A stretch of DNA of 64,000 nt from Deltaproteobacteria bacterium (lineage in GTDB: Bacteria; Desulfobacterota; Binatia; HRBIN30; JACQVA1): the NCBI GenBank assembly GCA_016210005.1, contig JACQVA010000012.1:62001-126000 (forward strand), written 5' to 3'. The notes beneath the pieces were generated by a model. The model saw only the letters and a program-made list of their open reading frames with translations. It ran no database searches and was not told the DNA's origin. Below are positions 1-64,000 of the stretch, in pieces (position 1 is the first letter of the stretch; each line of letters opens with the position of its first letter). The translations under genes were made by a program, and so were the position numbers.

Positions 1-258
1 GTGCTCGAAGCGCAGGCAGCCGGTCTGCCCGTGCTCTGCAGCAACCGCGCTTCGCTGCCGGAGGTCGCCGGGGACGGCGCAGTGATCCTCGATCCGGAGC
101 AGCCAAGTACGTGGGTCGCCGCCATGCTCGATCTCCTCGAAAGTCGGGACCGGCGTGAACGTCTGGTTGATTGCGGCCTCGGCAACGCGCGCCAGTACAC
201 CTGGCAGCGCACGGCCGCCGCCGTGGCCTCGCTCTATGAAGAACTTCTCAATCACTGA
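1..258 (+). CDS. Glycosyltransferase, C-terminal part (cut by window edge)
   Basis: Only the last 85 codons lie in the window. The stretch beginning LEAQAAGLPVLCSNRASLPE, followed by a G-D-G-A-V-I-L-D-P turn and a helical tail, is the nucleotide-sugar-binding end of a GT-B (GT4-like) glycosyltransferase; the leading Glu fits the second Glu of the family's E-x7-E motif. The enzyme would transfer a sugar from a nucleotide sugar at the cytoplasmic face during surface polysaccharide assembly. The next glycosyltransferase starts 22 nt after the stop, so the two probably share an operon. The true start is outside the window. Confidence 0.85.
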   Translation: MLEAQAAGLPVLCSNRASLPEVAGDGAVILDPEQPSTWVAAMLDLLESRDRRERLVDCGLGNARQYTWQRTAAAVASLYEELLNH

Positions 259-280
259 GACATCCGCCGTCGAGCCGCCG

Positions 281-1573
281 ATGTCCAAACCCGCCGGCGG
301 CTGCCGCGTAACGGTGATGTCGCCCGGTGCGGAACTCGGCGGTGCGGAGAGAAGCTTGCTGGCGTTTCTGCAAGCCAGCGGGGCGTACGGGCTTGAGACC
401 TCGGTCATCCTGCCGCGCGGCGGGGCCTTGGCGCTGGCGCTGGCGTCGCAAGGGCGGCAAGGAAGGGTCGTGCAGCCGCCGCGGGCACTGCTGCGGCAAT
501 CTCGGCATCTACATCCGGTCAGCCTGGCGATGGCGACGCTGTTGCCGGTAGCGGTACCGCGCTATCTGGCACGGCTGGCGGCGGCAATCCGCGCCGAAGC
601 TCCGGACGTGCTCTATTCCAACGGCGTCAAGGCGCACTTGCTGGCAAGCGCGCTCGGACCGTGGCTCGGCGTGCCGGTGGTGTGGCACGTGCGCGACTTC
701 CTCGATGGGCCGCTGCTGACGCGCCTTGCGGACAAAGTGCCACAGCGGGTGATCGCGAATTCCGAAGCCGTGGCTGCGCACCTGTCTCGGGGCATGCGCC
801 AGCCGCACAAGGTCTGCGCCATCCACAACGCCGTCGATTTGAACGAGTTCTCGCCGGCCGGGCGGTCTAGCAGTGCGGCAATGCGTTACCCGGCCCCCTA
901 TCGTGTCGGGCTGCCCGCGGTGCTGGCGCGCTGGAAGGGCCAGCTCCTGTTCCTCGATGCCGTCGAGCGCATCCGCCAGCACTGCCCCGGCACCCTGTTC
1001 TTCATCATCGGCGGCAGCATCTACGACACCACCAGCGAATGGGGCTATGAACGCGAGTTGCGGGGCGAGATCGCCCGCCGCCGGCTGGATGAAGTGGTTG
1101 TTATCACCGGCTTCCAACGCGACATGGCGCCATGGTACCGCGCGCTGGACGTCTGCGTGCACGCCTCGACTCGACCCGAGCCGTTCGGCCGCACGGTGAT
1201 GGAAGCGATGGCCTGCGGCCGCGCGCTGGTGGCGGCCCGTGCCGGTGGAATTCCCGAGTTGGTTAGCCATGGACAAAATGGTCTCCTCTATCCCATGGGC
1301 GACGCCCGCGCCCTCGCCGATGCCGTGGTCATGCTCTTGAGCAATCCGCGCGAGCGGCTCCGCTTGGGTGTGGCGGCGAGAGCGGCGGCCGTCGAGCGCT
1401 TCTCACCCGAACGCTACGCGGCCAGCATTGCTTCAGTGCTACGGGCGGCAGCGGATAGTAAGACCAGGTGTGTGTACAACGGATTAGACAGATCGAACGG
1501 ATTCTGCGGAGAGACCCGGGCGCGGATCTCACCGGATCTCAGAGGATCCGAACGCTCCGGTCAATCCGCCTAA
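281..1573 (+). CDS. GT4-family glycosyltransferase with a repeat-encoded C-terminal tail
   Basis: A 430-residue GT-B glycosyltransferase. The ATG at 281 is chosen because similarity starts immediately after it (MSPGAELGGAERSLLAFL, the GGAE acceptor loop); the frame stays open upstream but runs into the preceding gene. The C-terminal half has EPFGRTVMEAMACG (E-x7-E) and a GGIPE loop, as expected for GT4 enzymes. It likely builds a surface glycan at the inner membrane with its neighbours. The last roughly 33 codons are unlike the family and are read through the inverted repeat at 1477-1589, which also supplies the stop codon. The original C-terminus was probably replaced by the repeat. Confidence 0.85.
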   Translation: MSKPAGGCRVTVMSPGAELGGAERSLLAFLQASGAYGLETSVILPRGGALALALASQGRQGRVVQPPRALLRQSRHLHPVSLAMATLLPVAVPRYLARLAAAIRAEAPDVLYSNGVKAHLLASALGPWLGVPVVWHVRDFLDGPLLTRLADKVPQRVIANSEAVAAHLSRGMRQPHKVCAIHNAVDLNEFSPAGRSSSAAMRYPAPYRVGLPAVLARWKGQLLFLDAVERIRQHCPGTLFFIIGGSIYDTTSEWGYERELRGEIARRRLDEVVVITGFQRDMAPWYRALDVCVHASTRPEPFGRTVMEAMACGRALVAARAGGIPELVSHGQNGLLYPMGDARALADAVVMLLSNPRERLRLGVAARAAAVERFSPERYAASIASVLRAAADSKTRCVYNGLDRSNGFCGETRARISPDLRGSERSGQSA

Positions 1574-1589
1574 TCCGTTCAATCCGTTG
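1477..1589. repeat. Hairpin repeat of 9-nt units, copy 1
   Basis: Two 27-nt arms (1477-1503 and 1563-1589) form an imperfect inverted repeat with 20 of 27 positions paired, separated by 59 nt. Each arm consists of three 9-nt units; on the right these are AATCCGCCT, AATCCGTTC and AATCCGTTG, and on the left they are reversed (CAACGGATT, AGACAGATC, GAACGGATT). Related copies lie at 8153-8240 and 10516-10694. It overlaps the 3' end of the upstream glycosyltransferase gene. Origin and function are unknown. Confidence 0.8.
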
Positions 1590-1612
1590 TAGCATCACCG
1601 CCAAGGCGTAGG

Positions 1613-2671
1613 ATGCACCGGCAACTGCACCAGTATCACCCGATCATCGGCTATCACTTCGTCCCGGGAGTGAAGGCCCGCGTGGAGCACGAGGGCGGGG
1701 GCTATCTCGTGCGGGTCAACCAGGCCGGCTTTCGTTGCGACCACGAGTTCGTGCCGCACAAGCGGCCCGGTACGTTTCGCGTCCTGCTGTTCGGTGACTC
1801 CTACACCGCCGGTGACGGGGTGAGCAACCGCTATCGTTACGGCAACCTCATGGAGCGCGCCATTGCGGACCTCGAGGTCTACAACTTCGGTCTCTCAGGG
1901 ACCGGAACCGATCAGCAGTACCTGATCTTCCGTCAGATGGCGGCGGACATCGAGCATGATCTCATCGTCATCAGCGTGTTCGTCGAAAACATCCGCCGGG
2001 TGACGGCCCGTTACCGCCCCTGGGTCACTCACGACGGCGAGGTGTTGGTCTTCTTCAAGCCGTACTTCCAGATCGACGACGATGGTCACCTGCGGCTGCA
2101 CCACGTGCCGGTGCCGAAAGGCCCGATTCGTCCCGCAGTGCTGCCGCGCAGCGAGTGGCGTCACTTCGATCAGGGCGGCCGGCTGACGTGGCTGCGCGAT
2201 ACGGTCAATCGGCTGGGGCCGGGCGCCAAGGATCTGGTGCAGCGTCTAACCCGCTATCAACCGTTGCCGGCATACGGCCAGAGCAACAGCCCAGCCTGGC
2301 AGTTGATGAAGCGCATTCTCGCGCAATGGATCACCGAGGCAACCGTGCCGGTGGTGATCTGCCCGATACCGCTGTCCCAGCACATCGACGAGACCGCCTC
2401 CGCCGCCTCGTACCGGGCGCGCTTCGGCGAGCTACACGGTCCGCCCCTTGTCACGGTGCACGATCCCTTGCCGGCCTTTCATCACTTCAGCCGCAGTGAG
2501 CGCAGCCAGTTGCGTTTTCGCCAGGATCCGCACTTCACCGCCGCCGGCCACCGCGTGCTGGCCGAATCCCTCGGCGCTGTAGTGCACTCGTTCATTGGCC
2601 AGGAGATCCAGTGTCGGCCATCGTTCTCGGCATCTCGGCTTTTTACCACGACTCCGCCGCCGCCATTGTGA
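1613..2671 (+). CDS. SGNH/GDSL-family hydrolase-like protein
   Basis: A 352-residue protein with the SGNH signature. Block I is FGDSYTAGDG with the catalytic Ser at residue 63, an N-F-G-L-S-G-T-G-T-D block follows, and the C-terminal D-P-H (D305, H307) is the usual catalytic Asp/His pair. Family members are esterases or acyltransferases; inside polysaccharide loci they typically add or remove O-acetyl groups, a reasonable inference here given the flanking glycosyltransferases and carbamoyltransferase. No signal peptide or membrane segment is evident. The ATG at 1613 is 24 nt past the hairpin repeat. The 3' end overlaps the next gene by 61 nt, implying cotranscription and possibly coupled translation. 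Confidence 0.8.
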   Translation: MHRQLHQYHPIIGYHFVPGVKARVEHEGGGYLVRVNQAGFRCDHEFVPHKRPGTFRVLLFGDSYTAGDGVSNRYRYGNLMERAIADLEVYNFGLSGTGTDQQYLIFRQMAADIEHDLIVISVFVENIRRVTARYRPWVTHDGEVLVFFKPYFQIDDDGHLRLHHVPVPKGPIRPAVLPRSEWRHFDQGGRLTWLRDTVNRLGPGAKDLVQRLTRYQPLPAYGQSNSPAWQLMKRILAQWITEATVPVVICPIPLSQHIDETASAASYRARFGELHGPPLVTVHDPLPAFHHFSRSERSQLRFRQDPHFTAAGHRVLAESLGAVVHSFIGQEIQCRPSFSASRLFTTTPPPPL

Positions 2672-4449
2672 GAGACGGCAGGATCGTTGCCGCGGCGCAG
2701 GAGGAGCGCTTCTCGCGCAAGAAGCACGACCCGCGCTTTCCCCGCCACGCGGTCAACTACTGTCTGGAAGAGGCCTTCGTCGAGCCGGAGCGGCTGACCG
2801 CGGTGGTCTTCTATGACAACCCGCTGCTGACGTTCGACCGGGTTCTCAAAACCCTGCTGAGCGTGGCGCCCAAGGGACGAGACCAGTGGGTGCAGGCCGC
2901 GCGCTCGATGTTGGGAGTGAAGCTGTTTGTGGCGCGTCACATCCGCCGGTGCCTCAACGTCGATGTCCCCGTCCTGTTCACGCGCCATCATCTCGCCCAT
3001 GCCGCCTCGGCGTTCTATCCCTCGCCGTTCGCGCGGGCGGCGATTCTGACGCTGGATGGCGTCGGAGAGTGGGCGACCGGCAGCATTGCCGTGGGTGCGG
3101 GGGAAACCATCCGAACGTTGAAGGAGACTTGCTTCCCTCACTCACTCGGCCTGCTTTACAGCGCCTTCACCTATTTCTGCGGCTTCAAGGTGAACTCGGG
3201 CGAGTACAAGCTCATGGGCCTGGCGCCCTACGGCACGCCACGTTACGCGGACCTGATTCGCGAGCATCTCATTGCGGTGAAGCCCGACGGCTCGTTCCGG
3301 CTCAACCTCGATTACTTCGGCTATCTCGACAGCGACGTGATGACCAACGAGCGATTCGCCGCTCTTTTCGGCGGGCCGCCGCGCCGGCGCGAGACGCGCA
3401 TCACACGGCGAGAGATGGATCTGGCGGCCTCGGTGCAGCAGGTCACGGAAGAGGTGGTGCTGCGCATGGCTGGCCACGCCCGGGAGCTCACCGGCATGCG
3501 CGACCTCTGTTTGGCCGGCGGGGTGGCCCTCAACTGTGTGGCCAACGGGCGCTTGTTGCGCGAGGGCGTGTTCGAGCGCATCTGGATTCAGCCGGCCGCG
3601 GGTGATGCCGGCGGCGCTCTGGGGGCGGCTCTCGCGGCTACACACCAGCGCTTCGGGGTGCCGCGCCAAGTTCCCGCTGGCGGGCGCGACGCGCAGCAGG
3701 GCAGCTACCTCGGCCCCGCTTACTCGCCCGCGGAAGTGCGCGCCTTCCTGGATTGGAACGGATACCCGTACGAAGCCGTCAAAGACGTCCCACTGCGCGC
3801 CGAACGGATTGCCCGCGCTCTCGACGACGGCAAGGTTGTCGGCTTCTTTTCCGGGCGGGCCGAATTCGGCCCGCGCGCCTTGGGTGCTCGCTCCATTCTC
3901 GGTGACCCGCGCCGGCCCGAGACGCAGGTGCAGATGAACCTCAAGATCAAGTACCGCGAATCCTTTCGCCCTTTTGCCCCGTCGGTGCTGGCTGAGCGCT
4001 GTCAGGAGTACTTCGAGCTCGACCGCGATAGCCCTTACATGTTGCTGGTCGCCCCGGTGCGCCGCGAGCGCCGGCGAGCCGTGAACGGCACCGGCGTCAG
4101 CACCGGCGATGACGACCTGCTCGCGGTCGTGCGGCAGGCGCGCAGCGATGTTCCGGCGGTGACTCACGTCGATCACAGCGCGCGCGTGCACACGGTCGAG
4201 CGCGCCGTCCATCCCGACTTTCACGCGGTTGTCAGCGCCTTCGCCCAGCGCACGGGCTGCGGCGTGCTGGTCAATACCTCGTTCAACGTGCGTGGCGAAC
4301 CGATCGTGTGCACGCCCGAGGACGCCTACCGCTGCTTCATGCGCACGGAGATGGATATGCTCGTGTTGGAGGATTGCCTGCTTTACAAGGAACAGCAGCC
4401 GCCGGCGCCCGCCGACGGCCAGTGGCAGCAACGCTATGAACTCGACTGA
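2611..4449 (+). CDS. Carbamoyltransferase (NodU/CmcH family)
   Basis: A 612-residue protein of typical family length starting at GTG 2611 behind AGGAG. The N-terminal half is an ASKHA ATPase-like fold beginning LGISAFYHDSAAAIVRDG, with the metal/carbamoyl-adenylate histidines in TRHHLAHAASAF (H126, H127, H130) and a CLAGGVALNCVANG glycine loop. The C-terminal half has FSGRAEFGPRALGARSIL and NTSFNVRGEPIVCTPEDA, both family signatures. It uses carbamoyl phosphate and ATP to O-carbamoylate a substrate. In this locus that is most likely a sugar of the surface glycan, but the sequence does not identify the acceptor. It overlaps both neighbouring genes. Confidence 0.93.
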   Translation: MSAIVLGISAFYHDSAAAIVRDGRIVAAAQEERFSRKKHDPRFPRHAVNYCLEEAFVEPERLTAVVFYDNPLLTFDRVLKTLLSVAPKGRDQWVQAARSMLGVKLFVARHIRRCLNVDVPVLFTRHHLAHAASAFYPSPFARAAILTLDGVGEWATGSIAVGAGETIRTLKETCFPHSLGLLYSAFTYFCGFKVNSGEYKLMGLAPYGTPRYADLIREHLIAVKPDGSFRLNLDYFGYLDSDVMTNERFAALFGGPPRRRETRITRREMDLAASVQQVTEEVVLRMAGHARELTGMRDLCLAGGVALNCVANGRLLREGVFERIWIQPAAGDAGGALGAALAATHQRFGVPRQVPAGGRDAQQGSYLGPAYSPAEVRAFLDWNGYPYEAVKDVPLRAERIARALDDGKVVGFFSGRAEFGPRALGARSILGDPRRPETQVQMNLKIKYRESFRPFAPSVLAERCQEYFELDRDSPYMLLVAPVRRERRRAVNGTGVSTGDDDLLAVVRQARSDVPAVTHVDHSARVHTVERAVHPDFHAVVSAFAQRTGCGVLVNTSFNVRGEPIVCTPEDAYRCFMRTEMDMLVLEDCLLYKEQQPPAPADGQWQQRYELD

Positions 4450-4768
4450 TGAGCGGGCGCTGCGCAAGTTCTTCGCCAAAACCCTGGTGCCGGTGGCCGC
4501 CTCACTCCGTGCTCGCGGCGTCCAGCTGCTACTGCTCGCGCCGGAACCCGAGCTGGCTTCTTGGTACGCGGATGCAGAGCGCGGCGCGCCGGACTTCAGC
4601 GAGATTGAAGCGGGTGATTGCGAGCGCCAGTTGCGCGCGCTGTGGCAGCGTCAGGGTCTGCCCGAGTTGGCCTTGCTGGCGGCTGAGCTGATGCGCCTGG
4701 CCCGAGACTTAGAATTCGACGATGAGCAGGCGGCTGACGTATCACCATTCATCTACACCATGTACTGA
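4436..4768 (+). CDS. Small hypothetical protein coupled to the carbamoyltransferase
   Basis: A 110-residue soluble protein starting at ATG 4436, 14 nt inside the carbamoyltransferase gene, so its translation is probably coupled. I do not recognise the family. It is acidic and alpha-helical, starts DERALRKFFAKTLVPVAASL and ends with the aromatic tail SPFIYTMY; there are no membrane segments or cysteine motifs. Position suggests an accessory of carbamoyl or glycan transfer. The small protein more often found beside carbamoyltransferases (DUF5989) is shorter and membrane-spanning, so this is not it. Confidence 0.65.
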   Translation: MNSTDERALRKFFAKTLVPVAASLRARGVQLLLLAPEPELASWYADAERGAPDFSEIEAGDCERQLRALWQRQGLPELALLAAELMRLARDLEFDDEQAADVSPFIYTMY

Positions 4769-4792
4769 AGGCAGCGAGCGGTAGCCCGAGCT

Positions 4793-5959
4793 ATGAATAA
4801 CACTCCCGTGAACGGCCGGCGCCGGCTCCGGGTGCTGCACGTGGGTAAGTACTACCCGCCGCACGCCGGCGGAATCGAGACCCACCTCTCTGCCCTCTGT
4901 GGCGGGTTGCGGCGGCTGGTGGACGTCGAGATCATGGTCGCGAGCGAAGACGGCACCAGCCGCGAAGAGGCCGTCGACGGCGTGCCCGTGACCCGGGTTG
5001 CCACCATGATGGATGTCGCTTCCGCGCCGGTGTGCCCGGGCATGGTCCGCGGTATTCGCGCCACACAGGCGGATATCATTCATCTCCATCTGCCGAACCC
5101 GGCCGCCGTCCTCGCCTACCTGGCCAGCGGCCGGAACCTCCCCTTGGTGGCCTCGTATCACAGCGACATCGTGCGCCAGAAAGTTCTCGGGCGCGGCTTC
5201 GCTCCGTTCCTGCAGCGCTTCCTGCGGCGCTGCGTGGCCATAATCGTAGCCTCGCCCAATTACCTCGACAGCTCTCCGGTCCTGCAGCGCCACCGCCAGC
5301 GCTGCCGCGTGATTCCGTACGGAATCGCCGGTGCCGACTTCCGGGAGAGCGATGAGCGGCAGGTGGACGGTATTAGGCAGCGCTACGGCTCCCCGCTCAT
5401 CCTCAGCGTCGGGCGTCTCGTCTATTACAAAGGGCTGCCCTACTTGATCCGCGCCATGGGCCAGGTGGGGGCGCGGCTGCTCATCGTCGGCGACGGCCCG
5501 CTGCGTGCCATCCTCGAGCAAGAGGCCGCGGCCCTCGAGGTCAGCGACCGAGTGATCTTCCTCGGCCCCGTGCCCGATGTGCGTCCGTACTACCACGCCG
5601 CCGACGTCTTCGTGCTGGCGTCGGTGGCGCGCAGTGAGGCGTTCGGCATCGTGCAGTTGGAAGCGATGGCGAGCGGAGTGCCGGTGGTCAACACCTGGCT
5701 GAAATCCGGCGTGCCGTTCGTATCCCGCAACGGCCGCACTGGGCTGACGGTGCCGCCGGAAGATCCCGATGCGCTCGCTGATGCCATTAATCTGCTGCTC
5801 GCTGACAAAGAACTGCGCGCGCGCTGTGGCGCGGCGGCGCGGCGCCGAGTGCAGGAAGACTTCAGCGTCGAGACCATGGTCGAGCGCACGGCGCAGCTCT
5901 ACCGCGAGGTACTCGCCGCCCAGCCGGCGTGCGACGCCTCAGCCGTCGTAGAATCGTGA
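4793..5959 (+). CDS. GT4-family glycosyltransferase
   Basis: A 388-residue GT-B enzyme. The N-terminal domain has HVGKYYPPHAGGIETHLSAL (acceptor-side GG-I-E loop). The C-terminal domain has SVGRLVYYKGLPYLIRAM, VGDGPLR, and RSEAFGIVQLEAMASGVPVV with the E-x7-E donor-binding motif. Length and motifs match lipopolysaccharide or exopolysaccharide mannosyl/galactosyl-transferase-type GT4 proteins; donor and acceptor cannot be read from sequence. ATG 4793 lies 24 nt after the preceding stop, and the next gene begins 10 nt after this one ends, so it belongs to the same plus-strand operon. Confidence 0.9.
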   Translation: MNNTPVNGRRRLRVLHVGKYYPPHAGGIETHLSALCGGLRRLVDVEIMVASEDGTSREEAVDGVPVTRVATMMDVASAPVCPGMVRGIRATQADIIHLHLPNPAAVLAYLASGRNLPLVASYHSDIVRQKVLGRGFAPFLQRFLRRCVAIIVASPNYLDSSPVLQRHRQRCRVIPYGIAGADFRESDERQVDGIRQRYGSPLILSVGRLVYYKGLPYLIRAMGQVGARLLIVGDGPLRAILEQEAAALEVSDRVIFLGPVPDVRPYYHAADVFVLASVARSEAFGIVQLEAMASGVPVVNTWLKSGVPFVSRNGRTGLTVPPEDPDALADAINLLLADKELRARCGAAARRRVQEDFSVETMVERTAQLYREVLAAQPACDASAVVES

Positions 5960-5969
5960 GGTAGGCCTG

Positions 5970-7922
5970 GTGTTGAAGTACATCGTACTCGGCGTGACCG
6001 CGGTAACCTTCGCGCTCTTGATTACCCCCGGGATACGAGCGCTGGCGTTGCGGCTCGGAGCCGTAGACGAGCCCGGCGGACGCCATGTCCACCACCAGCC
6101 GGTCCCGCGCCTGGGCGGGCTCGCCGTGCTCGGCGCGCTCGCCGGCGCGCTGGCTGTCGGGCGTGCCGTAGACCTCCTGTTCTTCGACGTCTTCGTAGGC
6201 TACGGCTGGGGCTGGGCCTGGCTGCTCCCCGGGGCGTTGGTCGTGGTAGCGACCGGAGTGGTTGACGACGTGCGCAGCCTGGGCCCGTTGGCGAAGCTGT
6301 GCTGCCAGATAATTGCCGGGGCGATTGCGCTGGCCGGCGGCTACGCCATCAGCGCAGTGAGCAACCCCTTCGGCGGCGGGCCGATCGCGCTGGGCTGGTT
6401 GGCCGCGCCCGTCACACTGCTGTGGGTGGTTGGCATCACCAATGCCTTCAACCTGATTGATGGTCTCGACGGTTTGGCGGCCGGGGTCGCATTGATCGCT
6501 TCGGCTACGCTATTCGTGATGTCAGTTGCCGGCGGCCGCATCGAGGTGGCGCTGTTGTCAGTGGCACTGGCGGGAGCGCTGGCCGGCTTCTTGTACTACA
6601 ACTTCAACCCGGCCTCGATCTTCCTCGGCGACTGCGGCAGTTTGCTGCTCGGCTATCTGCTGGCCACCCTGTCGATCCGGGCCTCGCACAAGGGCGCGAC
6701 CGCGGTCGTCATCTTGGTGCCCATCCTGACCTTGGGCTTGCCGATCATGGATACGCTGCTGGCGATGCTGCGCCGGCTCCTGGGTGCCCTGCGCGTGGTG
6801 CAGTCGGACCGCTCGCGCAACGAGTACCGCTTCCTGGTCATCGGCTCGGCCTCGATCTTCCGCGCCGATCGCGAGCATATCCATCACCGGCTGTTAGCGC
6901 TGGGGTTGACCCATCGGCGGGCGGTGCTGGTGCTCTACGGTGCTTGCCTGCTCCTGGCGGGCGCCGCGCTGCTGCTGGTGCTGACGTCTGGGGCCAACAC
7001 CACGGTGGTAGGCCTGGTCGTGGCCGCGGCCATGTTTGCCGGCATCCGTAAGCTCGGCTACCACGAGATCGAAATCGTGCGCCGGGGCACGCTCCTGCCG
7101 CTGTTCGAGCTGCCGGTGTTCAACCGGCGCCTGTTCCATGCCTTGGTCGACGGCGGGTTCGTCGGGGCGGCGTACTTGGGGGCTTTCTTTCTGGTGTCTC
7201 CCAACGGTCTGTCGCCCAGTGCCCGCGCTTACGCGCTGTTGAGCCTGGCCGCGGTGGCGGCGGTGAAGTTGATCGCGCTTGCCTACAGCGGCGTTTACGA
7301 GCGTAGCTATCGCCACCCAAGCGCCGGCGACGTGATGGCGTTGCTTAAGAGCGTCATGGCAGCCCAAGCGGCGGCGATCGCCATGCTGGTGCTCTGCTAC
7401 GGGGTGCCCGAGCACGCGCTGGCACTGCTCGTGCTCGACTCGTACCTGACGGCAACCTTGGTGGTCGGGGCGCGGTTGTTGTTCTGGCTGCTCGAATTCG
7501 CCGCTCGCAGTCAGCGCGCGGCGCCGGCATCGCCGGTGCTGATATATGGTGCCGGCTCGGGCGGCAGCTCGCTGCTGCGGGAGATCGTCCAGAACCCGGC
7601 ACTGGGCCTGCATCCGGTTGGGTTTGCTGACGACCTACCGAGCCTTTGGGGGCGCCAGGTCAACGGCGTTCCGGTGCTTGGTGGTAGCGACCGGCTTGCC
7701 GAAATGATTCGGCAACACCGTGTACAGCAAGTGATCGTCGCCAGCCCCAAGATCGCCCCCGAGCGCGTCCAAGCCGCGGCTGCGGCTTGCCGACTCTGTG
7801 GCGCGCAGCTGCGCCAGTTCCGCATGACCCTTGAACCCGCCTCGCCCGCCGTAGCACTGTTAGCCGCCTCTCTAGTCACACCAAGTGAGCGCGCGCCTTC
7901 GTACCAACAAGCCGGACGATGA
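5970..7922 (+). CDS. WecA/MraY-like phosphoglycosyltransferase fused to a CapD-type NAD-binding domain
   Basis: A 650-residue membrane protein with two recognisable halves. Residues 1 to about 330 are a polytopic WecA/TagO-type enzyme that transfers a sugar-1-phosphate to undecaprenyl phosphate: DEPGGRHVHHQPVPRLGG near 33-50, GVVDDVRSLG near 97, FNLIDGLDGLAAG near 160, FLGDCGSLLLG near 219, and REHIHHRLL near 300. After more helices, residues from about 520 hold a Rossmann domain with LIYGAGSGGSSLLREI, followed by VNGVPVLGG, as in the N-terminal region of CapD/WbpM-like sugar dehydratases. The dehydratase catalytic domain is absent. Start is GTG 5970. It probably initiates synthesis of the repeat unit extended by the upstream glycosyltransferases. 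Confidence 0.85.
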   Translation: MLKYIVLGVTAVTFALLITPGIRALALRLGAVDEPGGRHVHHQPVPRLGGLAVLGALAGALAVGRAVDLLFFDVFVGYGWGWAWLLPGALVVVATGVVDDVRSLGPLAKLCCQIIAGAIALAGGYAISAVSNPFGGGPIALGWLAAPVTLLWVVGITNAFNLIDGLDGLAAGVALIASATLFVMSVAGGRIEVALLSVALAGALAGFLYYNFNPASIFLGDCGSLLLGYLLATLSIRASHKGATAVVILVPILTLGLPIMDTLLAMLRRLLGALRVVQSDRSRNEYRFLVIGSASIFRADREHIHHRLLALGLTHRRAVLVLYGACLLLAGAALLLVLTSGANTTVVGLVVAAAMFAGIRKLGYHEIEIVRRGTLLPLFELPVFNRRLFHALVDGGFVGAAYLGAFFLVSPNGLSPSARAYALLSLAAVAAVKLIALAYSGVYERSYRHPSAGDVMALLKSVMAAQAAAIAMLVLCYGVPEHALALLVLDSYLTATLVVGARLLFWLLEFAARSQRAAPASPVLIYGAGSGGSSLLREIVQNPALGLHPVGFADDLPSLWGRQVNGVPVLGGSDRLAEMIRQHRVQQVIVASPKIAPERVQAAAAACRLCGAQLRQFRMTLEPASPAVALLAASLVTPSERAPSYQQAGR

Positions 7923-8152
7923 ACATGTCCGACAGCTTGCCCGCCCGACGTCCTGCCTGATTAGCCTGCCCGTGGCCGTTGCGGCCGACTCCCTCCATAG
8001 TTGACCCTACGAGACTCGGTGATTGTTGCTCCCTGGCGGTAGTGTGTCTTGGTGCCGTTCGGCACCAGGGGCGTTGGCTCACGCGGAGACGCGGAGTCGC
8101 CGAGACCAGGCCAGTCCCTCCGCGAACGCGGCACTGGGCCCGGACTTCGCTA
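7923..8152. other. Gene-free spacer with short repeats
   Basis: No convincing coding sequence. Positions 8051-8066 hold the perfect palindrome GGTGCCGTTCGGCACC; the pairing can extend a few bases but no T-tract follows, so it is not a clear terminator. Positions 8081-8104 are three tandem 8-nt units (ACGCGGAG twice, then TCGCCGAG), with an inverted CTCCGCG at 8118-8124. Repeats of this kind are common in bacterial intergenic DNA. No promoter is identifiable. Confidence 0.5.
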
Positions 8153-8240
8153 ACAGCCGATTGATCGGATGGAACGGAGTTCACGGGGAAAAGAGGGCCG
8201 CGAGGCGATCCGAGTCCGCCCAATCCGCTTAATCAGTTGC
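8153..8240. repeat. Hairpin repeat of 9-nt units, copy 2
   Basis: Arms 8153-8179 and 8214-8240 are 27 nt each, with 18 of 27 positions paired and a 34-nt loop. The right arm contains the units AATCCGCTT and AATCAGTTG preceded by a degraded unit. Arm length and 9-nt phasing match copy 1; the loop sequences differ. It lies 29 nt before the GIY-YIG element. Confidence 0.75.
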
Positions 8241-8269
8241 AAGCCTTCGGGCGGCCACGCGAGCAGCGC

Positions 8270-8726
8270 GGGTGCGCGACAAATTTGTGGGTAACGTGGT
8301 TCGGTGTTATGGCCGTCATTCCCGCGAAAGCGGGCCGTCATTCCCGCGAAAGCGGGATCCAGTTTGGCGTTTGGCGCTATGGACAAGCAGTTCTGCGTTT
8401 ACATCCTGGCCAGCAAACGGAACGGCACGCTCTACATTGGGTTGACCTCACAGCTGGCAACGCGGGTGTGGCAGCATAAGAGCAAGGTAGTGGAGGGTTT
8501 TTCGGCCAAAGTACGGCGTTGACAAGCTGGTCTACTACGAAGCGCACGGCTGCGCAGAGACCGCAATCGTGCGGGAGAAGCAGCTGAAGAAGTGGCGCCG
8601 CGCCTGGCAGATGACAAATTGCGTCCCTTTCGGCCATGGGCCTCGGCCTGACTGTACACAGTACTGTCAGACTGGTGAGGATTTGCCCGGTCGGCTGCAC
8701 GTTACCCACAGATTTGTCGCGCACCC
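8270..8726 (+). mobile_element. GIY-YIG inverted-repeat element, copy A (457 bp)
   Basis: The ends are 29-nt inverted repeats (8270-8298 and 8698-8726) with 28 of 29 positions matching; the outer end reads GGGTGCGCGACAAATTTGTG. Inside the left end are two tandem copies of a REP-like palindrome, ATTCCCGCGAAAGCGGG, at about 8318-8356. Next comes a broken GIY-YIG nuclease ORF, then a right-hand segment shared with copy B (28981-29469). No transposase or recombinase is encoded. I see no target duplication here, in contrast to copy B. The architecture is that of a small non-autonomous element whose only cargo is the nuclease gene. Confidence 0.8.
8379..8610 (+). pseudogene. GIY-YIG nuclease, frameshifted and 3'-truncated
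   Basis: Starts MDKQFCVYILASKRNGTLYI and continues GLTSQLATRVWQHKSK, the GIY-YIG core of small YhbQ-like nucleases of about 95 residues. An extra A in the AAA run at about 8508-8510 shifts the frame: removing it restores FSAKYGVDKLVYYEAHG. The downstream part, AIVREKQLKKWRRAW, carries the family's conserved Glu helix. After RRAWQ the ORF runs into element sequence, so the last roughly 20 codons still seen in copy B are missing. A functional nuclease is unlikely. Confidence 0.85.
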
Positions 8727-8800
8727 CCCGCAAAGCGGCAAGGCCCGGCCGCGTTGACCGCGCCGGCGCCCTGGGCTACAGCCGCGCCTCAGGCCTCGGC

Positions 8801-9685
8801 ATGCGGATCAGCGGTTTCTCCTTCGTGCGCAACGCCATCGATCTTTACTACCCGGTAGTGGAGTCAATCCGCTCGATCCTGCCGATTTGCGACGAGTTCG
8901 TGATCGCCGCCGGCGACTCCAGCGACGGCACCACCGAGCTGCTGCGCTCGCTCAACGAGCCCAAGCTCAAGATCATCGACACGGTGTGGGAGCGCAGCCA
9001 GTTCAAGCGTGGCGCCACCAACGCCTATCAGAGCAACCTCGCGCTCGACGCCTGCACCGGCGACTGGTGTTTCTACGTCCAAGCCGACGAAGTCGTCCAC
9101 GAACGCTACTTGCCGGGCTTGCTCGAGCGCATGCGCAGCTACCTCGACGATGGCCGCGTCGAGGGCTTGCTGTTCGACTACGTCCACTTCTTCGCCGACT
9201 ACGACCACTACCACACCTCGCACACCTGGTATCGCCGCGAGGTCCGGATCGTACGCAACCGCATCGGCGCCCGGTCGTGGAAAAGCGCGCAAGGGTTTCG
9301 CAAGCACGACGGCAGCAAGTTGCACGTGGCCCACGCCGGCGCGGCGATTTACCACTACGGCTGGGTTCGCCCGCCCAAGCAGATGACGCGCAAGCGCATC
9401 GCCTTCGTCACCATTCATGAAGGCGCCGAGACCGCGCAGGACAAGTTCCCCGATGCCAACCAGAGCTTCGACTTCGGCCTGCTCAAGGGGCGCACCCGCT
9501 TCACCGCTACCCACCCGGCGGTGATGGCAGCACGCATCGCGCAGAAGAACTGGACCGTCGCACCCAGTGCCGCCTCGACGCAGCGCCACGACCGGCTTTC
9601 CGAACGCCTGCTCACCTTCGCCGAGCAGCGCCTGCTCGGCTTCAAGATCGGCGAGCACCGCAACTACATCCTGCTACCGGCGTGA
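8801..9685 (+). CDS. GT2-family glycosyltransferase
   Basis: A 294-residue GT-A enzyme. ATG 8801 is chosen because the conserved N-terminus (RISGFSFVRNAIDLYYPVVE) starts there; upstream in-frame codons belong to element A and its flank. Visible features are IAAGDSSDGTTELLRSL (nucleotide-binding loop) and YVQADEVVHE, which takes the place of the usual metal-binding D-x-D. The middle has an aromatic- and His-rich stretch, FFADYDHYHTSHTWY. Family members add single sugars to surface polysaccharides or proteins. It has lost operon contact with the upstream locus because 878 nt of repeat DNA intervene. It converges with the next gene. Confidence 0.8.
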   Translation: MRISGFSFVRNAIDLYYPVVESIRSILPICDEFVIAAGDSSDGTTELLRSLNEPKLKIIDTVWERSQFKRGATNAYQSNLALDACTGDWCFYVQADEVVHERYLPGLLERMRSYLDDGRVEGLLFDYVHFFADYDHYHTSHTWYRREVRIVRNRIGARSWKSAQGFRKHDGSKLHVAHAGAAIYHYGWVRPPKQMTRKRIAFVTIHEGAETAQDKFPDANQSFDFGLLKGRTRFTATHPAVMAARIAQKNWTVAPSAASTQRHDRLSERLLTFAEQRLLGFKIGEHRNYILLPA

Positions 9686-9729
9686 CCCCTCGCTTCTCAC
9701 CGTTCGAGTTCGCGCCCATCAGCCCCAGG

Positions 9730-10410
9730 TCAGCGCCGGTGCAGGATCAGGCCGACGACGGTGAAGATGATCCGCACAGTGTCGAGAAACGGGCGGTAAT
9801 GGCTGAGACGCTGCTCCGGTGGTGGGTAGTACACGGCGACCGGCAGCGAGCGGATCGGTATGCCCGCGCGCACGGCGCGAATCAGCACCTCGGTTTCAAA
9901 GGCGAAGTGGCCGGCACGCGCGCCGAGGGCGAGGGCGGCAGGCAGCGGATAGATGCGCAGGCCCGACTGCGTGTCCGGCAGCGCTTGCCCGCAGGCGATT
10001 TCCACCCAGCGATTGGCGAAGCGGTTACCGAACAAGCGCAACCCCGGCACTGTGCCGGCGGCGATCCGGCGTGCCCCGATGACCAGAGCCCGCGGTTCCG
10101 CTTGCGACGCCTGCAGCAGCGCGGGGATCTCCTCGGCCAGATGCTGTCCGTCGCCATCCATTGTGAGCACGTGCGTCACGCCGCCTCGCGCCAGCAGCTG
10201 CAGCCCGGTTTGCAGCGCCGCCCCTTTGCCGCGGTTGGTCGAATGCTGGACGACCTCGGCGCCGCCGGCCCTGGCCCGCGCTGCGGTCTCGTCACTGGAG
10301 CCGTCGTCGACCACCAGCACCGCGGCAACGAATCGGCCCGCCCCGCGCACCACCTCACCGATGGTACGCTCGCAGTTGAACGCCGGAATCAGCACCGCCA
10401 CGTCCGCCAT
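9730..10410 (-). CDS. DPM1-like GT2 glycosyltransferase
   Basis: A 226-residue GT-A protein starting at ATG 10410 (MADVAVLIPAFNCERTIGEV); an in-frame start 20 codons upstream exists, but the conserved fold begins here. VVDDGSSDETAARAR binds UDP or GDP, THVLTMDGDGQH carries the D-x-D, and TQSGLRIYPL is the QSG block typical of dolichyl/undecaprenyl-phosphate sugar synthases. It would charge a polyprenyl phosphate with mannose or another hexose. The usual C-terminal double membrane anchor is missing; only a short hydrophobic tail (IIFTVVGLIL) remains. It is encoded opposite to the polysaccharide operon. Confidence 0.85.
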   Translation of the reverse strand: MADVAVLIPAFNCERTIGEVVRGAGRFVAAVLVVDDGSSDETAARARAGGAEVVQHSTNRGKGAALQTGLQLLARGGVTHVLTMDGDGQHLAEEIPALLQASQAEPRALVIGARRIAAGTVPGLRLFGNRFANRWVEIACGQALPDTQSGLRIYPLPAALALGARAGHFAFETEVLIRAVRAGIPIRSLPVAVYYPPPEQRLSHYRPFLDTVRIIFTVVGLILHRR

Positions 10411-10515
10411 CGCCCCCACCGTGATGCGGCCGCCCGCGACTGTCAACCGGCTCGGAGTTACGGCCGGCACCCCGCACCGAGTTCCGGTTTCGTGCTTTCG
10501 AGCTAAGGAGGGTTA

Positions 10516-10694
10516 CAACGGGAACAGATCAAACGCATTGGGCGGATTCGGAATCGGATGAGTACCGGGTAAGCACCATTCGCGAATGCCGATGCTGAAG
10601 CCTTGGCGTGCTCCGATCCGTAGAATCCGTTCAATCCGTTTAATCCGTTGCGAGAATCCTTTCCGCGGCCCGCAACCAGCTTAATCCGTTGCAA
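10516..10694. repeat. Hairpin repeat of 9-nt units, copy 3, with a solo extra unit
   Basis: The right arm 10624-10650 is the cleanest of the three copies: AATCCGTTC, AATCCGTTT, AATCCGTTG in tandem. The left arm (about 10516-10548) contains CAACGGG and GGCGGATT at its ends with indels between, so pairing is less regular. A detached unit, TTAATCCGTTGCAAG, lies at 10681-10695. The copy fills most of the 300-nt gap between the minus-strand glycosyltransferase and the DUF1566 gene. Confidence 0.7.
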
Positions 10695-10703
10695 GAGCCC
10701 CAG

Positions 10704-11348
10704 TTACGAGCCGCTGCGCACGGCCCGCACGTAATAGCGGAGGGTCTTGTCGTAGAGGTTGACCACGCCGTAGTTGAGGTCCACGCTCCAGGTGTAGTCG
10801 GGGAGTTCGGCCATTGGGGTGGACGTCCAGTAGAAGTCCGACACCGTGCAGCTGCAAGCTGTAATCGTGCAGCCCGGGGCGCACGCCATGTTGAAGATGG
10901 GATCGATGGCGGGGGCCCAGAGCGTGTGATCGACCAAGCCTTGCAGCTCGGCGGCGCTTGGTAGCCGCCAGTCGCAGTGCCCCGCAAAGCACGGCTCGCG
11001 ATTCAAGGTCGCCAGGAAAACGGTGAACGCGGTGCCGTTCGGATCATAGGGAGAACCGGCAGTCCAGGTGTAAGTGTTGTCCTTGTTGTGGATGGAGGCG
11101 TCGTCGCTCTTCTTCTCCCACTGCAGGCCAGTCCTGCTGTCGGTGATCGTCCCGTCGCCGTTGTCGAGGAAACGCGCCCCCGGTGCCGGGCAGTCGTTCA
11201 AGGCGTTGTTCACCGCGGTGACCAGCTCATCGATCGTGACCTGGCCGTCGTAGTTGAAGTCCCCCTGGCATTGGTCGCATTGAGCTTGGCTGCGCCCGGG
11301 CCAGAGCGCCAGCAGGACGGTGGCAATCACCACGATGGTTGCACGCAT
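10704..11348 (-). CDS. Secreted dockerin-like / DUF1566 protein
   Basis: A 214-residue exported protein. Residues 1-23 are a signal peptide (MRATIVVIATVLLALWPG, cut near SQA-Q). One dockerin/EF-hand-like repeat follows, GDFNYDGQVTIDELVTAVNN, with Asp/Asn at calcium-ligand positions. From about residue 60 there is a DUF1566 (Lcl C-terminal-like) domain: DGTITDSRTGLQWEKK, HCDWRLPSAAELQGLVD, YWTSTP, and YYVRAVRSGS at the end. Such proteins are typically exported and of unknown function; the DUF1566 fold is related to formylglycine-enzyme/C-type-lectin-like domains. Start ATG 11348 is set by the signal peptide. No cohesin partner is visible. Confidence 0.85.
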   Translation of the reverse strand: MRATIVVIATVLLALWPGRSQAQCDQCQGDFNYDGQVTIDELVTAVNNALNDCPAPGARFLDNGDGTITDSRTGLQWEKKSDDASIHNKDNTYTWTAGSPYDPNGTAFTVFLATLNREPCFAGHCDWRLPSAAELQGLVDHTLWAPAIDPIFNMACAPGCTITACSCTVSDFYWTSTPMAELPDYTWSVDLNYGVVNLYDKTLRYYVRAVRSGS

Positions 11349-11430
11349 TTTGGGGCCTCCTCCGAGGTTGTGTTGGAACGCCGCCGATAGCTGTTGGCGA
11401 GCCGGTCGAGCGAAGGCAGTCGAGCTGACC

Positions 11431-12189
11431 TCACTCCACCGCGACGGCGGCATCTTCGATGATGATGTCGTACTTGTAGCCGTAGCCGAAGTCCTTGTTG
11501 GTACTGAGCGTACCACGCACCAGCACAGTGTTGCCGACCGCGGCAGTAGCGCTGGTGGTGACGGTGAGATCGTTGGTGCCGGCGCCGCCGGTTCCATCCT
11601 GCACGTGAAGCCAGTTCTTACCCATGACCTGAGCGGTGAACTTGGCCACCTTGCCACGAGTGACGACCTCGGAGCCGGCGAGGGCGGCCTTGTTGGCGAA
11701 CAGCTCGGCTACGGTGTGGCCACCCTCTGCTTTCTTGAGGTTCGAGAGATCGAGTGCTGCGGGTGCGGCGCCCTGGCCTGGCGCAGCGTGCGCTGCCGCG
11801 CCGTGCGCCGCTGCCGGTTGCGACGCGCTGCGGCCGGCCACCTGGACGGCGGCGACGAAATAGACCACGTCGAATGTTCTTCCTAGGGTCTTGCTCTCGA
11901 AGTCATGCATCGGGGCACCCGCCGGCACCACCACCTGGTCGCCGACGGCGACCGCGAATTTCGGCGCCGCCGCCCAGATCTTCTTGCCGCCGTCATCGAC
12001 CTGGACGTAGGTGTAACCGCCGGCATCCATCGTCTCGACCACTTTGCCGCTGGTGCTCGCCGCGGCCGCAGGCGCCGCCCCGGCGGGTGGTGCAGCCGGC
12101 TGGGCTAGCGCCGGTTGCGTGTAGGTAATGCGTGCAACCAGCACGAGGCTTACGCCGGCGGCGACGGTCGCGTGTGTCAGGCGTCTCAC
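11431..12189 (-). CDS. NrfJ-like exported protein with two OB-fold domains
   Basis: A 252-residue protein. GTG 12189 is chosen as start because GGGAGGAATAACT lies directly upstream and the signal peptide (VRRLTHATVAAGVSLVLVAR) begins there. Residues about 45-110 form a first small OB-like domain (GKVVETMDAGGYTYVQVDDG, then KIWAAAPKFAVAVGDQV), as in NrfJ-related proteins. A linker rich in Ala, His and Pro follows. Residues about 150-252 form a second OB-type domain (GKVAKFTAQVMGKNWLHVQD, then VGNTVLVRGTL). Proteins of this type occur next to cytochrome c genes, but their role is unproven. It follows the monoheme cytochrome on the same strand with a strong hairpin between. Confidence 0.75.
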   Translation of the reverse strand: MRRLTHATVAAGVSLVLVARITYTQPALAQPAAPPAGAAPAAAASTSGKVVETMDAGGYTYVQVDDGGKKIWAAAPKFAVAVGDQVVVPAGAPMHDFESKTLGRTFDVVYFVAAVQVAGRSASQPAAAHGAAAHAAPGQGAAPAALDLSNLKKAEGGHTVAELFANKAALAGSEVVTRGKVAKFTAQVMGKNWLHVQDGTGGAGTNDLTVTTSATAAVGNTVLVRGTLSTNKDFGYGYKYDIIIEDAAVAVE

Positions 12190-12246
12190 AGTTATTCCTC
12201 CCAAGTCCATGATCTCGGACCTATACCAGGTGTGCATGCGGCAAGA

Positions 12247-12288
12247 CAGGGCGAGGACGCGGCCGCCTTCGCGGCCGCCCTTGCCCTG
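12247..12288 (-). terminator. Strong GC hairpin between cytochrome and NrfJ-like genes
   Basis: An outer stem (12247-12256 with 12279-12288, one G-T pair) and an inner perfect 8-bp stem GCGGCCGC/GCGGCCGC (12259-12266, 12271-12278) close a CTTC loop. It lies 33 nt past the cytochrome stop and about 60 nt before the NrfJ-like start. No U-tract follows on the minus strand, so it may be a processing or attenuation stem rather than an intrinsic terminator. Confidence 0.45.
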
Positions 12289-12320
12289 CCTCCATCCTAT
12301 TCTTCAGTTCGCGCGGTCCG

Positions 12321-12674
12321 TCACTGCCCGAACCCCTTCATGTACTGAACCACCGCCTTGATCTGGTCGACGCTCAGCTTGGATGCCGGCATGGTGGCGG
12401 CCATCCCGACGGCCTTGCCGCCTTCTTTCGAGACCTTGACGATATCGTCGTCGCTCTTGCCCTTGATCGCAGTCGCCAAGTCCTTGGGCGCAGGCTTCAG
12501 AATCTTCGCCGCCGGACCGTCCCCCTTGCCGCCGGGGCCGTGGCATGAGGCGCAGTTCTTGTCGTACAGCGCCTTGCCGTCTTCGGCGGCACCTGCGGTC
12601 GCCGCCACTAGGCCGGTCAGCAAACAGCCCGCTGCGGCCGTCGCCACGCTCTTGAACAGTATCCGTGTCTTCAT
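12321..12674 (-). CDS. Small monoheme cytochrome c
   Basis: A 117-residue periplasmic class I cytochrome c. It has a signal peptide (residues 1-30, ending AGAAE), one CASCH heme site at C41-H45 followed by GPGGKGDGP, and Met in GMAATMPASKL near residue 96 as probable distal ligand. The C-terminal helix is IKAVVQYMKGF. It would shuttle electrons between the membrane module encoded just upstream (NrfD, Fe-S and multiheme proteins) and an unknown partner. A 133-nt gap separates it from the NrfD gene, so it may have its own promoter. A good ribosome site (GGAGGAACG) precedes the ATG. Confidence 0.93.
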   Translation of the reverse strand: MKTRILFKSVATAAAGCLLTGLVAATAGAAEDGKALYDKNCASCHGPGGKGDGPAAKILKPAPKDLATAIKGKSDDDIVKVSKEGGKAVGMAATMPASKLSVDQIKAVVQYMKGFGQ

Positions 12675-12807
12675 CGTTCCTCCGTTCCCTTCTGCATTCC
12701 CAAGCTGCCCGTTGGTTAGTCGAGTTACCTCACCGGCGTTCTCGCGAGACGGACGCCGGGCGGAGCACGGACCGAGGTCATGGTCGGCGGCGCAAGCAGT
12801 CGCTCGG

Positions 12808-14100
12808 TCATAAATGACGGCCGCCGGCGGCGGATGGCTGGTGAGGAGTGGGCGCGGTGGTGAGGCGGCCGCGCAGCGAATCGCGGCCGGCGTGCGCGTG
12901 TACCGCCGCGAATTGGCCGGTCAGGATCGGGATGGCGATGCGGCAGAGCACGGTGAACACCAGAAAACCGGTCGAGAAGATGCCGGCGCCGATGCGGAGC
13001 TCGTGCAGTGTCGGCGTGTATTCGTAAATCTCACCGAGGGTGTCGGGTGTGAATGCCGGCATCACCAGCCCCATCCCCTTCTCGATGTACACGCTGGCAT
13101 AGATGAGCAGACAACCCAAGTTCAGCGTCACCACGTTGCGGCGCGTGGCCGGAAAGAGGAACAACAGGAAGGCGCTGATCCCGCAGCAGACGAATGCCCA
13201 GGCATAGGGCACCAGTGCGTGGTGTCCGTGGATACCGGTGAACAGATACTGGAAATGGATCAAGTGCTCGGTGGCCGAGTAGTACTCCTTGAAGATTTCC
13301 GCGCCCAGCAGGAACAGGTTGATGAACATGGCGTAAGCCATCAGCTCGGCTACCTTCCAGATGGCGGCGTCCTTGATCGCGATGTTGGTGGTGCGCTGGA
13401 GGATTTGGAATAGCACGAGCATGACCGCCGGCCCGGAGCAGAACGCCGAGCACAAGAAGCGCGGTGCCAGAATCGAGGCGTTCCAATAGGGGCGCCCCGG
13501 CAACCCGGCGTAAATGAAGGCCGTGACGGTGTGGATGCCGACCGCGGCCGGGATCGAGAACAGCACCAGCGGTACCACCAGGCGCTGGTTGTAGGAGCGC
13601 CCCTGCATGCCGCGATAAAGTATGTGCGTGACGATCACCAGGTTGAGCACCAGGTAAATGTTCAGCACCACTACGTCCCAGGCGAGCACCGAGCTCGGGA
13701 AGTTCATGTGGCCGATGACGGGGATGAGGTGCCAGAAGCGGTCGGGCCGGCCCATGTCCACCACCACGAACAGCAGGCACATGACAATGGCGCTGATCGC
13801 GAGAATCTCGCCCAGCAGGGCCACCTCCTTGATCGGCCCCCAATGATAAATGTAAGCGGGGATGACGAGAACGACTGCGGCGGCGGCGACGCCGACCAGG
13901 AAGGTGAAGTTGCCGATGTAGAACGCCCACGACACCTGGTCGCGCATGTTGGTCACGATCAGGCCGCTGTTGAACTGATCGATGTACGCCAGCACGCCCC
14001 ACACGATCAGCGCCACCAGAAATCCGACCCACAGCCAGTAAGCCTTGCCGCCGCGAAGGACGAAGCGAGCGCTGGTTGCGATGAACTGCAGTGGTCCCAT
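12808..14100 (-). CDS. NrfD/PsrC-family membrane subunit
   Basis: A 430-residue polytopic protein with about ten hydrophobic helices (first KAYWLWVGFLVALIVWGVLA near 19; later AICKEYYSAT-type loop EIFKEYYSATEHLIHFQYLF near 275). The sequence MGRPDRFWHLIPVIGHMN near 115 resembles the NrfD family signature. NrfD-like subunits bind menaquinol or menaquinone and exchange electrons with a periplasmic ferredoxin-like subunit. The gene follows the Fe-S protein gene after 9 nt, so the two form one module. No catalytic molybdopterin or nitrite reductase subunit is encoded nearby, so direction and substrate are unresolved. Confidence 0.9.
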   Translation of the reverse strand: MGPLQFIATSARFVLRGGKAYWLWVGFLVALIVWGVLAYIDQFNSGLIVTNMRDQVSWAFYIGNFTFLVGVAAAAVVLVIPAYIYHWGPIKEVALLGEILAISAIVMCLLFVVVDMGRPDRFWHLIPVIGHMNFPSSVLAWDVVVLNIYLVLNLVIVTHILYRGMQGRSYNQRLVVPLVLFSIPAAVGIHTVTAFIYAGLPGRPYWNASILAPRFLCSAFCSGPAVMLVLFQILQRTTNIAIKDAAIWKVAELMAYAMFINLFLLGAEIFKEYYSATEHLIHFQYLFTGIHGHHALVPYAWAFVCCGISAFLLFLFPATRRNVVTLNLGCLLIYASVYIEKGMGLVMPAFTPDTLGEIYEYTPTLHELRIGAGIFSTGFLVFTVLCRIAIPILTGQFAAVHAHAGRDSLRGRLTTAPTPHQPSAAGGRHL

Positions 14101-14109
14101 GTGCCCTCG

Positions 14110-15054
14110 CTAGATGCCGTAGAAGTAATAGAACTTGGGCTCGGTCTTGAGTTCGGCCTTGAGCACGAAGACGCGCTTCTCGCGCAGGATGCGCGCGATC
14201 TCGCTCTCGGGATCAAGCAGGTTGCCGAACTTGCGGGCGCCGACGGGGCAGATCTCGACGCAGGCGGGGTAGCGGCCGGCGCGCACGCGCTGGATGCAGA
14301 ACGTGCACTTCTCGACCACGCCGCGCGGACGCGGCCGGTTGCCGAGCACGTGCATGTTCGGATTCAACTCGGCGGCCGGCACCTCCGGCTCGCCCCAGTT
14401 GAAATGGCGCGCGCCGTACGGGCAGGCCGACATGCAACAGCGGCAGCCGATGCACCAGTCGTAGTCGATGACCACGATGCCGTCGGGCTCCTGCCAGGTG
14501 GCGCCGACCGGGCAGACCCGTGTGCACTGCGGCGTGCGGCACTGCTGGCAGGCCACCGGCAAGTAGAAGTGCTCGGGGTCGGGCACTTGCTCGGGGTTGT
14601 AGTACGGGTTCGCCGCCTCGAAATCGATGCCCTTCTTCTTCTCCATTTCGAGCACGCGGATCCACTGGATCTGGGGATTGCGCGACTGGTTGTTTTCTTT
14701 GACGCAGGCGTAAACGCAACGCCGGCAGCCAATACAGCGCGAGAGATCGAGGGCATATCCGAAGACCACGCCCGGCTGCGCCGGGAGAGCCGAGACCTGC
14801 ACCTGTGTGCCGAAGCGCTTGGCGTAGTCGGCGTGCAACCTACCGAGGCGCGCCTCGACTTCCGGCGGCGACAGCTCGAGGAAATGCTTCTGCAGGTAGG
14901 CCTCGCGCACTTCGGGTGAGCAGCCGGCTAGGAAGCCGGCCGCCGCCATGCCTACCGCCGTAAGGAAGTCACGCCGGCTGAGGGTGACCGGGTCGACCTT
15001 GGCGTCGTCCTCGGTATCACCACAGGTGATCGCGTCAGTGCGCGGGTCCGGCAT
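14110..15054 (-). CDS. Tat-exported four-cluster ferredoxin-like subunit (NrfC/DsrO/HybA type)
   Basis: A 314-residue protein starting at ATG 15054, overlapping the tetraheme gene by 20 nt. The Tat signal SRRDFLTAVGMAAAGFLAGC (R27-R28) ends in a lipobox-like Cys. Four cysteine groups for [4Fe-4S] clusters are visible: CIGCRRCVYAC, CQQCRTPQCTRVCPVGA, CIGCRCCMSACPYGA, and CTFC with a later CVEICPVGA. This is the periplasmic electron-transfer subunit that pairs with NrfD-family proteins. It would connect the quinone pool to the multiheme cytochromes encoded upstream. Cluster count and Tat export match NrfC, DsrO, HybA and related proteins. Confidence 0.93.
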   Translation of the reverse strand: MPDPRTDAITCGDTEDDAKVDPVTLSRRDFLTAVGMAAAGFLAGCSPEVREAYLQKHFLELSPPEVEARLGRLHADYAKRFGTQVQVSALPAQPGVVFGYALDLSRCIGCRRCVYACVKENNQSRNPQIQWIRVLEMEKKKGIDFEAANPYYNPEQVPDPEHFYLPVACQQCRTPQCTRVCPVGATWQEPDGIVVIDYDWCIGCRCCMSACPYGARHFNWGEPEVPAAELNPNMHVLGNRPRPRGVVEKCTFCIQRVRAGRYPACVEICPVGARKFGNLLDPESEIARILREKRVFVLKAELKTEPKFYYFYGI

Positions 15055-15838
15055 CGCCGTTCTCCTTGGTGTCCGCATCCGTGCCGGGCCCGCCGCTGGC
15101 CGCGGCGGCGAGCGCGTCTTCGGAACGTAGGAACTGCGGCCGCACCGGCGGCGGCAGGGGCTGGAGGGAGGCAAACCGCGGGCTGTGGGGATTGTGGCAG
15201 TGCACGCACAGCAGATAGCGCTTCGATCCTTGCCAGTAACCGGTGCGCTTGCCGTGGATGCCGCTGCGCCAGTCGCGGTACTGCGTTCCGTGGCACTGGC
15301 CGCACAGCCGGTAGGATTCGGTGAACGGCACCAGCGCTCCGCTCGCCAGCCGCAGATGGTCCCGGTCCTCGGCGTCGTGGCAATCGAGGCACCAGCGGTG
15401 TTCTTCGTCGTGGTGCAGCACGATATCGCCGTGCATGGCTTCGAGTACGCGCCGCTCGCCGTTGGCGGGAATGCTGCCATGGCACTCCATGCACGGGAAC
15501 ACCCCTTCACTGAAGGGCGGGGCCGGAACCGGGAACAGTACGGCCCCGGCGCCTGGCGGTGCTGCACCTGCGCCGGCAGCTCCGATCAACCCTTCCTCCT
15601 TGGCAAACACCGCCGGGAAGTCCGCCGGGCTGAAGGCCTTGTTGGCTGCGGTTCCCTCAGGCGGAATCACCGGCTTCGCCCGGACGATCACCACTAGTAT
15701 GGCGAGCACGGTCACCGCCGACATTATCAGCAACGGCACGAGCGCGTTCGAACGGGCGATCGAGAACTCGCGGTCGAACTCCTCGCTCTGCCCGCCCGCC
15801 GATTCTCGGCTCGGCCGTGGTGGTTCGATTTCGCTCAT
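15035..15838 (-). CDS. Membrane-anchored tetraheme cytochrome c
   Basis: A 267-residue protein with an N-terminal membrane anchor (about residues 31-53, NALVPLLIMSAVTVLAILVV) and four CxxCH sites: CMECH 116-120, CLDCH 150-154, CGQCH 179-183, CVHCH 211-215. The final NPHSPRF after the fourth heme is common in multiheme cytochromes. A Gly/Ala/Pro-rich linker separates the anchor from the heme domain. It sits between the four-domain cytochrome gene and the Fe-S gene and likely accepts electrons from the Fe-S/NrfD pair, in the manner of DsrJ- or NrfB-type subunits. Exact family is uncertain. Confidence 0.9.
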   Translation of the reverse strand: MSEIEPPRPSRESAGGQSEEFDREFSIARSNALVPLLIMSAVTVLAILVVIVRAKPVIPPEGTAANKAFSPADFPAVFAKEEGLIGAAGAGAAPPGAGAVLFPVPAPPFSEGVFPCMECHGSIPANGERRVLEAMHGDIVLHHDEEHRWCLDCHDAEDRDHLRLASGALVPFTESYRLCGQCHGTQYRDWRSGIHGKRTGYWQGSKRYLLCVHCHNPHSPRFASLQPLPPPVRPQFLRSEDALAAAASGGPGTDADTKENGDAGPAH

Positions 15839-15853
15839 GACACTGGCCTCACC

Positions 15854-17101
15854 TCATTTGCTCCGGCCGGGCGATCGCAGGAACGCGGCCAGGTGGCGCA
15901 TCTCGTCATTATCGAAACGCGGCCATGGCGACGGCAGCTGCGCCGCCGTCTTGGTGCTGGCGGCAGCGTGGTTCCACATGGCGGCGGCCCAATGCAGCGG
16001 CGAACGCAGCGCTTTGGCAGCGGCGAGATCCGGCCCGGTCTGCGACCCCTCAGCGCCGGCACTGTGGCACTGCGCGCACGACTTCTCCCGAAACAGCACC
16101 GCCCCCGTGCTCGGGTCGCCGCTCTCGTCCGTGTACTGGATGAAGTAAAGGTAGGCGAGAAGGTCCGCCATCTCGGGTTCCGCGAGTTTGGGTACCGGCA
16201 GGCCCAACTCTTTCATCTTCGCCCACATGGCTGGACCGTGATTCCAAAAGGCCGCCGCCAGGCCTCCGGCACGCCGTGCGGTTCGCTTGCCGAGGTCGGG
16301 GCCCACGGCGCCACCCACGCCGGCTACCGCGTGGCACTTAATGCAGCCCTTCTCGCGGAACAGCTTCTGACCCGCGCGCGGGTTTCCCGCCTGCGTGTAA
16401 GCGAGATCCAGGGCCGTCGCCGCGCGCAGCTCGCCGCGGATGAGGGCGACGATATCGTTTACATCGCCGTCCTCGAGACGGGGCCGCACGAGCTTCAGCT
16501 CGGTCATCTTGACCGCCATCTCCGGACCGTGGTTCCACAGCGCCTGGGCCATGAAGGCAGCCGACGCGTAATCCTTCAACTCGTCGAGTCGCGGGCCGAC
16601 GTTGCCGCCACGGCCGCGAAACTGGTGGCAGCGGGCGCACGAGCGTTGCCGGAAAAGCTGCTTCCCTCGCTCGGCATCGCCCAGCTCGCCGACAAACCTG
16701 ACGGAGAACAGGTAAGCCACCAGCTTGCCCATCTCCTCGGGTGAACACAGAACCGGCTCGCCCTGGCGCTGTCGCAGCGCCTCGATCGTTGCCGGTGTGT
16801 GATTCCACAGACTGCCGGCCAACTGCAGGGCGTCGCGCCAAGGGCCTTCGCGTCCAAGGTCGGGGCCGGCTACCGCGGCGTTGCCCTCGCCCCAGAGGCG
16901 GTGGCAGCGAACGCAGCCTTTGCTCTCGAATAGCGGCCGGCCTTCGATCAGCGGTTGATTGGGCGGCTCGATCTCGCCCGCTCGTCCCGGCTTCGGCAGC
17001 ACGCAAGCGAGCAGACCGAGCGTGCCGATCACTACAGCTGCGGCCTGCAGTAACCCCTTGCTACTGGTGTAAGCGAGAGCCAAACCCTTGGCATTTGCCA
17101 T
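15854..17101 (-). CDS. Four-domain cytochrome c (tandem class I hemes with WNH motif)
   Basis: A 415-residue protein from ATG 17101 (an earlier in-frame start adds 27 residues with no signal character). The N-terminus is a hydrophobic export/anchor segment (residues 16-33). Four tandem monoheme domains follow: CVRCH 63-67, CARCH 155-159, CIKCH 253-257, CAQCH 342-346. Each domain has a W-N-H motif 30-40 residues after its heme. Domains 2 and 3 read WNHGPEMAVKM and WNHGPAMWAKM, supplying Met as distal-ligand candidate. Domains 1 and 4 (WNHTPATIEAL, WNHAAASTKTA) lack Met there. First gene of the respiratory module, behind the sigma-54 regulator; stop lies 15 nt before the tetraheme start. Confidence 0.9.
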   Translation of the reverse strand: MANAKGLALAYTSSKGLLQAAAVVIGTLGLLACVLPKPGRAGEIEPPNQPLIEGRPLFESKGCVRCHRLWGEGNAAVAGPDLGREGPWRDALQLAGSLWNHTPATIEALRQRQGEPVLCSPEEMGKLVAYLFSVRFVGELGDAERGKQLFRQRSCARCHQFRGRGGNVGPRLDELKDYASAAFMAQALWNHGPEMAVKMTELKLVRPRLEDGDVNDIVALIRGELRAATALDLAYTQAGNPRAGQKLFREKGCIKCHAVAGVGGAVGPDLGKRTARRAGGLAAAFWNHGPAMWAKMKELGLPVPKLAEPEMADLLAYLYFIQYTDESGDPSTGAVLFREKSCAQCHSAGAEGSQTGPDLAAAKALRSPLHWAAAMWNHAAASTKTAAQLPSPWPRFDNDEMRHLAAFLRSPGRSK

Positions 17102-17149
17102 TCGTCTCACACTTCGAGCCGCTGCCGGCTCTTTCCCGCGCCGCGGCAG

Positions 17150-17165
17150 TGCCGCTGCCGTGCCG
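17150..17165 (-). promoter_or_regulatory. Candidate sigma-54 (-24/-12) promoter
   Basis: On the minus strand the sequence is CGGCAC-GGCAG-CGGCA. The invariant GG and GC doublets have the correct spacing for the sigma-54 consensus TGGCAC-N5-TTGCA; mismatches are C for the first T and CG for TT. Transcription would start about 39 nt before the four-domain cytochrome ATG at 17101. The surroundings are GC-rich, so a chance match is possible. Support comes from the sigma-54 activator gene directly upstream. Confidence 0.35.
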
Positions 17166-17201
17166 CCGTACTCTGCCCCCACACAGGCTCCATTCTAACT
17201 C

Positions 17202-17244
17202 CGCCACTGCGGGAAAGCACGCACGCCACTGGGGGAAATCCCCC
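17202..17244. promoter_or_regulatory. Candidate activator-binding repeats (UAS)
   Basis: Two 15-nt direct repeats, CGCCACTGCGGGAAA (17202-17216) and CGCCACTGGGGGAAA (17224-17238), differ at one base and are 22 nt apart start to start, that is two helical turns. The second overlaps the perfect palindrome GGGGGAAATCCCCC (17231-17244). They lie about 80 bp upstream of the start point predicted from the -24/-12 candidate, in the gap after the sigma-54 activator gene, the usual place for an enhancer site. Confidence 0.45.
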
Positions 17245-17259
17245 GCTGCGTGAATTCCC

Positions 17260-18687
17260 TCAGCTGCTGAATCCGAACTTCTGCATCCGATAGCGCAACG
17301 CATCTCTGCTGATCCCGAGAAGCTGGGCCGCCCGCGTCTGATTGCCCTCGGCTATCTCCAGTGACTGCCTAACAAATTCCTTTTCTACCTCCTCCAGCGA
17401 GATCCCTGCGGGCGGCAGCCGATAGGTGTTGCTGGTGGGCCACACCGCCGCTGCGCTTGCCGGGTCACTACCCGGGGGGAGTACCGATGCGCCGGCGAGT
17501 GCGCCCGGCGTGGTGATCTCGGGCGGCAGATGCTCAGGCAGAATGGTGTCGCCCCTTTCGAGGATCAAGATACGCTCCAGCAGGTTGCGCAGCTCACGCA
17601 CGTTGCCGGGCCAGGGGTAGGCCACCAACAGCTTGAGCGCCTCGGCCGAAATCTTGCGGAAGCTCTTGCGGAACTCGGCGTTGTACTTGGCCATGTAGTG
17701 GTGGAGCAGCGCCGGGATATCGTCGCGCCGCTCGCGCAGGGGCGGCAAGACGATGGGGATTACTTTCAAGCGATAGTAGAGGTCTTCGCGGAAGCGACCT
17801 TCGCGCACGGCGCTCTCCAGGTCAGCGTTGGTGGCGGCCACGATGCGGATGTCCACGTGGTGGTCAACGGTACCGCCGAGGCGCTTGAACTGCTTGCTCT
17901 CGATGAACTTGAGGAACTTGGCCTGTGAAACCAGGGGCATATCGCCGACCTCGTCCAAGAACAGCGTGCCGCCGCTGGCCAACTCCAGCAGGCCGCGCTT
18001 GGTGGCCTTGGCGTCGGTGAACGCCCCTTTTTCGTAGCCGAACAGCTCGCTCTCGAAGAGGGTCTCGGGCATGGCAGTGCAGGAGATATCTAAGAACGGG
18101 CCGTCGGCCCGGCGGCTGCAGTAATGGATGGCGCGGGCGAAGAGGTCCTTGCCGGTACCGTTCTCTCCGCGCAACAGGACCGTGGCGGCATCGCTCTGAG
18201 CGACCTTCTCCACCAGCCCCAAGACCTGGCGCATTCTTTCTGATTTGCCGATGATATTCTCCCAGCTGTACGCCTTCTTGCGTTCCTGACGCAGCTCGCC
18301 GACCTCGCGGCGCAGGCTAATGGTTTCCAGCGCCTTCTCGACGATGACTTCGAGCTCGTTGAAGTCGAACGGTTTCTTCAGGTAGTCGTACGCCCCCAAG
18401 CGGGTGGCCTCGACGGCCGTACGAATCTCGCCGAAAGCGGTCATGATGATGACCGCCACTTCCGATCCGGCTTCGTCCTTCAGGCTCTTGAGCACGGTGA
18501 GACCGTCACCGTCGGGCAGCCGCAGATCGAGGAACACCACGTCGGGTGCGAGCTCGCGAAACAGCGCCGTACCCTCGGCGGCGCTTTCGGCGCTGGCGAC
18601 CTCGTAATCGGCGGCCCGCAACGTTTGCTCAACGGACCACCGGATCATCGATTCGTCGTCGATGACGAGCACCTTGGCCTTGGGCAT
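17260..18687 (-). CDS. NtrC-family sigma-54-dependent response regulator
   Basis: A 475-residue activator with three domains. Receiver 1-125: [12 protein letters not shown], phospho-acceptor Asp in [14 protein letters not shown], Lys in [11 protein letters not shown]+ domain about 145-380: Walker [10 protein letters not shown], Walker [14 protein letters not shown], sensor and arginine residues in [14 protein letters not shown]-terminal Fis-type helix-turn-helix: [20 protein letters not shown]. The sigma-54 contact loop is GAFTDA (221-226), not the canonical GAFTGA; this variant exists in other NtrC relatives. Its gene follows the sensor kinase gene by 6 nt, and the respiratory operon starts immediately downstream, the likely target. 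Confidence 0.95.
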
Positions 18688-18693
18688 GGCGGG

Positions 18694-20223
18694 CTACGTC
18701 TCCTGACTCGGTGGGGTAAGGGCGGGCAGTTCGACGCGGACGCAGGTGCCGCTGCCGGGGGCGCTGCGCAGCGAAATCCGCCCCCGATGCTGCTCGATGA
18801 TTTGTTTGGCGATCGGCAGCCCCAGCCCGGTTCCCTGGGCTTTGGTGCTGAAGAACGGGAGAAAAGCCTTGGCCGCCTCTTCGGCGGTCATGCCCTTGCC
18901 CGTGTCTTCAATCTCGATGCAAGCCAAGCCCGCAGCGCCGTTGTCTCTCGCCACCTCCGTGCGCAACGCGACCTGCCCACCCGCGGCCGTGGCTTGGATG
19001 GCATTGAGAATGAGGTTTATCAGCACTTGCTGGATTTGGTACGGGTCGGCATTGACCGTTGCGGCACTGCCGTTCTCTTCCGCGCCCGGGGCGGTCTGCT
19101 TGATGAGATGCACCCGTGCTTTCTTGGCTTCGCTCTGCACCAGCGACAGCGCCAGGCCGACTATGTCGTCGAGTTTGACGGGGTGGAGCTGCGGCTGCGA
19201 GGGGCGCGAATAGTGAAGGATATCTTCCACGGACTTGTTCAGGCGATCGATCAGGTGGTGGGTTTGCCGAACCACCTCGCGGCGCGGATCGTCGCTGGGA
19301 AAATCCCGGCTCAAGACCGAAAGGACGCCGCTGATACCGGTCAGGGGATTGCGGATTTCGTGCGCCACCGCGGCTGCCATCTCGCCGATCGTGGCCAGGC
19401 GATCGGCCCGCGCCAATTGCTCCTGGTGGTAGCGTTCGAGTTGATCTTGGGCAATGTCGAGCTTGGAAATCATGTCGTTGAAATGCCGCGCCAGCCAGCC
19501 GATCTCGTCGCTCTTGCGTGCGTTGGCGCGAACGCTGAGGTCCCCACGCTCAGCTCGCTCCATCACCTCCACCAGCTGTTGCAGCGGGTGATCGACCAGT
19601 ACCGTCAGCGACAGCCAGATGCCGATGGCTATCACGCCCAGTGTGATCAGCGTGGCCACCAGCGCGGAGCGTTTGAGGACGGCCAGCTGTGCCCGCATGC
19701 CGTCGAGCGAAAGGCTGACCTGTAGTACGCCCAAGATCTTGTGCGTCGCGTCGTGGCAGGAGACGCACTCCGGCCGGTTGAACAGCGGTTGCGCCAGCGT
19801 CAGGTTGACGTTGCCGCCTTCGCGGACCACGATGGGGTCGACTTGCCCGTAGTGGCGAGTCAGCTCCGCCGCGCTCAGTTGTGTGCCGAGCTCGGCCACG
19901 TCGGACGAGTACTTGATTACCCCGTGCGCATCAAAGAGCCGCACGCTCCGAATGTCCTGGTGGCCGGTGGTGACTTCGACCACCCGCTGGACGGACTCTC
20001 GTTCGCCCACGAGCATGCAGGTGGTAATGATCGTCTTACCCAGCATCTCGTGCAGCGCCCGCAGGCGCGCCTGTGCCGCCCGTTGCAGCTGCTGCTCTTG
20101 CGTGCGGATCGCGCTCCACGGTGCGATTCCAACGGTGAGGGCTAGGATGGTGACGATGAACAGGCTGAGCTTGAGCTTGAGGCTGCTGCCGATCGCAGCC
20201 GCTATCCGCGTGGCGAAGCCCAT
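18694..20223 (-). CDS. Sensor histidine kinase with periplasmic c-type heme motif
   Basis: A 509-residue kinase. Helix 1 is about 15-37 (LKLSLFIVTILALTVGIAPW), the periplasmic domain about 38-188, helix 2 about 189-212, then HAMP (DHPLQQLVEVMERAERGDLS), HisKA with AAAVAHEIRNPLTGI, and HATPase_c with NLILNAIQATAAGG, GKGM and STKAQGTGLGLPIAKQI. The periplasmic domain contains ECVSCHDATH, a CxxCH site at 153-157, in a segment resembling known tandem-sensor domains that bind heme c covalently. The kinase therefore probably senses redox state, oxygen or another heme ligand in the periplasm and phosphorylates the adjacent sigma-54 activator. The cytochrome operon downstream fits that role. Confidence 0.93.
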   Translation of the reverse strand: MGFATRIAAAIGSSLKLKLSLFIVTILALTVGIAPWSAIRTQEQQLQRAAQARLRALHEMLGKTIITTCMLVGERESVQRVVEVTTGHQDIRSVRLFDAHGVIKYSSDVAELGTQLSAAELTRHYGQVDPIVVREGGNVNLTLAQPLFNRPECVSCHDATHKILGVLQVSLSLDGMRAQLAVLKRSALVATLITLGVIAIGIWLSLTVLVDHPLQQLVEVMERAERGDLSVRANARKSDEIGWLARHFNDMISKLDIAQDQLERYHQEQLARADRLATIGEMAAAVAHEIRNPLTGISGVLSVLSRDFPSDDPRREVVRQTHHLIDRLNKSVEDILHYSRPSQPQLHPVKLDDIVGLALSLVQSEAKKARVHLIKQTAPGAEENGSAATVNADPYQIQQVLINLILNAIQATAAGGQVALRTEVARDNGAAGLACIEIEDTGKGMTAEEAAKAFLPFFSTKAQGTGLGLPIAKQIIEQHRGRISLRSAPGSGTCVRVELPALTPPSQET

Positions 20224-20301
20224 CGGCGGCGGTCAGGTGCGCGTCGCCGACTCGCGGATGGCTAGTGATATGCGCCCGGCAGCCATTGATCCGATCGGCT
20301 C

Positions 20302-20706
20302 CTAGCGATCACGAGCCGGGGCCGCACCATCCGGCGAATCGTACTTCGATGGGCAACTCGCCAGGATCGCTTGCGCCCGCAACTCGCCGCCGTCGAGGCG
20401 CCCCTCAACTATGACCTCGCGGCCGTCGCTGAAGAGGTCCGGCAGCAGACCGTCGTAGCGAACGCGCAGCTGCTGCCGGCTGTCACTGAGGACGAACGCC
20501 AACCGCGGCTCCTCGGCGTGCCGTGCGATGCTGCCGCCCTGGACTTTGCCTTTGACCCGCACGGTCGCCCCGCCATGCGCCGATTCGGCCGCCTCGCTGA
20601 CGGTCAGATAATACGTGGCCGAGTCGAGCGTGGCGGTGGATACCAGATAGCTCACCGCCAGAACGATTCCCCCACCACCCAGAACGAACTTCAGCCGCCT
20701 GTGCAT
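20302..20706 (-). CDS. ccmE: Heme chaperone CcmE, CxxxY variant
   Basis: A 134-residue protein with one N-terminal membrane anchor (FVLGGGGIVLAVSYLVS) and the CcmE OB-fold: YYLTVSEAAE, VRVKGKVQGGSI, LAFVLSDSRQQLRVRYDG, LPDLFSDGREVIVEGRL. In canonical CcmE a His in H-D-x-x-Y binds heme; here the segment is SCPSKYD, with Cys118 and Tyr122, the C-x3-Y type known from archaea and Desulfovibrio. It carries heme in the periplasm for attachment to apocytochromes c, matching the many CxxCH proteins encoded downstream. No other ccm gene is in the window. It is the first gene upstream of the kinase on the same strand. Confidence 0.9.
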   Translation of the reverse strand: MHRRLKFVLGGGGIVLAVSYLVSTATLDSATYYLTVSEAAESAHGGATVRVKGKVQGGSIARHAEEPRLAFVLSDSRQQLRVRYDGLLPDLFSDGREVIVEGRLDGGELRAQAILASCPSKYDSPDGAAPARDR

Positions 20707-20723
20707 GGCCTAGCTTTACCTCC

Positions 20724-21044
20724 CCGTTTACGGGCACATCGCCGATGTCGTTACCTCGGTCAGCGATGATCCATGCCCCTCTGCCCTTCGGGTGCGGGAA
20801 AAGGGGGCAAAGATCGCTTGCATCGGAGCGCCCGTATCGCCCGCCGATCCATTTACGGCGAATTTCACGGCATGACAACCGAGAAAGGCTTATGTGGAGC
20901 ACAACCGTCTCTCATAACCCTGTCAGGCGGCCAATTCGATTTTGCCTATGGTCCTCTAGCGCGCTATGGGAGCACCGTGTCGGTGTTCGAACCAAGCCAG
21001 CTTCGCCCACGTTTTGGGAGCGCTTCCCCGGCTGGCGCTGCCCG
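20724..21044. other. Divergent intergenic region, ccmE / acyl-CoA ligase
   Basis: 321 nt between the two divergent starts. The frame of the ligase stays open upstream of 21045, but the translation there has no family similarity and many Arg and Pro residues. No clear promoter boxes, riboswitch or RNA gene were found. The palindromic GGTGTTCGAACC at about 20986-20994 is not part of a foldable tRNA. Confidence 0.4.
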
Positions 21045-22556
21045 ATGATCTTCGAGCAGGCAAGAGCACGCCCGGGTGCGGTGGCACTCGATGATCTGAC
21101 GTGCCGGCGCACTTGGGCCGAGCTGATCGATCGCAGCACGCGGGTGGCGCACTTGTTGCGCGACGAATTCGGCTTGCGGCCGAATCAGCACGCAGCCGTG
21201 TTGATGGGCAATCGCGTCGAGTTCATCGAGTTGGTCCTCGGAGCCATGCTCGCCGGCATCTGGCTGACGCCCATCAACCGCCACCTACAAGCTGAGGAAG
21301 TGGCCTATATCGGCGCCGACTCCGGGGCGCGGGTGGTGTTTGTCGACGCGGACCATGAAGCGATCGCTCGCCAAACCCCAACCGCGGCGGTGGTGCTGGC
21401 GGGAGATGAACTCGATCGCGCGCTGGCGCGAGTATCGGACGAACCGCTGTCGCTCGCTGGCCCCGCCGGCGCCACGATGATTTATACCAGCGGTACCAGC
21501 GGCCGGCCCAAGGGCGTCAAACGCGCCCGCCCGGCGACGTTGGGAGCGGCGCTGGCTGCTGCCGCCGCCGCCGGCCGAGCGCTCGGACTCGACGGCAGCG
21601 GGCCTCATCTGGTCACCGGGCCGCTCTACCACGCCGCGCCGCTGCTGTTCGCGATGTACGACCAGGCCAATGGCGCCCCGATTGTCATCATGCCGCGCTG
21701 GGATGCCGAGCCGACGCTGCACCTGATTCGGGAGCGCGAGATTCGACACACCCACATGGTACCGACGATGTTCGTAAGGCTGCTGCGGCTCGATGAAGCG
21801 GTGCAAAACCAGTTCGACCCGTCTTCACTGCGCGTGGTGCTGCACGGGGCGGCGCCGATCGCGCCGGCGGTGAAACGGCGCATGATCGAGTGGTGGGGCA
21901 AAGTCCTGGTCGAGTACTGGGGTGCCACCGAGGGCGGCGTGTGCACGCTCGTCGATTCGGCCGATTGGCTGGCGCACCCCGGCACCGTCGGCCGGCCCAC
22001 GGCCAACTTCGAGGTGTTTGCCGCCGGCGACAACGGCCGGCGCTTGCCCCCGGACGAGATCGGGGTCCTCTACTGCCGCCACCGGCATCTGGCCACGGTC
22101 TTCGAGTACCACGGCGCGCCCGAGAAGACCGCGGCGAGCTACTTGGAACCGGGCGTATTCACGACCGGTGATATAGGCCGGGTCGATGCCGCCGGCTACG
22201 TCTACCTCACCGATCGCCAGTCGAACCTGATCATCGCCGGGGGCGTCAATATCTACCCGGCCGAGATCGAGCAGGTGTTGCAGCAGCATCCGGCGGTAGC
22301 TGACGCGGCCGTGTTCGGGATTCCCGACGATGAATGGGGCGAGAGCGTGAAGGCGGCCGTCGAGCTGGCCCCGGGGCGCCAGCCGTCTGCGGCATTGGCA
22401 GCCGAGATTCTGGCCTTCGCCCGCCAGCACTTGGCTGCCTACAAGGTGCCGCGCTCGATTGACTTCGAGGCCGAACTCCCCCGCCATCCGACCGGCAAGC
22501 TCTACACCCGCCGGTTACGCGACCGCCATTGGAAAGGGCGGGAGCGCAGGATCTGA
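21045..22556 (+). CDS. Fatty-acyl/aryl-CoA ligase (AMP-forming)
   Basis: A 503-residue ANL-superfamily enzyme starting at ATG 21045, where similarity begins (MIFEQARARPGAVALDDLTC). The P-loop is MIYTSGTSGRPKGVKRA, the A5-type motif EYWGATEGG, the ATP-binding motif VFTTGDIGRVDAAGYVYLTDR, and the C-terminal lysine PTGKLYTRRL. It activates a carboxylic acid with ATP to an acyl-adenylate and then an acyl-CoA. Chain length and substrate cannot be read from sequence; the two acyl-CoA dehydrogenases encoded next to it on the other strand point to fatty acid, aromatic or steroid side-chain degradation. Confidence 0.9.
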   Translation: MIFEQARARPGAVALDDLTCRRTWAELIDRSTRVAHLLRDEFGLRPNQHAAVLMGNRVEFIELVLGAMLAGIWLTPINRHLQAEEVAYIGADSGARVVFVDADHEAIARQTPTAAVVLAGDELDRALARVSDEPLSLAGPAGATMIYTSGTSGRPKGVKRARPATLGAALAAAAAAGRALGLDGSGPHLVTGPLYHAAPLLFAMYDQANGAPIVIMPRWDAEPTLHLIREREIRHTHMVPTMFVRLLRLDEAVQNQFDPSSLRVVLHGAAPIAPAVKRRMIEWWGKVLVEYWGATEGGVCTLVDSADWLAHPGTVGRPTANFEVFAAGDNGRRLPPDEIGVLYCRHRHLATVFEYHGAPEKTAASYLEPGVFTTGDIGRVDAAGYVYLTDRQSNLIIAGGVNIYPAEIEQVLQQHPAVADAAVFGIPDDEWGESVKAAVELAPGRQPSAALAAEILAFARQHLAAYKVPRSIDFEAELPRHPTGKLYTRRLRDRHWKGRERRI

Positions 22557-22564
22557 CAACAGCT

Positions 22565-22693
22565 CGCGCTGAGTTGTCGGCTGGTTCTCTCCGCGTGCCC
22601 GGGGGCGCCCGTCGCGACGAACAGCCGGTGCGCTTCGCGCAGCTCGCGCCGGTGCGCGGCTTCGTCGCCGAGCAACCGCGCCAGCTCGGCGCG
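22565..22693 (-). pseudogene. Remnant of an AAA-ATPase/adenylate cyclase-type C-terminus
   Basis: In the same frame as the acyl-CoA dehydrogenase, directly after its stop, 43 codons read RAELARLLGDEAAHRRELRE, then AHRLFVATGAPGHAERTSRQ. This is very similar to the tetratricopeptide-like end of class III adenylate cyclase/AAA-ATPase regulators, whose last residues commonly read REAHRLF-x-x-x-GA-x-x-HAER. No start codon or other part of that gene is nearby. It appears to be a leftover 3' end; it could alternatively be readthrough sequence, which is less likely. Confidence 0.5.
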
Positions 22694-23842
22694 CTATTTC
22701 CCGGCTCGCGGCAGCTTGAGCACGCGTTGGGCGACGATGTCGCGCTGGATCTGTGAGGTACCGCCGAAGATGGATTGGGCGCGCGACCAGAAATAGAGGT
22801 CGAGGTCGAGGCCGTCTTCGAGCAGCGGCTCCGCACCGCGCAGGTCCATCATCGCCCGGTGCAGGCTCTGGTCGGTGCGCGTCATCAGCAGCTTGTCGAT
22901 CGAGCCCTCCGGCCCCGGGGTCGATCCGTCCATGCGACTCGACAGCGTTCGTTGCACTTGCACCTGGAGCGCGCGCAGATCGACGTACGCCTTCGCCAGC
23001 GCCGCTCGCAGCGCCGGCTCGGTCCGCAGGCTGCCGGCACGCGCCTGGTCTTCGAGCAGGCGTAGCGTGCGCGCAAAGCGGGACACCCAGCCGATGTCGG
23101 CCGGCCCGCGTTCGTAGCCCAGCAGTGACATCGCGATCGCCCATCCCTGACCGGGCCTGCCGAGCAGGTTGGCCGCGTCCACCTCGGCGCCGTCGAAGAA
23201 CACCTCGGCGAATTCGCGCGTGCCGCTGGCGGTCACGATCGCCCGGCAGTCGATGCCCGGCGTGCGCATCGGCACCAACAACACGGAGATGCCGTGGTGG
23301 CGGCACGACCCCGGCTCAGAACGCGCCAGCAACAAACACCAGTCGGCCCCTACCGCCTCGCTGGTCCAGATCTTTTGCCCGGTGATGCGGTAGCCGGTTA
23401 CGGCACCGTTCATCTCGACCGCTTGCGCGCGTGTCGACAGGTTGGCCAAATCCGAACCCGCGCCCGGCTCACTGAACCCCTGACACCAACGGACCTGGCT
23501 CGACAGCAGACCGGGCAAATGCCGCCGCCTCTGCTCCTCGCTACCGTGGAGGCGAATGGCGTTGGCAATGTGGCCGAACGCCGGCCCCGGCGGTGCGCCG
23601 GCAGCGCCCAGCTCATCGTTGAAGATGGCCTCGTACGTCGGGGGCAGCCCACGGCCGCCAGACTCGACAGGAAATGACAGGCCGACGTACCCAGCCGCGT
23701 AGAGCCGGCGATGCCAGGCCAAGAGAAACGCCGCCCGCGCTTCGGGCTCCACCGGGATCGGCTCGCCGGGGGCGTGCTCGGTAAGCCAACCGCGGAACTG
23801 GCTGCGGAAGTCGCGTTCTTCGGGGCTATCGCGGAAATCCAT
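22694..23842 (-). CDS. Acyl-CoA dehydrogenase, subunit 1 of an adjacent pair
   Basis: A 382-residue flavoprotein of FadE type: N-terminal helical domain (RDSPEERDFRSQFRGWLTEH), beta domain with QGFSEPGAGSDLANLSTRA and YRITGQKIWTSEAVGADWCL (FAD and acyl binding), and C-terminal domain ending FGGTSQIQRDIVAQRVLKLP. It would introduce an alpha-beta double bond into an acyl-CoA. It lies 57 nt downstream of a second, shorter acyl-CoA dehydrogenase gene on the same strand. Such pairs often form alpha2-beta2 heterotetramers in steroid and related catabolism, which is an inference here. Confidence 0.93.
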   Translation of the reverse strand: MDFRDSPEERDFRSQFRGWLTEHAPGEPIPVEPEARAAFLLAWHRRLYAAGYVGLSFPVESGGRGLPPTYEAIFNDELGAAGAPPGPAFGHIANAIRLHGSEEQRRRHLPGLLSSQVRWCQGFSEPGAGSDLANLSTRAQAVEMNGAVTGYRITGQKIWTSEAVGADWCLLLARSEPGSCRHHGISVLLVPMRTPGIDCRAIVTASGTREFAEVFFDGAEVDAANLLGRPGQGWAIAMSLLGYERGPADIGWVSRFARTLRLLEDQARAGSLRTEPALRAALAKAYVDLRALQVQVQRTLSSRMDGSTPGPEGSIDKLLMTRTDQSLHRAMMDLRGAEPLLEDGLDLDLYFWSRAQSIFGGTSQIQRDIVAQRVLKLPRAGK

Positions 23843-23899
23843 TTGTGTTATCGATGCTCACAGCTGGACGCCTAGCTCAGAGAGCCGCGGAACATCTCA

Positions 23900-24973
23900 T
23901 CACCTCACCCCAGCTCCGACCTGGGAGGAGAGGGAGTAAGAGCGGGCCGACCGAAGAGCGGCGATCGCGTCGAGTTGCGCGTGCTCGTCACCCAGTGTTT
24001 GGCGGCCGACCAGCGCGCGCCGCACCAGCACGTGCGCCATGTGCTCCCAGGTGAACGCCACCCCGCCGTGCAGTTGCAGCGCCGTTTCGGTCACCTCCCG
24101 CGCATGCTCCGAGCAATAGGCTTTGGCCGTGCGCGCTGCGAGCAGGGCTGCGTGCGCGTCCAGCTCCTCGACCGCCCAGCCGGCGTACCACGCCAAGCCG
24201 CGCGCGGCCTCGGTCGATACCTGCGCTTCGGCGGCCAGGTGCTGCACCGCCTGGAACGTGCCCACGGGCACGCCGAACTGGACGCGCGTGGAGACGTAGG
24301 CCACCGAGAGATCGAGGGCCGCCTGCATCACGCCGACAAGGTCGCCGCAAATGGCCGCCAGCGCCAGGGCCAGCGTCCGCTCCATAGCCTCCGGCGGCAG
24401 CGCGCCGCCGAGATCTCCGATATCGATGATCTCGGCTGCCGCCTCGACCACGCGCAACTCGCGGGTCAGATCGACGCCGTTGAGCCGATCGGCGCGTGGG
24501 CGCACCGCCAGCAATCTTCCCGAGTCGCGCTCGATCACCAGGCCCGCCTCTGCGCCTCTCGCCTCCCAGGCCACGCCGGCCTCGCCGCGAGACGCAAACC
24601 GCGCCAACGTAGGATCGAGCACCGGCGCCAGACGCCGCTGGCCGCTGGCAAGCGACTCCAGTACTTCGGCCGACGCGCCGCCGGCGGCTAGCAGGCTGCT
24701 CGCGATGATCGCCGGGCCGATGAACGGCAAAGGAACCAGCCGCTTGCCGAGCTCTTCAGCCGCCAGGACAACCTCGACCCCGGAGACCGGCATTCCGCCG
24801 GCGGACTCGGGAATCCGCATCCCCAGCAAACCCATCTCAGCCAGCTGCGCCCATTCGCTTTCGCCCGCTCCGGCCGGCGGCAACTGCGCGGTCGATGGCG
24901 GAGCGAGATCAGCGGCCAGTCGAGCGACGCTGTCGCGTAGTGCTTGCTGTTCTTCGGTCAGACTGGCGTCCAT
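23900..24973 (-). CDS. Acyl-CoA dehydrogenase, subunit 2 of an adjacent pair
   Basis: A 357-residue acyl-CoA dehydrogenase homologue with a divergent middle domain. MDASLTEEQQALRDSVARLA opens the N-terminal domain; the C-terminal domain has RVQFGVPVGTFQAVQHLAAE and ALQLHGGVAFTWEHMAHVLV. The beta domain lacks the usual S-E-P-x-x-G-S-D motif, consistent with the non-catalytic or half-site partner of a heteromeric enzyme. The extreme C-terminus (SSQVGAGVR) is encoded by DNA resembling common intergenic repeats (CTCACCCCAGCTCC). It probably acts with the enzyme encoded just downstream. Confidence 0.9.
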   Translation of the reverse strand: MDASLTEEQQALRDSVARLAADLAPPSTAQLPPAGAGESEWAQLAEMGLLGMRIPESAGGMPVSGVEVVLAAEELGKRLVPLPFIGPAIIASSLLAAGGASAEVLESLASGQRRLAPVLDPTLARFASRGEAGVAWEARGAEAGLVIERDSGRLLAVRPRADRLNGVDLTRELRVVEAAAEIIDIGDLGGALPPEAMERTLALALAAICGDLVGVMQAALDLSVAYVSTRVQFGVPVGTFQAVQHLAAEAQVSTEAARGLAWYAGWAVEELDAHAALLAARTAKAYCSEHAREVTETALQLHGGVAFTWEHMAHVLVRRALVGRQTLGDEHAQLDAIAALRSARSYSLSSQVGAGVR

Positions 24974-25042
24974 AGGCAGGCGAGCGGACCCTACCTCACC
25001 CCTGCTGCCAGCGCCAGACGCAGGGATGAAGCCCCGCGGCTC

Positions 25043-25813
25043 TCAGAGGTCGACGCGGACGCGGGCGTTGGGTTCGTCGCGAGTGGCGCGGGCAGCGCTG
25101 CGGAAGGTGCCGTTGAGGTACAGGTTGGCCAAGATGACCTGATCGTCGCGCACCGCCTTGCTGATGATTGCACTCACGGTGCGCTGCGGCGCCTCGAAGT
25201 AGAACATCGTCGGTGCCGTGCATAGCCGGGTATCCCCGCAGGGCAGAAACGTGCTGGTCTCGTCGCCGATATTGGCGGTGAACGGGATCTCGTTCTGCGA
25301 GCCGGTTTGCTCGCTGCACAGCGTGCTCGGCGGGTTGGTCTGGGTGCAGACCTCGAGGCGAATCTCCGGTGCCGAAGCGTCGAGCGCGGGCTGCGGTCCG
25401 TTAGTCGCCACGCTCACTTCCTGCTCCGTGCCGGCGGCGATAACGGCCGGGGGCGCGACCAAGTTTTCTTCAAAGCCGAGGCGCAACTCGATCGTCACGT
25501 CATTGGTGGCGGTCGGGTTGCCGCTAAATGTTGCCCGCACCTGCGGATCAGGGGGCAGGCCGGGAGTATCCGTGGTGTTCGGGCCGGCGTTGAGCAAGAT
25601 GAAGGTATGCGGCGCCAACAACTCACGCGGCGGATCGAACAGATGTGGCGGGCCGTTGCTGGCCAAAATCTCGACCAGGCGAAACGGGGTGCCGGTGACG
25701 CCCTTGACCCGGAAGTTGGCTTCGCGCGCGCGCAGCGGATTGGTGCCCGACTCGCCGCAACCGGCTAGCAGGATCACGACGAACATGGCGGTGATACGGC
25801 GGGCGAGACTCAT
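25043..25813 (-). CDS. Hypothetical lipoprotein
   Basis: A 256-residue exported protein with a lipoprotein signal: MSLARRITAMFVVILLAGCG, Cys19 in an LAGC lipobox. The mature part is beta-rich and Thr/Pro/Asn-rich (PNTTDTPGLPPDPQVRATFS, NDVTIELRLGFEE), with paired cysteines (VCTQTNPPSTLC, LPCGDTRLC) that could form disulfides. The C-terminal segment VRDDQVILANLYLNGTF repeats the beta pattern. I recognise no family. It is divergent from the metallopeptidase gene, and its 3' end is 69 nt before the acyl-CoA dehydrogenase start, so cotranscription with that pair is possible. Confidence 0.75.
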   Translation of the reverse strand: MSLARRITAMFVVILLAGCGESGTNPLRAREANFRVKGVTGTPFRLVEILASNGPPHLFDPPRELLAPHTFILLNAGPNTTDTPGLPPDPQVRATFSGNPTATNDVTIELRLGFEENLVAPPAVIAAGTEQEVSVATNGPQPALDASAPEIRLEVCTQTNPPSTLCSEQTGSQNEIPFTANIGDETSTFLPCGDTRLCTAPTMFYFEAPQRTVSAIISKAVRDDQVILANLYLNGTFRSAARATRDEPNARVRVDL

Positions 25814-25890
25814 CAGCTGGCGGCCTTGTGTCAGGATTCGACCAGTGGGTCAAGTTGGTGCCTCGGCGCCGCGCGGTGTATGATCGCGCC

Positions 25891-26259
25891 ATGGATCGGA
25901 GCCGGTTCGAGCAGTTGGTGGAGGAGGCCCTCGATGAACTGCCGGAGGAGTTTGCCGCCCGGCTGGAGAACGTCGAGGTGGTCGTAGAAGACGAGCCGGC
26001 CCCGGATCTGCTGCGTGAAATGGAACTCGATCCGCGCCGCGATACCCTGTTTGGGCTCTACCAGGGCGTTCCCTTGAGCGATCGCGGTGCCGGCTACGGC
26101 ATGGTGCTACCCGACCGCATCACGATCTTCTACCGTCCGCTGGTACGGACCTACCACACCCCGGGTGCGATCCGGCGTCAGATCAAGAAGACGGTCGTCC
26201 ACGAGGTCGGGCATTTCTTCGGCCTCGATGACGACGAAATCCGGGCGGCGGGCTACTAG
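25891..26259 (+). CDS. Zincin-like metallopeptidase (PF06262 type)
   Basis: A 122-residue protein of typical family length. ATG 25891 is chosen because MDRSRFEQLVEEALDELPEE is the conserved N-terminus. The zinc motif is HEVGHFFGLDDDEI (HEVGH at 104-108), preceded by RRQIKKTVV. Members of this minimal-gluzincin-like family are small cytoplasmic proteins; proteolytic activity is not well established. The gene heads a set of four tightly packed plus-strand genes: the next starts 15 nt downstream and the two after that overlap. Confidence 0.9.
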   Translation: MDRSRFEQLVEEALDELPEEFAARLENVEVVVEDEPAPDLLREMELDPRRDTLFGLYQGVPLSDRGAGYGMVLPDRITIFYRPLVRTYHTPGAIRRQIKKTVVHEVGHFFGLDDDEIRAAGY

Positions 26260-26274
26260 CGAGCGCGGATCGTC

Positions 26275-26547
26275 ATGCCCGAGATGCTGAGCGATGTGGA
26301 GCGGGTGTTGCGCTTGAGCGAGCGCATGCGTCTGCTGGTAGCGGTGAGCGAGGAAATCCCGGTCGAAAGCAAGCTCAACGCCGAGGCGATGTTAAAGATG
26401 TTCGAGGCCGCCGTGGCCGCTGCCGATGATCCGGCCGATCGCGCGCGGGCATCCGGATACTACCGGGTGCTCTACCGTGATTTGGAGCCGTATGCCGACC
26501 TGGAGGCCTTGTTGTCGGCGATGCGGGTGTTTGCTCCCTACCTGTGA
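26275..26547 (+). CDS. Small hypothetical protein
   Basis: A 90-residue, fully alpha-helical acidic protein (EMLSDVERVLRLSERMRLLV at the start, YADLEALLSAMRVFAPYL at the end). It has no membrane segment, cysteine or recognisable domain. The start at 26275 follows the metallopeptidase stop by 15 nt, and its stop overlaps the GTG of the methyltransferase gene (GTGA), so translation is coupled. Function unknown; position suggests a partner of the neighbouring metallopeptidase or methyltransferase. Confidence 0.7.
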   Translation: MPEMLSDVERVLRLSERMRLLVAVSEEIPVESKLNAEAMLKMFEAAVAAADDPADRARASGYYRVLYRDLEPYADLEALLSAMRVFAPYL

Positions 26548-27206
26548 GTGCCGCCGTGCTGATCACCGCAGCAGTCGAAGAAGAAGTCCTCGCGGATCTG
26601 CCGGGCGGCGCGCTGCGGCTCATTCGCGTGCGCGACCTGGCGCGATACATCGATCGCGCCGTGCTGTTGCAGAATGCCGGCGCGCCGGAACCGCCGTACT
26701 GGGCGCACTTGTGGGCCGCGGCCTTGACGCTGGCCCGCCTGGTTGCGAACGCCGCGGCGCGTTGGCGCGGCCGGCGCGTGCTCGAATTGGGCTGTGGCCT
26801 GGGCGTGCCCGGCTTGATCGCGGCACGCGGTGGGGCGCACGTATGCTTCAGTGACCGCGACCCTGATGCCTTGCGCTTTGTCCGGCGCAACCTCTGCGCC
26901 AATGCACTGCAGGCGGAAGTCTTCGCCATGGACTGGCAACGTGCCGCGGTGCGTGGCGGCTTCGATCTCTGTCTGGCAGCGGATGTCACCTATGATCCCG
27001 AGGCCAATCCCGCGCTGGTTGATTTCCTCGCCGCGCACCTGAGTGAGAGCGGCGAAGCCTGGATCGCGGAATCCGTTCGCACTGAAGAGCAGCGTCTGCC
27101 CGACCTGTTGCGGCCGCGCTTCGCGCTCAGCGAGCAGCGCGTGGCCGAATCAGAGGACGGTCACCGGGTCTGGGTGCGGGTGCTGCGGGCGCGGCGGTTG
27201 CCATGA
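26544..27206 (+). CDS. Class I SAM-dependent methyltransferase (METTL/Methyltransf_16-like)
   Basis: A 220-residue methyltransferase starting at GTG 26544. Motif I is VLELGCGLGVPGLIAARGG (residues 79-97), motif II includes CFSDRDPDALRFVRRN, and the post-II block is LCLAADVTYDPE. The N-terminal PPYWAHLWAAALTLARLV matches the W-P-A-x-x-L region of protein lysine or small-molecule methyltransferases related to eukaryotic METTL21/NNT1. Substrate unknown. It overlaps both neighbours by 4 nt (GTGA upstream, ATGA downstream). Confidence 0.85.
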   Translation: MSAAVLITAAVEEEVLADLPGGALRLIRVRDLARYIDRAVLLQNAGAPEPPYWAHLWAAALTLARLVANAAARWRGRRVLELGCGLGVPGLIAARGGAHVCFSDRDPDALRFVRRNLCANALQAEVFAMDWQRAAVRGGFDLCLAADVTYDPEANPALVDFLAAHLSESGEAWIAESVRTEEQRLPDLLRPRFALSEQRVAESEDGHRVWVRVLRARRLP

Positions 27207-27919
27207 AGTACCTCGTCTTCGACATCGAAACGCGCATCGACAAGGGCTTGGTTCGTGCCGTGTATCATCCAGACGAGCCGCTGAGCGATGAAGAGGCCTA
27301 CGAGCGGGTGCGCCAACACTTACGCCAGGAGTATGACAGCGACTTCTTTCCGGTCCCGTTCCACGTGCCGATCTGCGTGGTCCTGGGCCGGGTGTCCGAT
27401 GACCTGAGGTTGAGCGCGGTCGATACCTATAGCGTGGCGGAGTTGTCGGAAGCCGAGGTAGTGCGGCGGTTTTGGGCCGAGGTCGAGGCGATGGACGCCA
27501 AGCTGGTCTCCTTCAACGGGCGCGGCTTCGATCTGCCGGTGTTGGAGCTGCAAGCGCTGCGGCACGGGGTCGCGGCCCCGCGCTATTTCAACGAGCGCTA
27601 CGGGTTACGCTATCGCTACTCCGATCAGCAGTACGACCTGCACGACTTCCTCACCAACGCCGGCGCAGTACGGCTGCGCGGTGGTCTCGACATGCTGAGC
27701 AAGCTGATCGGTCTACCAGGTAAGACCACGGTTCGCGGCGAGCAGGTCGAGGCGCTGTGGGGCGCCGGCGAGACGCAGGCGATCAGCCGTTATTGCCGCC
27801 GCGATGTGATTCAGACCTACCTCTTGCTGTTGCGCGTCGAACGTATGCGCGGGCGCGTCAGCCAAGCCCAGCTCGAAGCACTTTGGGCCGCTGCCGCGGC
27901 TTGGCGCGCTGAGCTGTGA
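27203..27919 (+). CDS. Predicted 3'-5' exonuclease (DEDDy, PolB-like)
   Basis: A 238-residue member of the predicted PolB-like 3'-5' exonuclease family (PF10108). ExoI is YLVFDIETRI (D7, E9), ExoII is LVSFNGRGFDLPVLEL, and ExoIII is SRYCRRDVIQTYLLLLR, giving the acidic metal ligands. QYDLHDFLTNAGAVRLRGGL lies between. Stand-alone proteins of this type are thought to degrade single-stranded DNA or RNA ends; the exact role is unknown. It ends the coupled four-gene set; the 90-nt gap to the next gene suggests a separate unit downstream. Confidence 0.88.
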   Translation: MKYLVFDIETRIDKGLVRAVYHPDEPLSDEEAYERVRQHLRQEYDSDFFPVPFHVPICVVLGRVSDDLRLSAVDTYSVAELSEAEVVRRFWAEVEAMDAKLVSFNGRGFDLPVLELQALRHGVAAPRYFNERYGLRYRYSDQQYDLHDFLTNAGAVRLRGGLDMLSKLIGLPGKTTVRGEQVEALWGAGETQAISRYCRRDVIQTYLLLLRVERMRGRVSQAQLEALWAAAAAWRAEL

Positions 27920-28009
27920 GGCCGCTGGCGCCTATTTCGCGCGTGGGCCGGCTGTGCCATGGTGGCGGCACCAGCGCGAGGCAGTCAGTCGAGCAACCAG
28001 GAGGGTCAC

Positions 28010-28951
28010 ATGCCGGACTCGGATTTGTTGCGCGCCGATGCCTTTACGATCGAGCGTGGGGCTGTGCGCGGCTTCAACATGAGCTTTGTGCGGGCGGGCG
28101 TGGGCGGGTTGCCCTTGTTACTCATCCATGGCTGGCCCGAAACCAAGCGCATCTGGTATCGCAACATCGGCCCGCTCTCAGAGGCCGGCTTCGAGGTCAT
28201 CGCACCCGACTTGCGCGGCTTCGGAGACAGCGACATTCCTACCGATGGCTTCTTCGATCTAGCGGCGCACTCGCGTGACCTCTACGCCCTGGTACACGAC
28301 CGACTCGGTCATCAGCGTGTGGTTGTCGCCGGCGGTGATCTCGGTGGCGCCATTTTACAGGACCTCGGGCTGCGCTTCCCCGGCTTTGTCGTGCGCCAGG
28401 TGCTCTTCAACGGACCGCTGCCGTATCTGCGCGAGGAGCATCGCGGCCTGCGCACGCGGCCGGCGCTCGAGGCGGCCGACTACTATCTGCGCCAGGGCAC
28501 CGGCGCCGACAGCCTACTGGCGGAGCTCAGCAGCGAAGCCGAACGGCGCGATTACGTCGCCTCGTTCTACGGCCACCGCTTCTGGGCCGCCCCCGGGGCC
28601 TTTACCGCCGCCGCGGTGGCATTCATGAGCGCGCCCTTCGCCGAGCCCGCGAAGCTGCGCGCGGGCTGGGGCAACTACGAATCGGCGATGGGCACGCGCC
28701 CGCTCTCAGAGCCGCCGCACTGGGGCAAGAACCCGCTGCCGACCCTGATCCTGTTCGGCCCCGAAGACCACATCATCTACCCCGACTTCGACCGGATGGC
28801 CGAGTGCGTTTTTCTCGAGCGCATCGGGCCGTTTCGCTTGCGCAACTGCGGCCATTTCGTCCAGTGGGAGCAAGCCCACGTGTTCAACCAGGCGCTGCGC
28901 TACTTCTGCGCCGACCTGCTGGCGCGGCCGCGCCCGGAGCGCTGCGCCTGA
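28010..28951 (+). CDS. Alpha/beta hydrolase, epoxide-hydrolase-like
   Basis: A 313-residue hydrolase starting at ATG 28010 behind AGGAGGGTCAC. HGWPETKRIWYRN carries the HG oxyanion motif; the nucleophile elbow is VVVAGGDLGGAIL with Asp110, so the nucleophile is Asp rather than Ser, as in epoxide hydrolases and haloalkane dehalogenases. PTLILFGPEDHII provides the acidic residue and NCGHFVQWEQ the catalytic His. The family's common elbow is GHDWGG; here it is GGDLGG. The cap domain between lacks clear paired Tyr signatures, so epoxide hydrolase activity is plausible, not certain. GIY-YIG element B is inserted 30 nt after its stop. Confidence 0.88.
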   Translation: MPDSDLLRADAFTIERGAVRGFNMSFVRAGVGGLPLLLIHGWPETKRIWYRNIGPLSEAGFEVIAPDLRGFGDSDIPTDGFFDLAAHSRDLYALVHDRLGHQRVVVAGGDLGGAILQDLGLRFPGFVVRQVLFNGPLPYLREEHRGLRTRPALEAADYYLRQGTGADSLLAELSSEAERRDYVASFYGHRFWAAPGAFTAAAVAFMSAPFAEPAKLRAGWGNYESAMGTRPLSEPPHWGKNPLPTLILFGPEDHIIYPDFDRMAECVFLERIGPFRLRNCGHFVQWEQAHVFNQALRYFCADLLARPRPERCA

Positions 28952-28980
28952 GGCCGGTGCTGCCCGCGCGGCTGCGGCGG

Positions 28981-29469
28981 GGGTGCGCGACAAATTTGTG
29001 GGTAACGTGGTTCGGTGTTATGGCCGTCATTCCCGCGAAAGCGGAAATCCAGTTTGGCGTTTGGCGCTATGGACAAGCAGTTCTGCGTTTACATCCTCCG
29101 CTCGCCAGCAAACGGAACGGCACGCTGTACATTGGGGTGACCTCACAGCGTTGACAAGCTGGTCTACTACGAAGCGCACGGCTGCGCAGAGACCGCAATC
29201 GTGCGGGAGAAGCAGCTGAAGAAGTGGGGCCGCGCCTGGAAGATCGAGCTGATCGCAGCTCAGAACCCGGACGGGCGAGACCTCGATGACGAGATCGTGT
29301 AGCGCTGGCGGGTCGTAGCGAGCCGGTGCCGTGGATTCCCGCTTTCGCGGGAATGACAAATTGCGTCCCTTTCGGCCATGGGCCTCGGCCTGTCAGTACA
29401 CCGTACTGTCAGACTGCTGAGGATTTGCCCGGTCGGCTGCACGTTACCCACAGATTTGTCGCACACCCC
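28981..29469 (+). mobile_element. GIY-YIG inverted-repeat element, copy B (489 bp)
   Basis: Inverted ends 28981-29009 and 29440-29468 match at 27 of 29 positions and are nearly identical to those of copy A. Inside are a left REP-like ATTCCCGCGAAAGCGG (29029-29044) and its inverted partner ATTCCCGCTTTCGCGGGAAT at 29335-29354, so inverted repeats are nested. Between them is a broken GIY-YIG ORF. The element is flanked by the 8-bp direct repeat TGCGGCGG (28973-28980 and 29470-29477), as expected of a target-site duplication. No transposase gene is present. Confidence 0.85.
29069..29300 (+). pseudogene. GIY-YIG nuclease with internal deletion
   Basis: Starts MDKQFCVYIL like copy A. It then has a 5-nt insertion near 29097-29105 and lacks the 63 nt that correspond to 8455-8517 of copy A, joining CTCACAGC directly to GTTGACAAG. 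The 3' part is complete here: LVYYEAHGCAETAIVREKQL, then AWKIELIAAQNPDGRDLDDE and a TAG stop at 29299-29301. This copy therefore preserves the C-terminus that copy A has lost. No full reading frame remains. Confidence 0.85.
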
Positions 29470-29589
29470 TGCGGCGGTAGCGAAGGCAAGGTACTTTGCT
29501 TTTTCAGCGGCGTAATGTCATTGCTCGGCGCCGGCACTGTGCGCGTCCGCGCGCCGCCGGCCAGCATTATTGTCGCAGGAGATAGCGCC

Positions 29590-30591
29590 ATGGAGAAAGC
29601 AGCGAAGCAAGAGCCCGACGGACCAGCCCGCCGCTGGCTGTCCTACCGCCCCGAAATCAAGATCATGGATTGCACCATCCGCGACGGCGGGCTGATGAAC
29701 AATCACCAGTTCGACGACGCCACCGTCCGCGCCGTTTACAGCGCCTGCGTGCAAGCGGGCATCGATTACATGGAACTCGGCTACAAGGCCTCGAAACGGA
29801 TCTTCGTCCCGGCGCAGTACGGCTGCTGGAAGTTCTGCACCGAGGACGACATGCGCCGGGTGGTGGGGGACAACGACTCCCCCTTGAAACTGTCGGTGAT
29901 GGCCGACGCCGAACGCACTGACTATCACGAGGACATCTTGCCGCGCGGCCAGAGCGTGCTGAGCATGGTCCGCGTCGCCACCTACATCCACCAGATCCCC
30001 GTGGCCTTGGATATGATCAAGGACGCCCACGACAAGGGCTACGAGACCACCCTCAACCTGATGGCCGCCTCGACAGTGCCGGAGTGGGAGCTGGACGAAG
30101 CGCTGGCGATCCTGGCGGATTCGGAAGTCGATGCGATTTACCTGGTCGACAGCTTCGGCGCCTTCTACAGCGAGCAGGTCCGCTACCTGATGGAGAAGTT
30201 CCTGCGCTACACCACCCCCTGCGGCAAGACCATCGGCATGCACGCGCACAACAACCAGCAGCTGGCTTACGCCAACAGCATCGAAGCCATCATCCTGGGC
30301 GCCAACATGCTCGATGGCAGCATGGCCGGTCTCGGTCGCGGCGCCGGCAACTGCCCGATCGAACTGCTGATCGGTTTCCTCCACAACCCCAAGTACCGGC
30401 TCCGGCCCGTGCTGCAGTGCATTCAGGAATACATCGAGCCGATGCGGCAGAAGCTTCTCTGGGGCTTCGATATCCCGTACATGATGACCGGCCTGCTCAA
30501 CCGCCACCCGCGCGCCGCCATCGAGTTCAACACCACCGAGCACCGCGGCAACCTGGTCAAGTTCTTCGACTCCCTGGTCGAAGAGGAGTAA
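29590..30591 (+). CDS. DRE-TIM (HMGL-like) aldolase-superfamily protein
   Basis: A 333-residue TIM-barrel protein starting at ATG 29590 after GCAGGAGATAGCGCC. The signature IMDCTIRDGGLMNNHQFDD gives the metal-binding Asp and catalytic Arg of HMG-CoA lyase/homocitrate synthase/4-hydroxy-2-oxovalerate aldolase relatives. IGMHAHNNQQLAYANSIEA supplies the H-x-H metal ligands, and LDGSMAGLGRGAGNCPIELL the glycine-rich loop. YLVDSFGAFY is the strand-5 D-x-x-G. The family performs Claisen-type or aldol C-C bond cleavage or formation; the substrate here is unknown. The thiolase gene follows on the same strand after 108 nt. Confidence 0.85.
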   Translation: MEKAAKQEPDGPARRWLSYRPEIKIMDCTIRDGGLMNNHQFDDATVRAVYSACVQAGIDYMELGYKASKRIFVPAQYGCWKFCTEDDMRRVVGDNDSPLKLSVMADAERTDYHEDILPRGQSVLSMVRVATYIHQIPVALDMIKDAHDKGYETTLNLMAASTVPEWELDEALAILADSEVDAIYLVDSFGAFYSEQVRYLMEKFLRYTTPCGKTIGMHAHNNQQLAYANSIEAIILGANMLDGSMAGLGRGAGNCPIELLIGFLHNPKYRLRPVLQCIQEYIEPMRQKLLWGFDIPYMMTGLLNRHPRAAIEFNTTEHRGNLVKFFDSLVEEE

Positions 30592-30699
30592 CGGCTTCGG
30601 GCCCCCTGGCTTCCCTTACGCCGGCGATGACGCTATGACACTGCGCGTCAGGCGACCGGGAGCAGCCGGCGCCGAGTCCGAACAACAAGGAGACACCCC

Positions 30700-31890
30700 A
30701 TGGGCAGAAAGGTTTTCGTCATCGGCGTCGGCATGACCAAGTTCGAGAAGCCGGGCTCGCGCGCCTGGGACTATCCCGACATGGCCAAGGAGGCGGGTAC
30801 CAAAGCCTTGCAGGACGCGGGCATTCCCTACGATACCGTCGAGCAAGCGGTGGTGGGCTACTGCTACGGAGAGTCCACCTGCGGCCAGCGCGCGGTCTAC
30901 GGCCTCGGCCTCACCGGCATCCCGATTTACAACGTCAACAACAACTGCTCGACCGGCTCGACCGCACTGTTCATGGCCAAGCAGCTGATCGAGGGCGGCA
31001 TCGCCGACTGCGCGCTGGCGCTGGGCTTCGAGAAGATGGAAAAGGGCTCGCTCGGCGCCAAGTACACCGATCGCACCCATCCGATGGATCGCCACATGCA
31101 ACTGATGGCCGATCTGCGCGGGTTTGCTGCGGCGCCGGCGGCGCCGCAGATGTTCGGCAACGCCGGCCGCGAGCACATGGAGCGCTACGGCACCACCGCG
31201 CTGCATTTCGCCAAGATCGGCTGGAAGAACCACAAGCACTCGGTGAACAACCCCTACTCGCAGTTCCAGGCCGAGTACTCGCTCGACGATATCCTCAACG
31301 CCCCGATGGTCTACGAGCCGCTGACCAAGCTGCAGTGCTGCCCGACCTCGGACGGCTCCGGCGCCGCAATCCTGGCGAGCGAGGATTTCGTCCGCAAGCA
31401 CGGGTTGCAGCCCAAGGCCATCGAGATCGTCGCCATGGCCATGGCCACCGACTTCACCAGCTCGTTCGAGGAGCGCAGCTGCATCAAGATGGTCGGCTAC
31501 GACCTCACCAAACAGGCCTCGCAGAAGGTCTACCGGCAGAGCGGCCTCGGCCCCGAAAATGTCGACGTGGTCGAGCTGCACGACTGCTTCTCGTGCAACG
31601 AGCTGATCACCTACGAAGCGCTCGGCCTGTGCTCTGAGGGCAAGGCGGGGGAGTTCGTCGACTCGGGCGCCAACACTTACGGCGGCAAGGTCGTCGTCAA
31701 TCCCTCGGGCGGCTTGATCTCCAAGGGGCATCCCTTGGGCGCCACCGGTCTGGCGCAGTGCAGCGAGCTGACGTGGCAGCTACGCGGTCAAGCCGACAAG
31801 CGCCAAGTGAAGGCTGCCAAGGTCGCGTTGCAGCACAACCTCGGCCTCGGCGGCGCCGCGGTCGTCACGATGTACCGCAAGGCAGCGTAA
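30700..31890 (+). CDS. SCP-x-type thiolase / lipid-transfer protein
   Basis: A 396-residue thiolase-fold protein with the ribosome site AAGGAG. The catalytic Cys is in [20 protein letters not shown] (C83). [19 protein letters not shown] replaces the usual second block, and [20 protein letters not shown] holds the catalytic His near 346. The closing [16 protein letters not shown] matches SCP-x/lipid-transfer thiolases rather than FadA. These act in C-C bond cleavage or retro-aldol steps of fatty acid and steroid side-chain breakdown. The neighbouring HMGL-like protein and nearby acyl-CoA dehydrogenases support a catabolic role. Its 3' end overlaps the convergent kinase gene by 26 nt. Confidence 0.93.
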
Positions 31891-34615
31891 CCAGCCCGAG
31901 GGTGAAGTAGAAGGTGGCGCCCCTGCCCACCTCCGCTTCGGCCCATACCCGGCCGCCGTGGCGCTGGATGATTCGCTGCACGGTGGCGAGGCCGATGCCG
32001 GTGCCCTCGAACTCGCCGGTGCGGTGCAGGCGCTGGAAGGCGCCGAAGAGCTTGGCGGCATAGCTCATGTCGAAGCCCGCACCGTCGTCTCGGACGAAGA
32101 ACACGACTTCGTCGGGGTGACTGGCGGCCGGAGACTTAAGCCTGGAATCCGCAACCGGTAGGGTCCCGAACTCGATCCGCGCTGCCGGCTGCTTGCCGGT
32201 GTACTTCCAGGCGTTGCCGAGCAGGTTTTCCAGCGCCACCCGCAGCAGGCGCACATCGCCGCGGGCGGATAACGCCGGCGCGATCGACCACGTCACCCGC
32301 CGCTGCAGTTGGGTCTTCTGCAGCTCAGCGGCGATGGCCTCGGCCAAGGCGCTGAGATCGACGCGCTGCCAGTGCATCTCACTGCGGGTGACCTGCCCCA
32401 GCCGCAGGAGGTCGTCGATCAGCTCGCCCATGTGCTGGGTGGCGCCGCGCACCCGCTGCAAGCAGCGCTGCCCCTCCTCGTCGAGCTGGCCGGCGTGCCC
32501 ATCGAGCACCACCTTGCTGAAGCCATCGATCGCCCGCAGCGGTCCGCGCAAGTCGTGCGACACCGAATAGCTGAAGGCCTCCAGCTCCTTGTTGGCGGCT
32601 TCGAGCTGGGCGGTGCGCTGCTGCACGCGCTGCTCGAGTTCGGCATTGAGACGGCTAATCTCGTCCTCGGCCCGCTTGCGCTCGGAGATATCCACCAGTG
32701 TGCCGCGCACCCCGAGCGCACGCCCGTCGCGAATGATCGGCCGGCTGGCGCTGCGCACCCAACGGACCTCGCCCGACTTGCTCACCAGGCGATACTCGCC
32801 CGGCTCCAGTTCGCCGCCGAGGACCTTCTGAAAACCCGCCAGCAGCTCCGGTACGTCGTCGGGGAAGACGAATTCCACGAACAGCCGGCCGATGACTTCG
32901 GCCGGCTGATAGCCGCCGACTTCTTGTACCACCGGGCTGATGTACGCCACCCGCCCTTGTTCATCGAGCGCGAAGACGATTTCGCTCAGCGATTCGACCA
33001 GCTCGCGATACTGCTCTTCCGACTCGCGCAGCCTCGCCTCCGCCCGCTTCTGCTCGGTGACGTCCAGCGCCAGCCCGATGGTACCGATAATGGCGCCAGC
33101 ATTATCGTACAGTGGCTCGATGTGACAAGCGAAGGTGCGACCTTGCAACTCGAAGTCGTAATTCACCGATTCGCCTCCCAGCGCCCGGCGCTGGGCCGCC
33201 AGGGGCGCCAATTCGGGATCCGCGCTCATGAGATACTCGGCTAAAGTGCTGCCCACCAATTGGTTTGTCCTCAGCCCCATCTGCGCCAGTCCCCTACCGG
33301 TGCACGAGGTGAGTCGCGGCTCGGCATCAGTGGTCCACAGCACCGCCGGCATCTGCGCCATAACCAGGTGCAAGCTATCGTTGGCGGCTTGCGCGGCCAG
33401 TTGCGCCTGCTTGATTTCAGTGATGTCGGTGACGGTACCCGCGTAGCCCAGCATCTTGCCCTCAGGCGACTTGTCGGCAATCCCCAGGCCGAGCACCCAA
33501 ACTATAGTGCCGTCCGGGTGCACCATGCGGCACTCCCCGCGATACGGCCGGCATTCGCGAACCGCGTCGTACCATTCCTTGATGACACGCTCGCGGTCAT
33601 CCGGGTGAATCACCTTTATCCACCCCTCGCCGAGCGACTGCTCGGCCGTCAGGCCCGCCAATTCGCGCCAGCGCTCGTTGACAAACTCGCAGCGCCCCTG
33701 CTCGTCGGTGTGGAAGACGCCGACCGGCGAAATCGTGGTCAGCGTGGCATAGCGCTGTTCGCTCGCGCGCAAGGCGGCCTCGGCCTGCGTGCGTTCGGTA
33801 ATGTCGCGGGTATTCACCACCACCCCCGCCACCGCGGGATCGTGTAATAAGTTCCGGGCGGTCCCCTCCAACACGCGCCAGGAGCCGTCACGATGGCGAA
33901 AGCGCACGGCCAGGGGCACCGCATTGTCCGCGCCGGTGAGGGCACTCTGGAAATGAGCGAGCACCGGCCCCAGGTCATCGGGATGCACCAGCTCGAAGAC
34001 ATCGGTGCCGACAAACTCCTCGGGAGCGTAACCGAGCACGCGCTCGTGCGAGGGGCTGAGGTAGCGCACGATCCCGCCGGCGTCGACAATCGACACCAGG
34101 TCGCTGGCGTTCTCGATCAGCGAGCGAAAGCGTTGCTCGCTGGCACGCAGGGCAGCTTCGAGCTCGTGCTGCTTGCGCTCGACCTCGCGCTCTTGCAGCG
34201 CCCGCCGCACCACCGGCACTAACCGCTCCAGGCGCGTCTTCAATACATAGTCGGTCGCCCCCGCCTTCAGGCTCTCGATCGCAACCTCCTCACCCAGGGT
34301 GCCCGAGACCAGGACGAAGGGAATCTCGATCCCCTGTTCCTGCGCCAGGTACAACGCCGTCAGACCGTCGAAGCCCGGCATGGCATAGTCGGCGAGGATG
34401 AGATCGTAGTCTGGCGCCGGCAAGCGGCGCAGAAACTCACCGCGGGTTTGTACGCGATCCCAGGTCACCTTGTAGCCCGCATCCTCCAGTGTCGCCACCA
34501 CCAACTCGGCATCGTGCGGGTTGTCTTCCAGGAGCAGCAGGCGCAAACCACCGGCGGCCGTCTGCGGCCCGAGCGCGGAAGCGGCCATCGGACGATTCGA
34601 AGCTGCGGCTGCCAC
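31865..34615 (-). CDS. Hybrid kinase: receiver, four PAS domains, histidine kinase
   Basis: A 916-residue cytoplasmic kinase. GTG 34615 is preferred because AAGGGGG lies 8 nt upstream and this avoids overlap with the preceding gene; the frame is open to 34657. Receiver about 25-140: [13 protein letters not shown], Asp in [13 protein letters not shown]. Four PAS/PAC units follow ([80 protein letters not shown]). HisKA has [17 protein letters not shown] with H687; HATPase_c has [12 protein letters not shown] and [15 protein letters not shown]. An N-terminal receiver suggests it takes input from another kinase, perhaps the membrane kinase encoded upstream. No membrane segment. Confidence 0.92.
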
Positions 34616-34640
34616 TGACCGTTCCCCCTTGTGTCGCCGC

Positions 34641-35087
34641 TCAGCGGGTGACCGCACCCGGCGGCGGCTCGTTCATCAGCACCCAAAATAGATTGAGCTG
34701 CCTGACACCTTCGACGAACTCGTCGAAGTCAACCGGCTTGACCACGTAAGCGTTGGCCCCCAACTGGTAGCCGCGTACCACGTCCTGCTCTTCGCGGGAT
34801 GAGGTCACCACCACCACCGGGATGACCTTCAGCTCGGGATCACTCTTGACTTGGCGCAGCACTTCGATTCCGTCCACCTTGGGCATCTTCAGATCGAGCA
34901 GCACCAGCAGCGGGTGGCCGTCGGGACGGCCGGCGAAAGCACCGCGGCGGTAAAGGTAATCGAGGGCCTCGGCACCATCGCGCACCACCTGGACATCGTT
35001 GGCGAGGCGGTACTCCTCCATCGCCGTCAACGTCAGCTCGATGTCGTGGGCATTGTCTTCGGCCAGCAATATCTTTTTCGCCTCCAT
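34641..35087 (-). CDS. Single-domain response regulator (Rcp1-like)
   Basis: A 148-residue receiver: ILLAEDNAHDIELTLTAM (acidic pair), phospho-acceptor Asp in LLVLLDLKMPKVDGIEVL, Thr/Ser in VVVVTSSREEQDVV and Lys in ANAYVVKPVDFDEF. The long loop DYLYRRGAFAGRPDGHP is typical of Rcp1-type regulators that pair with phytochrome-like kinases having HisKA domains of the SHDLR type. There is no output domain, so it probably relays phosphate or acts by protein contact. It lies between two such kinases on the same strand. Confidence 0.93.
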   Translation of the reverse strand: MEAKKILLAEDNAHDIELTLTAMEEYRLANDVQVVRDGAEALDYLYRRGAFAGRPDGHPLLVLLDLKMPKVDGIEVLRQVKSDPELKVIPVVVVTSSREEQDVVRGYQLGANAYVVKPVDFDEFVEGVRQLNLFWVLMNEPPPGAVTR

Positions 35088-35107
35088 ACGCCCTCCTCGT
35101 CAGTTCT

Positions 35108-36721
35108 TCAGGCGCGGTTGAGAGAGAAGAAGAACGTCGCCCCGTGATCGGGCTCGCCGGCAGCCCATATCCGCCCGCCGTGGCGGTGGATGATGCGGCG
35201 CACGGTCGCCAGCCCGATGCCGGTGCCTTCGAACTCCTCGTCGCGGTGCAGGCGCTGGAAGACGCCGAAGAGCTTGTGCGCGTACTGCGGGTCGAAACCC
35301 ACCCCGTTGTCCTGCACGGCAATTACCACCTGGCCGCTATTGTCGCCCGGCGTGGCGCGGATAGCAATGCGCGCTTCGGGGCGCGGGGCGGTGTACTTGA
35401 TGGCGTTGGCAAGCAGGTTGACCCACACCAGACGCAGCAGCTCGGCGTCGCCGGCAACGGCCGGCAGCGCTTCGATCTCCCAGACGATGCGGCGCTCTTC
35501 CATCGCCGGCGCCAGTTCCTGCCGGGCCTCGCGTACCAGGCTATCGAGATCGACCCGCCGGGTACGCAACTCAGTGCGGCCGGTGCGGGAAAACATCAGC
35601 AACTCGTCGATCAGCCGGCCCATTTTGACCGCCGATTCGACAATGATACCGAGGTGGCGGGCGCCGGTGGCGTCCAATTGCGCGGCGTTACGTTTGAGCA
35701 ACAGCTTGGCGAACCCGCTCATGTGGCGCAGCGGCGCGCGCAGGTCGTGTGACACCGAGTAGCTGAATGCCTCCAGCTCTTTGTTGGCGGCTTCCAGCTG
35801 CGCGGTGCGGTCCGTTACCCGCTGTTCGAGCTCGGCGTTGAGGGTGCGAATCTGCTCTTCGGCCACGCGCCGCGCGGCGTCCAATTGCTCCAGCGACCAG
35901 GCGTTGAGCCAGACCGTTAGCGCCAGCACCGCGCTGGCGGACATCACCATCAGTGCCAGGCCGAATTCCGTCTCGTAGTAACCGGCGCGTTGGCCGAGCA
36001 GACGCAGCCAGCCAACGATCGCCGGCACCACCAGCACGGGTAGCAACAGGCGGCGCGCCGTCACCCCGCCGAATCCGTCGCTGGTGACGATTGCCATCAC
36101 GCCGCGCCGCGGCCGCGCGCACAGCAGCCCGGCGCTCAGAATCATGAACACCACGGTGGTGTGCACCGCCACGGAGCCGAACGCCGCCACCGCGTAGAGC
36201 GCGCGCGCGCCGTAAGCGTAGCCCATGATCATCAGGAACGAGAGCAGGCCAACACCAATCGTTAGCGCCTCCGCCGGCCGCCACGCCCACTTGGTTTCGA
36301 GATCGAGCAGCAACAGCGCCAGCCCGAGCAGTACCAGACACAGGGCGGTTGCCCCTGCCATCCGCCCGCCGGCGAGCAGCAGGGCGTCGATGCCGAAATC
36401 CCAGCCGCTGGCGTACTCGGCCAGCGTGAGCGAGCCGAGCAGGGTCACTACCGCCGCGCCGGCGACGGCAATCGCGGACTGAGGACTACCGATTGCTGAT
36501 TGCCGTGGACAGCGCAGGCGCAGGGCGACGCCACTGAGCATTACCGCCAGGGCGGTATTAGGCTTCATCGTGGCCAGGCCGGGCAGCACGCTCTTCAGCG
36601 CACCGACATCGAGCACCCAGCCGGCCAGCACCAACGCGCCCACCACCGCGGCCAGCGCACCTGCGATACGGGCAGCGTGCTGGCAGCGCCGCGCCCTGAC
36701 TTCAGCGGTAATGGCCCTCAT
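35108..36721 (-). CDS. Membrane sensor histidine kinase
   Basis: A 537-residue kinase. The first roughly 255 residues form a multi-helix membrane region ([60 protein letters not shown]) without a recognisable periplasmic domain. A coiled coil follows ([20 protein letters not shown]), HisKA with [16 protein letters not shown] (H325), and HATPase_c with [16 protein letters not shown] and [15 protein letters not shown]. The first loop includes the repeated text [12 protein letters not shown], encoded by a short duplicated stretch. The response regulator gene begins 20 nt downstream, so they are a likely pair. Stimulus unknown. Confidence 0.9.
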
Positions 36722-36890
36722 CCTCCACCCACCGTGCTTGACGCACGAGATCTCGCCGACCGGCGATGACCGGGTCTGGAGCGGCTGCCGTTTCGCCCAG
36801 GCACCATTGCGAGCAATTCTAGCCCCAGCCGGTGATCCCCCGCAATCTAGCTGGTAGTAGGCGGCCGGCCGATCGTGCTAGGGTGCGGCC

Positions 36891-37583
36891 GTGTCTCGTG
36901 GGACTCGTGCCATCGTACCACCGCCGCCCGGTTCGCGACCGCCCGTGCGCTGTTTGCTGGCCAGCCCGCACGGGATGTTCCGGCGCGGTTTGCAGCGGCT
37001 ATTGATGCAGCAGACGGGGGTGCAACTGGTGGGCGAAGCCGGCAACATTGCAGCGCTGTGCCGCGCGGCGGCAACGAGCCAGCCCGACATCGTGGTCTTC
37101 GATCTACGCTTGCTCGAACACGAAGATGGCGATGACCTGGCCGCGTTACCCCAGCGCGCCCCGCGCACCCGAGCATTGTTCCTCGGCTCGGAGGCGGAGC
37201 GCGAGTACTGCGCGCAGCTGCTGCCGCTGGAGGCCTGGTCACTGGTGACGCTCGACGCCAGCGTCAGCGCGGTCGCCGCCGCCATTCGTACTCTCGCCAA
37301 CTGGCCGCAACCGCGGGTGGGCTCGGCCCGGCCGCCCCGGCTCACGGCGCGCGAAAACGAGATTGCCAGGTTAGTGGCCGCCGGCCGGCGCAACTACGAG
37401 GTTGCCGCCCACTTCAAAATCTCCGAGGACACCGTCAAGCGCCACCTGACCAACATCTATCGCAAGCTCGGGATTCACGAACGCGTGGCTCTCGTGCGCT
37501 ACGTCAAGCAGGCCGGCCTGCCGCTGTCCGGCCGCGCCGCTACCGTAACTCGGCTCAACCCCAACAGGAGGCCAAGATGTTAG
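36891..37583 (+). CDS. LuxR/NarL-type regulator with degenerate receiver
   Basis: A 230-residue protein starting at GTG 36891. The C-terminal LuxR helix-turn-helix is clear: LTARENEIARLVAAGRRNYE, then AAHFKISEDTVKRHLTNIYR and KLGIHERVALVRYV. The N-terminal receiver-like domain keeps the phosphorylation-site Asp (IVVFDLRLLE). The usual acidic pair is replaced (CLLASPHGMFRRGLQRLL has Ser-Pro where Asp-Asp is expected), and the conserved Lys is not evident (SLVTLDAS). It is likely controlled by something other than classical phosphotransfer. The universal stress protein gene overlaps its end by 7 nt. It is divergent from the membrane kinase. Confidence 0.85.
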   Translation: MSRGTRAIVPPPPGSRPPVRCLLASPHGMFRRGLQRLLMQQTGVQLVGEAGNIAALCRAAATSQPDIVVFDLRLLEHEDGDDLAALPQRAPRTRALFLGSEAEREYCAQLLPLEAWSLVTLDASVSAVAAAIRTLANWPQPRVGSARPPRLTARENEIARLVAAGRRNYEVAAHFKISEDTVKRHLTNIYRKLGIHERVALVRYVKQAGLPLSGRAATVTRLNPNRRPRC

Positions 37584-38032
37584 AACGATTCAAGACCATC
37601 GTTGTAACCACCGACTTCTCCGAGCGCGGCGATCACGCGATTCCGCACGCCTTTCGCATTGCCGCCGACAACGACGGCAAGGTCATAATGTGCCACGTGC
37701 TCGAGACCGTGATCACGCCCGTACCGCTCTATGCGCAGTACTACCCCACGGATCTGTTGACCCCCGAGGTGCGCGCCCGGGCCGAACAGGACGCCGGCGA
37801 CGCCTTACGCCAGCGTGTGCCCCAGGACGCCACGCTGGCGGCGGTGCCGTTCTCGCTCAGCATCGTTCATGGCAGCCCCGCGCGCGAGATCGTCCACCTC
37901 GCCGAGGAAGCCAAAGCCGACCTCATCGTCATCTCCACTCACGGCCACACCGGCTTGAAGCACATCGTCCTCGGCAGCGTCGCCGAGCGAGTCCTGCGCC
38001 ACGCCCACTGCGCCGTTCTGGTGGTGCGCTGA
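37577..38032 (+). CDS. Universal stress protein (UspA family)
   Basis: A 151-residue single-domain Usp. VVTTDFSERGDHAIPHAFRI opens the fold; VIMCHVLE is strand 2. The ATP-binding motif is visible at the end: STHGHTGLKHIVLGSVAERV, followed by HCAVLVVR, matching G-x2-G-x9-G-S. An ATP-binding role in stress adaptation is known for the family; the exact function varies. ATG 37577 overlaps the LuxR-type gene by 7 nt with AACAGGAGGCCAAG upstream, so both are likely co-regulated. Confidence 0.95.
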   Translation: MLERFKTIVVTTDFSERGDHAIPHAFRIAADNDGKVIMCHVLETVITPVPLYAQYYPTDLLTPEVRARAEQDAGDALRQRVPQDATLAAVPFSLSIVHGSPAREIVHLAEEAKADLIVISTHGHTGLKHIVLGSVAERVLRHAHCAVLVVR

Positions 38033-38188
38033 GTGGGCCGGTTTGCGATTGCGGTGGTGGACGTCCTTCGGCCCGCCGCACCGCGCTCACTTTGATCTTG
38101 AAGCGAAGCGCGCCGCGGGGCCGGCGCCCGCCAGAATCTACGATCCGTGAAATCGTCGCGCCACGCCAAGACTTTCGCGGCTAGTTGC

Positions 38189-38641
38189 TCACAGCACGCG
38201 GTAGACCCGATACTCGACCGTAGGTCCGGGCAAGACGCGGCCCTCGGCCACAAACACGGTGTGATTGAGCCAGGCGTAGCGCGGGTCGCCGGTCTCGAAG
38301 CGCGGGTTGGTGCGGAAGTACAAGTCGCCGTAATCGGTGGCGTGGCCCGCGGCGATGGCCTGCTGCACCTGCTCGTTCATTTCGAGCACTCCGTAGTACG
38401 ATAAATAGATGGCCGCGCCGTCGTCGGTGATGAACTGTGCTCGCACATCCAGCCGGCCCCAGCCGTCGGGGCCGATCAGCAGCCAATCGCCCCCGCCAGT
38501 GAGCACATTGCCCTTCAGCCCTTCGCCCTCGAGCCGGCCGCCGATCACTTCGTAAAAGGCGCGCGTTCCGTACGGGCCGGGCCCGACCATCACCGGCTCT
38601 TTCAGGGTTGCGTGGTAAGTGAATGCGTATTCGACCTTCAT
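38189..38641 (-). CDS. DUF3237-family protein
   Basis: A 150-residue beta-barrel-like protein. ATG 38641 is chosen because GGAGGG lies 5 nt upstream and the conserved text begins there (MKVEYAFTYHATLKEPVMVG). Features of the DUF3237 family seen here are GPYGTRAFYEVIGGRLEGEG, GGGDWLLIGPDGWGRLDVRA, IYLSYYGVLEMN and PRYAWLNHTVFVAEGRV. Function of the family is not established. It ends convergent with the stress protein gene; the 156 nt between them hold no gene. Confidence 0.85.
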   Translation of the reverse strand: MKVEYAFTYHATLKEPVMVGPGPYGTRAFYEVIGGRLEGEGLKGNVLTGGGDWLLIGPDGWGRLDVRAQFITDDGAAIYLSYYGVLEMNEQVQQAIAAGHATDYGDLYFRTNPRFETGDPRYAWLNHTVFVAEGRVLPGPTVEYRVYRVL

Positions 38642-38805
38642 GCCGTCCCTCCGTTGTACGCCAAGCACCAGCGCGCCATACCACAGCCCGCGCCCGCGGG
38701 ACACCGAGGGCCGAGCAACGGCGCCGCGCGTCGGCAACCAGCAGGCAATGGCAGCGGCGCTTGCCCGGCGTGCGGATTTCTATCGGGTGGTGTACACGAT
38801 TCCTG

Positions 38806-39237
38806 ATGAAGGCGTGTGGCAGGGCGGTCTTTGCTCACGGCTTGGGGCTCGGCATGCTATTGTCGGCAAGTGTTGCCCTGAGCCCGGCGCGGGGGCAGTC
38901 GCCCAGCCCTCATTTCGCGGCCGCTGCCAGGCCGGCGCCCCTCGCTTGCACTGGCGATTGCAACGGTGACGGTTCGCTGAGCGTGACCGAGCTGGTCACC
39001 GGCGTGAATGTCGCTCTTGGTGAGATGCCGCTTACTGTTTGCCGCGCCTTTGATTTCACTCTTGACGGGCGGGTGACCATCAACGAGCTGGTCCGAGCAG
39101 TCAATGCCGCCCTCGACGGTTGCCCTCCCGCTGCGGCAGCATTCCCGGTCGGGGCCTATTTCTGGCCTGACCGAGCGTACGGCGAAAGCGGCAGCGCGCT
39201 GCATCAGCGCCGGCCGAGTCAACCTAACTCGCGGTAG
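38806..39237 (+). CDS. Secreted dockerin/EF-hand-like small protein
   Basis: A 143-residue exported protein. ATG 38806 precedes a signal peptide (AHGLGLGMLLSASVALSPAR). Two dockerin-like calcium-binding repeats follow: CTGDCNGDGSLSVTELVTGV and DFTLDGRVTINELVRAVNAA, each with a D-x-N/D-x-D-G loop and a helix, bracketed by cysteines. The last roughly 40 residues have no recognisable fold and overlap the 3' end of the P-type ATPase gene by 19 nt, so the C-terminus may be altered or truncated. No cohesin or cellulosomal enzyme is visible. Confidence 0.7.
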   Translation: MKACGRAVFAHGLGLGMLLSASVALSPARGQSPSPHFAAAARPAPLACTGDCNGDGSLSVTELVTGVNVALGEMPLTVCRAFDFTLDGRVTINELVRAVNAALDGCPPAAAAFPVGAYFWPDRAYGESGSALHQRRPSQPNSR

Positions 39238-41930
39238 ATCCAACCACGGCGGACCAGCCACTTTTCGACCTCTACCGCAACCAACACCACCGCCGCAAGC
39301 AACAGCGACAACCCCAGCTCGCCCGCACTCAGCGGCGTGGTTTTGAAAACCGGATTCAACGGCGGCAGGTAGATCGTCGCCAGCTGGAGCGCAAATGTCA
39401 GCACCACCGCGCCCAGCAACGGCCGGTTGGACCACAGCCCTAGCCGCGGCAGCGACTCCTTGTACGAACGGATAGCCAGCGCATGCCCCAGCTGCGACAG
39501 TGTCAAGACGGTGAAGACCATCGTCTGCCAGTGCGCCGAGCCGGTGTGATAGGCCCATGCTTGGGTCAACAAACAGACGCCGCCCATGAGCAGCCCGACC
39601 CAGATGATGTGCTGCCACATGCCCTGCGCGAAGATGCTCTGCTGCGGCGACCGCGGCGGCCGCTGCATGACTTCCCGCTCTTCCGGCTCGGCCGCCAGTG
39701 CGAGGCCGGGCAAACCGTCGGTGACGAGGTTGATCCACAAGATGTGAATCGGCAGCAGCGGGATCGGCAGCCCCAGAAACGGGGCCAGGAAGATCGTCCA
39801 GATCTCCCCGGCGTTGCCGGTCATGGCGTACTTGATGAACTTGCGAATGTTGTCGAAGATGCGCCGCCCCTCTCGCACCGCGCTGACGATGGTGGCGAAG
39901 TTATCATCGAGCAGGATTATGTGGGCGGCCTCGCGGGCGACGTCGGTACCGCTCAACCCCATCGCCACGCCGATGTCGGCGCGCTGCAAGGCCGGGGCGT
40001 CATTGACCCCGTCGCCGGTCATGGCGACGAATTCGCCCTGGTCTTGCAGCGCGCGCACGATCTTGAGCTTCTGCTCCGGGGCCACCCGGGCGTACACCCT
40101 GATGCGCTCGACCGAGCGCTCGAACTCGACCATCGACAAGCGCTCAAGCTCGGGCCCGGTCATGACCGCGTCGCCGTCGGCAATGATGCCGAGCCGTACG
40201 GCAATCGAGCGGGCCGTGGCCGCGTGATCGCCGGTGATCATCACCGGCGTGATGCCGGCTGAGCGGCACAGCGCCACCGCGGCGGCGGCCTCGGGCCGGG
40301 GCGGGTCCATCACCCCCACCAGGGCAAGCAAGCTCAGCTCGCGCTCGACCGCTGGTGGCGAAAGCTCAGCCGGCAGCTCCGGCCAGTGGCGCCAAGCCAC
40401 GGCCAGCACCCGCAAGCCGGTCGCGGCCATCCGCTCCGCCTGCGCCAGCATGGTCGCGGTTGCCAGCGCAACGACTCCGCCCGGGCTCAGTACGCTGCCG
40501 CAGTGGCCGAGCAGCATTTCCGGCGCCCCTTTGGTGAAGGAAACCACCGCGCCGCCGGCGCGATGAAACGTCGTCATGCACTTGCGCTCCGAGTCGAACG
40601 GCAGCTCGGCCAGACGCGGGGCCAGACGCTCTTGCGTGGCCTTGTCGTAGCCGGCCCGTGCCGCCGCCAAGTAGAGCGCCACTTCGGTCGGATCACCGCT
40701 AACACTGCCGTCGCTGGCGACGCGGGCATCGTTGCTCAACGCCAGCGCGCGGTAGAGCGCCGGCCACGGCTCGGCGCCATCGGCGGGCGCGGGTGAGGCG
40801 GCCCACACCTGCCCGCCGGCGTAGAACTCTTCCACCCGCATCCGGTTCTGCGTCAGCGTGCCGGTCTTGTCGGAACAGATGAAGGTGACCGAACCCAAGG
40901 TCTCCACCGCCGGCAGTCGCCGGATGAGCGCCTGCTTCTGCACCATCGTGCGAGCCCCGAGCGCCAACGACACCGTGACCACAGCGGGCAAGGCTTCCGG
41001 GATGGCGGCGACCGCGAGACTGACGGCGGTGAGAAACATGAGCACGACCGGCTCCCCGCGCAGCACGCCCACCAGAAACACCAGGGCGCAGACGGCGATC
41101 ACGGCCAGCGCCAATTGCCGGCCGAAGCGCGCCAGCCGCTTTTGTAACGGAGTCTTGTGCTCGTCTGCGCCCCGCAGGAGATCGGCAATCTTGCCGAGTT
41201 CGCTCTGCGCGGCGGTCGCCACCACCACGCCGGCTCCCCGGCCGTAGCTCACCACCGTGCCCTTGTAAGCCAGGTTGCGCCGGTCCCCCAGCGGCAGCCC
41301 GAGCGCCGCCAACGCTTCAGTGCACTTCTCCACCGGCGCCGACTCGCCGGTCAGTGCCGACTCGTCCACCTTGAGCTGCACGGTTTCCACCAAGCGCAAG
41401 TCGGCCGGCAGCAAATTGCCCGCCTCCAGCAACACTACGTCACCGGGCACTAACTGCGCCGCCGGCAGCACCAGCACTTTGCCGTCTCGCCGCACCGTCG
41501 CGGTCGCCGACGCCAGCCGCTTGAGGGCCGCGACCGCGCGCTCGGCCCGGTACTCCTGCACGAATCCGACCAGGCCATTGAGCAGCACTATGATTACGAT
41601 CGCCAGCGTATCGCCAGCATCGCCGATCGCACCGGAGATGATCGCCGCCCCGATCAGGACGAGGATCATGAAATCGGTGAATTGCCCGAGCAGCATCCGG
41701 TACGGGCTGCGACGGTGCTGCTCGGGAATCTCGTTGGGCCCGTGCACGAGCGCACGCCGGCCGGCCTCATCGCCGGATAGGCCGCTGCCGACATCGACCT
41801 GCAAGCGGGCCGCAACCTCCGCTACCGAGAGCGCGTGCCAAACCGGTGACTGATCGGCTGAAGCGGAGGTGCTGGAGGGCGCGGTTGCCATAGTGGGCGG
41901 AAGTTCTCGCGGGCCGTGAAGCCGTGGCAT
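39219..41930 (-). CDS. P-type cation-transporting ATPase (Ca2+-type, P2A-like)
   Basis: A 903-residue pump of typical length. N-terminal cation-ATPase domain: WHALSVAEVAARLQVDVGSG. Actuator TGES loop: DESALTGESAPVEK. TM4 ion site: VAAIPEALPAVVTVSLALG. Phosphorylation site: FICSDKTGTLTQNRM (Asp354). Hinge: MTGDGVNDAPALQRADIGVA. TM6: WINLVTDGLPGLALAAEP with Asn and Asp ion ligands as in SERCA-like pumps. The PEALP and NLVTD motifs point to Ca2+ or Mn2+ export, but Na+/K+-like specificities also occur in bacterial members. ATG 41891 is an alternative start; neither has a clear ribosome site. Confidence 0.92.
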   Translation of the reverse strand: MPRLHGPRELPPTMATAPSSTSASADQSPVWHALSVAEVAARLQVDVGSGLSGDEAGRRALVHGPNEIPEQHRRSPYRMLLGQFTDFMILVLIGAAIISGAIGDAGDTLAIVIIVLLNGLVGFVQEYRAERAVAALKRLASATATVRRDGKVLVLPAAQLVPGDVVLLEAGNLLPADLRLVETVQLKVDESALTGESAPVEKCTEALAALGLPLGDRRNLAYKGTVVSYGRGAGVVVATAAQSELGKIADLLRGADEHKTPLQKRLARFGRQLALAVIAVCALVFLVGVLRGEPVVLMFLTAVSLAVAAIPEALPAVVTVSLALGARTMVQKQALIRRLPAVETLGSVTFICSDKTGTLTQNRMRVEEFYAGGQVWAASPAPADGAEPWPALYRALALSNDARVASDGSVSGDPTEVALYLAAARAGYDKATQERLAPRLAELPFDSERKCMTTFHRAGGAVVSFTKGAPEMLLGHCGSVLSPGGVVALATATMLAQAERMAATGLRVLAVAWRHWPELPAELSPPAVERELSLLALVGVMDPPRPEAAAAVALCRSAGITPVMITGDHAATARSIAVRLGIIADGDAVMTGPELERLSMVEFERSVERIRVYARVAPEQKLKIVRALQDQGEFVAMTGDGVNDAPALQRADIGVAMGLSGTDVAREAAHIILLDDNFATIVSAVREGRRIFDNIRKFIKYAMTGNAGEIWTIFLAPFLGLPIPLLPIHILWINLVTDGLPGLALAAEPEEREVMQRPPRSPQQSIFAQGMWQHIIWVGLLMGGVCLLTQAWAYHTGSAHWQTMVFTVLTLSQLGHALAIRSYKESLPRLGLWSNRPLLGAVVLTFALQLATIYLPPLNPVFKTTPLSAGELGLSLLLAAVVLVAVEVEKWLVRRGWIYRELG

Positions 41931-41981
41931 GGTAGCAAGAGAATCACGACAACACGACGTTGAGGCAAGCGGATAGCGCCA

Positions 41982-43670
41982 TCAAGAGGATAGGAAAGCC
42001 GTAGCCGCGTAGCCGGCACCCACGGGGATGGTGAAGTAGAAGGTCGTGCCCTGCCCCGGCACCGACTCCAGCCAGATGTGCCCGCCGTGGCGCTCGACGA
42101 TCTTCTTGCACAGCGCCAAGCCGATGCCTGTGCCGGCGTATTCCTCGCTGCGGTGCAGCCGGCGAAACAGCACGAACACCTGCTCGAAGTACTGTGGATC
42201 AATGCCGATACCGTTGTCTCGTACTGAGAAGACCCAACGCGGCGACTGGCCTTCGGCTGCGCCCACCCAGGTCGGTGGTTGGGCCGCTCCCGGCTGGTCG
42301 TCGCGCGTGGCCGAGACGTGGATTTCGGGCTTGCGTTCACCGCGATACTTGATCGCGTTGCCGAGCAGGTTCTGAAACAGCTGCGCCAGCTGCATGCCGT
42401 CACCTGGCACCGTCGGCAGCGCACCGCGCCTGATCACCGCCCCGCTCTCGGCAATTGCCGCCTGCAGGTTGCTGGCCGCGGTGCTCAGCGCCGCCTCGCA
42501 GTCGACTGAAGTAAACTCCTTGCCGTGGGTGGTAACGCGCGAGTATCTCAGCAGATCGCTGATCAGCACCTGCATCCGCTTAGCGCCGTCCACGGCATAG
42601 CCGATGAATTCTTGCGCATCGCGGTCGAGCTGCCGCTTGTAGCGGCGCTCCAGCAGCTGCAAGAAGCCGGCGACCATGCGTAACGGCTCCTGCAAGTCGT
42701 GCGAAGCGACGTAAGCGAATTGCTCCAACTCGGCGTTCGAGCGCTGCAGCTCGGCCAGCAGATGGGCACGCTCCTTTTCGCTGATCCGCCGATCGCTGAC
42801 GTCCCGAATCACCGAGATGACCCCTTGAACCTTGCCGCTGCGGTCATACAGCAACGAAGCCCTAACCTCGGCCGGAAAAACACCGCCATCCTGTCGGCGC
42901 AAGATGTACTCGCCGCCGCTGAGGGTGCCCTCACTGAAGGCCTTCTCCATCTCCAGCGCCACTCGCGCCGTTTCCTCCGGGGCAATCAACTCAAACAGCT
43001 TTCGTCCAATCGCCTCCTCCGCGCTCGCGAAACCGAACATAGCGACCCCCTGGCGGTTGAGCGCGCAAACGTTGCCCTCCGCATCGACCAACGAGATGCC
43101 ATCGGGAGAAAGCTCAACCAGCTGACGGTAGCGCTCCTCGCTTCCGCGCAGCGCCTCGCTGCTGCGGTTGAGCGCTTCGAGCATATCGTTGAACGCCGCT
43201 TGCAGTGAGGTTACCTCACTGCTGCTGCTGCTGCTGAGCACGGCGCGTGCCAAGAGATCACCGCGCTGCACACGGCGAGCGACTCGAGCCAAGTCTGTGA
43301 TGGGTCGGACCAGAAGCCACCCGGCGCCGAACGCCAGCGTCGCGAACAGCAGCGTTGCCGCGGCAAAGATGGCGGTGATGGTGCGCGCCAACTCGGTCAA
43401 CGGCCGAAACGCGAGCGCGGTGGGCTGGTCGAGCAGGAGGTGCCAGCCGCTGCCGCGATAGCCGAGGTAGCCGCTCTGGCGCGCGTCAGCTCGCATCAGC
43501 GGCTGGCCCGCTTCCGGGGTGATCAGCTCCGCGGTGTCGCCGAAGGCGTTGGGAGCGAGCACCGGGCGCTGCGCGCGTTCGGGCGGCAGCGGCTGTCCGA
43601 TCTCGTCACGCCGTTCGGTGCGCGCCGCAATGATGATCCCGCGCGATCGACACCGATGCTGTGCCCGCAC
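41982..43670 (-). CDS. PAS sensor histidine kinase that has lost its 5' end
   Basis: Open frame of 562 codons. Genuine similarity begins near codon 11, at GIIIAARTERRDEIGQPLP, the end of a periplasmic Cache-like domain. Next are helix LARTITAIFAAATLLFATLA, HAMP (RPITDLARVARRVQRGDL), PAS (LVELSPDGISLVDAEGNVCA), HisKA (FAYVASHDLQEPLRMVAG) and HATPase_c (NLLGNAIKYRGERKPE, YAGTGIGLALCKKI). The first helix and most of the sensor domain are missing; upstream DNA instead encodes a truncated substrate-binding protein in another frame, with the join at 43640-43650. Only an internal GTG at 43670 could start it, so function is doubtful. Confidence 0.75.
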   Translation of the reverse strand: MRAQHRCRSRGIIIAARTERRDEIGQPLPPERAQRPVLAPNAFGDTAELITPEAGQPLMRADARQSGYLGYRGSGWHLLLDQPTALAFRPLTELARTITAIFAAATLLFATLAFGAGWLLVRPITDLARVARRVQRGDLLARAVLSSSSSSEVTSLQAAFNDMLEALNRSSEALRGSEERYRQLVELSPDGISLVDAEGNVCALNRQGVAMFGFASAEEAIGRKLFELIAPEETARVALEMEKAFSEGTLSGGEYILRRQDGGVFPAEVRASLLYDRSGKVQGVISVIRDVSDRRISEKERAHLLAELQRSNAELEQFAYVASHDLQEPLRMVAGFLQLLERRYKRQLDRDAQEFIGYAVDGAKRMQVLISDLLRYSRVTTHGKEFTSVDCEAALSTAASNLQAAIAESGAVIRRGALPTVPGDGMQLAQLFQNLLGNAIKYRGERKPEIHVSATRDDQPGAAQPPTWVGAAEGQSPRWVFSVRDNGIGIDPQYFEQVFVLFRRLHRSEEYAGTGIGLALCKKIVERHGGHIWLESVPGQGTTFYFTIPVGAGYAATAFLSS

Positions 43671-44077
43671 AGATCGGCCAGCCGCCCGATCTCAGGACGC
43701 GCCACGATCGCCTCGACCCCGGCGGAATCGTCTACCTTGATAACGAACACCAGATCGGCGCCTTCGAGATCTAACTTGATCAGATCGAACAATGCGAAGC
43801 TGTTGGAATCGAGCTTTCCGGCCATCACATCGCGCAACGAGGCGGCGTAGTCGGGGTTGGTATCGATCAACTCGACCGGCAGCCCCGCCTCGGCAAACCA
43901 GCCTTTCTTGTCGGCGATCTCGATCCAGTATTCGCCCGGCCAGTAGTAGCGGGGAAGCCGCATGGACAGGCCCGTGGTATGGGGGCGCTCCACGCTCGTC
44001 GCCCCGAACCGCCACCAGATCGCAGCGGCGATGGCGAGGACGACGAGTAAGGCAGTGCTAAGTGCAAGACGCTTCAT
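43523..44077 (-). pseudogene. Truncated substrate-binding protein (SsuA/NMT1-like)
   Basis: The first 145 codons encode the N-terminal lobe of a periplasmic binding protein of the nitrate/sulfonate/taurine type: a hydrophobic export segment (RLALSTALLVVLAIAAAIWW), then YWPGEYWIEIADKKGWFAEA, AGLPVELIDTNPDYAASLRD and LADLCGHSIGVDR. After the Asp-Arg at about 43645 the frame enters kinase DNA out of phase and reads unrelated residues to 43523. Full proteins of this family are about 300 residues and need both lobes, so this is a fragment. It may have served an uptake system or been a sensor module of the kinase. Confidence 0.75.
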
Positions 44078-44095
44078 CGCGATTCCAATCCGAAA

Positions 44096-44434
44096 TCAAA
44101 ACCTCACTCCCATCGCCACCACGGTGTCGAACGAATCGTGGCGGCCCAGGGCGGTGGCGCCGGAGTTGATGGTGGCGAACGAGTTGGTCAGCCCGGAGCG
44201 CGCCAGCGCGTCGCCGGGGATGCAGTAGCCAAGCAGCACGTTCAGCCAGAACCAATCGTTCGGGTACCATTCGACGACCAGGTTGAACTCGCTGCCGGTT
44301 AGCCGCAGCGACCAGTCCACACCCTCGATCGAGACCCGAGGCGCCGCCGAGCCGGCATCTTGCCCGAGCACCAGTCGGCTAACCACGGTCAGAATCGCCC
44401 CGGCCAGCGCCGCGCGTTTCGGCAATGCCCGCAT
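44096..44434 (-). CDS. Outer-membrane beta-barrel remnant
   Basis: A 112-residue frame starting at ATG 44434 with a signal-like N-terminus (ALAGAILTVVSRLVLGQDAG). It is followed directly by the last strands of a porin-like barrel: SEFNLVVEWYPNDWFWLNVL, LGYCIPGDALA, and VVAMGVRF, ending in the C-terminal Phe used for barrel insertion. Alginate-export-like and DUF1302-like porins end similarly but are 400-600 residues long. The middle seems to have been deleted, so this is probably non-functional. It lies 18 nt upstream of the truncated binding protein, in a decaying segment. Confidence 0.5.
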   Translation of the reverse strand: MRALPKRAALAGAILTVVSRLVLGQDAGSAAPRVSIEGVDWSLRLTGSEFNLVVEWYPNDWFWLNVLLGYCIPGDALARSGLTNSFATINSGATALGRHDSFDTVVAMGVRF

Positions 44435-44686
44435 GCATCGTCCTAGCCGGGGCCGACTGCCGCAACACTCATGCCGTTGCGGTCGCGCAATCACGGCTGG
44501 TGATTTGGCGCGCTAGGAATCTAGGCGAGTGGCAGTTCTGCGAACGAATTCAGCAGCTAAGAAGAAATGCCCGTCGGCCGAGTCCGACAGCAGGTCGGAC
44601 TTACTGCCGCCGGGGCGTGCTTTCGGGTCGTCTTGAATGCTATGGTCCACGCCCGGCAACGCCATCATTCGGAGCAAGGAGCTATC

Positions 44687-47362
44687 ATGCCGCAATCCGA
44701 TCTGTCGCCTTCGTCTTCCGCCCACGGCAACGGTGGTAGAATCGATGGTCTTCCCCGCTTGGCGGATCTCAGCTCGCCGGTCGGGCAGAGCGAGACGTTC
44801 CAGGTGCTGCTGTCGCTTGCGGAGCGCAAGACGGGCCTGATTCCCGCACCGCTACTTGCCACTCACGTGCTGTCGGTAACCAGCGCGGGGGACTGGCCGC
44901 TGCAACGGGCGGCGATGGAGGCGTTACTGCGCCGCTGCAAGTTCGCCAAGCAGGACGCCCTCGAGGTCGCTTCGCGTCCGGCCGGCAAGGGCATGTACGG
45001 CCAGTACAAGACCAAGCGCGCCGGTTCGAGCGAGCGCCCGTACACCACGTTACTGGCAGGATTCGAACCGTTGCGCGCCAGTTGCGACTGTGCCGACTTC
45101 GTGCGCAACTCGCTGGGGATCTGCAAGCACGTGCTCACCGTGCTCGACGATCTCGCCGGCCGCGGGCACAGCCTCGCGAACGGGCAAGCGGCGCCGCCAC
45201 CACCGCAGCGGCCTTGCGTGCACTGGCATCCGGTTCGCCCACTGACCGGCAAGGGCGACTGGCTCGAACGCGTCAGCCTGATCGCCGGCGGGGACGGCGG
45301 CTCATTGCCGGCCAATCTCAGCAAGTGGTTTTGTCGCAGCGATACGGGAGCACTGATTCCCGACCCCGCTCACGCGGGCACACCCCGCGGCCGCCTCGGG
45401 CTGGTGAATGCGCTCCTGTCGTTGGCAGCATCCCAACCCCGACGCCGCAGTGGGGACGGCGTGGCTATGGAGCCGGCGCTACGTCTCCTACTCGCAACGG
45501 AAAAGGAAAGCCTGGAACGTATCATCGGCAACCAGGTTGCGGCGCCGGCGTTTCAGCGGGCCTTGCACTCTCTCAAGCGCAAGCTGTACCCGTACCAAAG
45601 CGAGGGCGTCGAACGCTTCCTGACGGCGGGCCGGCTCTTGCTCGCTGACGATATGGGCCTGGGCAAGACCGTGCAGGCCATCGCCGCGGGTCACGCATTG
45701 TGGGCTACCGGCAAGGTGCAGCGCGGCTTGCTCATCGTGCCGGCCAGTCTCAAGCCGCAGTGGCTGCGGGAGTGGCAGCTTTTCACTGACACGCCGATCG
45801 CCGTCGTCGAGGGCGGGCCGGCGCAGCGCTGGGCGGCCTACCGCAAGCAGGCCAAGGGTTTCCTGATCGCCAACTACGAGCAGGTGCTGCGCGACCTCGA
45901 GCACATGTATGGATGGCGACCGGACCTCGTCGTGCTCGATGAGGCCCAGCGCATCAAGAACTGGGCGACCAAGACCGCGGCCTATGTAAAGAAGCTGCGG
46001 CCGAAATATCGGCTGGTTTTGACCGGCACCCCGATGGAGAACCGGATCGAGGAATTGGCCTCGCTGCTCGACTGGGTCGATGACTTCGCCTTGGAACCGA
46101 AGTGGCGGCTACAGCCGTGGCACTCGACCTACACCGACGGCAAGAAGGAGGTGGGCGGGGCGCGCCACCTCGACACCTTGCGCCAGCGTTTGTCCGGGAG
46201 CATGGTCCGGCGCGTCCGCAGCGAGGTATTGCGCCAGCTGCCGCCGCGTACTGACACCACGGTGACCGTCGAACTCACCGAGGCCCAGCGTGAGGAGCAC
46301 GATGCCCTGATCCAGCCAATCGCCCAACTGGTGGCGATTGCCCGGCGCCGGCCGCTGGCGCAAGCCCAGTTCCTGCGGCTGATGAGTTTGCTGACGACCC
46401 AGCGCATCATCGCCAACGGCCTGGGCCAGGTGCAATTCGCCACGGTGTGGCCGGCGATCTCGCAGGTGCGCCAGCCCGACGCCGCCTTGGTGCAAACCCT
46501 ATCGAGCCCGAAGCTGCTCGAGTTGCGCGAGATCGTGACCCAGCTCGCGCTCGAACAGGGCCGCAAGGTTGTTGTCTTCAGCCAGTGGCGCAGGATGCTG
46601 CAACTCGCCCATTGGGCCGTTGCCGGCCTGCTCGGCGAGCGCGGAGTGCGCGCGGTGTTCTTCACCGGACACGAGGGGCAACAGCGCCGGACACAGAACA
46701 TCGTCGAGTTCCACGACGACCCGAACACGCGCGTGCTGTTCGCCACCGACGCCGGCGGCGTCGGGCTCAACCTGCAACGCGCCGCCAGCAGCTGCATCAA
46801 CATCGAGCTGCCCTGGAACCCCGCGGTCTTGGAGCAGCGCATCGGACGCATCTACCGCATGGGGCAGAAGCAGCCGATCGACGTCTACAATCTGGTGAGC
46901 GAAGCCAGCATCGAGGGGCGGATCGCGGCGTTGGTGTCAGGCAAGCGAGCACTCTTCACCGGCCTGTTCGACGGCGACAGCGACGAGGTCCGCTTCGACC
47001 GCAGTGGTTCGTTCTTGGCGCGTCTGGAACAGATCGTCGAGCCGGTGCAGGTGCCCGATCTGCCCGAGAACCGCGACGGCGCGGACGACACCGAGGCCGC
47101 CGATCGCGAAACGGACGGAGTGGTGGGTGCGGCCGACGAGTCGCAGGACGTCGCTGCCGCCACCGCAGCGGCAGCCAGCACACTGCTTGTGGGTGCCGCG
47201 CCCCCTTCTGCGGTCGATGTGAAGTCGCTCTTTGCCGCCCTCGAAATCCGCCGCAGCGAGCGCGGCGGCATCACCATCGAGGCGCCGCCCGAGGCCGCCG
47301 CCACACTCGCCGCGCTGTTCGAAGGCATGGCCACCATGCTGCGCGCACAGGCAGCCGCCTAG
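44687..47362 (+). CDS. SNF2-family helicase with SWIM zinc finger
   Basis: An 891-residue protein starting at ATG 44687 (AAGGAGCTATC upstream). A SWIM zinc finger lies near 133-148 (CDCADFVRNSLGICKHV: C133, C135, C146, H148). The two-lobe SNF2 ATPase follows: LLADDMGLGKTVQAIAAGHA (Walker A at 321-328), VVLDEAQRIKNWATKTA (DEAQ at 418-421), LTGTPMENRIEELASLLDW, ATDAGGVGLNLQRAASSC and LEQRIGRIYRMGQKQPIDVY. The last roughly 100 residues are acidic and Ala-rich. It would translocate on double-stranded DNA to remodel protein-DNA complexes. No restriction or defence partner is adjacent, and it seems to stand alone. Confidence 0.93.
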   Translation: MPQSDLSPSSSAHGNGGRIDGLPRLADLSSPVGQSETFQVLLSLAERKTGLIPAPLLATHVLSVTSAGDWPLQRAAMEALLRRCKFAKQDALEVASRPAGKGMYGQYKTKRAGSSERPYTTLLAGFEPLRASCDCADFVRNSLGICKHVLTVLDDLAGRGHSLANGQAAPPPPQRPCVHWHPVRPLTGKGDWLERVSLIAGGDGGSLPANLSKWFCRSDTGALIPDPAHAGTPRGRLGLVNALLSLAASQPRRRSGDGVAMEPALRLLLATEKESLERIIGNQVAAPAFQRALHSLKRKLYPYQSEGVERFLTAGRLLLADDMGLGKTVQAIAAGHALWATGKVQRGLLIVPASLKPQWLREWQLFTDTPIAVVEGGPAQRWAAYRKQAKGFLIANYEQVLRDLEHMYGWRPDLVVLDEAQRIKNWATKTAAYVKKLRPKYRLVLTGTPMENRIEELASLLDWVDDFALEPKWRLQPWHSTYTDGKKEVGGARHLDTLRQRLSGSMVRRVRSEVLRQLPPRTDTTVTVELTEAQREEHDALIQPIAQLVAIARRRPLAQAQFLRLMSLLTTQRIIANGLGQVQFATVWPAISQVRQPDAALVQTLSSPKLLELREIVTQLALEQGRKVVVFSQWRRMLQLAHWAVAGLLGERGVRAVFFTGHEGQQRRTQNIVEFHDDPNTRVLFATDAGGVGLNLQRAASSCINIELPWNPAVLEQRIGRIYRMGQKQPIDVYNLVSEASIEGRIAALVSGKRALFTGLFDGDSDEVRFDRSGSFLARLEQIVEPVQVPDLPENRDGADDTEAADRETDGVVGAADESQDVAAATAAAASTLLVGAAPPSAVDVKSLFAALEIRRSERGGITIEAPPEAAATLAALFEGMATMLRAQAAA

Positions 47363-47916
47363 CCGCTGCGGCGCCGTTCGGCGAGCCGGGCGCGAGTCAT
47401 GCGCTCGCGCAGGCCGCCTTCCTCGATGAAGGCACGCTCCAATTGCCGAATCTGCCGGTCGAGCAGGTAACTGCTCACACGGATCAGGCCGATGATAACG
47501 TTGGCCGCAACCAGCGGATCGGCGCTCTCGATGCCCTTGCGGAAGGTCTCGTAGGTGGCGTCGGGGATTTGGTTCAGCTCGCGCAAGCGGCGTGCGTAAG
47601 CATGCTCTTTCGGCCACTCCGCCCCGCCGCGCACGCGCAGGAAGTCGCGGTAGTCAGCCAATAGCTCCTCCAGGCTGGCGCGCGCCACGTTGGTCAGCTT
47701 GATCTCGGTCTCCTTGGAGGTGGCCGACGCCATACTGCCTTCGATGATGTTCTGCTTACCGGAGCGCGCCGCCTGGACCATCTGGTCATGCGTGCGGCTG
47801 CGCCGGTCGATGAAGTGATCGCAGAAGTAGACAGTGGCGTCGTAGACGATCTCCGCCTTTTGGTAAGAGCGCAGGCGCTTGTAGCCACCGTGCCGCGGGA
47901 TGAAGCCGGTGCTCAT
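47359..47916 (-). CDS. Four-helix-bundle (IVS/23S rRNA intervening-sequence-type) protein
   Basis: A 185-residue helical protein of the four-helix-bundle IVS family: YKRLRSYQKAEIVYDATVYF, FIDRRSRTHDQMVQAARSGK, NIIEGSMASATSKETEIKLT, NVARASLEELLADYRDFLR. Related proteins are encoded in 23S rRNA intervening sequences and serve as accessory proteins of some diversity-generating retroelements; no reverse transcriptase or template repeat is here. The gene ends tail to tail with the SNF2 gene, sharing CTAG. A repeat-built hairpin starts 30 nt upstream of its ATG. Confidence 0.88.
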   Translation of the reverse strand: MSTGFIPRHGGYKRLRSYQKAEIVYDATVYFCDHFIDRRSRTHDQMVQAARSGKQNIIEGSMASATSKETEIKLTNVARASLEELLADYRDFLRVRGGAEWPKEHAYARRLRELNQIPDATYETFRKGIESADPLVAANVIIGLIRVSSYLLDRQIRQLERAFIEEGGLRERMTRARLAERRRSG

Positions 47917-47945
47917 GGGCTAGCCCTTGGTAGCAAGCGAAGAAA

Positions 47946-48108
47946 AGGACTGCAAGAAGAAAAGGACAACAAGGGACTGCAAGGACAACAAGGACTGCAA
48001 AGACAGGAATGGCGCCAAGGTGTCCTTGCAGTCCTTGTTGTCCTTGCAGTCCCTTGTTGTCCTTGCAGTCCCTTGTTGTCCTTGCAGTCCTTTTCTTCTT
48101 GCAGTCCT
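47946..48108. repeat. Long hairpin made of AAGGACTGC/AAGGACAAC repeats
   Basis: The left arm 47946-48005 and right arm 48021-48108 are near-perfect inverted copies around a 15-nt centre (48006-48020) that includes GGCGCC. Both arms consist of units such as AAGGACAACAAGGGACTGC; the right arm holds two extra units, so repeat number differs between arms. The outer ends share AAGAAGAAAAGGAC. It fills the gap between the IVS-type gene and the convergent-side hydrolase gene. Such a structure could fold in RNA from either strand and could act as a terminator for the hydrolase gene or its downstream neighbour. Confidence 0.8.
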
Positions 48109-48127
48109 CGCAGTCCTCACCATCCCC

Positions 48128-49468
48128 CTAGTCCGCCTCCCACACCAACGGCGCCACCGCTACCTCACCGTTAGTGAGTGTAGCCACCCACGGCCAGCCC
48201 GCGGTAGTGATGTACCAAGCCTCCTGCTGCGGCTGATACACCAGCTCGGCGGCGTGCGCGGCTAGCCGCGTCAACAGCGACGGCGAGCGCCGCACGCCGC
48301 GGTAAGTGCCGAAATCGTAGGGGTTGTCCGCATGGAACACCAGCGTGTCATTGTAAGAAGGCGGGTCGAGCCAGACCTTGGCCGCCAGCAGCGCCGCCGG
48401 CCAGAAGAACGAGTCGTTGTTGTAAGTCAGCGCCAAGTAGTAACGCCCCCGGTAGCGGGCCACGGCCGGCGACTCGGTCGAGGCTACGATGGCGTTGCGC
48501 TCGCTGCCCCAGCCGCTGTCTAAGGCCGCACCGATGTATTGCCAGCCCTCGAGGTCAAACGACTGGTAGAGGTCAACGCGCGAGAAGTAACGGCCGCGCG
48601 CGGTGCTGTAGAGCAGCCACTGCCCGGGCGCGAGCTTGAGGATCATCGCGTCGCGAAAGAACCGATGCATCGGCGCCGGCATGACGACGCGGTGATCGGC
48701 CCAGGTGATCCCGTCCGCTGAAGTCATGCGGTGCAACTGGTGGGGCGACCAGAACAGCGAGTAGCCGCCACTATCTGTGAGCACATGCGGCGCCCAGGCG
48801 AGTGCACCGAAGTCGGCCACCGGCGTCTCTTCGCGCATACCCGCGGCCGGCGGGAAGTCGGAACTGGAGCCGGAGGCGAAATACTTCTCCTCGGCGTAAT
48901 TGCCGTCACTCTGCGAAGTGATGCCGAGCACCCGCCAACGACCGCCGGCATCCTGATAGACGGTGTGATCGTTGATGTAGCGGCCGTGCCGCTGCGGCCG
49001 GAACAGGGTCTGCCACGGCCCGGCGATGCGCGGGACGAAGACCGGCGCCTGGCCGGCTTCGACCGTGGCGCTGACTTCGCCGAGCAGGCGCGCCGGGCCG
49101 GCATCGGCCGGCTCGGCCCACACGCGATAACTGCCGCTCTGCCGCAGCAGGTACGAGCCGAATTTGGCGCGGCCGATCGGTTCCCAGGCCTGCGCCGTAC
49201 GCCGCTCGACGCGGTATTGCTCGGCCCCGGGATCAGCGATCCACCCGAGGTGGGCCCAGCCGATGCCGCCGGCGAGCTGCAAGCCGAAGCCGGCTTGGCG
49301 TTGGCGCACGAAATGGCGCGGTATCGAGCTATAAAAATCGGTGGCCAGCGGCCATTCGAGCGCGCTGCGGACGGCGGCTTCGAGCAGCAGCCACAGGCCC
49401 AGGAGCGCAGCCGCAGCGGCTAGCAGTCGCCGCCCGCGTCCAGGGCGCTTGTGGGGCAGTGCGCTCAA
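48128..49468 (-). CDS. Membrane-anchored five-bladed-propeller glycoside-hydrolase-like protein
   Basis: A 446-residue protein. TTG 49468 is proposed because it overlaps the upstream stop (TTGA) and precedes a hydrophobic anchor (RRLLAAAAALLGLWLLLEAA); the frame stays open further but overlaps the SDR gene. The mature part resembles GH43/GH32-type propellers: RYINDHTVYQDAGGRWRVLG, FGALAWAPHVLTDSGGYSLF, FRDAMILKLAPGQWLLYSTA, VASTESPAVARYRGRYYLAL. Acidic residues in NDH, DAM and STESP fit the family's catalytic arrangement. An additional N-terminal beta domain (residues about 40-150) could bind carbohydrate. Substrate is unknown. Confidence 0.75.
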   Translation of the reverse strand: MSALPHKRPGRGRRLLAAAAALLGLWLLLEAAVRSALEWPLATDFYSSIPRHFVRQRQAGFGLQLAGGIGWAHLGWIADPGAEQYRVERRTAQAWEPIGRAKFGSYLLRQSGSYRVWAEPADAGPARLLGEVSATVEAGQAPVFVPRIAGPWQTLFRPQRHGRYINDHTVYQDAGGRWRVLGITSQSDGNYAEEKYFASGSSSDFPPAAGMREETPVADFGALAWAPHVLTDSGGYSLFWSPHQLHRMTSADGITWADHRVVMPAPMHRFFRDAMILKLAPGQWLLYSTARGRYFSRVDLYQSFDLEGWQYIGAALDSGWGSERNAIVASTESPAVARYRGRYYLALTYNNDSFFWPAALLAAKVWLDPPSYNDTLVFHADNPYDFGTYRGVRRSPSLLTRLAAHAAELVYQPQQEAWYITTAGWPWVATLTNGEVAVAPLVWEAD

Positions 49469-50232
49469 TAGAAATCCGGCCGCAGCATGGCGTCGGTGCC
49501 GCCGTCGACGAAGAGCACGCTGCCGCAGCAGAACGACGCATCCGGGCTGAGCAGGAACACGATCGCCGCAGCGATCTCCTCGGGCTCGCCAAAGCCGCCG
49601 GTGGGGATCGGAAACGACTGAATCGCCGGGCCAAACACCGGGTGATTCAGGCCTTCCTGCAACAGCGGAGTCATGACCGCACCGGGAGCAACGGCGTTGA
49701 GCCGGATGCCGGCCCCGGCCCACTCCGCCCCGGGCGCGCTGCGGCGCACCCAGCGCGCCAGCGCCAACTTCGAGCCGGCGTAGCAGCGGTGCCCGTCGAG
49801 CGTCATCGCCAGGCGGCGCGCCTCGGCTTCGTCACCGGCCAGACAAACCTCCACCAGTGGTGAGTCGGCGCCCGGGATGGTCGAGGAGTTCGACGAGACC
49901 GCCACTACGGCAGGATCCTCCCCCTGGGCCAGCGCCGGGCGCAGGCCGTCGAGCAACGCGATGGCGCCGAAGTAGTTCAGCGACACGATCGTCGACCACG
50001 GCTCGACCTGGGGCCCGACGCCGGCGCAGGCCACCAAGCCGTCGAGCCGGCCGCCGCAGAGCTGCAGCACCGCGGCCACCGCCGCCACCCGCCCGGCGGC
50101 GCTGGCCAGGTCGGCGATGACCTCGGCATCGCGCAGGTCGATACCGATGACCGTCTCGCCACCGACTTCCAGTCGCGCACGCGTGGCCGCGCCGATGCCG
50201 GACGCCGATCCGCTCACTGCAATAACACCCAT
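49465..50232 (-). CDS. Short-chain dehydrogenase/reductase
   Basis: A 255-residue classical SDR. The cofactor motif VSGSASGIGAATRARLE is the T/S-G-x3-G-x-G loop, and IGIDLRDAEVIADL suggests NAD preference (Asp after strand 2). The active site has VVAVSSNSST and CYAGSKLALARWVRR (Tyr and Lys), and LNAVAPGAVMTPLL follows. The C-terminus SVLFVDGGTDAMLRPDF is typical. The segment EVCLAGDEAEARRLAMTLDG, an insertion before the catalytic Tyr, resembles 3-alpha-hydroxysteroid dehydrogenase/carbonyl reductase relatives, so a steroid or ketone substrate is possible. Coupled to the downstream propeller gene by a TTGA overlap. Confidence 0.9.
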   Translation of the reverse strand: MGVIAVSGSASGIGAATRARLEVGGETVIGIDLRDAEVIADLASAAGRVAAVAAVLQLCGGRLDGLVACAGVGPQVEPWSTIVSLNYFGAIALLDGLRPALAQGEDPAVVAVSSNSSTIPGADSPLVEVCLAGDEAEARRLAMTLDGHRCYAGSKLALARWVRRSAPGAEWAGAGIRLNAVAPGAVMTPLLQEGLNHPVFGPAIQSFPIPTGGFGEPEEIAAAIVFLLSPDASFCCGSVLFVDGGTDAMLRPDFY

Positions 50233-50319
50233 CTGAGTCCTCCCGCCGGTAAGGGCACTAGCGCCTTCTACTGTGGCGCCGGCCGCGCCGCAACCGCCAG
50301 TCGTCCGCTATCCCCGCCC

Positions 50320-50775
50320 TCACTCACCTTCCGCACACTCCAGGCGCAGCGCCAGCGATCCCGTGGTATCGGCGAGCATCCCGATCCACCAATCGGCCCA
50401 GCCGTACTTCTGCGACAGCAGCCGGCGAATGCGCTGGTGCCCGTCGGGATTCGCCAGCACGGTGGCGCGACAGCGCCGGCGGGAGCCGCCGCGCAGCAGC
50501 TCGACCTGCGGATTGCTGCGGAGCTGGAGCAGAAACGGCCGCTCGGCGTTGGCCGCCTCGACCCAGGCGGCGCCCTCGGCATCGGCGATCCAGGTGCGCG
50601 TGTCACGAGCTGTGCCGTTCTGGTCGAAGGTGCGCAACACCACCACCTCACGGCCTTCCAAGGCGACGGCAGTCAGCGCACCGAACAGCAACAGCGCGGC
50701 GAGAGCGGCGCGGAGAACCCGCTTAACCGCCCGCCGCTTGGCAGCGGCAGCTATGGCGGTACGACGCCCGCTCAC
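50320..50775 (-). CDS. Anchored PNPOx-like (split-barrel) protein
   Basis: A 151-residue protein with one N-terminal hydrophobic segment (VLRAALAALLLFGALTAVAL) and a small beta-rich domain: REVVVLRTFDQNGTARDTRT, WIADAEGAAWVEAANAERPF, QLRSNPQVELLRGG, ATVLANPDGHQRIRRLLSQK, YGWADWWIGML. The pattern of a Trp/Arg strand, a R-x-N-P loop and K-Y-G resembles FMN- or F420-binding split-barrel nitroreductase-like proteins. Assignment rests on pattern only. Start is GTG 50775, overlapping the stop of the HAD gene upstream (GTGA). Confidence 0.6.
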   Translation of the reverse strand: MSGRRTAIAAAAKRRAVKRVLRAALAALLLFGALTAVALEGREVVVLRTFDQNGTARDTRTWIADAEGAAWVEAANAERPFLLQLRSNPQVELLRGGSRRRCRATVLANPDGHQRIRRLLSQKYGWADWWIGMLADTTGSLALRLECAEGE

Positions 50776-51434
50776 GGCGCGTCGCCGGGGTTGAACAACG
50801 CCTCGATCACGTCGCCGGTCACCGCCGCCAGCGAGGCCACCACCAGCGTCGCCAGGGAGAAGTCGTTCTCGAGCGTGAAGTCATGCGGCACGGCGATGCA
50901 CTTGCATCCGGCGCGGTGGGCGGCAACGACGCCCTTGTAAGCGTCCTCGATCACCACGCAGCGCGCCGGCGGCAACTGCAAGCAGGCGGCCGCGGCCAGG
51001 AACGCATCGGGCTCGGGCTTGGCGCCCCGGTAATCCTCGCGCGTGACGATGGCGGCGAAGAAGCGGCGCAGGTCGAAACGGTCCATGACGAACGACACGT
51101 CCAGCGCCGATGAATTGGTCGCCAGCGCCAGCGGGAAGCCCGCGCTGAGCCGGCCCAGCGCCTCGACCACGCCGGGCATGAGCGTAACCTCGGCGCGCAG
51201 CAGCTCGTGATAGACGGGATTCTTCAGCGCCCGCAGTGCCCCGGCATCGAGCGGCAGCTTGTACGTCTTGACCGCGTACTCCGGACCGCGGCCGGCCGCG
51301 ATCCACTCGCGGCCGTACTCCGCCCGCGAGATGCGCACGCCGTACGGCTCCAGTACCCGGCAATACGAACGGTACTGCAACCCTTCCGAGTCGATGATCA
51401 CGCCATCGAGGTCGAAGATGATGCCGGCGGACAT
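50772..51434 (-). CDS. HAD-family phosphatase/phosphomutase
   Basis: A 220-residue HAD hydrolase starting at ATG 51434. Motif I is IIFDLDGVIIDSEGLQY (nucleophile Asp in DLDG), motif II LALATNSS, motif III Lys in YRGAKPEPDAFL, and motif IV VIEDAYKGVVAAHRAGCKCI. The helical cap after motif I places it with beta-phosphoglucomutase-like/GPP phosphatases that act on sugar phosphates. Substrate unknown. A TTG at 51464 extends the frame by ten residues with no added similarity. Followed by the coupled PNPOx-like gene. Confidence 0.9.
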   Translation of the reverse strand: MSAGIIFDLDGVIIDSEGLQYRSYCRVLEPYGVRISRAEYGREWIAAGRGPEYAVKTYKLPLDAGALRALKNPVYHELLRAEVTLMPGVVEALGRLSAGFPLALATNSSALDVSFVMDRFDLRRFFAAIVTREDYRGAKPEPDAFLAAAACLQLPPARCVVIEDAYKGVVAAHRAGCKCIAVPHDFTLENDFSLATLVVASLAAVTGDVIEALFNPGDAP

Positions 51435-51482
51435 GCGGGCGACGGCAGGCAAAGCCAGCGGCAAGAAGCTGCGCGCGCCGGG

Positions 51483-52061
51483 CTATTGCGCCACGGTGAC
51501 GCTCTTGATCACGACCGGTTCCACCGGGACATTCTGGTGCGGCATCTTGCTGGTGGTGGCGACCTTTTCGATTTTGCGCACCACGTCCATGCCCTCGACC
51601 ACCTTACCAAACACGGCATAGCCGTGGCCGTCGGGGTTGGGGCGGTTGAGGTTGGCGTTATCGACCACGTTGATGAAGAACTGCGCCGTCGCGCTGTCGG
51701 GGTCGCCGGTGCGCGCCATCGCCAAGGTGCCGGTATCGTTCTTCAGGCCGTTGGCGGCCTCGTTCTTGATCGCGGCATTGGTGGGCTTTTGGCGCATCTG
51801 CTGATCGAAGCCGCCGCCTTGGATCATGAAGCCGGGAATGACGCGGTGGAAAATGGTGCCGTCGTAGAACTTACTTGCGACGTAGGCCAGGAAGTTCTTC
51901 ACCGTAGCCGGCGCCTTGTCTTCGTGCAGTTCGATCTTGATGTCGCCGAGCGACGTGGACATGAGAACCATCGGATTCTTCCCTTCTGCGGCTGAGGCGC
52001 CGGTCGTAATTAGGGCAAGCAACATGGCCCCGGTCATTGCAGGAAACCACCGCTTCATCAT
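51483..52061 (-). CDS. Periplasmic cyclophilin-type peptidyl-prolyl isomerase
   Basis: A 192-residue cyclophilin with a signal peptide ([20 protein letters not shown], cut near SAA-E). The domain begins [20 protein letters not shown] and contains the catalytic Arg in [39 protein letters not shown], and [20 protein letters not shown]. It would accelerate proline isomerisation of exported proteins. GGAGGCTC precedes two ATGs; the second (52058) is better spaced, so the mature start could be one residue shorter. Divergent from cysC. Confidence 0.93.
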
Positions 52062-52211
52062 GAGCCTCCGTTTCGTTCGCCGGCATGCATAGCAAGTCCC
52101 GCAAGTGGCGCAAGCCCCGCCGCCGCCCGCCCTTGAGCCGCGGCGCCGGCTCCGCTATGACAGCGGCCTCTGCGCGCGTCACCGAACCGAACGAAGGAGC
52201 CTCCATCAAAC

Positions 52212-52832
52212 ATGAGTGAACCGAAGTCGAAACACATCGTCTGGCATCAGGGCAACGTCTCGAAGGCTGATCGCGAGACCATCCTGGGTCACAAGTCGTG
52301 TACCGTGTGGATGACCGGCCTGTCGGGATCAGGCAAGTCCACCCTCGCCGTCGCGCTCGAGAAAGAGCTGTGGGATCGCGACGTGCACACCTTTGTCCTC
52401 GATGGCGACAACGTTCGCCACGGTCTGAACAAGGATCTCGGCTTTTCACCCGAGGACCGCAACGAGAACATCCGCCGTATCGGCGAGGTGGCGAAGCTGT
52501 TCACCGAAGCCGGAGTCATCAACGTCACGGCCTTCATTTCTCCCTACCGCGCCGATCGTGACCTTGCCCGCAAGCTTATGGCCAACGGTGACTTCATCGA
52601 GGTCTTCGTCGACTGTCCAGTGGATGTCTGCGAGCAGCGCGACCCCAAGGGCCTCTACAAGAAAGCCCGGGCCGGCCAGATCCCCGAGTTCACCGGCATC
52701 TCCGCCCCTTACGAAGCTCCGCTCCAGCCCGAGATCACGGTGAACACGGCAACGCAGACCGAGGCCGAGAGCCTGCGGGTAATTCTCGGCTACCTCGAGC
52801 GCAACGGCTACGTGCCGGGCGCGCAAAGCTAA
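52212..52832 (+). CDS. cysC: Adenylylsulfate kinase
   Basis: A 206-residue APS kinase. P-loop [20 protein letters not shown] (Walker A 36-44), then [20 protein letters not shown] and [35 protein letters not shown] and [20 protein letters not shown] are APS-binding segments, and [17 protein letters not shown] the C-terminal signature. It phosphorylates adenosine 5'-phosphosulfate to PAPS in sulfate assimilation or sulfotransferase donor supply. No sulfurylase or PAPS reductase gene is adjacent. It stands alone, followed by a terminator hairpin. Confidence 0.95.
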
Positions 52833-52843
52833 TCCTGCCCCGT

Positions 52844-52880
52844 GACCGGGCCGATGACCTCGGCCCGGTCGACAGCTTTT
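52844..52880 (+). terminator. Probable terminator of cysC
   Basis: A perfect 11-bp stem, GACCGGGCCGA (52844-52854) with TCGGCCCGGTC (52860-52870), closes a 5-nt loop 12 nt after the cysC stop. A short T run (TTTT, 52877-52880) comes six bases after the stem, so the U-tract is weak. Confidence 0.6.
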
Positions 52881-53343
52881 GCGGCGCCCGCCGCCGCGCT
52901 CTCAACCCAGCCAGTTCGCAGGTAAGGTCGCTAGCGCCGCTGCCAGATCAGGCAGCGTTGCCAGAATTGCGCCGACGCTACTGAGCGGAAGTAATCCACG
53001 CGGTCCGCCGCGCGCCGATGGCATTGGTCTTGCTGCCGAAAAAGCGCGTGAGAGCAGTTGTCATGAGTTTTCCGGCCTCTGTTCGTCGCTCTCGCGAGAT
53101 GGGCGAGAAACCGGCCGGCGCGGGCGCAGCGATCCCCCCGTTGCGTCCGCGCGCGCGCCGGCCGCCCATCTCGCGCCTCCCGCTGCGACTACGCCTCAAT
53201 CGCCACCTCGAACGCCACGCGCAGCGCTACTACCGGACCGGCGACTACCTGCTCTACGCCGGAGTGGTGGCCGTGCTACTGAGCGCGACGTACTTGCTCG
53301 CCTTCAGCGACTGAAGCCGCATCAGCCCCGTGCAGTTGTTGTT
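52881..53343. other. Spacer with one doubtful small ORF
   Basis: No recognisable gene apart from the doubtful frame at 53018-53314 described separately. The DNA is GC-rich with no repeats above 12 nt that I could see and no RNA gene signature. Confidence 0.4.
53018..53314 (+). CDS. Doubtful small protein with C-terminal membrane segment
   Basis: A 98-residue frame. The first two thirds are Arg/Pro-rich and look non-coding (PPLRPRARRPPISRLPLRLR), whereas the end reads YYRTGDYLLYAGVVAVLLSA, a plausible membrane helix. ATG 53063 is an alternative start. No family is recognised, and a competing frame exists on the other strand (52978-53199). It should be treated as a candidate only. Confidence 0.25.
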   Translation: MALVLLPKKRVRAVVMSFPASVRRSREMGEKPAGAGAAIPPLRPRARRPPISRLPLRLRLNRHLERHAQRYYRTGDYLLYAGVVAVLLSATYLLAFSD

Positions 53344-53709
53344 TCACCAGCGCAGCCGGTCGAGTTGCCGGCGCTCGCGCTTGGTCGGGCGTCCGCTGCC
53401 ACGTTCGCGCGCCACCACCGGCGGCGTCGGCTCGCTGCGCGGCGGTGGCGGCGGGGTGAGATCTTCGTAGAGCAGGCGTGCCTGCTCAGCCGGCCCGCGC
53501 CGCTCGGAGAGCGCGCGCACTTGCAGTTGGCGTTTGCCGGCTTCGCTGGTGATCGTCACCCGGTCACCGGGGCGAAGCGCCTTGTGCGGCTTGGCGGCAC
53601 CGCCGTTGACGTGCACCTTCCCCCCATCACAGGCGGTGGCGGCCAGGGTGCGGCTACGAAACATGCGCGCCGCCCACAGCCAGCGATCGAGGCGCACCGC
53701 ATCGTCCAT
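53344..53709 (-). CDS. S4-domain RNA-binding protein, Hsp15 family
   Basis: A 121-residue protein starting at ATG 53709, where the S4 domain begins: VRLDRWLWAARMFRSRTLAA, GGKVHVNGGAAKPHKALRPG, DRVTITSEAGKRQLQV. The basic C-terminal tail GRPTKRERRQLDRLRW is typical of Hsp15 (HslR), which binds stalled 50S subunits carrying nascent chains. A Pro/Arg-rich linker (TPPPPPRSEPTPPV) separates the parts. The gene follows a LOG-like gene after 7 nt on the same strand. Confidence 0.9.
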   Translation of the reverse strand: MDDAVRLDRWLWAARMFRSRTLAATACDGGKVHVNGGAAKPHKALRPGDRVTITSEAGKRQLQVRALSERRGPAEQARLLYEDLTPPPPPRSEPTPPVVARERGSGRPTKRERRQLDRLRW

Positions 53710-53716
53710 GGCAGCC

Positions 53717-54262
53717 TCAGCGCGGTGGCGGCGATTGCAAGGTGCGGATGAGCTGCACCGCCTCGGCGGGTGTGGCGGCAAACGCCAGCAGCCGGCAGTC
53801 CTCGTCACTGACCACGAGGTGCTGACGCCAGGCTTCGATGATCGGCGGCCAGCAGCGGCCCAGCAGGATCAACGGCCGCGGCTCGATCACCCGCATGTAG
53901 AGCTTGTTCCACACCAGACACAGCTCGGTCAGTGTGCCCATGCCGCCGCGCACGGCGACATAGGCACACGACTGGCGCACCAACCCTTGCAAGCGTTCGT
54001 AGAAGTTGGCGCTTGGCAGCACGCGCTTGACGAAGCGGTTCGGCGCCAGATCGAATTGATCCATGGTCACGCCGATGACGTCACCATGCCGTTCGTGCGC
54101 ACCGCGGCTGACCGCTTCCATCACGCCGGCGTAGCCGCCGGTGCAAACGGCGTAGCCGGCCTCGGCCAGCCGCCGCCCGAGTTCGACGCCTTCCTGGTAC
54201 TCCTCACTCTCCGGCCCGCAACGCGAACCGCCGAACACCGAGACGATAAGTTGCGCGTTCAC
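53717..54262 (-). CDS. LOG-like/TIGR00725-type nucleotide-binding protein
   Basis: A 181-residue Rossmann-like protein related to LOG (cytokinin-activating) and SLOG proteins. It has VSVFGGSRCGPESEEYQEGV, AVCTGGYAGVMEAVSRGAHE and RGGMGTLTELCLVWNKLYM. In typical LOG enzymes the two signatures are P-G-G-x-G-T-x-x-E and G-G-G-x-G-x-M; here the former is RGGMGTLTEL and the latter GGYAGVMEA. Family members hydrolyse nucleotide 5'-monophosphates or bind nucleotide signals; the substrate is not known here. An upstream neighbour is peroxiredoxin (66 nt away). Confidence 0.85.
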   Translation of the reverse strand: MNAQLIVSVFGGSRCGPESEEYQEGVELGRRLAEAGYAVCTGGYAGVMEAVSRGAHERHGDVIGVTMDQFDLAPNRFVKRVLPSANFYERLQGLVRQSCAYVAVRGGMGTLTELCLVWNKLYMRVIEPRPLILLGRCWPPIIEAWRQHLVVSDEDCRLLAFAATPAEAVQLIRTLQSPPPR

Positions 54263-54328
54263 GGCAGCCCGCCCTATACGGTTGCCCCGGCGCTGGCAAG
54301 AGCCGGGGCCCTTATCGGCAACGATCGC

Positions 54329-54814
54329 CTACAACGCGCAGATCACCGCCTCGGCGCTGGAGACGCTCAGCCCCGGGCCGGGCTCGACTTGCAGCTGCTG
54401 CACCACCCCGTCCTTGACCACCATCACGTAGCGCTGCGAGCGCATCCCCATACCGAAGCCGCTGGCATCGAGCGTCAGGCCGATGGCTTTGGTGAACTCA
54501 GCGTTGCCGTCGGCGAGTAAGCGCACGCGGCCCTTGGCGTGGTGGGCCTCACCCCAAGCGCCCATCACGAAGGCATCGTTCACCGCCACGCACACGATCT
54601 CATCGACGCCCTTGGCCTTGATGTCGCCGGCTTGCTCGACGAACCCCGGCAGGTGCTTCATCGAGCAGGTCGGGGTGAATGCTCCCGGCACCGCAAAGAG
54701 CACCACCGTTTTACCCTTACAGACCTCGCCTACGCTGACATCCTTGGGGCCGCTCTCGCCCATCTCTTTCAGCTTCACATCCGCCGGTAGCCGGTCGCCG
54801 ACTTTGATTGCCAT
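54329..54814 (-). CDS. Peroxiredoxin (Prx5/AhpC-TSA type)
   Basis: A 161-residue peroxiredoxin starting at ATG 54814 (GGAGGCAAACA upstream). The active site is AVPGAFTPTCSMKHLPGFVE with the peroxidatic Cys at residue 50 in a P-x3-T-x2-C motif. VKDGVVQQLQVEPGPGLSVS and the C-terminal SSAEAVICAL match the Prx5/atypical 2-Cys group; Cys32 or the C-terminal Cys could resolve. It reduces hydrogen peroxide and alkyl hydroperoxides, usually with glutathione or thioredoxin. No thioredoxin partner is adjacent. Confidence 0.93.
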   Translation of the reverse strand: MAIKVGDRLPADVKLKEMGESGPKDVSVGEVCKGKTVVLFAVPGAFTPTCSMKHLPGFVEQAGDIKAKGVDEIVCVAVNDAFVMGAWGEAHHAKGRVRLLADGNAEFTKAIGLTLDASGFGMGMRSQRYVMVVKDGVVQQLQVEPGPGLSVSSAEAVICAL

Positions 54815-55033
54815 TGTTTGCCTCCTTCGCTTGTTGGTTGCCGTTCTGTTCGTACACCGCGGTGACACCGTCTGGCGCAAGCACAGCCGCCACTGCACGC
54901 GCCGCCGAACATCCGCTCATACTGCAGCAGTCGCCGAGCGCTGCGGCCAGGCCGGACGTCACCACTATCTTTGAGCCAACTTCCTACTCGCGCGGCAGGA
55001 CTGACGCAACCGCGCGCCAGCAGGCGGCTGGCG

Positions 55034-56173
55034 TTAGCCGCACACCTCGGTGATCACGCGCACCGCGTTTTCACCGAGGACCTTACGCACGGTGGCGGGG
55101 CCATGCCCGCGCGCAAGCAGGCCGGTGGTGAGCCGCGGCATCGCGGTCACGTCTTCGAGCCCGGCTGCCGGGGTGATGAAGCCGTCGTAGTCGGAGCCGA
55201 TCCCGACGGCGTCTTCTCCGCCGACTTTGATGGCGTGGTCGAAGTGGTCGAGGACACGTTCGAGGTCAGCACCGCTGGCGCTGACGAACCCGCGCTCGAA
55301 AACGATGCCGAGCACGCCGCCGCGGTCGGCGACGGCGCGGATCTGCTCGTCGGTGAGGTTGCGCCGGTGCGCATACACGGCGCGGCAGCCGGTATGGCTG
55401 ACCATGAACGGCCGCTTCATCACCGCCAGCGCATCGCTGAAGCCGGCGTCGTTGAGGTGGGCGAGATCCACCAGCATTCGCAGCCGCTCCATTTCGCCGA
55501 TCAACTCGCGGCCGAAGTTGGTGAGGCCCTGGCCATCGAACTCCGCCACGGTCATCGGGTAGCCCGCCTCGGAAGCTTGGAAATGGACCAAGCCGATCGA
55601 GCGCAGCCCGCGCGCGTGAGCGGTACGAACGTTGTCGAGCGAGCCCTCGAGGCCGTGGGCGCCTTCGAGGCAGGGCAGGCCGGCGACCTTGCCGGCCAGG
55701 TGAGCGAAGCGCAACTCCGAACCGTTGCGGACCACGGCCAACTGCGCCGGATAGCGCCGTGCGGTGTCGTGCATCAAGTCGAGCGTCTTCAGCACCGCCT
55801 CAAAGCCGCGCAAGCGCTCGAACCACGACAGCACCTTCAGCGGCAGCATCAGCTCCGGGCGCACCTGGCGCGGATTGACGACGATGCCGAAACCAACGCC
55901 GCCCACGCCGCCGGCGGCCAAACGCGGCAGGTCGGCGTGCCAGCCGAACGGCGACGCCGGCAGCCGGTTTTCGTGCCGCCGGCCCATGTCGTACCCGAGC
56001 AGCCGCACCCACAGAAACGAATCGACGTGGAGATCGATGACCAGCGCGCCGAGGTGCAGCGCCAAGGCATCGGGCGTCACCCGCGGCGCGGGCTGCTGGC
56101 GGCAGCCGAGCGTGAGTGCGCCGCCCGCCGCCGCGCTGGCTCGGATGAAGTCGCGCCGTGAGAGCGCCGTCAT
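55034..56173 (-). CDS. Tat-exported M19-family dipeptidase
   Basis: A 379-residue peptidase with a Tat/lipoprotein signal (LSRRDFIRASAAAGGALTLG followed by Cys). Renal-dipeptidase signatures are the H-x-D metal site VIDLHVDSFLW, VDLAHLNDAGFSDAL, FMVSHTGCRAVYAHRRNLTD and GIGSDYDGFITPAAGLED. Binuclear zinc enzymes of this family cleave dipeptides including D-amino-acid dipeptides. The location would be periplasmic or outer-membrane anchored. The next gene on the strand is an LLM-class oxidoreductase ending 16 nt upstream, so they may be cotranscribed. Confidence 0.92.
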   Translation of the reverse strand: MTALSRRDFIRASAAAGGALTLGCRQQPAPRVTPDALALHLGALVIDLHVDSFLWVRLLGYDMGRRHENRLPASPFGWHADLPRLAAGGVGGVGFGIVVNPRQVRPELMLPLKVLSWFERLRGFEAVLKTLDLMHDTARRYPAQLAVVRNGSELRFAHLAGKVAGLPCLEGAHGLEGSLDNVRTAHARGLRSIGLVHFQASEAGYPMTVAEFDGQGLTNFGRELIGEMERLRMLVDLAHLNDAGFSDALAVMKRPFMVSHTGCRAVYAHRRNLTDEQIRAVADRGGVLGIVFERGFVSASGADLERVLDHFDHAIKVGGEDAVGIGSDYDGFITPAAGLEDVTAMPRLTTGLLARGHGPATVRKVLGENAVRVITEVCG

Positions 56174-56188
56174 GCCTCGCCCCCAGCG

Positions 56189-57217
56189 CTACGCGCCCAG
56201 CTCGGCGAGCAGACGGACCGCGTCCACCTGCATCGTGCCGCAGACCATCGTCGTTACGCTCGAGGCGCGCCACGCCGCCAGCCGGTCGCGAATGCGCTCC
56301 TTGGGCCCGACCAGCGAGATCTCATCAGCAAGTTGATCGGGAACCGCGGCGGCCGCTTCATCCTTCTTGCCCTCGAGGTAGAGATCCTGAATGGTCTTGG
56401 CCGCCTCTTCGAAACCATAGCGGCAGGCCAGTTCGTTGTAGAAGTTCTTGCCGCGCGCGCCCATGCCGCCGATGTAAAGGGCCAGCACCGGCTTGATAAA
56501 GTTCAAGCAGCCGGCAACATCATCGCCGAGGATTACCACCGGGCCGGCAGCGATGTCGAAGTTGTGTAGCCCCTTGCCGTTGCCGGCCTTGTTGAAGCCG
56601 CGGTGCAGGGCGTCGCGATACACCTGCTCGGCGCGGTAAGGGGAGTAAAAGATCGGCAGCCAACCGTCGGCGATCTCGGCCGCCTGCTCGACGCTCTTCA
56701 ACCCGGTAGCCGCGACGTAGATCGGAATCGGCCGGCCGTGCACGATGCTCTTGAGCGGCTTGCCCAAGCCGGTAGCCCCGGCGCCGCGGTAAGGAATCTG
56801 GTAGTGCTCGCCCTGATGTTCCAGCGGCTTCGCCCGCGCCCATATCGCTCGCACGATCTCGATGTACTCGCGCGTGCGCTTGAGCGGTTTGCCGTAAGGC
56901 ACGCCGTGCCAGCCCTCGACCACCTGCGGGCCGGAGACGCCGAGGCCCAACAAGAAGCGCCCGTTGGAAAGCTGATCGAGGGTGGTGGCCGTCATCGCCG
57001 TCATGGCCGGCGAGCGGGCCGGCATCTGCATAATGCCGGTGCCGACGCTGATGCGCGCGGTCTGCGCCAGGATCCAGCTCGCCGGCGTGATCGCATCGGA
57101 GCCGTAGGCTTCCGCCGTCCAGACCGAATGAAAGCCGAGCCGATCGGCTTCCTTAATCAGCTCCATGTTGAGCGCCACCCGCGCCCCGGAATAGCCCGCG
57201 TTGAGCCCGAATCGCAT
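56189..57217 (-). CDS. LLM-class F420-dependent oxidoreductase
   Basis: A 342-residue luciferase-like TIM-barrel protein starting at ATG 57217 behind [92 protein letters not shown] and [15 protein letters not shown] are features of F420-type members (Mer/FGD-like), though FMN use cannot be excluded. Substrate unknown. No F420 biosynthesis gene lies in the window. Upstream of the dipeptidase gene. Confidence 0.9.
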
Positions 57218-57241
57218 CTCCCGCCCTCCTTGGCGCCCCAT

Positions 57242-57531
57242 CTATGACCGCTTGCCGCGCTTGGTCAACCGGGGGGCTAAGTCGTTATCGCAGTGGGGGT
57301 GAGGGGTTTATCATTCCGGCGCCATGAAGCCGCACCAGAAATCCCCGCTGCGCCTCGATCATCAGTTCGGCGGCCTTGGCCACGGAATAGAAGCGGCAGA
57401 CGTCGTTCTCCCAGTCCGGATGGCGGCAGCGGCCCTGCTCGCCGCCTTGATACGCTTGAGCGCTCGGCGTAGGCTGGCGCCATCACTAGCGCGACTCATT
57501 CGACAGCTCGCAGGCGCGAGCGAGGAGAGTT
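57242..57531. other. thiC leader region without a TPP riboswitch
   Basis: 290 nt between divergent genes. I looked for the TPP (thi-box) signature and found neither CTGAGA nor a matching second arm. On the minus strand one frame without a start codon runs about 60 codons and includes the Cys-rich text CRHPDWENDVCRFYSVAKAA, then ELMIEAQRGFLVRLHGAGMI. It may be a gene remnant. No promoter is obvious; AGGAGAG precedes thiC. Confidence 0.45.
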
Positions 57532-59187
57532 ATGGCAATGACGCAATTGGAGGCAGCCCGCAACGGCATAATCACCGCCGAAATGCGCCGGGTGGCGCAG
57601 CGGGAGCAAGTAACGCCGGAATTCATCCGCGCGGAAGTGGCCCGCGGCCGTCTGGTGATCCCGGCCAACAAGCACCACCTTGCCGGCAGCAGCGGGCAGA
57701 CGCCCGCGCCGGCCAACGGTAACGGCCAAGGCCACGCTGAGTACGAGTATACCGATGCCGATGCCGGCCATCCCGGCGCAGCTGCCGGTGCGCGCTACTG
57801 GGTCAACCAGACCGTGGCGCAACGTTCGGCGGTGATCGAGGATCCGAGCATCCTTCCCGGCGAGCGCGCCTGCAAGCGGCTCGACCCCACCGGTATCGGC
57901 CGCCTGATCACCACCAAGGTCAACGCCAACATCGGCGCCTCGCCGGTCACCAGCGGCACGCACGAGGAAGTCGAGAAACTCCACTGGGCGCAGAAGTATG
58001 GCGCCGACACGGCGATGGACCTTTCCACCGGCGGCAACCTCAACGACTGCCGCCAAGCCATCATCGACAACAGCACCATCCCGATCGGTACCGTGCCGAT
58101 CTACAGCATGATCATCGGCCGGCGCATCGAGGACCTCACCTACGACGTCATCCTCAAAGAGATCGAACGCCAGGCCCGCCAAGGCGTGGATTACTTCACC
58201 ATTCACGCCGGCGTGCTCAAGGAGCACCTGCCGCTGATCAAGCACCGCACCACCGGCATCGTCTCGCGCGGCGGCTCGCTCCTGGCCAAGTGGATGATCA
58301 CCCACAACAAGCAAAACCCGATGTACGAGCTGTTCGACGAGATCAGCGCGATCATGCGCCAGTACGACGTCACCTACTCGCTCGGCGACGGCTTGCGGCC
58401 GGGCTGCCTGGCCGATGCCTCCGATCCCGCGCAGTTGGCCGAGCTCTACACCCTCGGCGAGTTGACCCAGCGCGCCCGGGCGGCGGGCGTGCAAGCAATG
58501 GTGGAAGGCCCCGGCCACGTGCCGCTCGATCAGATCGCCTTCAACATGCAGCTGCAGCAGCGGGTGTGCGACGACGCCCCGTTCTATGTACTGGGGCCGC
58601 TGGTGACCGACGTGTTCCCCGGCTACGACCACATCACCAGCGCCATCGGCGCCACCGAAGCCGCCCGCGCCGGCGCCGCCATGCTCTGCTACGTAACGCC
58701 CAAAGAGCACGTCGGCCTGCCCAAAGCGCAGGACGTCAAGGCCGGCTGCATTGCCTACAAGATCGCCGCCCACGCCGGCGACATCGCTCGCGGCATCTCC
58801 GGTGCGCGCCAGTGGGATGACGACTTGTCGCGGGCACGCGCCGCGCTCAACTGGCCTAAGCAGTTCGAGCTGGCGTTCGACGGCGAGACCGCGCGTGCAC
58901 TCCACGACGAAGACCTCGAAATCGACACCGACTTCTGCGCCATGTGCGGCCACGACTGGTGCAGCATGCGGATCTCGAAAGAGATCACCGAGTTCGCCAG
59001 CGGCAAGGACCCCGACTTCCAGCCGCAGCGCACCTCGATGCGCAGCCCGGGGGTCACCCGCGAAGGTGAAGAACTCCTGCGCCAGCGCGGCGTGCTGCCG
59101 CTGGTCAAGGGCCGGCACGCCTGCCACAGCGAGGTCACACCCGACGCCGAGCGCGCGCGCGCCGTCCAGGAGCAAGCTAGCCGCTAA
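57532..59187 (+). CDS. thiC: Phosphomethylpyrimidine synthase
   Basis: A 551-residue radical-SAM-type enzyme that converts aminoimidazole ribotide to HMP phosphate for thiamine synthesis. Conserved parts: [20 protein letters not shown] region, [100 protein letters not shown]. The C-terminal iron-sulfur motif CAMCGHDWC (C469, C472, C477; C-x2-C-x4-C) is intact. The length is close to short ThiC enzymes that lack the large N-terminal domain. Start ATG 57532 has GAGGAGAG upstream. Confidence 0.97.
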
Positions 59188-59206
59188 GCTACCGCGAGGG
59201 CGGCTT

Positions 59207-60733
59207 TCACTGCCAGCTGCGGCCGGCGGCTTTGAGCAGCCCTGCCACGGTTGCAGTCGCCGCGTTCACGGCGGCGTCGCCCGCCAGTTCCTCGACCGCC
59301 AGCGGCAGCCGCCAGTTCCAGTTCTGATGACTCGGCGTGGCCGGAACGTTGATGCGGTCGCGCCAGCCGAGCAGGTCCTGTAGCGGCACAATCACGAAAG
59401 CCGAGCCCGCCTGGTACAAGCGCTCGAGCAAAGCGGCGTGCGGCAGCGGCATCGCTGCCGCCGCCTCGCGCTCCGGCTCACTGCCCAGCAACGCCAGCAC
59501 TTGCGCGCGCTCGTCCGCGGCTAGTCCGGCCCACCACTCCACCAGCGTGTCGGTGTCGTGCGTGCCGGTAGTGGCCACCGACAGCGGATCGTACTGCCGC
59601 GGATCACGGTACTGGTGCGGGTCACGTTCCCAGCGAAACACCTTGTAGCCGGGAATACCGAGCTGGTGGAGGACGGCGCGCACCCAAGCCGGCACCGAGC
59701 CGAGATCCTCCGCCACCGGCAGGGCCGCACTGCTGTCTTCGAGCACCGCGCGCAAGAAGGCCTCGCCTTGCTCCCGCTGCGCGCTTTCGTCGGCGGGTAC
59801 GAAGCCGCGGCGCCGGCCATCGTTGGCGATGGCATAGGTGCGAAAGAAGCCGATGATGTGGTCGATGCGAAAAAGGTCGTAGAGTGCGCTTGCCTGACGC
59901 ACGCGCAAGCGCCACCAGGCGAAGTCGGTTGCGCGTACGCGCGGCCAGCGATACATCGGCAGCCCCCAGCTCTGGCCGCTGGCGCTGAAGTCGTCGGGCG
60001 GAGCACCGACACTGTAGTCAGGGTCGAACTCGTCCTGCCGTGCCCACACATCGGCGCTGTCACGGCTGATCACAAACGGCAGATCACCCTTGAGCCAGAC
60101 GCCGCATTGCCTGGCGGCGCGGCGCACCGCGCCCCATTGCTCGGCTGCCCGCCACTGGACAAAGCGCAAGAACTCCAGCCGCGGCTGCAGCGCCGCGGCG
60201 GCCGCTGTCAGCGCCGCCGGCTGGCGCTGGCGCAACTCAGCCGGCCAGTGCTCCCATGACTCCGCCCCTTGCCGCTCTCTGAGCGCGCGGTAGAGCACGT
60301 AATCATCGAGCCAATGGCGCTGCGCCGCGCTGAAGCGCCGAAAGCGCCGCCACTCGGGGCTGCTGCGAGTGCGCCTGAAAGCGACGAACGCCGCCGCCAG
60401 CGCCCCCAGCTTGGCGGCGCGAATGGCGTCGCGCGGCAGTACGCCGTCGCGCGGCCCAACCGCCCCCACGGGCGGGGCACCGGCGATCGCGTGGACGCTC
60501 AAGTACAGCGGATCGATCGCAAACGCGCTCAGCGCGTTGTACGGGCTGGCTTCGCCCGGGCCGGTCTCGTTGATCGGCAGCAATTGCACCACCCGCTGGC
60601 CGAAGCCGGCAGCCCATTGCAGCAACGGCACCAGGTCGAGGATCTCGCCGATGCCGGCATCGCGCCGGCCGCGCAAGGAGAAGAGCGGGATGGCCAGACC
60701 CGCGCAGCGGGCTTGAAGCGACGGGCGCGCCAT
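59207..60733 (-). CDS. malQ: 4-alpha-glucanotransferase
   Basis: A 508-residue GH77 enzyme. GLAIPLFSLRGRRDAGIGEI and LLPINETGPGEASPYNALSA start the barrel; GDLPFVISRDSADVWARQDE, DYSVGAPPDDFSASGQSWGL and YDLFRIDHIIGFFRTYAI hold the catalytic Asp; LPVAEDLGSVPAWVRAVLHQ the Glu; TTGTHDTDTLVEWW the second Asp. It transfers alpha-1,4-glucan segments between maltodextrins. The 3' end faces thiC (19 nt). Together with the glycogen phosphorylase gene 961 nt upstream on the same strand, it forms a glycogen/maltodextrin degradation pair separated by an oppositely oriented gene. Confidence 0.95.
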   Translation of the reverse strand: MARPSLQARCAGLAIPLFSLRGRRDAGIGEILDLVPLLQWAAGFGQRVVQLLPINETGPGEASPYNALSAFAIDPLYLSVHAIAGAPPVGAVGPRDGVLPRDAIRAAKLGALAAAFVAFRRTRSSPEWRRFRRFSAAQRHWLDDYVLYRALRERQGAESWEHWPAELRQRQPAALTAAAAALQPRLEFLRFVQWRAAEQWGAVRRAARQCGVWLKGDLPFVISRDSADVWARQDEFDPDYSVGAPPDDFSASGQSWGLPMYRWPRVRATDFAWWRLRVRQASALYDLFRIDHIIGFFRTYAIANDGRRRGFVPADESAQREQGEAFLRAVLEDSSAALPVAEDLGSVPAWVRAVLHQLGIPGYKVFRWERDPHQYRDPRQYDPLSVATTGTHDTDTLVEWWAGLAADERAQVLALLGSEPEREAAAAMPLPHAALLERLYQAGSAFVIVPLQDLLGWRDRINVPATPSHQNWNWRLPLAVEELAGDAAVNAATATVAGLLKAAGRSWQ

Positions 60734-60835
60734 GTTCGCGCGACCCTATGCGGCAGCCACTAGGGCGTCAAGCCGCTGCGTCGCCTTGACAGCCGGGCCG
60801 GCCCGTAGCAGAAGCTCGACGGCTGGCGGCGGCCG

Positions 60836-61666
60836 GTGATCAGATCATTTGGGGGAGCGGTGACAACACTGCTGATACGCAGGAAGACAGTGAGGCACTG
60901 GGCGGGCGGGCTCTCCGCGTTGGCGGTCTTGGCCTGGCTGCCGGCCAATCCGTGCGGCGCGGCGATTGAAGAGGTCGAGGCCACCGGCCGCTACCATCTC
61001 GGCGACAACGACAGCAAGCTCGATGGCCATCGCCTGGCGCTGATGGAAGCCAAACGCAACGCGCTCGAAAAGGCCGGGACCTACGTCGAGAGCATCAGCG
61101 AGGTGAAAGACTTCCAGCTCACCCGTGACGAGGTGCGCACCTACACCGCCGGCATCCTCGAAGTCACCGAGGAGGGCGAGCCGAAGTGGCAGATGGTCGG
61201 GTCGAATCTGGAAGTCACCGTCAAGGTCAAGGTCCGCGTCGACAAGGATGACGTCGCCCGCCGCCTCGCGGCTATTCGCGAGAACAAAGAGGCCGCCGCG
61301 CAACTCAAGGAGGCCGGCGCCAAGACCAAGGAGAACGAGCGCAAGATCGCCGATCTCAACCGGCAATTGAAGACCGCGAAGAAGGGCAGCCCCAAGGCCA
61401 AGCAGGCGCAGGAGTCACGCGCCAAGGCGCTGGCCGACCTGGACGCCTCCGCGCTCAAGGCCCACGCCGCGGTGGCGCGGAGCTACTCCGAAAAGGGGCT
61501 AGCGCAAGCGCGCGCCTACCTCGAACGTAACGTCAAGATTCGCGGCTGTGCTCCGGCCCCGTCCGCCGCGGACAACCCCGCCGCTGCCGTCGATCCCGCC
61601 TGGTTGTGGCTCGCCGCCCCGGCAGTGGCGCTGATGATCGGCAAGTCGCGCAGCCGCCGCGGCTGA
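60836..61666 (+). CDS. Exported LPP20-like protein
   Basis: A 276-residue protein. ATG 60836 or, better supported by GGGGGAGCG, GTG 60860 starts it; a signal peptide (WAGGLSALAVLAWLPANPCG) follows. Residues about 45-145 form an LPP20/FlgT-N-like domain: EVEATGRYHLGDNDSKLDGH, RLALMEAKRNALEKAGTYVE, then a strand-rich part (SNLEVTVKVKVRVDKDD). A coiled coil follows (LAAIRENKEAAAQLKEAGAK; ERKIADLNRQLKTAKK), and the C-terminus has a hydrophobic helix (WLWLAAPAVALMIG). Role unknown; this domain occurs in envelope and flagellar proteins. It is transcribed opposite to the two glycogen genes. Confidence 0.75.
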   Translation: MIRSFGGAVTTLLIRRKTVRHWAGGLSALAVLAWLPANPCGAAIEEVEATGRYHLGDNDSKLDGHRLALMEAKRNALEKAGTYVESISEVKDFQLTRDEVRTYTAGILEVTEEGEPKWQMVGSNLEVTVKVKVRVDKDDVARRLAAIRENKEAAAQLKEAGAKTKENERKIADLNRQLKTAKKGSPKAKQAQESRAKALADLDASALKAHAAVARSYSEKGLAQARAYLERNVKIRGCAPAPSAADNPAAAVDPAWLWLAAPAVALMIGKSRSRRG

Positions 61667-61693
61667 ATTTCGCGGCCGTGCCAGGGCCGGCAC

Positions 61694-64000
61694 TCACACG
61701 CTGCGAATATCCCACACCCGGGCGGCGTACTCACGAATGGTGCGGTCGCTGGAGAACTTCCCCATGCGGGCGACGTTCAGAATCGCCTTGTGCAGCCAGC
61801 GCTCGCGCTCGGTGAACTCCTGCGACACCCGCCGTTGCGCCTCGATGTAGGAAGTGAAATCCGCGATGTGGCAGTATTCGTCGCCGTCGAGCAGCAGCTC
61901 GGAAAGCCAGCGGAACAAACCCGGCTCCTTGGGGCAGAAGCGCTCAGAGCTGAACGCGTCCACCACCCGGCGCACGCGGGCGTCGCGCTCGTAGCTGGCG
62001 CGCGGCCGGCAGCCGCCGTTTTGGCGCAGGTGCGCGATCTCCTCGGCGGTAAGACCGAAGATGAAGATGTTCTGCTCCCCGAGCTCGTCGCGCATCTCGA
62101 TGTTGGCGCCGTCAAGCGTACCGATGGTCAGCGCGCCATTGAGGGCGAATTTCATATTACCGGTGCCCGAGGCCTCGGTGCCCGCCATCGAGATCTGCTC
62201 ACTGAGGTCGGCCGCCGGAATGATGCGTTCGGCCAGAGACACGCGATAGTCCGGCACGAACACCACCGTCATCAGACCGCGCGCCCGCGGATCGTGATTG
62301 ATGACGCGGGCGACGTTGTTGATCAGTTTGATGATCTGCTTGGCGGCCCAATAGCCGGGTGCCGCCTTGCCGGCGAAGATGTAAGTGCGCGGGACGAGCG
62401 GCGCGCGGCCATCTTCGACCAGGCACAAGTACTCGTGCACGATCCCCATCACCGCCAAGAGCTGCCGCTTGTACTGGTGAATGCGCTTGGCGTGCACGTC
62501 GAAGAGCGAGTCGGGGTCGACGCAAACGCGGGCGCTGTGCTTGATCAGCTGCGCCAGCCGCTCCTTGTTGGCCTGCTTGATGGCCACGAAGCGCTGCTGA
62601 AAGACGGCGTCGGCCGCCACCGCTTCTAGCCCGCGCAACTGCTCCAGGTCGGTCACCCAGCCATCACCGATTGTTTCGCTGATCAGCCCGGCCAGCGCCG
62701 GGTTGGCCTTGAGCAGCCAGCGCCGCTGGGTGACGCCGTTGGTCAGGTTGTGAAAGCGCTCGGGCCAGAGCCGATAGAAGTCGGGGACCAGCCTGGTTTT
62801 GACCAACTCCGAGTGCAGCGCGGAGACGCCATTGACCGAGTGGCTGCCGACGATCGCCAAGTGGGCCATCCGAACCTGCGCCGGCGGGTTGTCGTCGATG
62901 ATCGACATCCGCTGCCAGCGCCCGCTGTCACCCGGCCACAAGCGCGCCACCTGGCGGTGGAAGCGGTCGTTCACCTCACGGATGATTTGCATGTGACGCG
63001 GCAGCACGTGTTCTAACAGCGCCGCCGGCCAGCGCTCGAGCGCCTCCGGCAGCAGCGTGTGGTTGGTGTAGCCGAGGATTTCCTGCGTCATCGCCCAGGC
63101 CTGCTCCCAGCCCACGTCATCCTCATCCACCAGCATGCGCATCAACTCGGCCACGGCCAACGCCGGATGCGTGTCGTTGAGCTGGATGGCGATCTTCAGC
63201 GGCAGCTCCGCGATGACCGCGTGCCGGCGCCGATAGCGGCGGAAGATGTCGCGCATGGCGCAGGCAACGAAGAAGTACTCTTGCAACAAACGCAGCTCGC
63301 GCCCGGCCGGTACGTCGTCCGGCGGATAGAGGACCTTGGAAATGTTCTCCGAGACGATCTTCTGCTCGACGGCCTTGAGATAATCGCCGCCGTTGAAGAT
63401 CTCCATGTCGAATTCGTTCGAGGTGCTGGCGGAGTAGAGCCGAAGCCAGTTCACCGTGTGACCGCCGTAGCCGACGATCGGCATGTCATGCGGCACACCG
63501 ACCAGCACTTTCCAATCCAGCCACATGGGGTTGTAGTTGTTGCGGCGATCCTGTGCGTGGTCGATGCGCCCGTAGACCGGCACCACACAGGTGTCGGCCG
63601 GACGCGCGATCAACCACGGCGAGGACTCGGCGAACCAGTTGTCCGGCCGCTCGTGTTGGAACCCGCCGCGGATCTCCTGCTTGAACAGGCCGAACTCGTA
63701 GTTGATGCCGTAGCCGAACCCCGGCATCCCGAGCGTGGCAAGCGAATCCAGGAAACAGGCGGCCAGCCGTCCCAAGCCACCGTTGCCGAGCGCAGCATCG
63801 GGCTCGCACTCGCGCACCTCTTCGAGCTCGGTGCCGAGCGCGCGCAACACGTCCTCGCACAAATCGGCCATTCCCAGGTTGACCAGGTTATTGACCAGGG
63901 AGCGGCCCATGAGAAATTCGAGCGAAAGGTAGTACACCCGCTTCGCATCCGCCCGCTGATAGCGCGCCTCGGTTTCCAACAGGCCATCGATGAGCCGGTC
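61694..64000 (-). CDS. Glycogen/maltodextrin phosphorylase (5' part outside window)
   Basis: At least 768 codons; the frame is open to the right edge, so the N-terminus is outside. Catalytic regions: VYYLSLEFLMGRSLVNNLVN, DAALGNGGLGRLAACFLDSL, GFGYGINYEFGLFKQEIRGG, IAIQLNDTHPALAVAELMRM, NGVTQRRWLLKANPALAGLI, and FAGKAAPGYWAAKQIIKLIN. The PLP-lysine signature is EASGTGNMKFALNGALTIGT, with TLDGANIEMRDELGEQNIFI after it. It releases glucose-1-phosphate from alpha-1,4-glucans. The C-terminal end (REYAARVWDIRSV) is complete. It pairs functionally with malQ. Confidence 0.96.
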   Translation of the reverse strand, partial: DRLIDGLLETEARYQRADAKRVYYLSLEFLMGRSLVNNLVNLGMADLCEDVLRALGTELEEVRECEPDAALGNGGLGRLAACFLDSLATLGMPGFGYGINYEFGLFKQEIRGGFQHERPDNWFAESSPWLIARPADTCVVPVYGRIDHAQDRRNNYNPMWLDWKVLVGVPHDMPIVGYGGHTVNWLRLYSASTSNEFDMEIFNGGDYLKAVEQKIVSENISKVLYPPDDVPAGRELRLLQEYFFVACAMRDIFRRYRRRHAVIAELPLKIAIQLNDTHPALAVAELMRMLVDEDDVGWEQAWAMTQEILGYTNHTLLPEALERWPAALLEHVLPRHMQIIREVNDRFHRQVARLWPGDSGRWQRMSIIDDNPPAQVRMAHLAIVGSHSVNGVSALHSELVKTRLVPDFYRLWPERFHNLTNGVTQRRWLLKANPALAGLISETIGDGWVTDLEQLRGLEAVAADAVFQQRFVAIKQANKERLAQLIKHSARVCVDPDSLFDVHAKRIHQYKRQLLAVMGIVHEYLCLVEDGRAPLVPRTYIFAGKAAPGYWAAKQIIKLINNVARVINHDPRARGLMTVVFVPDYRVSLAERIIPAADLSEQISMAGTEASGTGNMKFALNGALTIGTLDGANIEMRDELGEQNIFIFGLTAEEIAHLRQNGGCRPRASYERDARVRRVVDAFSSERFCPKEPGLFRWLSELLLDGDEYCHIADFTSYIEAQRRVSQEFTERERWLHKAILNVARMGKFSSDRTIREYAARVWDIRSV

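Follow-up and report, generated by a model that had tools for sequence, protein, structure and literature searches.

What does a long hairpin built from short repeats have to do with the IVS-type four-helix-bundle gene that it adjoins? The question is raised by one locus of a 64,000-nt stretch of DNA from a Deltaproteobacteria bacterium, which was analysed at its full length and is called the window here. An earlier sequence-only reading had placed the hairpin and the gene side by side, and the arms, the fold and the open reading frame were all confirmed (Table 1).

Table 1 Features of the hairpin locus, in window coordinates.
Feature	Position	Strand	Evidence
Convergent neighbour, complete SNF2-type helicase	44567..47362	+	PF00176 128 bits, PF00271 70 bits
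IVS-type four-helix-bundle gene, C-terminal suffix domain, 185 aa, ATG start	47359..47916	-	TIGR04258 73.2 bits, TIGR02436 27.4 bits
Hairpin overall, 9-nt AAGGACTGC/AAGGACAAC units	47939..48117		
Gene-proximal hairpin arm, 5 GGAC units (AAGGACTGC / AAGGACAAC)	47939..48005		Repeat search and sequence
Core arms	47962..48005 / 48021..48064		
Loop between core arms, 15 nt	48006..48020		Repeat search
Distal hairpin arm, 10 GTCC units, about twice the other arm	48021..48117		Repeat search, sequence and folding
Upstream neighbour, weak glycosyl hydrolase family 43 match	48128..49723	-	PF04616 23.4 bits, below cutoff

The protein encoded at this locus exceeds the curated cutoffs of both TIGR models (40 bits for TIGR04258 and 24 bits for TIGR02436), which places it in the IVS-type family and gives it the four helix bundle suffix domain; its PF05635 score of 25.9 bits lies below the cutoff of 33.8. 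It shares 57-81% identity with 15 aligned relatives. By sequence, no solved structural relative was found for its subfamily, while the standard IVS-type protein has one (XCC0516, 2gsc, E = 2e-20). The window protein did not match the Avd model, and a viral scan found no relative.

The two core arms of the hairpin, 44 nt each, are 98% complementary, and outer arms extend out to 47939 and 48108. As RNA, a 209-nt stretch folds at -130 kcal/mol, compared with -67 ± 5 kcal/mol for dinucleotide shuffles (z = -13.1), and none of 200 shuffles folded as well. The unequal unit numbers of the arms had earlier been taken as a sign of ongoing expansion; the inequality (5 versus 10) was borne out, and it does suggest expansion, though nothing firmer. 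The hairpin lies between two same-strand genes, about 10 nt past the stop of the GH43-like gene and about 25 nt before the IVS-type start codon (a gap of 23-30 nt), and the IVS-type gene overlaps the end of the SNF2-type helicase gene by 4 nt. The exact double unit, AAGGACTGCAAGGAC, occurs in the 5.9-Mb genome only in this hairpin; one partial array of AAGGACAGC repeats was found where contig C73 ends. That contig also has several closely spaced copies of a second dispersed palindrome family, CCCTCTCCCCGCAnnnnnnTGCGGGGAGAGGG (L146:1876-2205 and 5741-5993, G000:C73). No Rfam family, rRNA included, matched in the window, and a pattern scan of the locus found no promoter-like or terminator-like site.

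We then asked how IVS-type genes elsewhere are flanked, in a sample of 112 such genes from the bacterium's own order and 26 genomes of other groups; this genome and most of those surveyed are draft assemblies or MAGs, and open reading frames were called mechanically. Two-sided inverted repeats were ten times commoner at IVS-type genes (47% of 112) than at the other genes of these loci (4.3% of 94; p = 6e-13), and shuffles gave 0.4%. Either form, two-sided or a same-side hairpin, was found at 59 of 80 standard genes from several phyla (28 of 36 in the own order alone), at 12 of 15 genes of the window's subfamily and at 8 of 47 genes of other suffix types, against 4 of 68 control genes and 1% of shuffles. 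The commonest repeat lags are 7, 8 or 14 in standard elements and 9 in the window's subfamily. Three further observations concern IVS-type genes elsewhere. Two IVS-type genes of the cyanobacterium Laspinema (L207, L223) are flanked by GTCATTT and GGATGGGGA arrays that resemble cyanobacterial STRRs. A Myxococcales MAG (G166, locus L038) holds 42 PF05635 matches, many of them fragmentary, which we read as a burst of copies followed by decay. Finally, type I-C CRISPR operons encode, between cas7 (Csd2) and cas4, suffix-type IVS proteins that form a separate clade, a placement verified by family search in L369 (e.g. L369:825-3346; L367-L380); the same downstream cas4-like sequence recurs in about a dozen loci of the phylum, a clear hairpin is absent there, and the clade is perhaps a domesticated member.

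The sequence of the repeat unit varies among elements and co-varies with the protein. At least three AAGGAC-type units were found at 10 of 12 genes of the window's subfamily, compared with 1 of 24 long-suffix and 1 of 87 standard genes, the subfamilies having been split by a regular-expression motif after the data were seen. The carriers in the window's subfamily come from its own order, Acidobacteria and Hydrogenedentota. Similarly, the more alike two proteins are, the more alike are their arms (Mantel rho 0.149, higher than in any of 500 permutations): arms are shared by 13 of 17 standard-element pairs above 60% protein identity and by about 1% of those below 40%. A fresh sample, with the hairpin at three of five subfamily loci (at L364/L365 and L366, not at L382 and L385), supports the link between unit and protein in part. 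The idea that hairpin and gene belong together thus holds up: the same pairing recurs in relatives, and the unit is tied to the protein subfamily.

The bacterium's own genome contains nine PF05635 matches. Four standard genes (L003-L006) are each enclosed by inverted repeat arms; the pair on contig C170 shares one unit and the other two each have their own. Three of the four sit within large open reading frames. On C170 (L143) a 1391-aa helicase holds one element and a 1149-aa DUF1156 methylase another, and four gene-less hairpins lie in the methylase and the following DUF499 ATPase gene, with all frames staying open. PADLOC identified these three hosts as HmaA, HmaB and HmaC, so that two gene-bearing elements and four solo hairpins fall within a single HmaABC defence cluster (L143:4280-17477, G000:C170); the elements may prefer defence genes as targets or be tolerated there. 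The L003 element is within a PglX-like methylase, and L006 is beside another methylase open reading frame that holds several solo hairpins. Altogether, the in-frame hosts of gene-bearing or gene-less forms comprise HmaA/B/C, PglX, DnaE2 and an NRPS, the last with a solo AAGGAC hairpin in frame in its adenylation domain (L354).

Two of these hosts, HmaB and DnaE2, have homologues without the insertions. HmaB homologues (66-85% identity) run uninterrupted through the sites of one gene-bearing element and two solo hairpins. The DnaE2 element of genomes G014 and G006 lies in the linker between 'LWQ.AAIP' and 'PLPEMSPLDRTLADY'; ten DnaE2 relatives are without this insert, one of them keeping a short repeat remnant. 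A view of this host as the essential replicative polymerase was dropped, the host being the error-prone paralogue. No empty site was demonstrated for the window copy, whose nearest orthologous helicase (G013, 59%) has different neighbours. Elsewhere in G013, the last 1.5 kb of L394 contains a solo GGGTGCAGGGTGC hairpin and a CAGGACCTCAAGACCT array, with no adjoining IVS-type gene. The window copy also differs from the standard elements in having both arms on one side of the gene (two-sided cross score 8). The description that suits it best is a variant of these elements that is one-sided and lies between genes.

Along the nested gene, no stop codon closes the host frame. Of 85 standard genes, 15 had an open +2 frame, compared with 3.4 expected when synonymous codons were permuted within each gene (Poisson p about 3e-6 by our own arithmetic), although some of the 15 are orthologous pairs, so that the events are fewer and about five distinct host genes are well supported. 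The +1 frame was open in 1, with 0.5 expected. Differences between nested genes fall at codon positions 1/2/3 in the ratio 25/14/57, and identity is 79% in their own frame versus 40% in the host frame. With most changes at third positions and far stronger conservation in its own frame than in the host's, the nested gene is under purifying selection, whereas all that the host frame requires is to remain open. If the elements are as they seem, odd inserts in some annotated proteins (peptides such as REVRNE..LTPHSS) would conceal an overlapping gene.

Gene-less hairpins with a matching unit are scattered through the same genomes. An earlier scan for three AAGGAC units, though noisy (168 of 205 matches were without an inverted copy or an IVS-type gene, mostly coding noise), yielded the first of them. 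A strict pattern then found 102 hairpins in an acidobacterial genome (G146), 16, 9, 6, 4 and 1 in five others and none in 35 more, a rate that is not unbiased since G145, G146, G147 and G148 entered the set for having such repeats; a reversed control pattern gave no match. Within the own order, both genomes that hold such hairpins carry IVS-type genes. Solo units are uniform within a genome, and in G146 (CT/CC) they are the same as the units next to one IVS-type gene of that genome; the loops vary among the 31 solo hairpins compared there. Repeats occurring independently of IVS genes had been named as the finding that would speak against the pairing. Solo hairpins are indeed common, yet they sit mostly in genomes with the matching IVS-type subfamily, as non-autonomous copies would; G148 has hairpins and no IVS-type gene.

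Could the arrays be passive repeats, produced by replication slippage and hairpin templating as in the short tandem repeats of cyanobacteria, with IVS-type genes merely caught between them? The units are simple and differ between elements, loops are not conserved, gene-less arrays exist and one genome has nothing else. We consider this unlikely, however, given that arrays are commoner beside IVS-type genes than beside the other genes at those loci, and given the link between unit and subfamily across phyla and the conservation of the nested gene.

A regulatory hairpin is likewise improbable. Here the hairpin would be a leader mRNA control or stability element that the protein binds in autoregulation, and the solo hairpins would be further sites of this regulator. 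The short distances to a stop and a start codon on the same strand and the co-variation of unit and subfamily agree with such a role. So does the distribution of solo AAGGAC hairpins, 37 of 50 of which are intergenic, while solo hairpins lean slightly towards the 3' ends of genes (44 versus 27, p = 0.057), a preference too weak to be kept as a terminator signal. Standard elements, however, carry one arm on each side of the gene, and a regulator leaves unexplained the in-frame hairpins in coding sequence whose homologues are empty.

The sequence-only reading had further connected the locus with retroelements, and this found no support. Working with a reverse transcriptase like Avd in diversity-generating retroelements, the protein would use the hairpin as RNA template. 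The standard proteins of this genome do match the Avd model weakly (E about 1e-6), and its only strong reverse transcriptase, on C178 (G000:C178, L011), is an RVT_1 gene beside a divergent Avd-like gene, a probable diversity-generating retroelement. Nevertheless, RVT_1 is absent from the window's contig and from four carrier genomes (G014, G002, G005 and G007, holding 10, 5, 7 and 2 IVS-type matches, respectively), so that a reverse transcriptase is dispensable; together with the lack of an Avd match in the window protein, this makes a retroelement accessory very unlikely. An intrinsic terminator of the GH43-like gene, unlinked to the IVS-type gene, would suit the position after a stop codon but is equally remote, since the pattern scan was negative, no T run follows the stem, the hairpin is far longer than a terminator and the repeats are common to relatives of the IVS-type gene.

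The window gene and its hairpin probably represent, together, a single member of a family of mobile elements of the IVS type. These consist of an IVS-type gene with inverted short-unit arrays around or beside it, and gene-bearing and solo forms alike lie between genes or in frame in protein genes whose homologues are without them. We read them as elements that live in protein genes and intergenic DNA, like the Rickettsia palindromic elements (RPEs) except that they include a coding member. The empty sites, the dispersal and the scattered unit families are best read as signs of mobility, and, in keeping with the earlier proposal that the hairpin may be the end of a mobile unit, the whole has the look of one. 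Since the protein is without a catalytic domain, hairpin binding is its most likely activity. Probably built as a pentamer of four-helix bundles in a ring, it would bind a hairpin of its own kind, as extruded DNA or RNA, and promote the copying of that hairpin to new sites. The enzyme for the joining step would come from the host or another element, the best candidate being a Y1 transposase, and solo hairpins would be non-autonomous copies. Copies in genes would survive only if stop-free and in frame; because a 9-nt unit, as in the window hairpin, is read in the same codons at each repeat, it takes little for a hairpin to be free of stops. In the own order, IVS-type and Y1 matches occur in exactly the same 12 genomes, and the other 3 have neither; across these 15 genomes the two counts do not track each other closely, and genome size may explain the co-occurrence. 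Several points count against a mobile element: the protein has no catalytic domain, no polymorphic site was seen between close strains, target-site duplications were not made out at base level, the loops not shared in G146 are odd for copies of one master, G148 has hairpins but lacks an IVS-type gene, and the window copy is one-sided, with no empty site demonstrated.

More tentatively, and as a possibility that we would not yet call probable, the elements could form a widespread class in which a hairpin of idiosyncratic units is paired with a cognate four-helix-bundle protein that recognises it. Such elements would be tolerated in protein genes through the overlap of host frame and nested gene and moved in trans, perhaps by a Y1 transposase; they would correspond to the in-frame palindromic elements but with a gene of their own, and would be one origin of STRR-like arrays. 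As for the family itself, hairpin-forming insertions that also sit within ordinary protein genes and leave the reading frame unbroken suggest a selfish element of a kind so far under-recognised, and a role for a protein of no assigned function. We know of no function for S23/IVP-type proteins, which are common in bacteria, and to our knowledge it is an open question how in-frame palindromic elements spread. If the elements are as they seem, a single system would allow both questions to be tested, with a named protein, a named hairpin and hosts with clean empty sites. A literature search, outside which most subscription papers lie, did not turn up any description of IVS-type genes located in protein genes or accompanied by such arrays.

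Among known systems, the Avd protein of diversity-generating retroelements is a distant sequence relative of the standard IVS-type proteins, but no reverse transcriptase accompanies the present elements and IVS-type genes abound in genomes without RVT_1. REP/RAYT systems combine dispersed hairpins with a gene flanked by inverted copies. The present elements share both traits, but the gene flanked is not a Y1 transposase: the gene adjoining the window hairpin is of the IVS type, and the Y1 matches of the same genome lie on other contigs. Cyanobacterial short tandemly repeated sequences are described as repeats alone. They are likewise short-unit arrays, such as those flanking the Laspinema IVS-type genes; the link between the STRR sequences named in PMC4748335 and IVS-type genes is drawn here from those two loci.

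RPEs are palindromes of about 150 bp found in frame in unrelated protein genes (PMC10969869), a location that the standard elements share. RPEs have fixed sequence families with no known member carrying an IVS-type gene, whereas the present arms are repeat arrays and some copies carry an IVS-type gene that is read in a frame other than the host's. The window copy is intergenic; its relatives at L143 and L354 are in-frame palindromes. The 23S rRNA IVSs of Leptospira and Coxiella, which hold an S23/IVP gene between terminal inverted repeats (about 430 nt; a 28-bp terminal stem in Coxiella), are regarded as selfish, and rRNA IVSs are excised by RNase III (PMC4990558). Known IVSs lie in 23S rRNA and are cut by RNase III, whereas the present elements lie in protein genes or intergenic DNA, their arms consist of short-unit arrays, and they have dispersed copies without a gene. 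The window copy is outside a 23S rRNA gene and its gene is not enclosed by terminal inverted repeats, but most standard elements elsewhere do hold an IVS-type gene between inverted repeats, and in anatomy these standard elements are IVSs.
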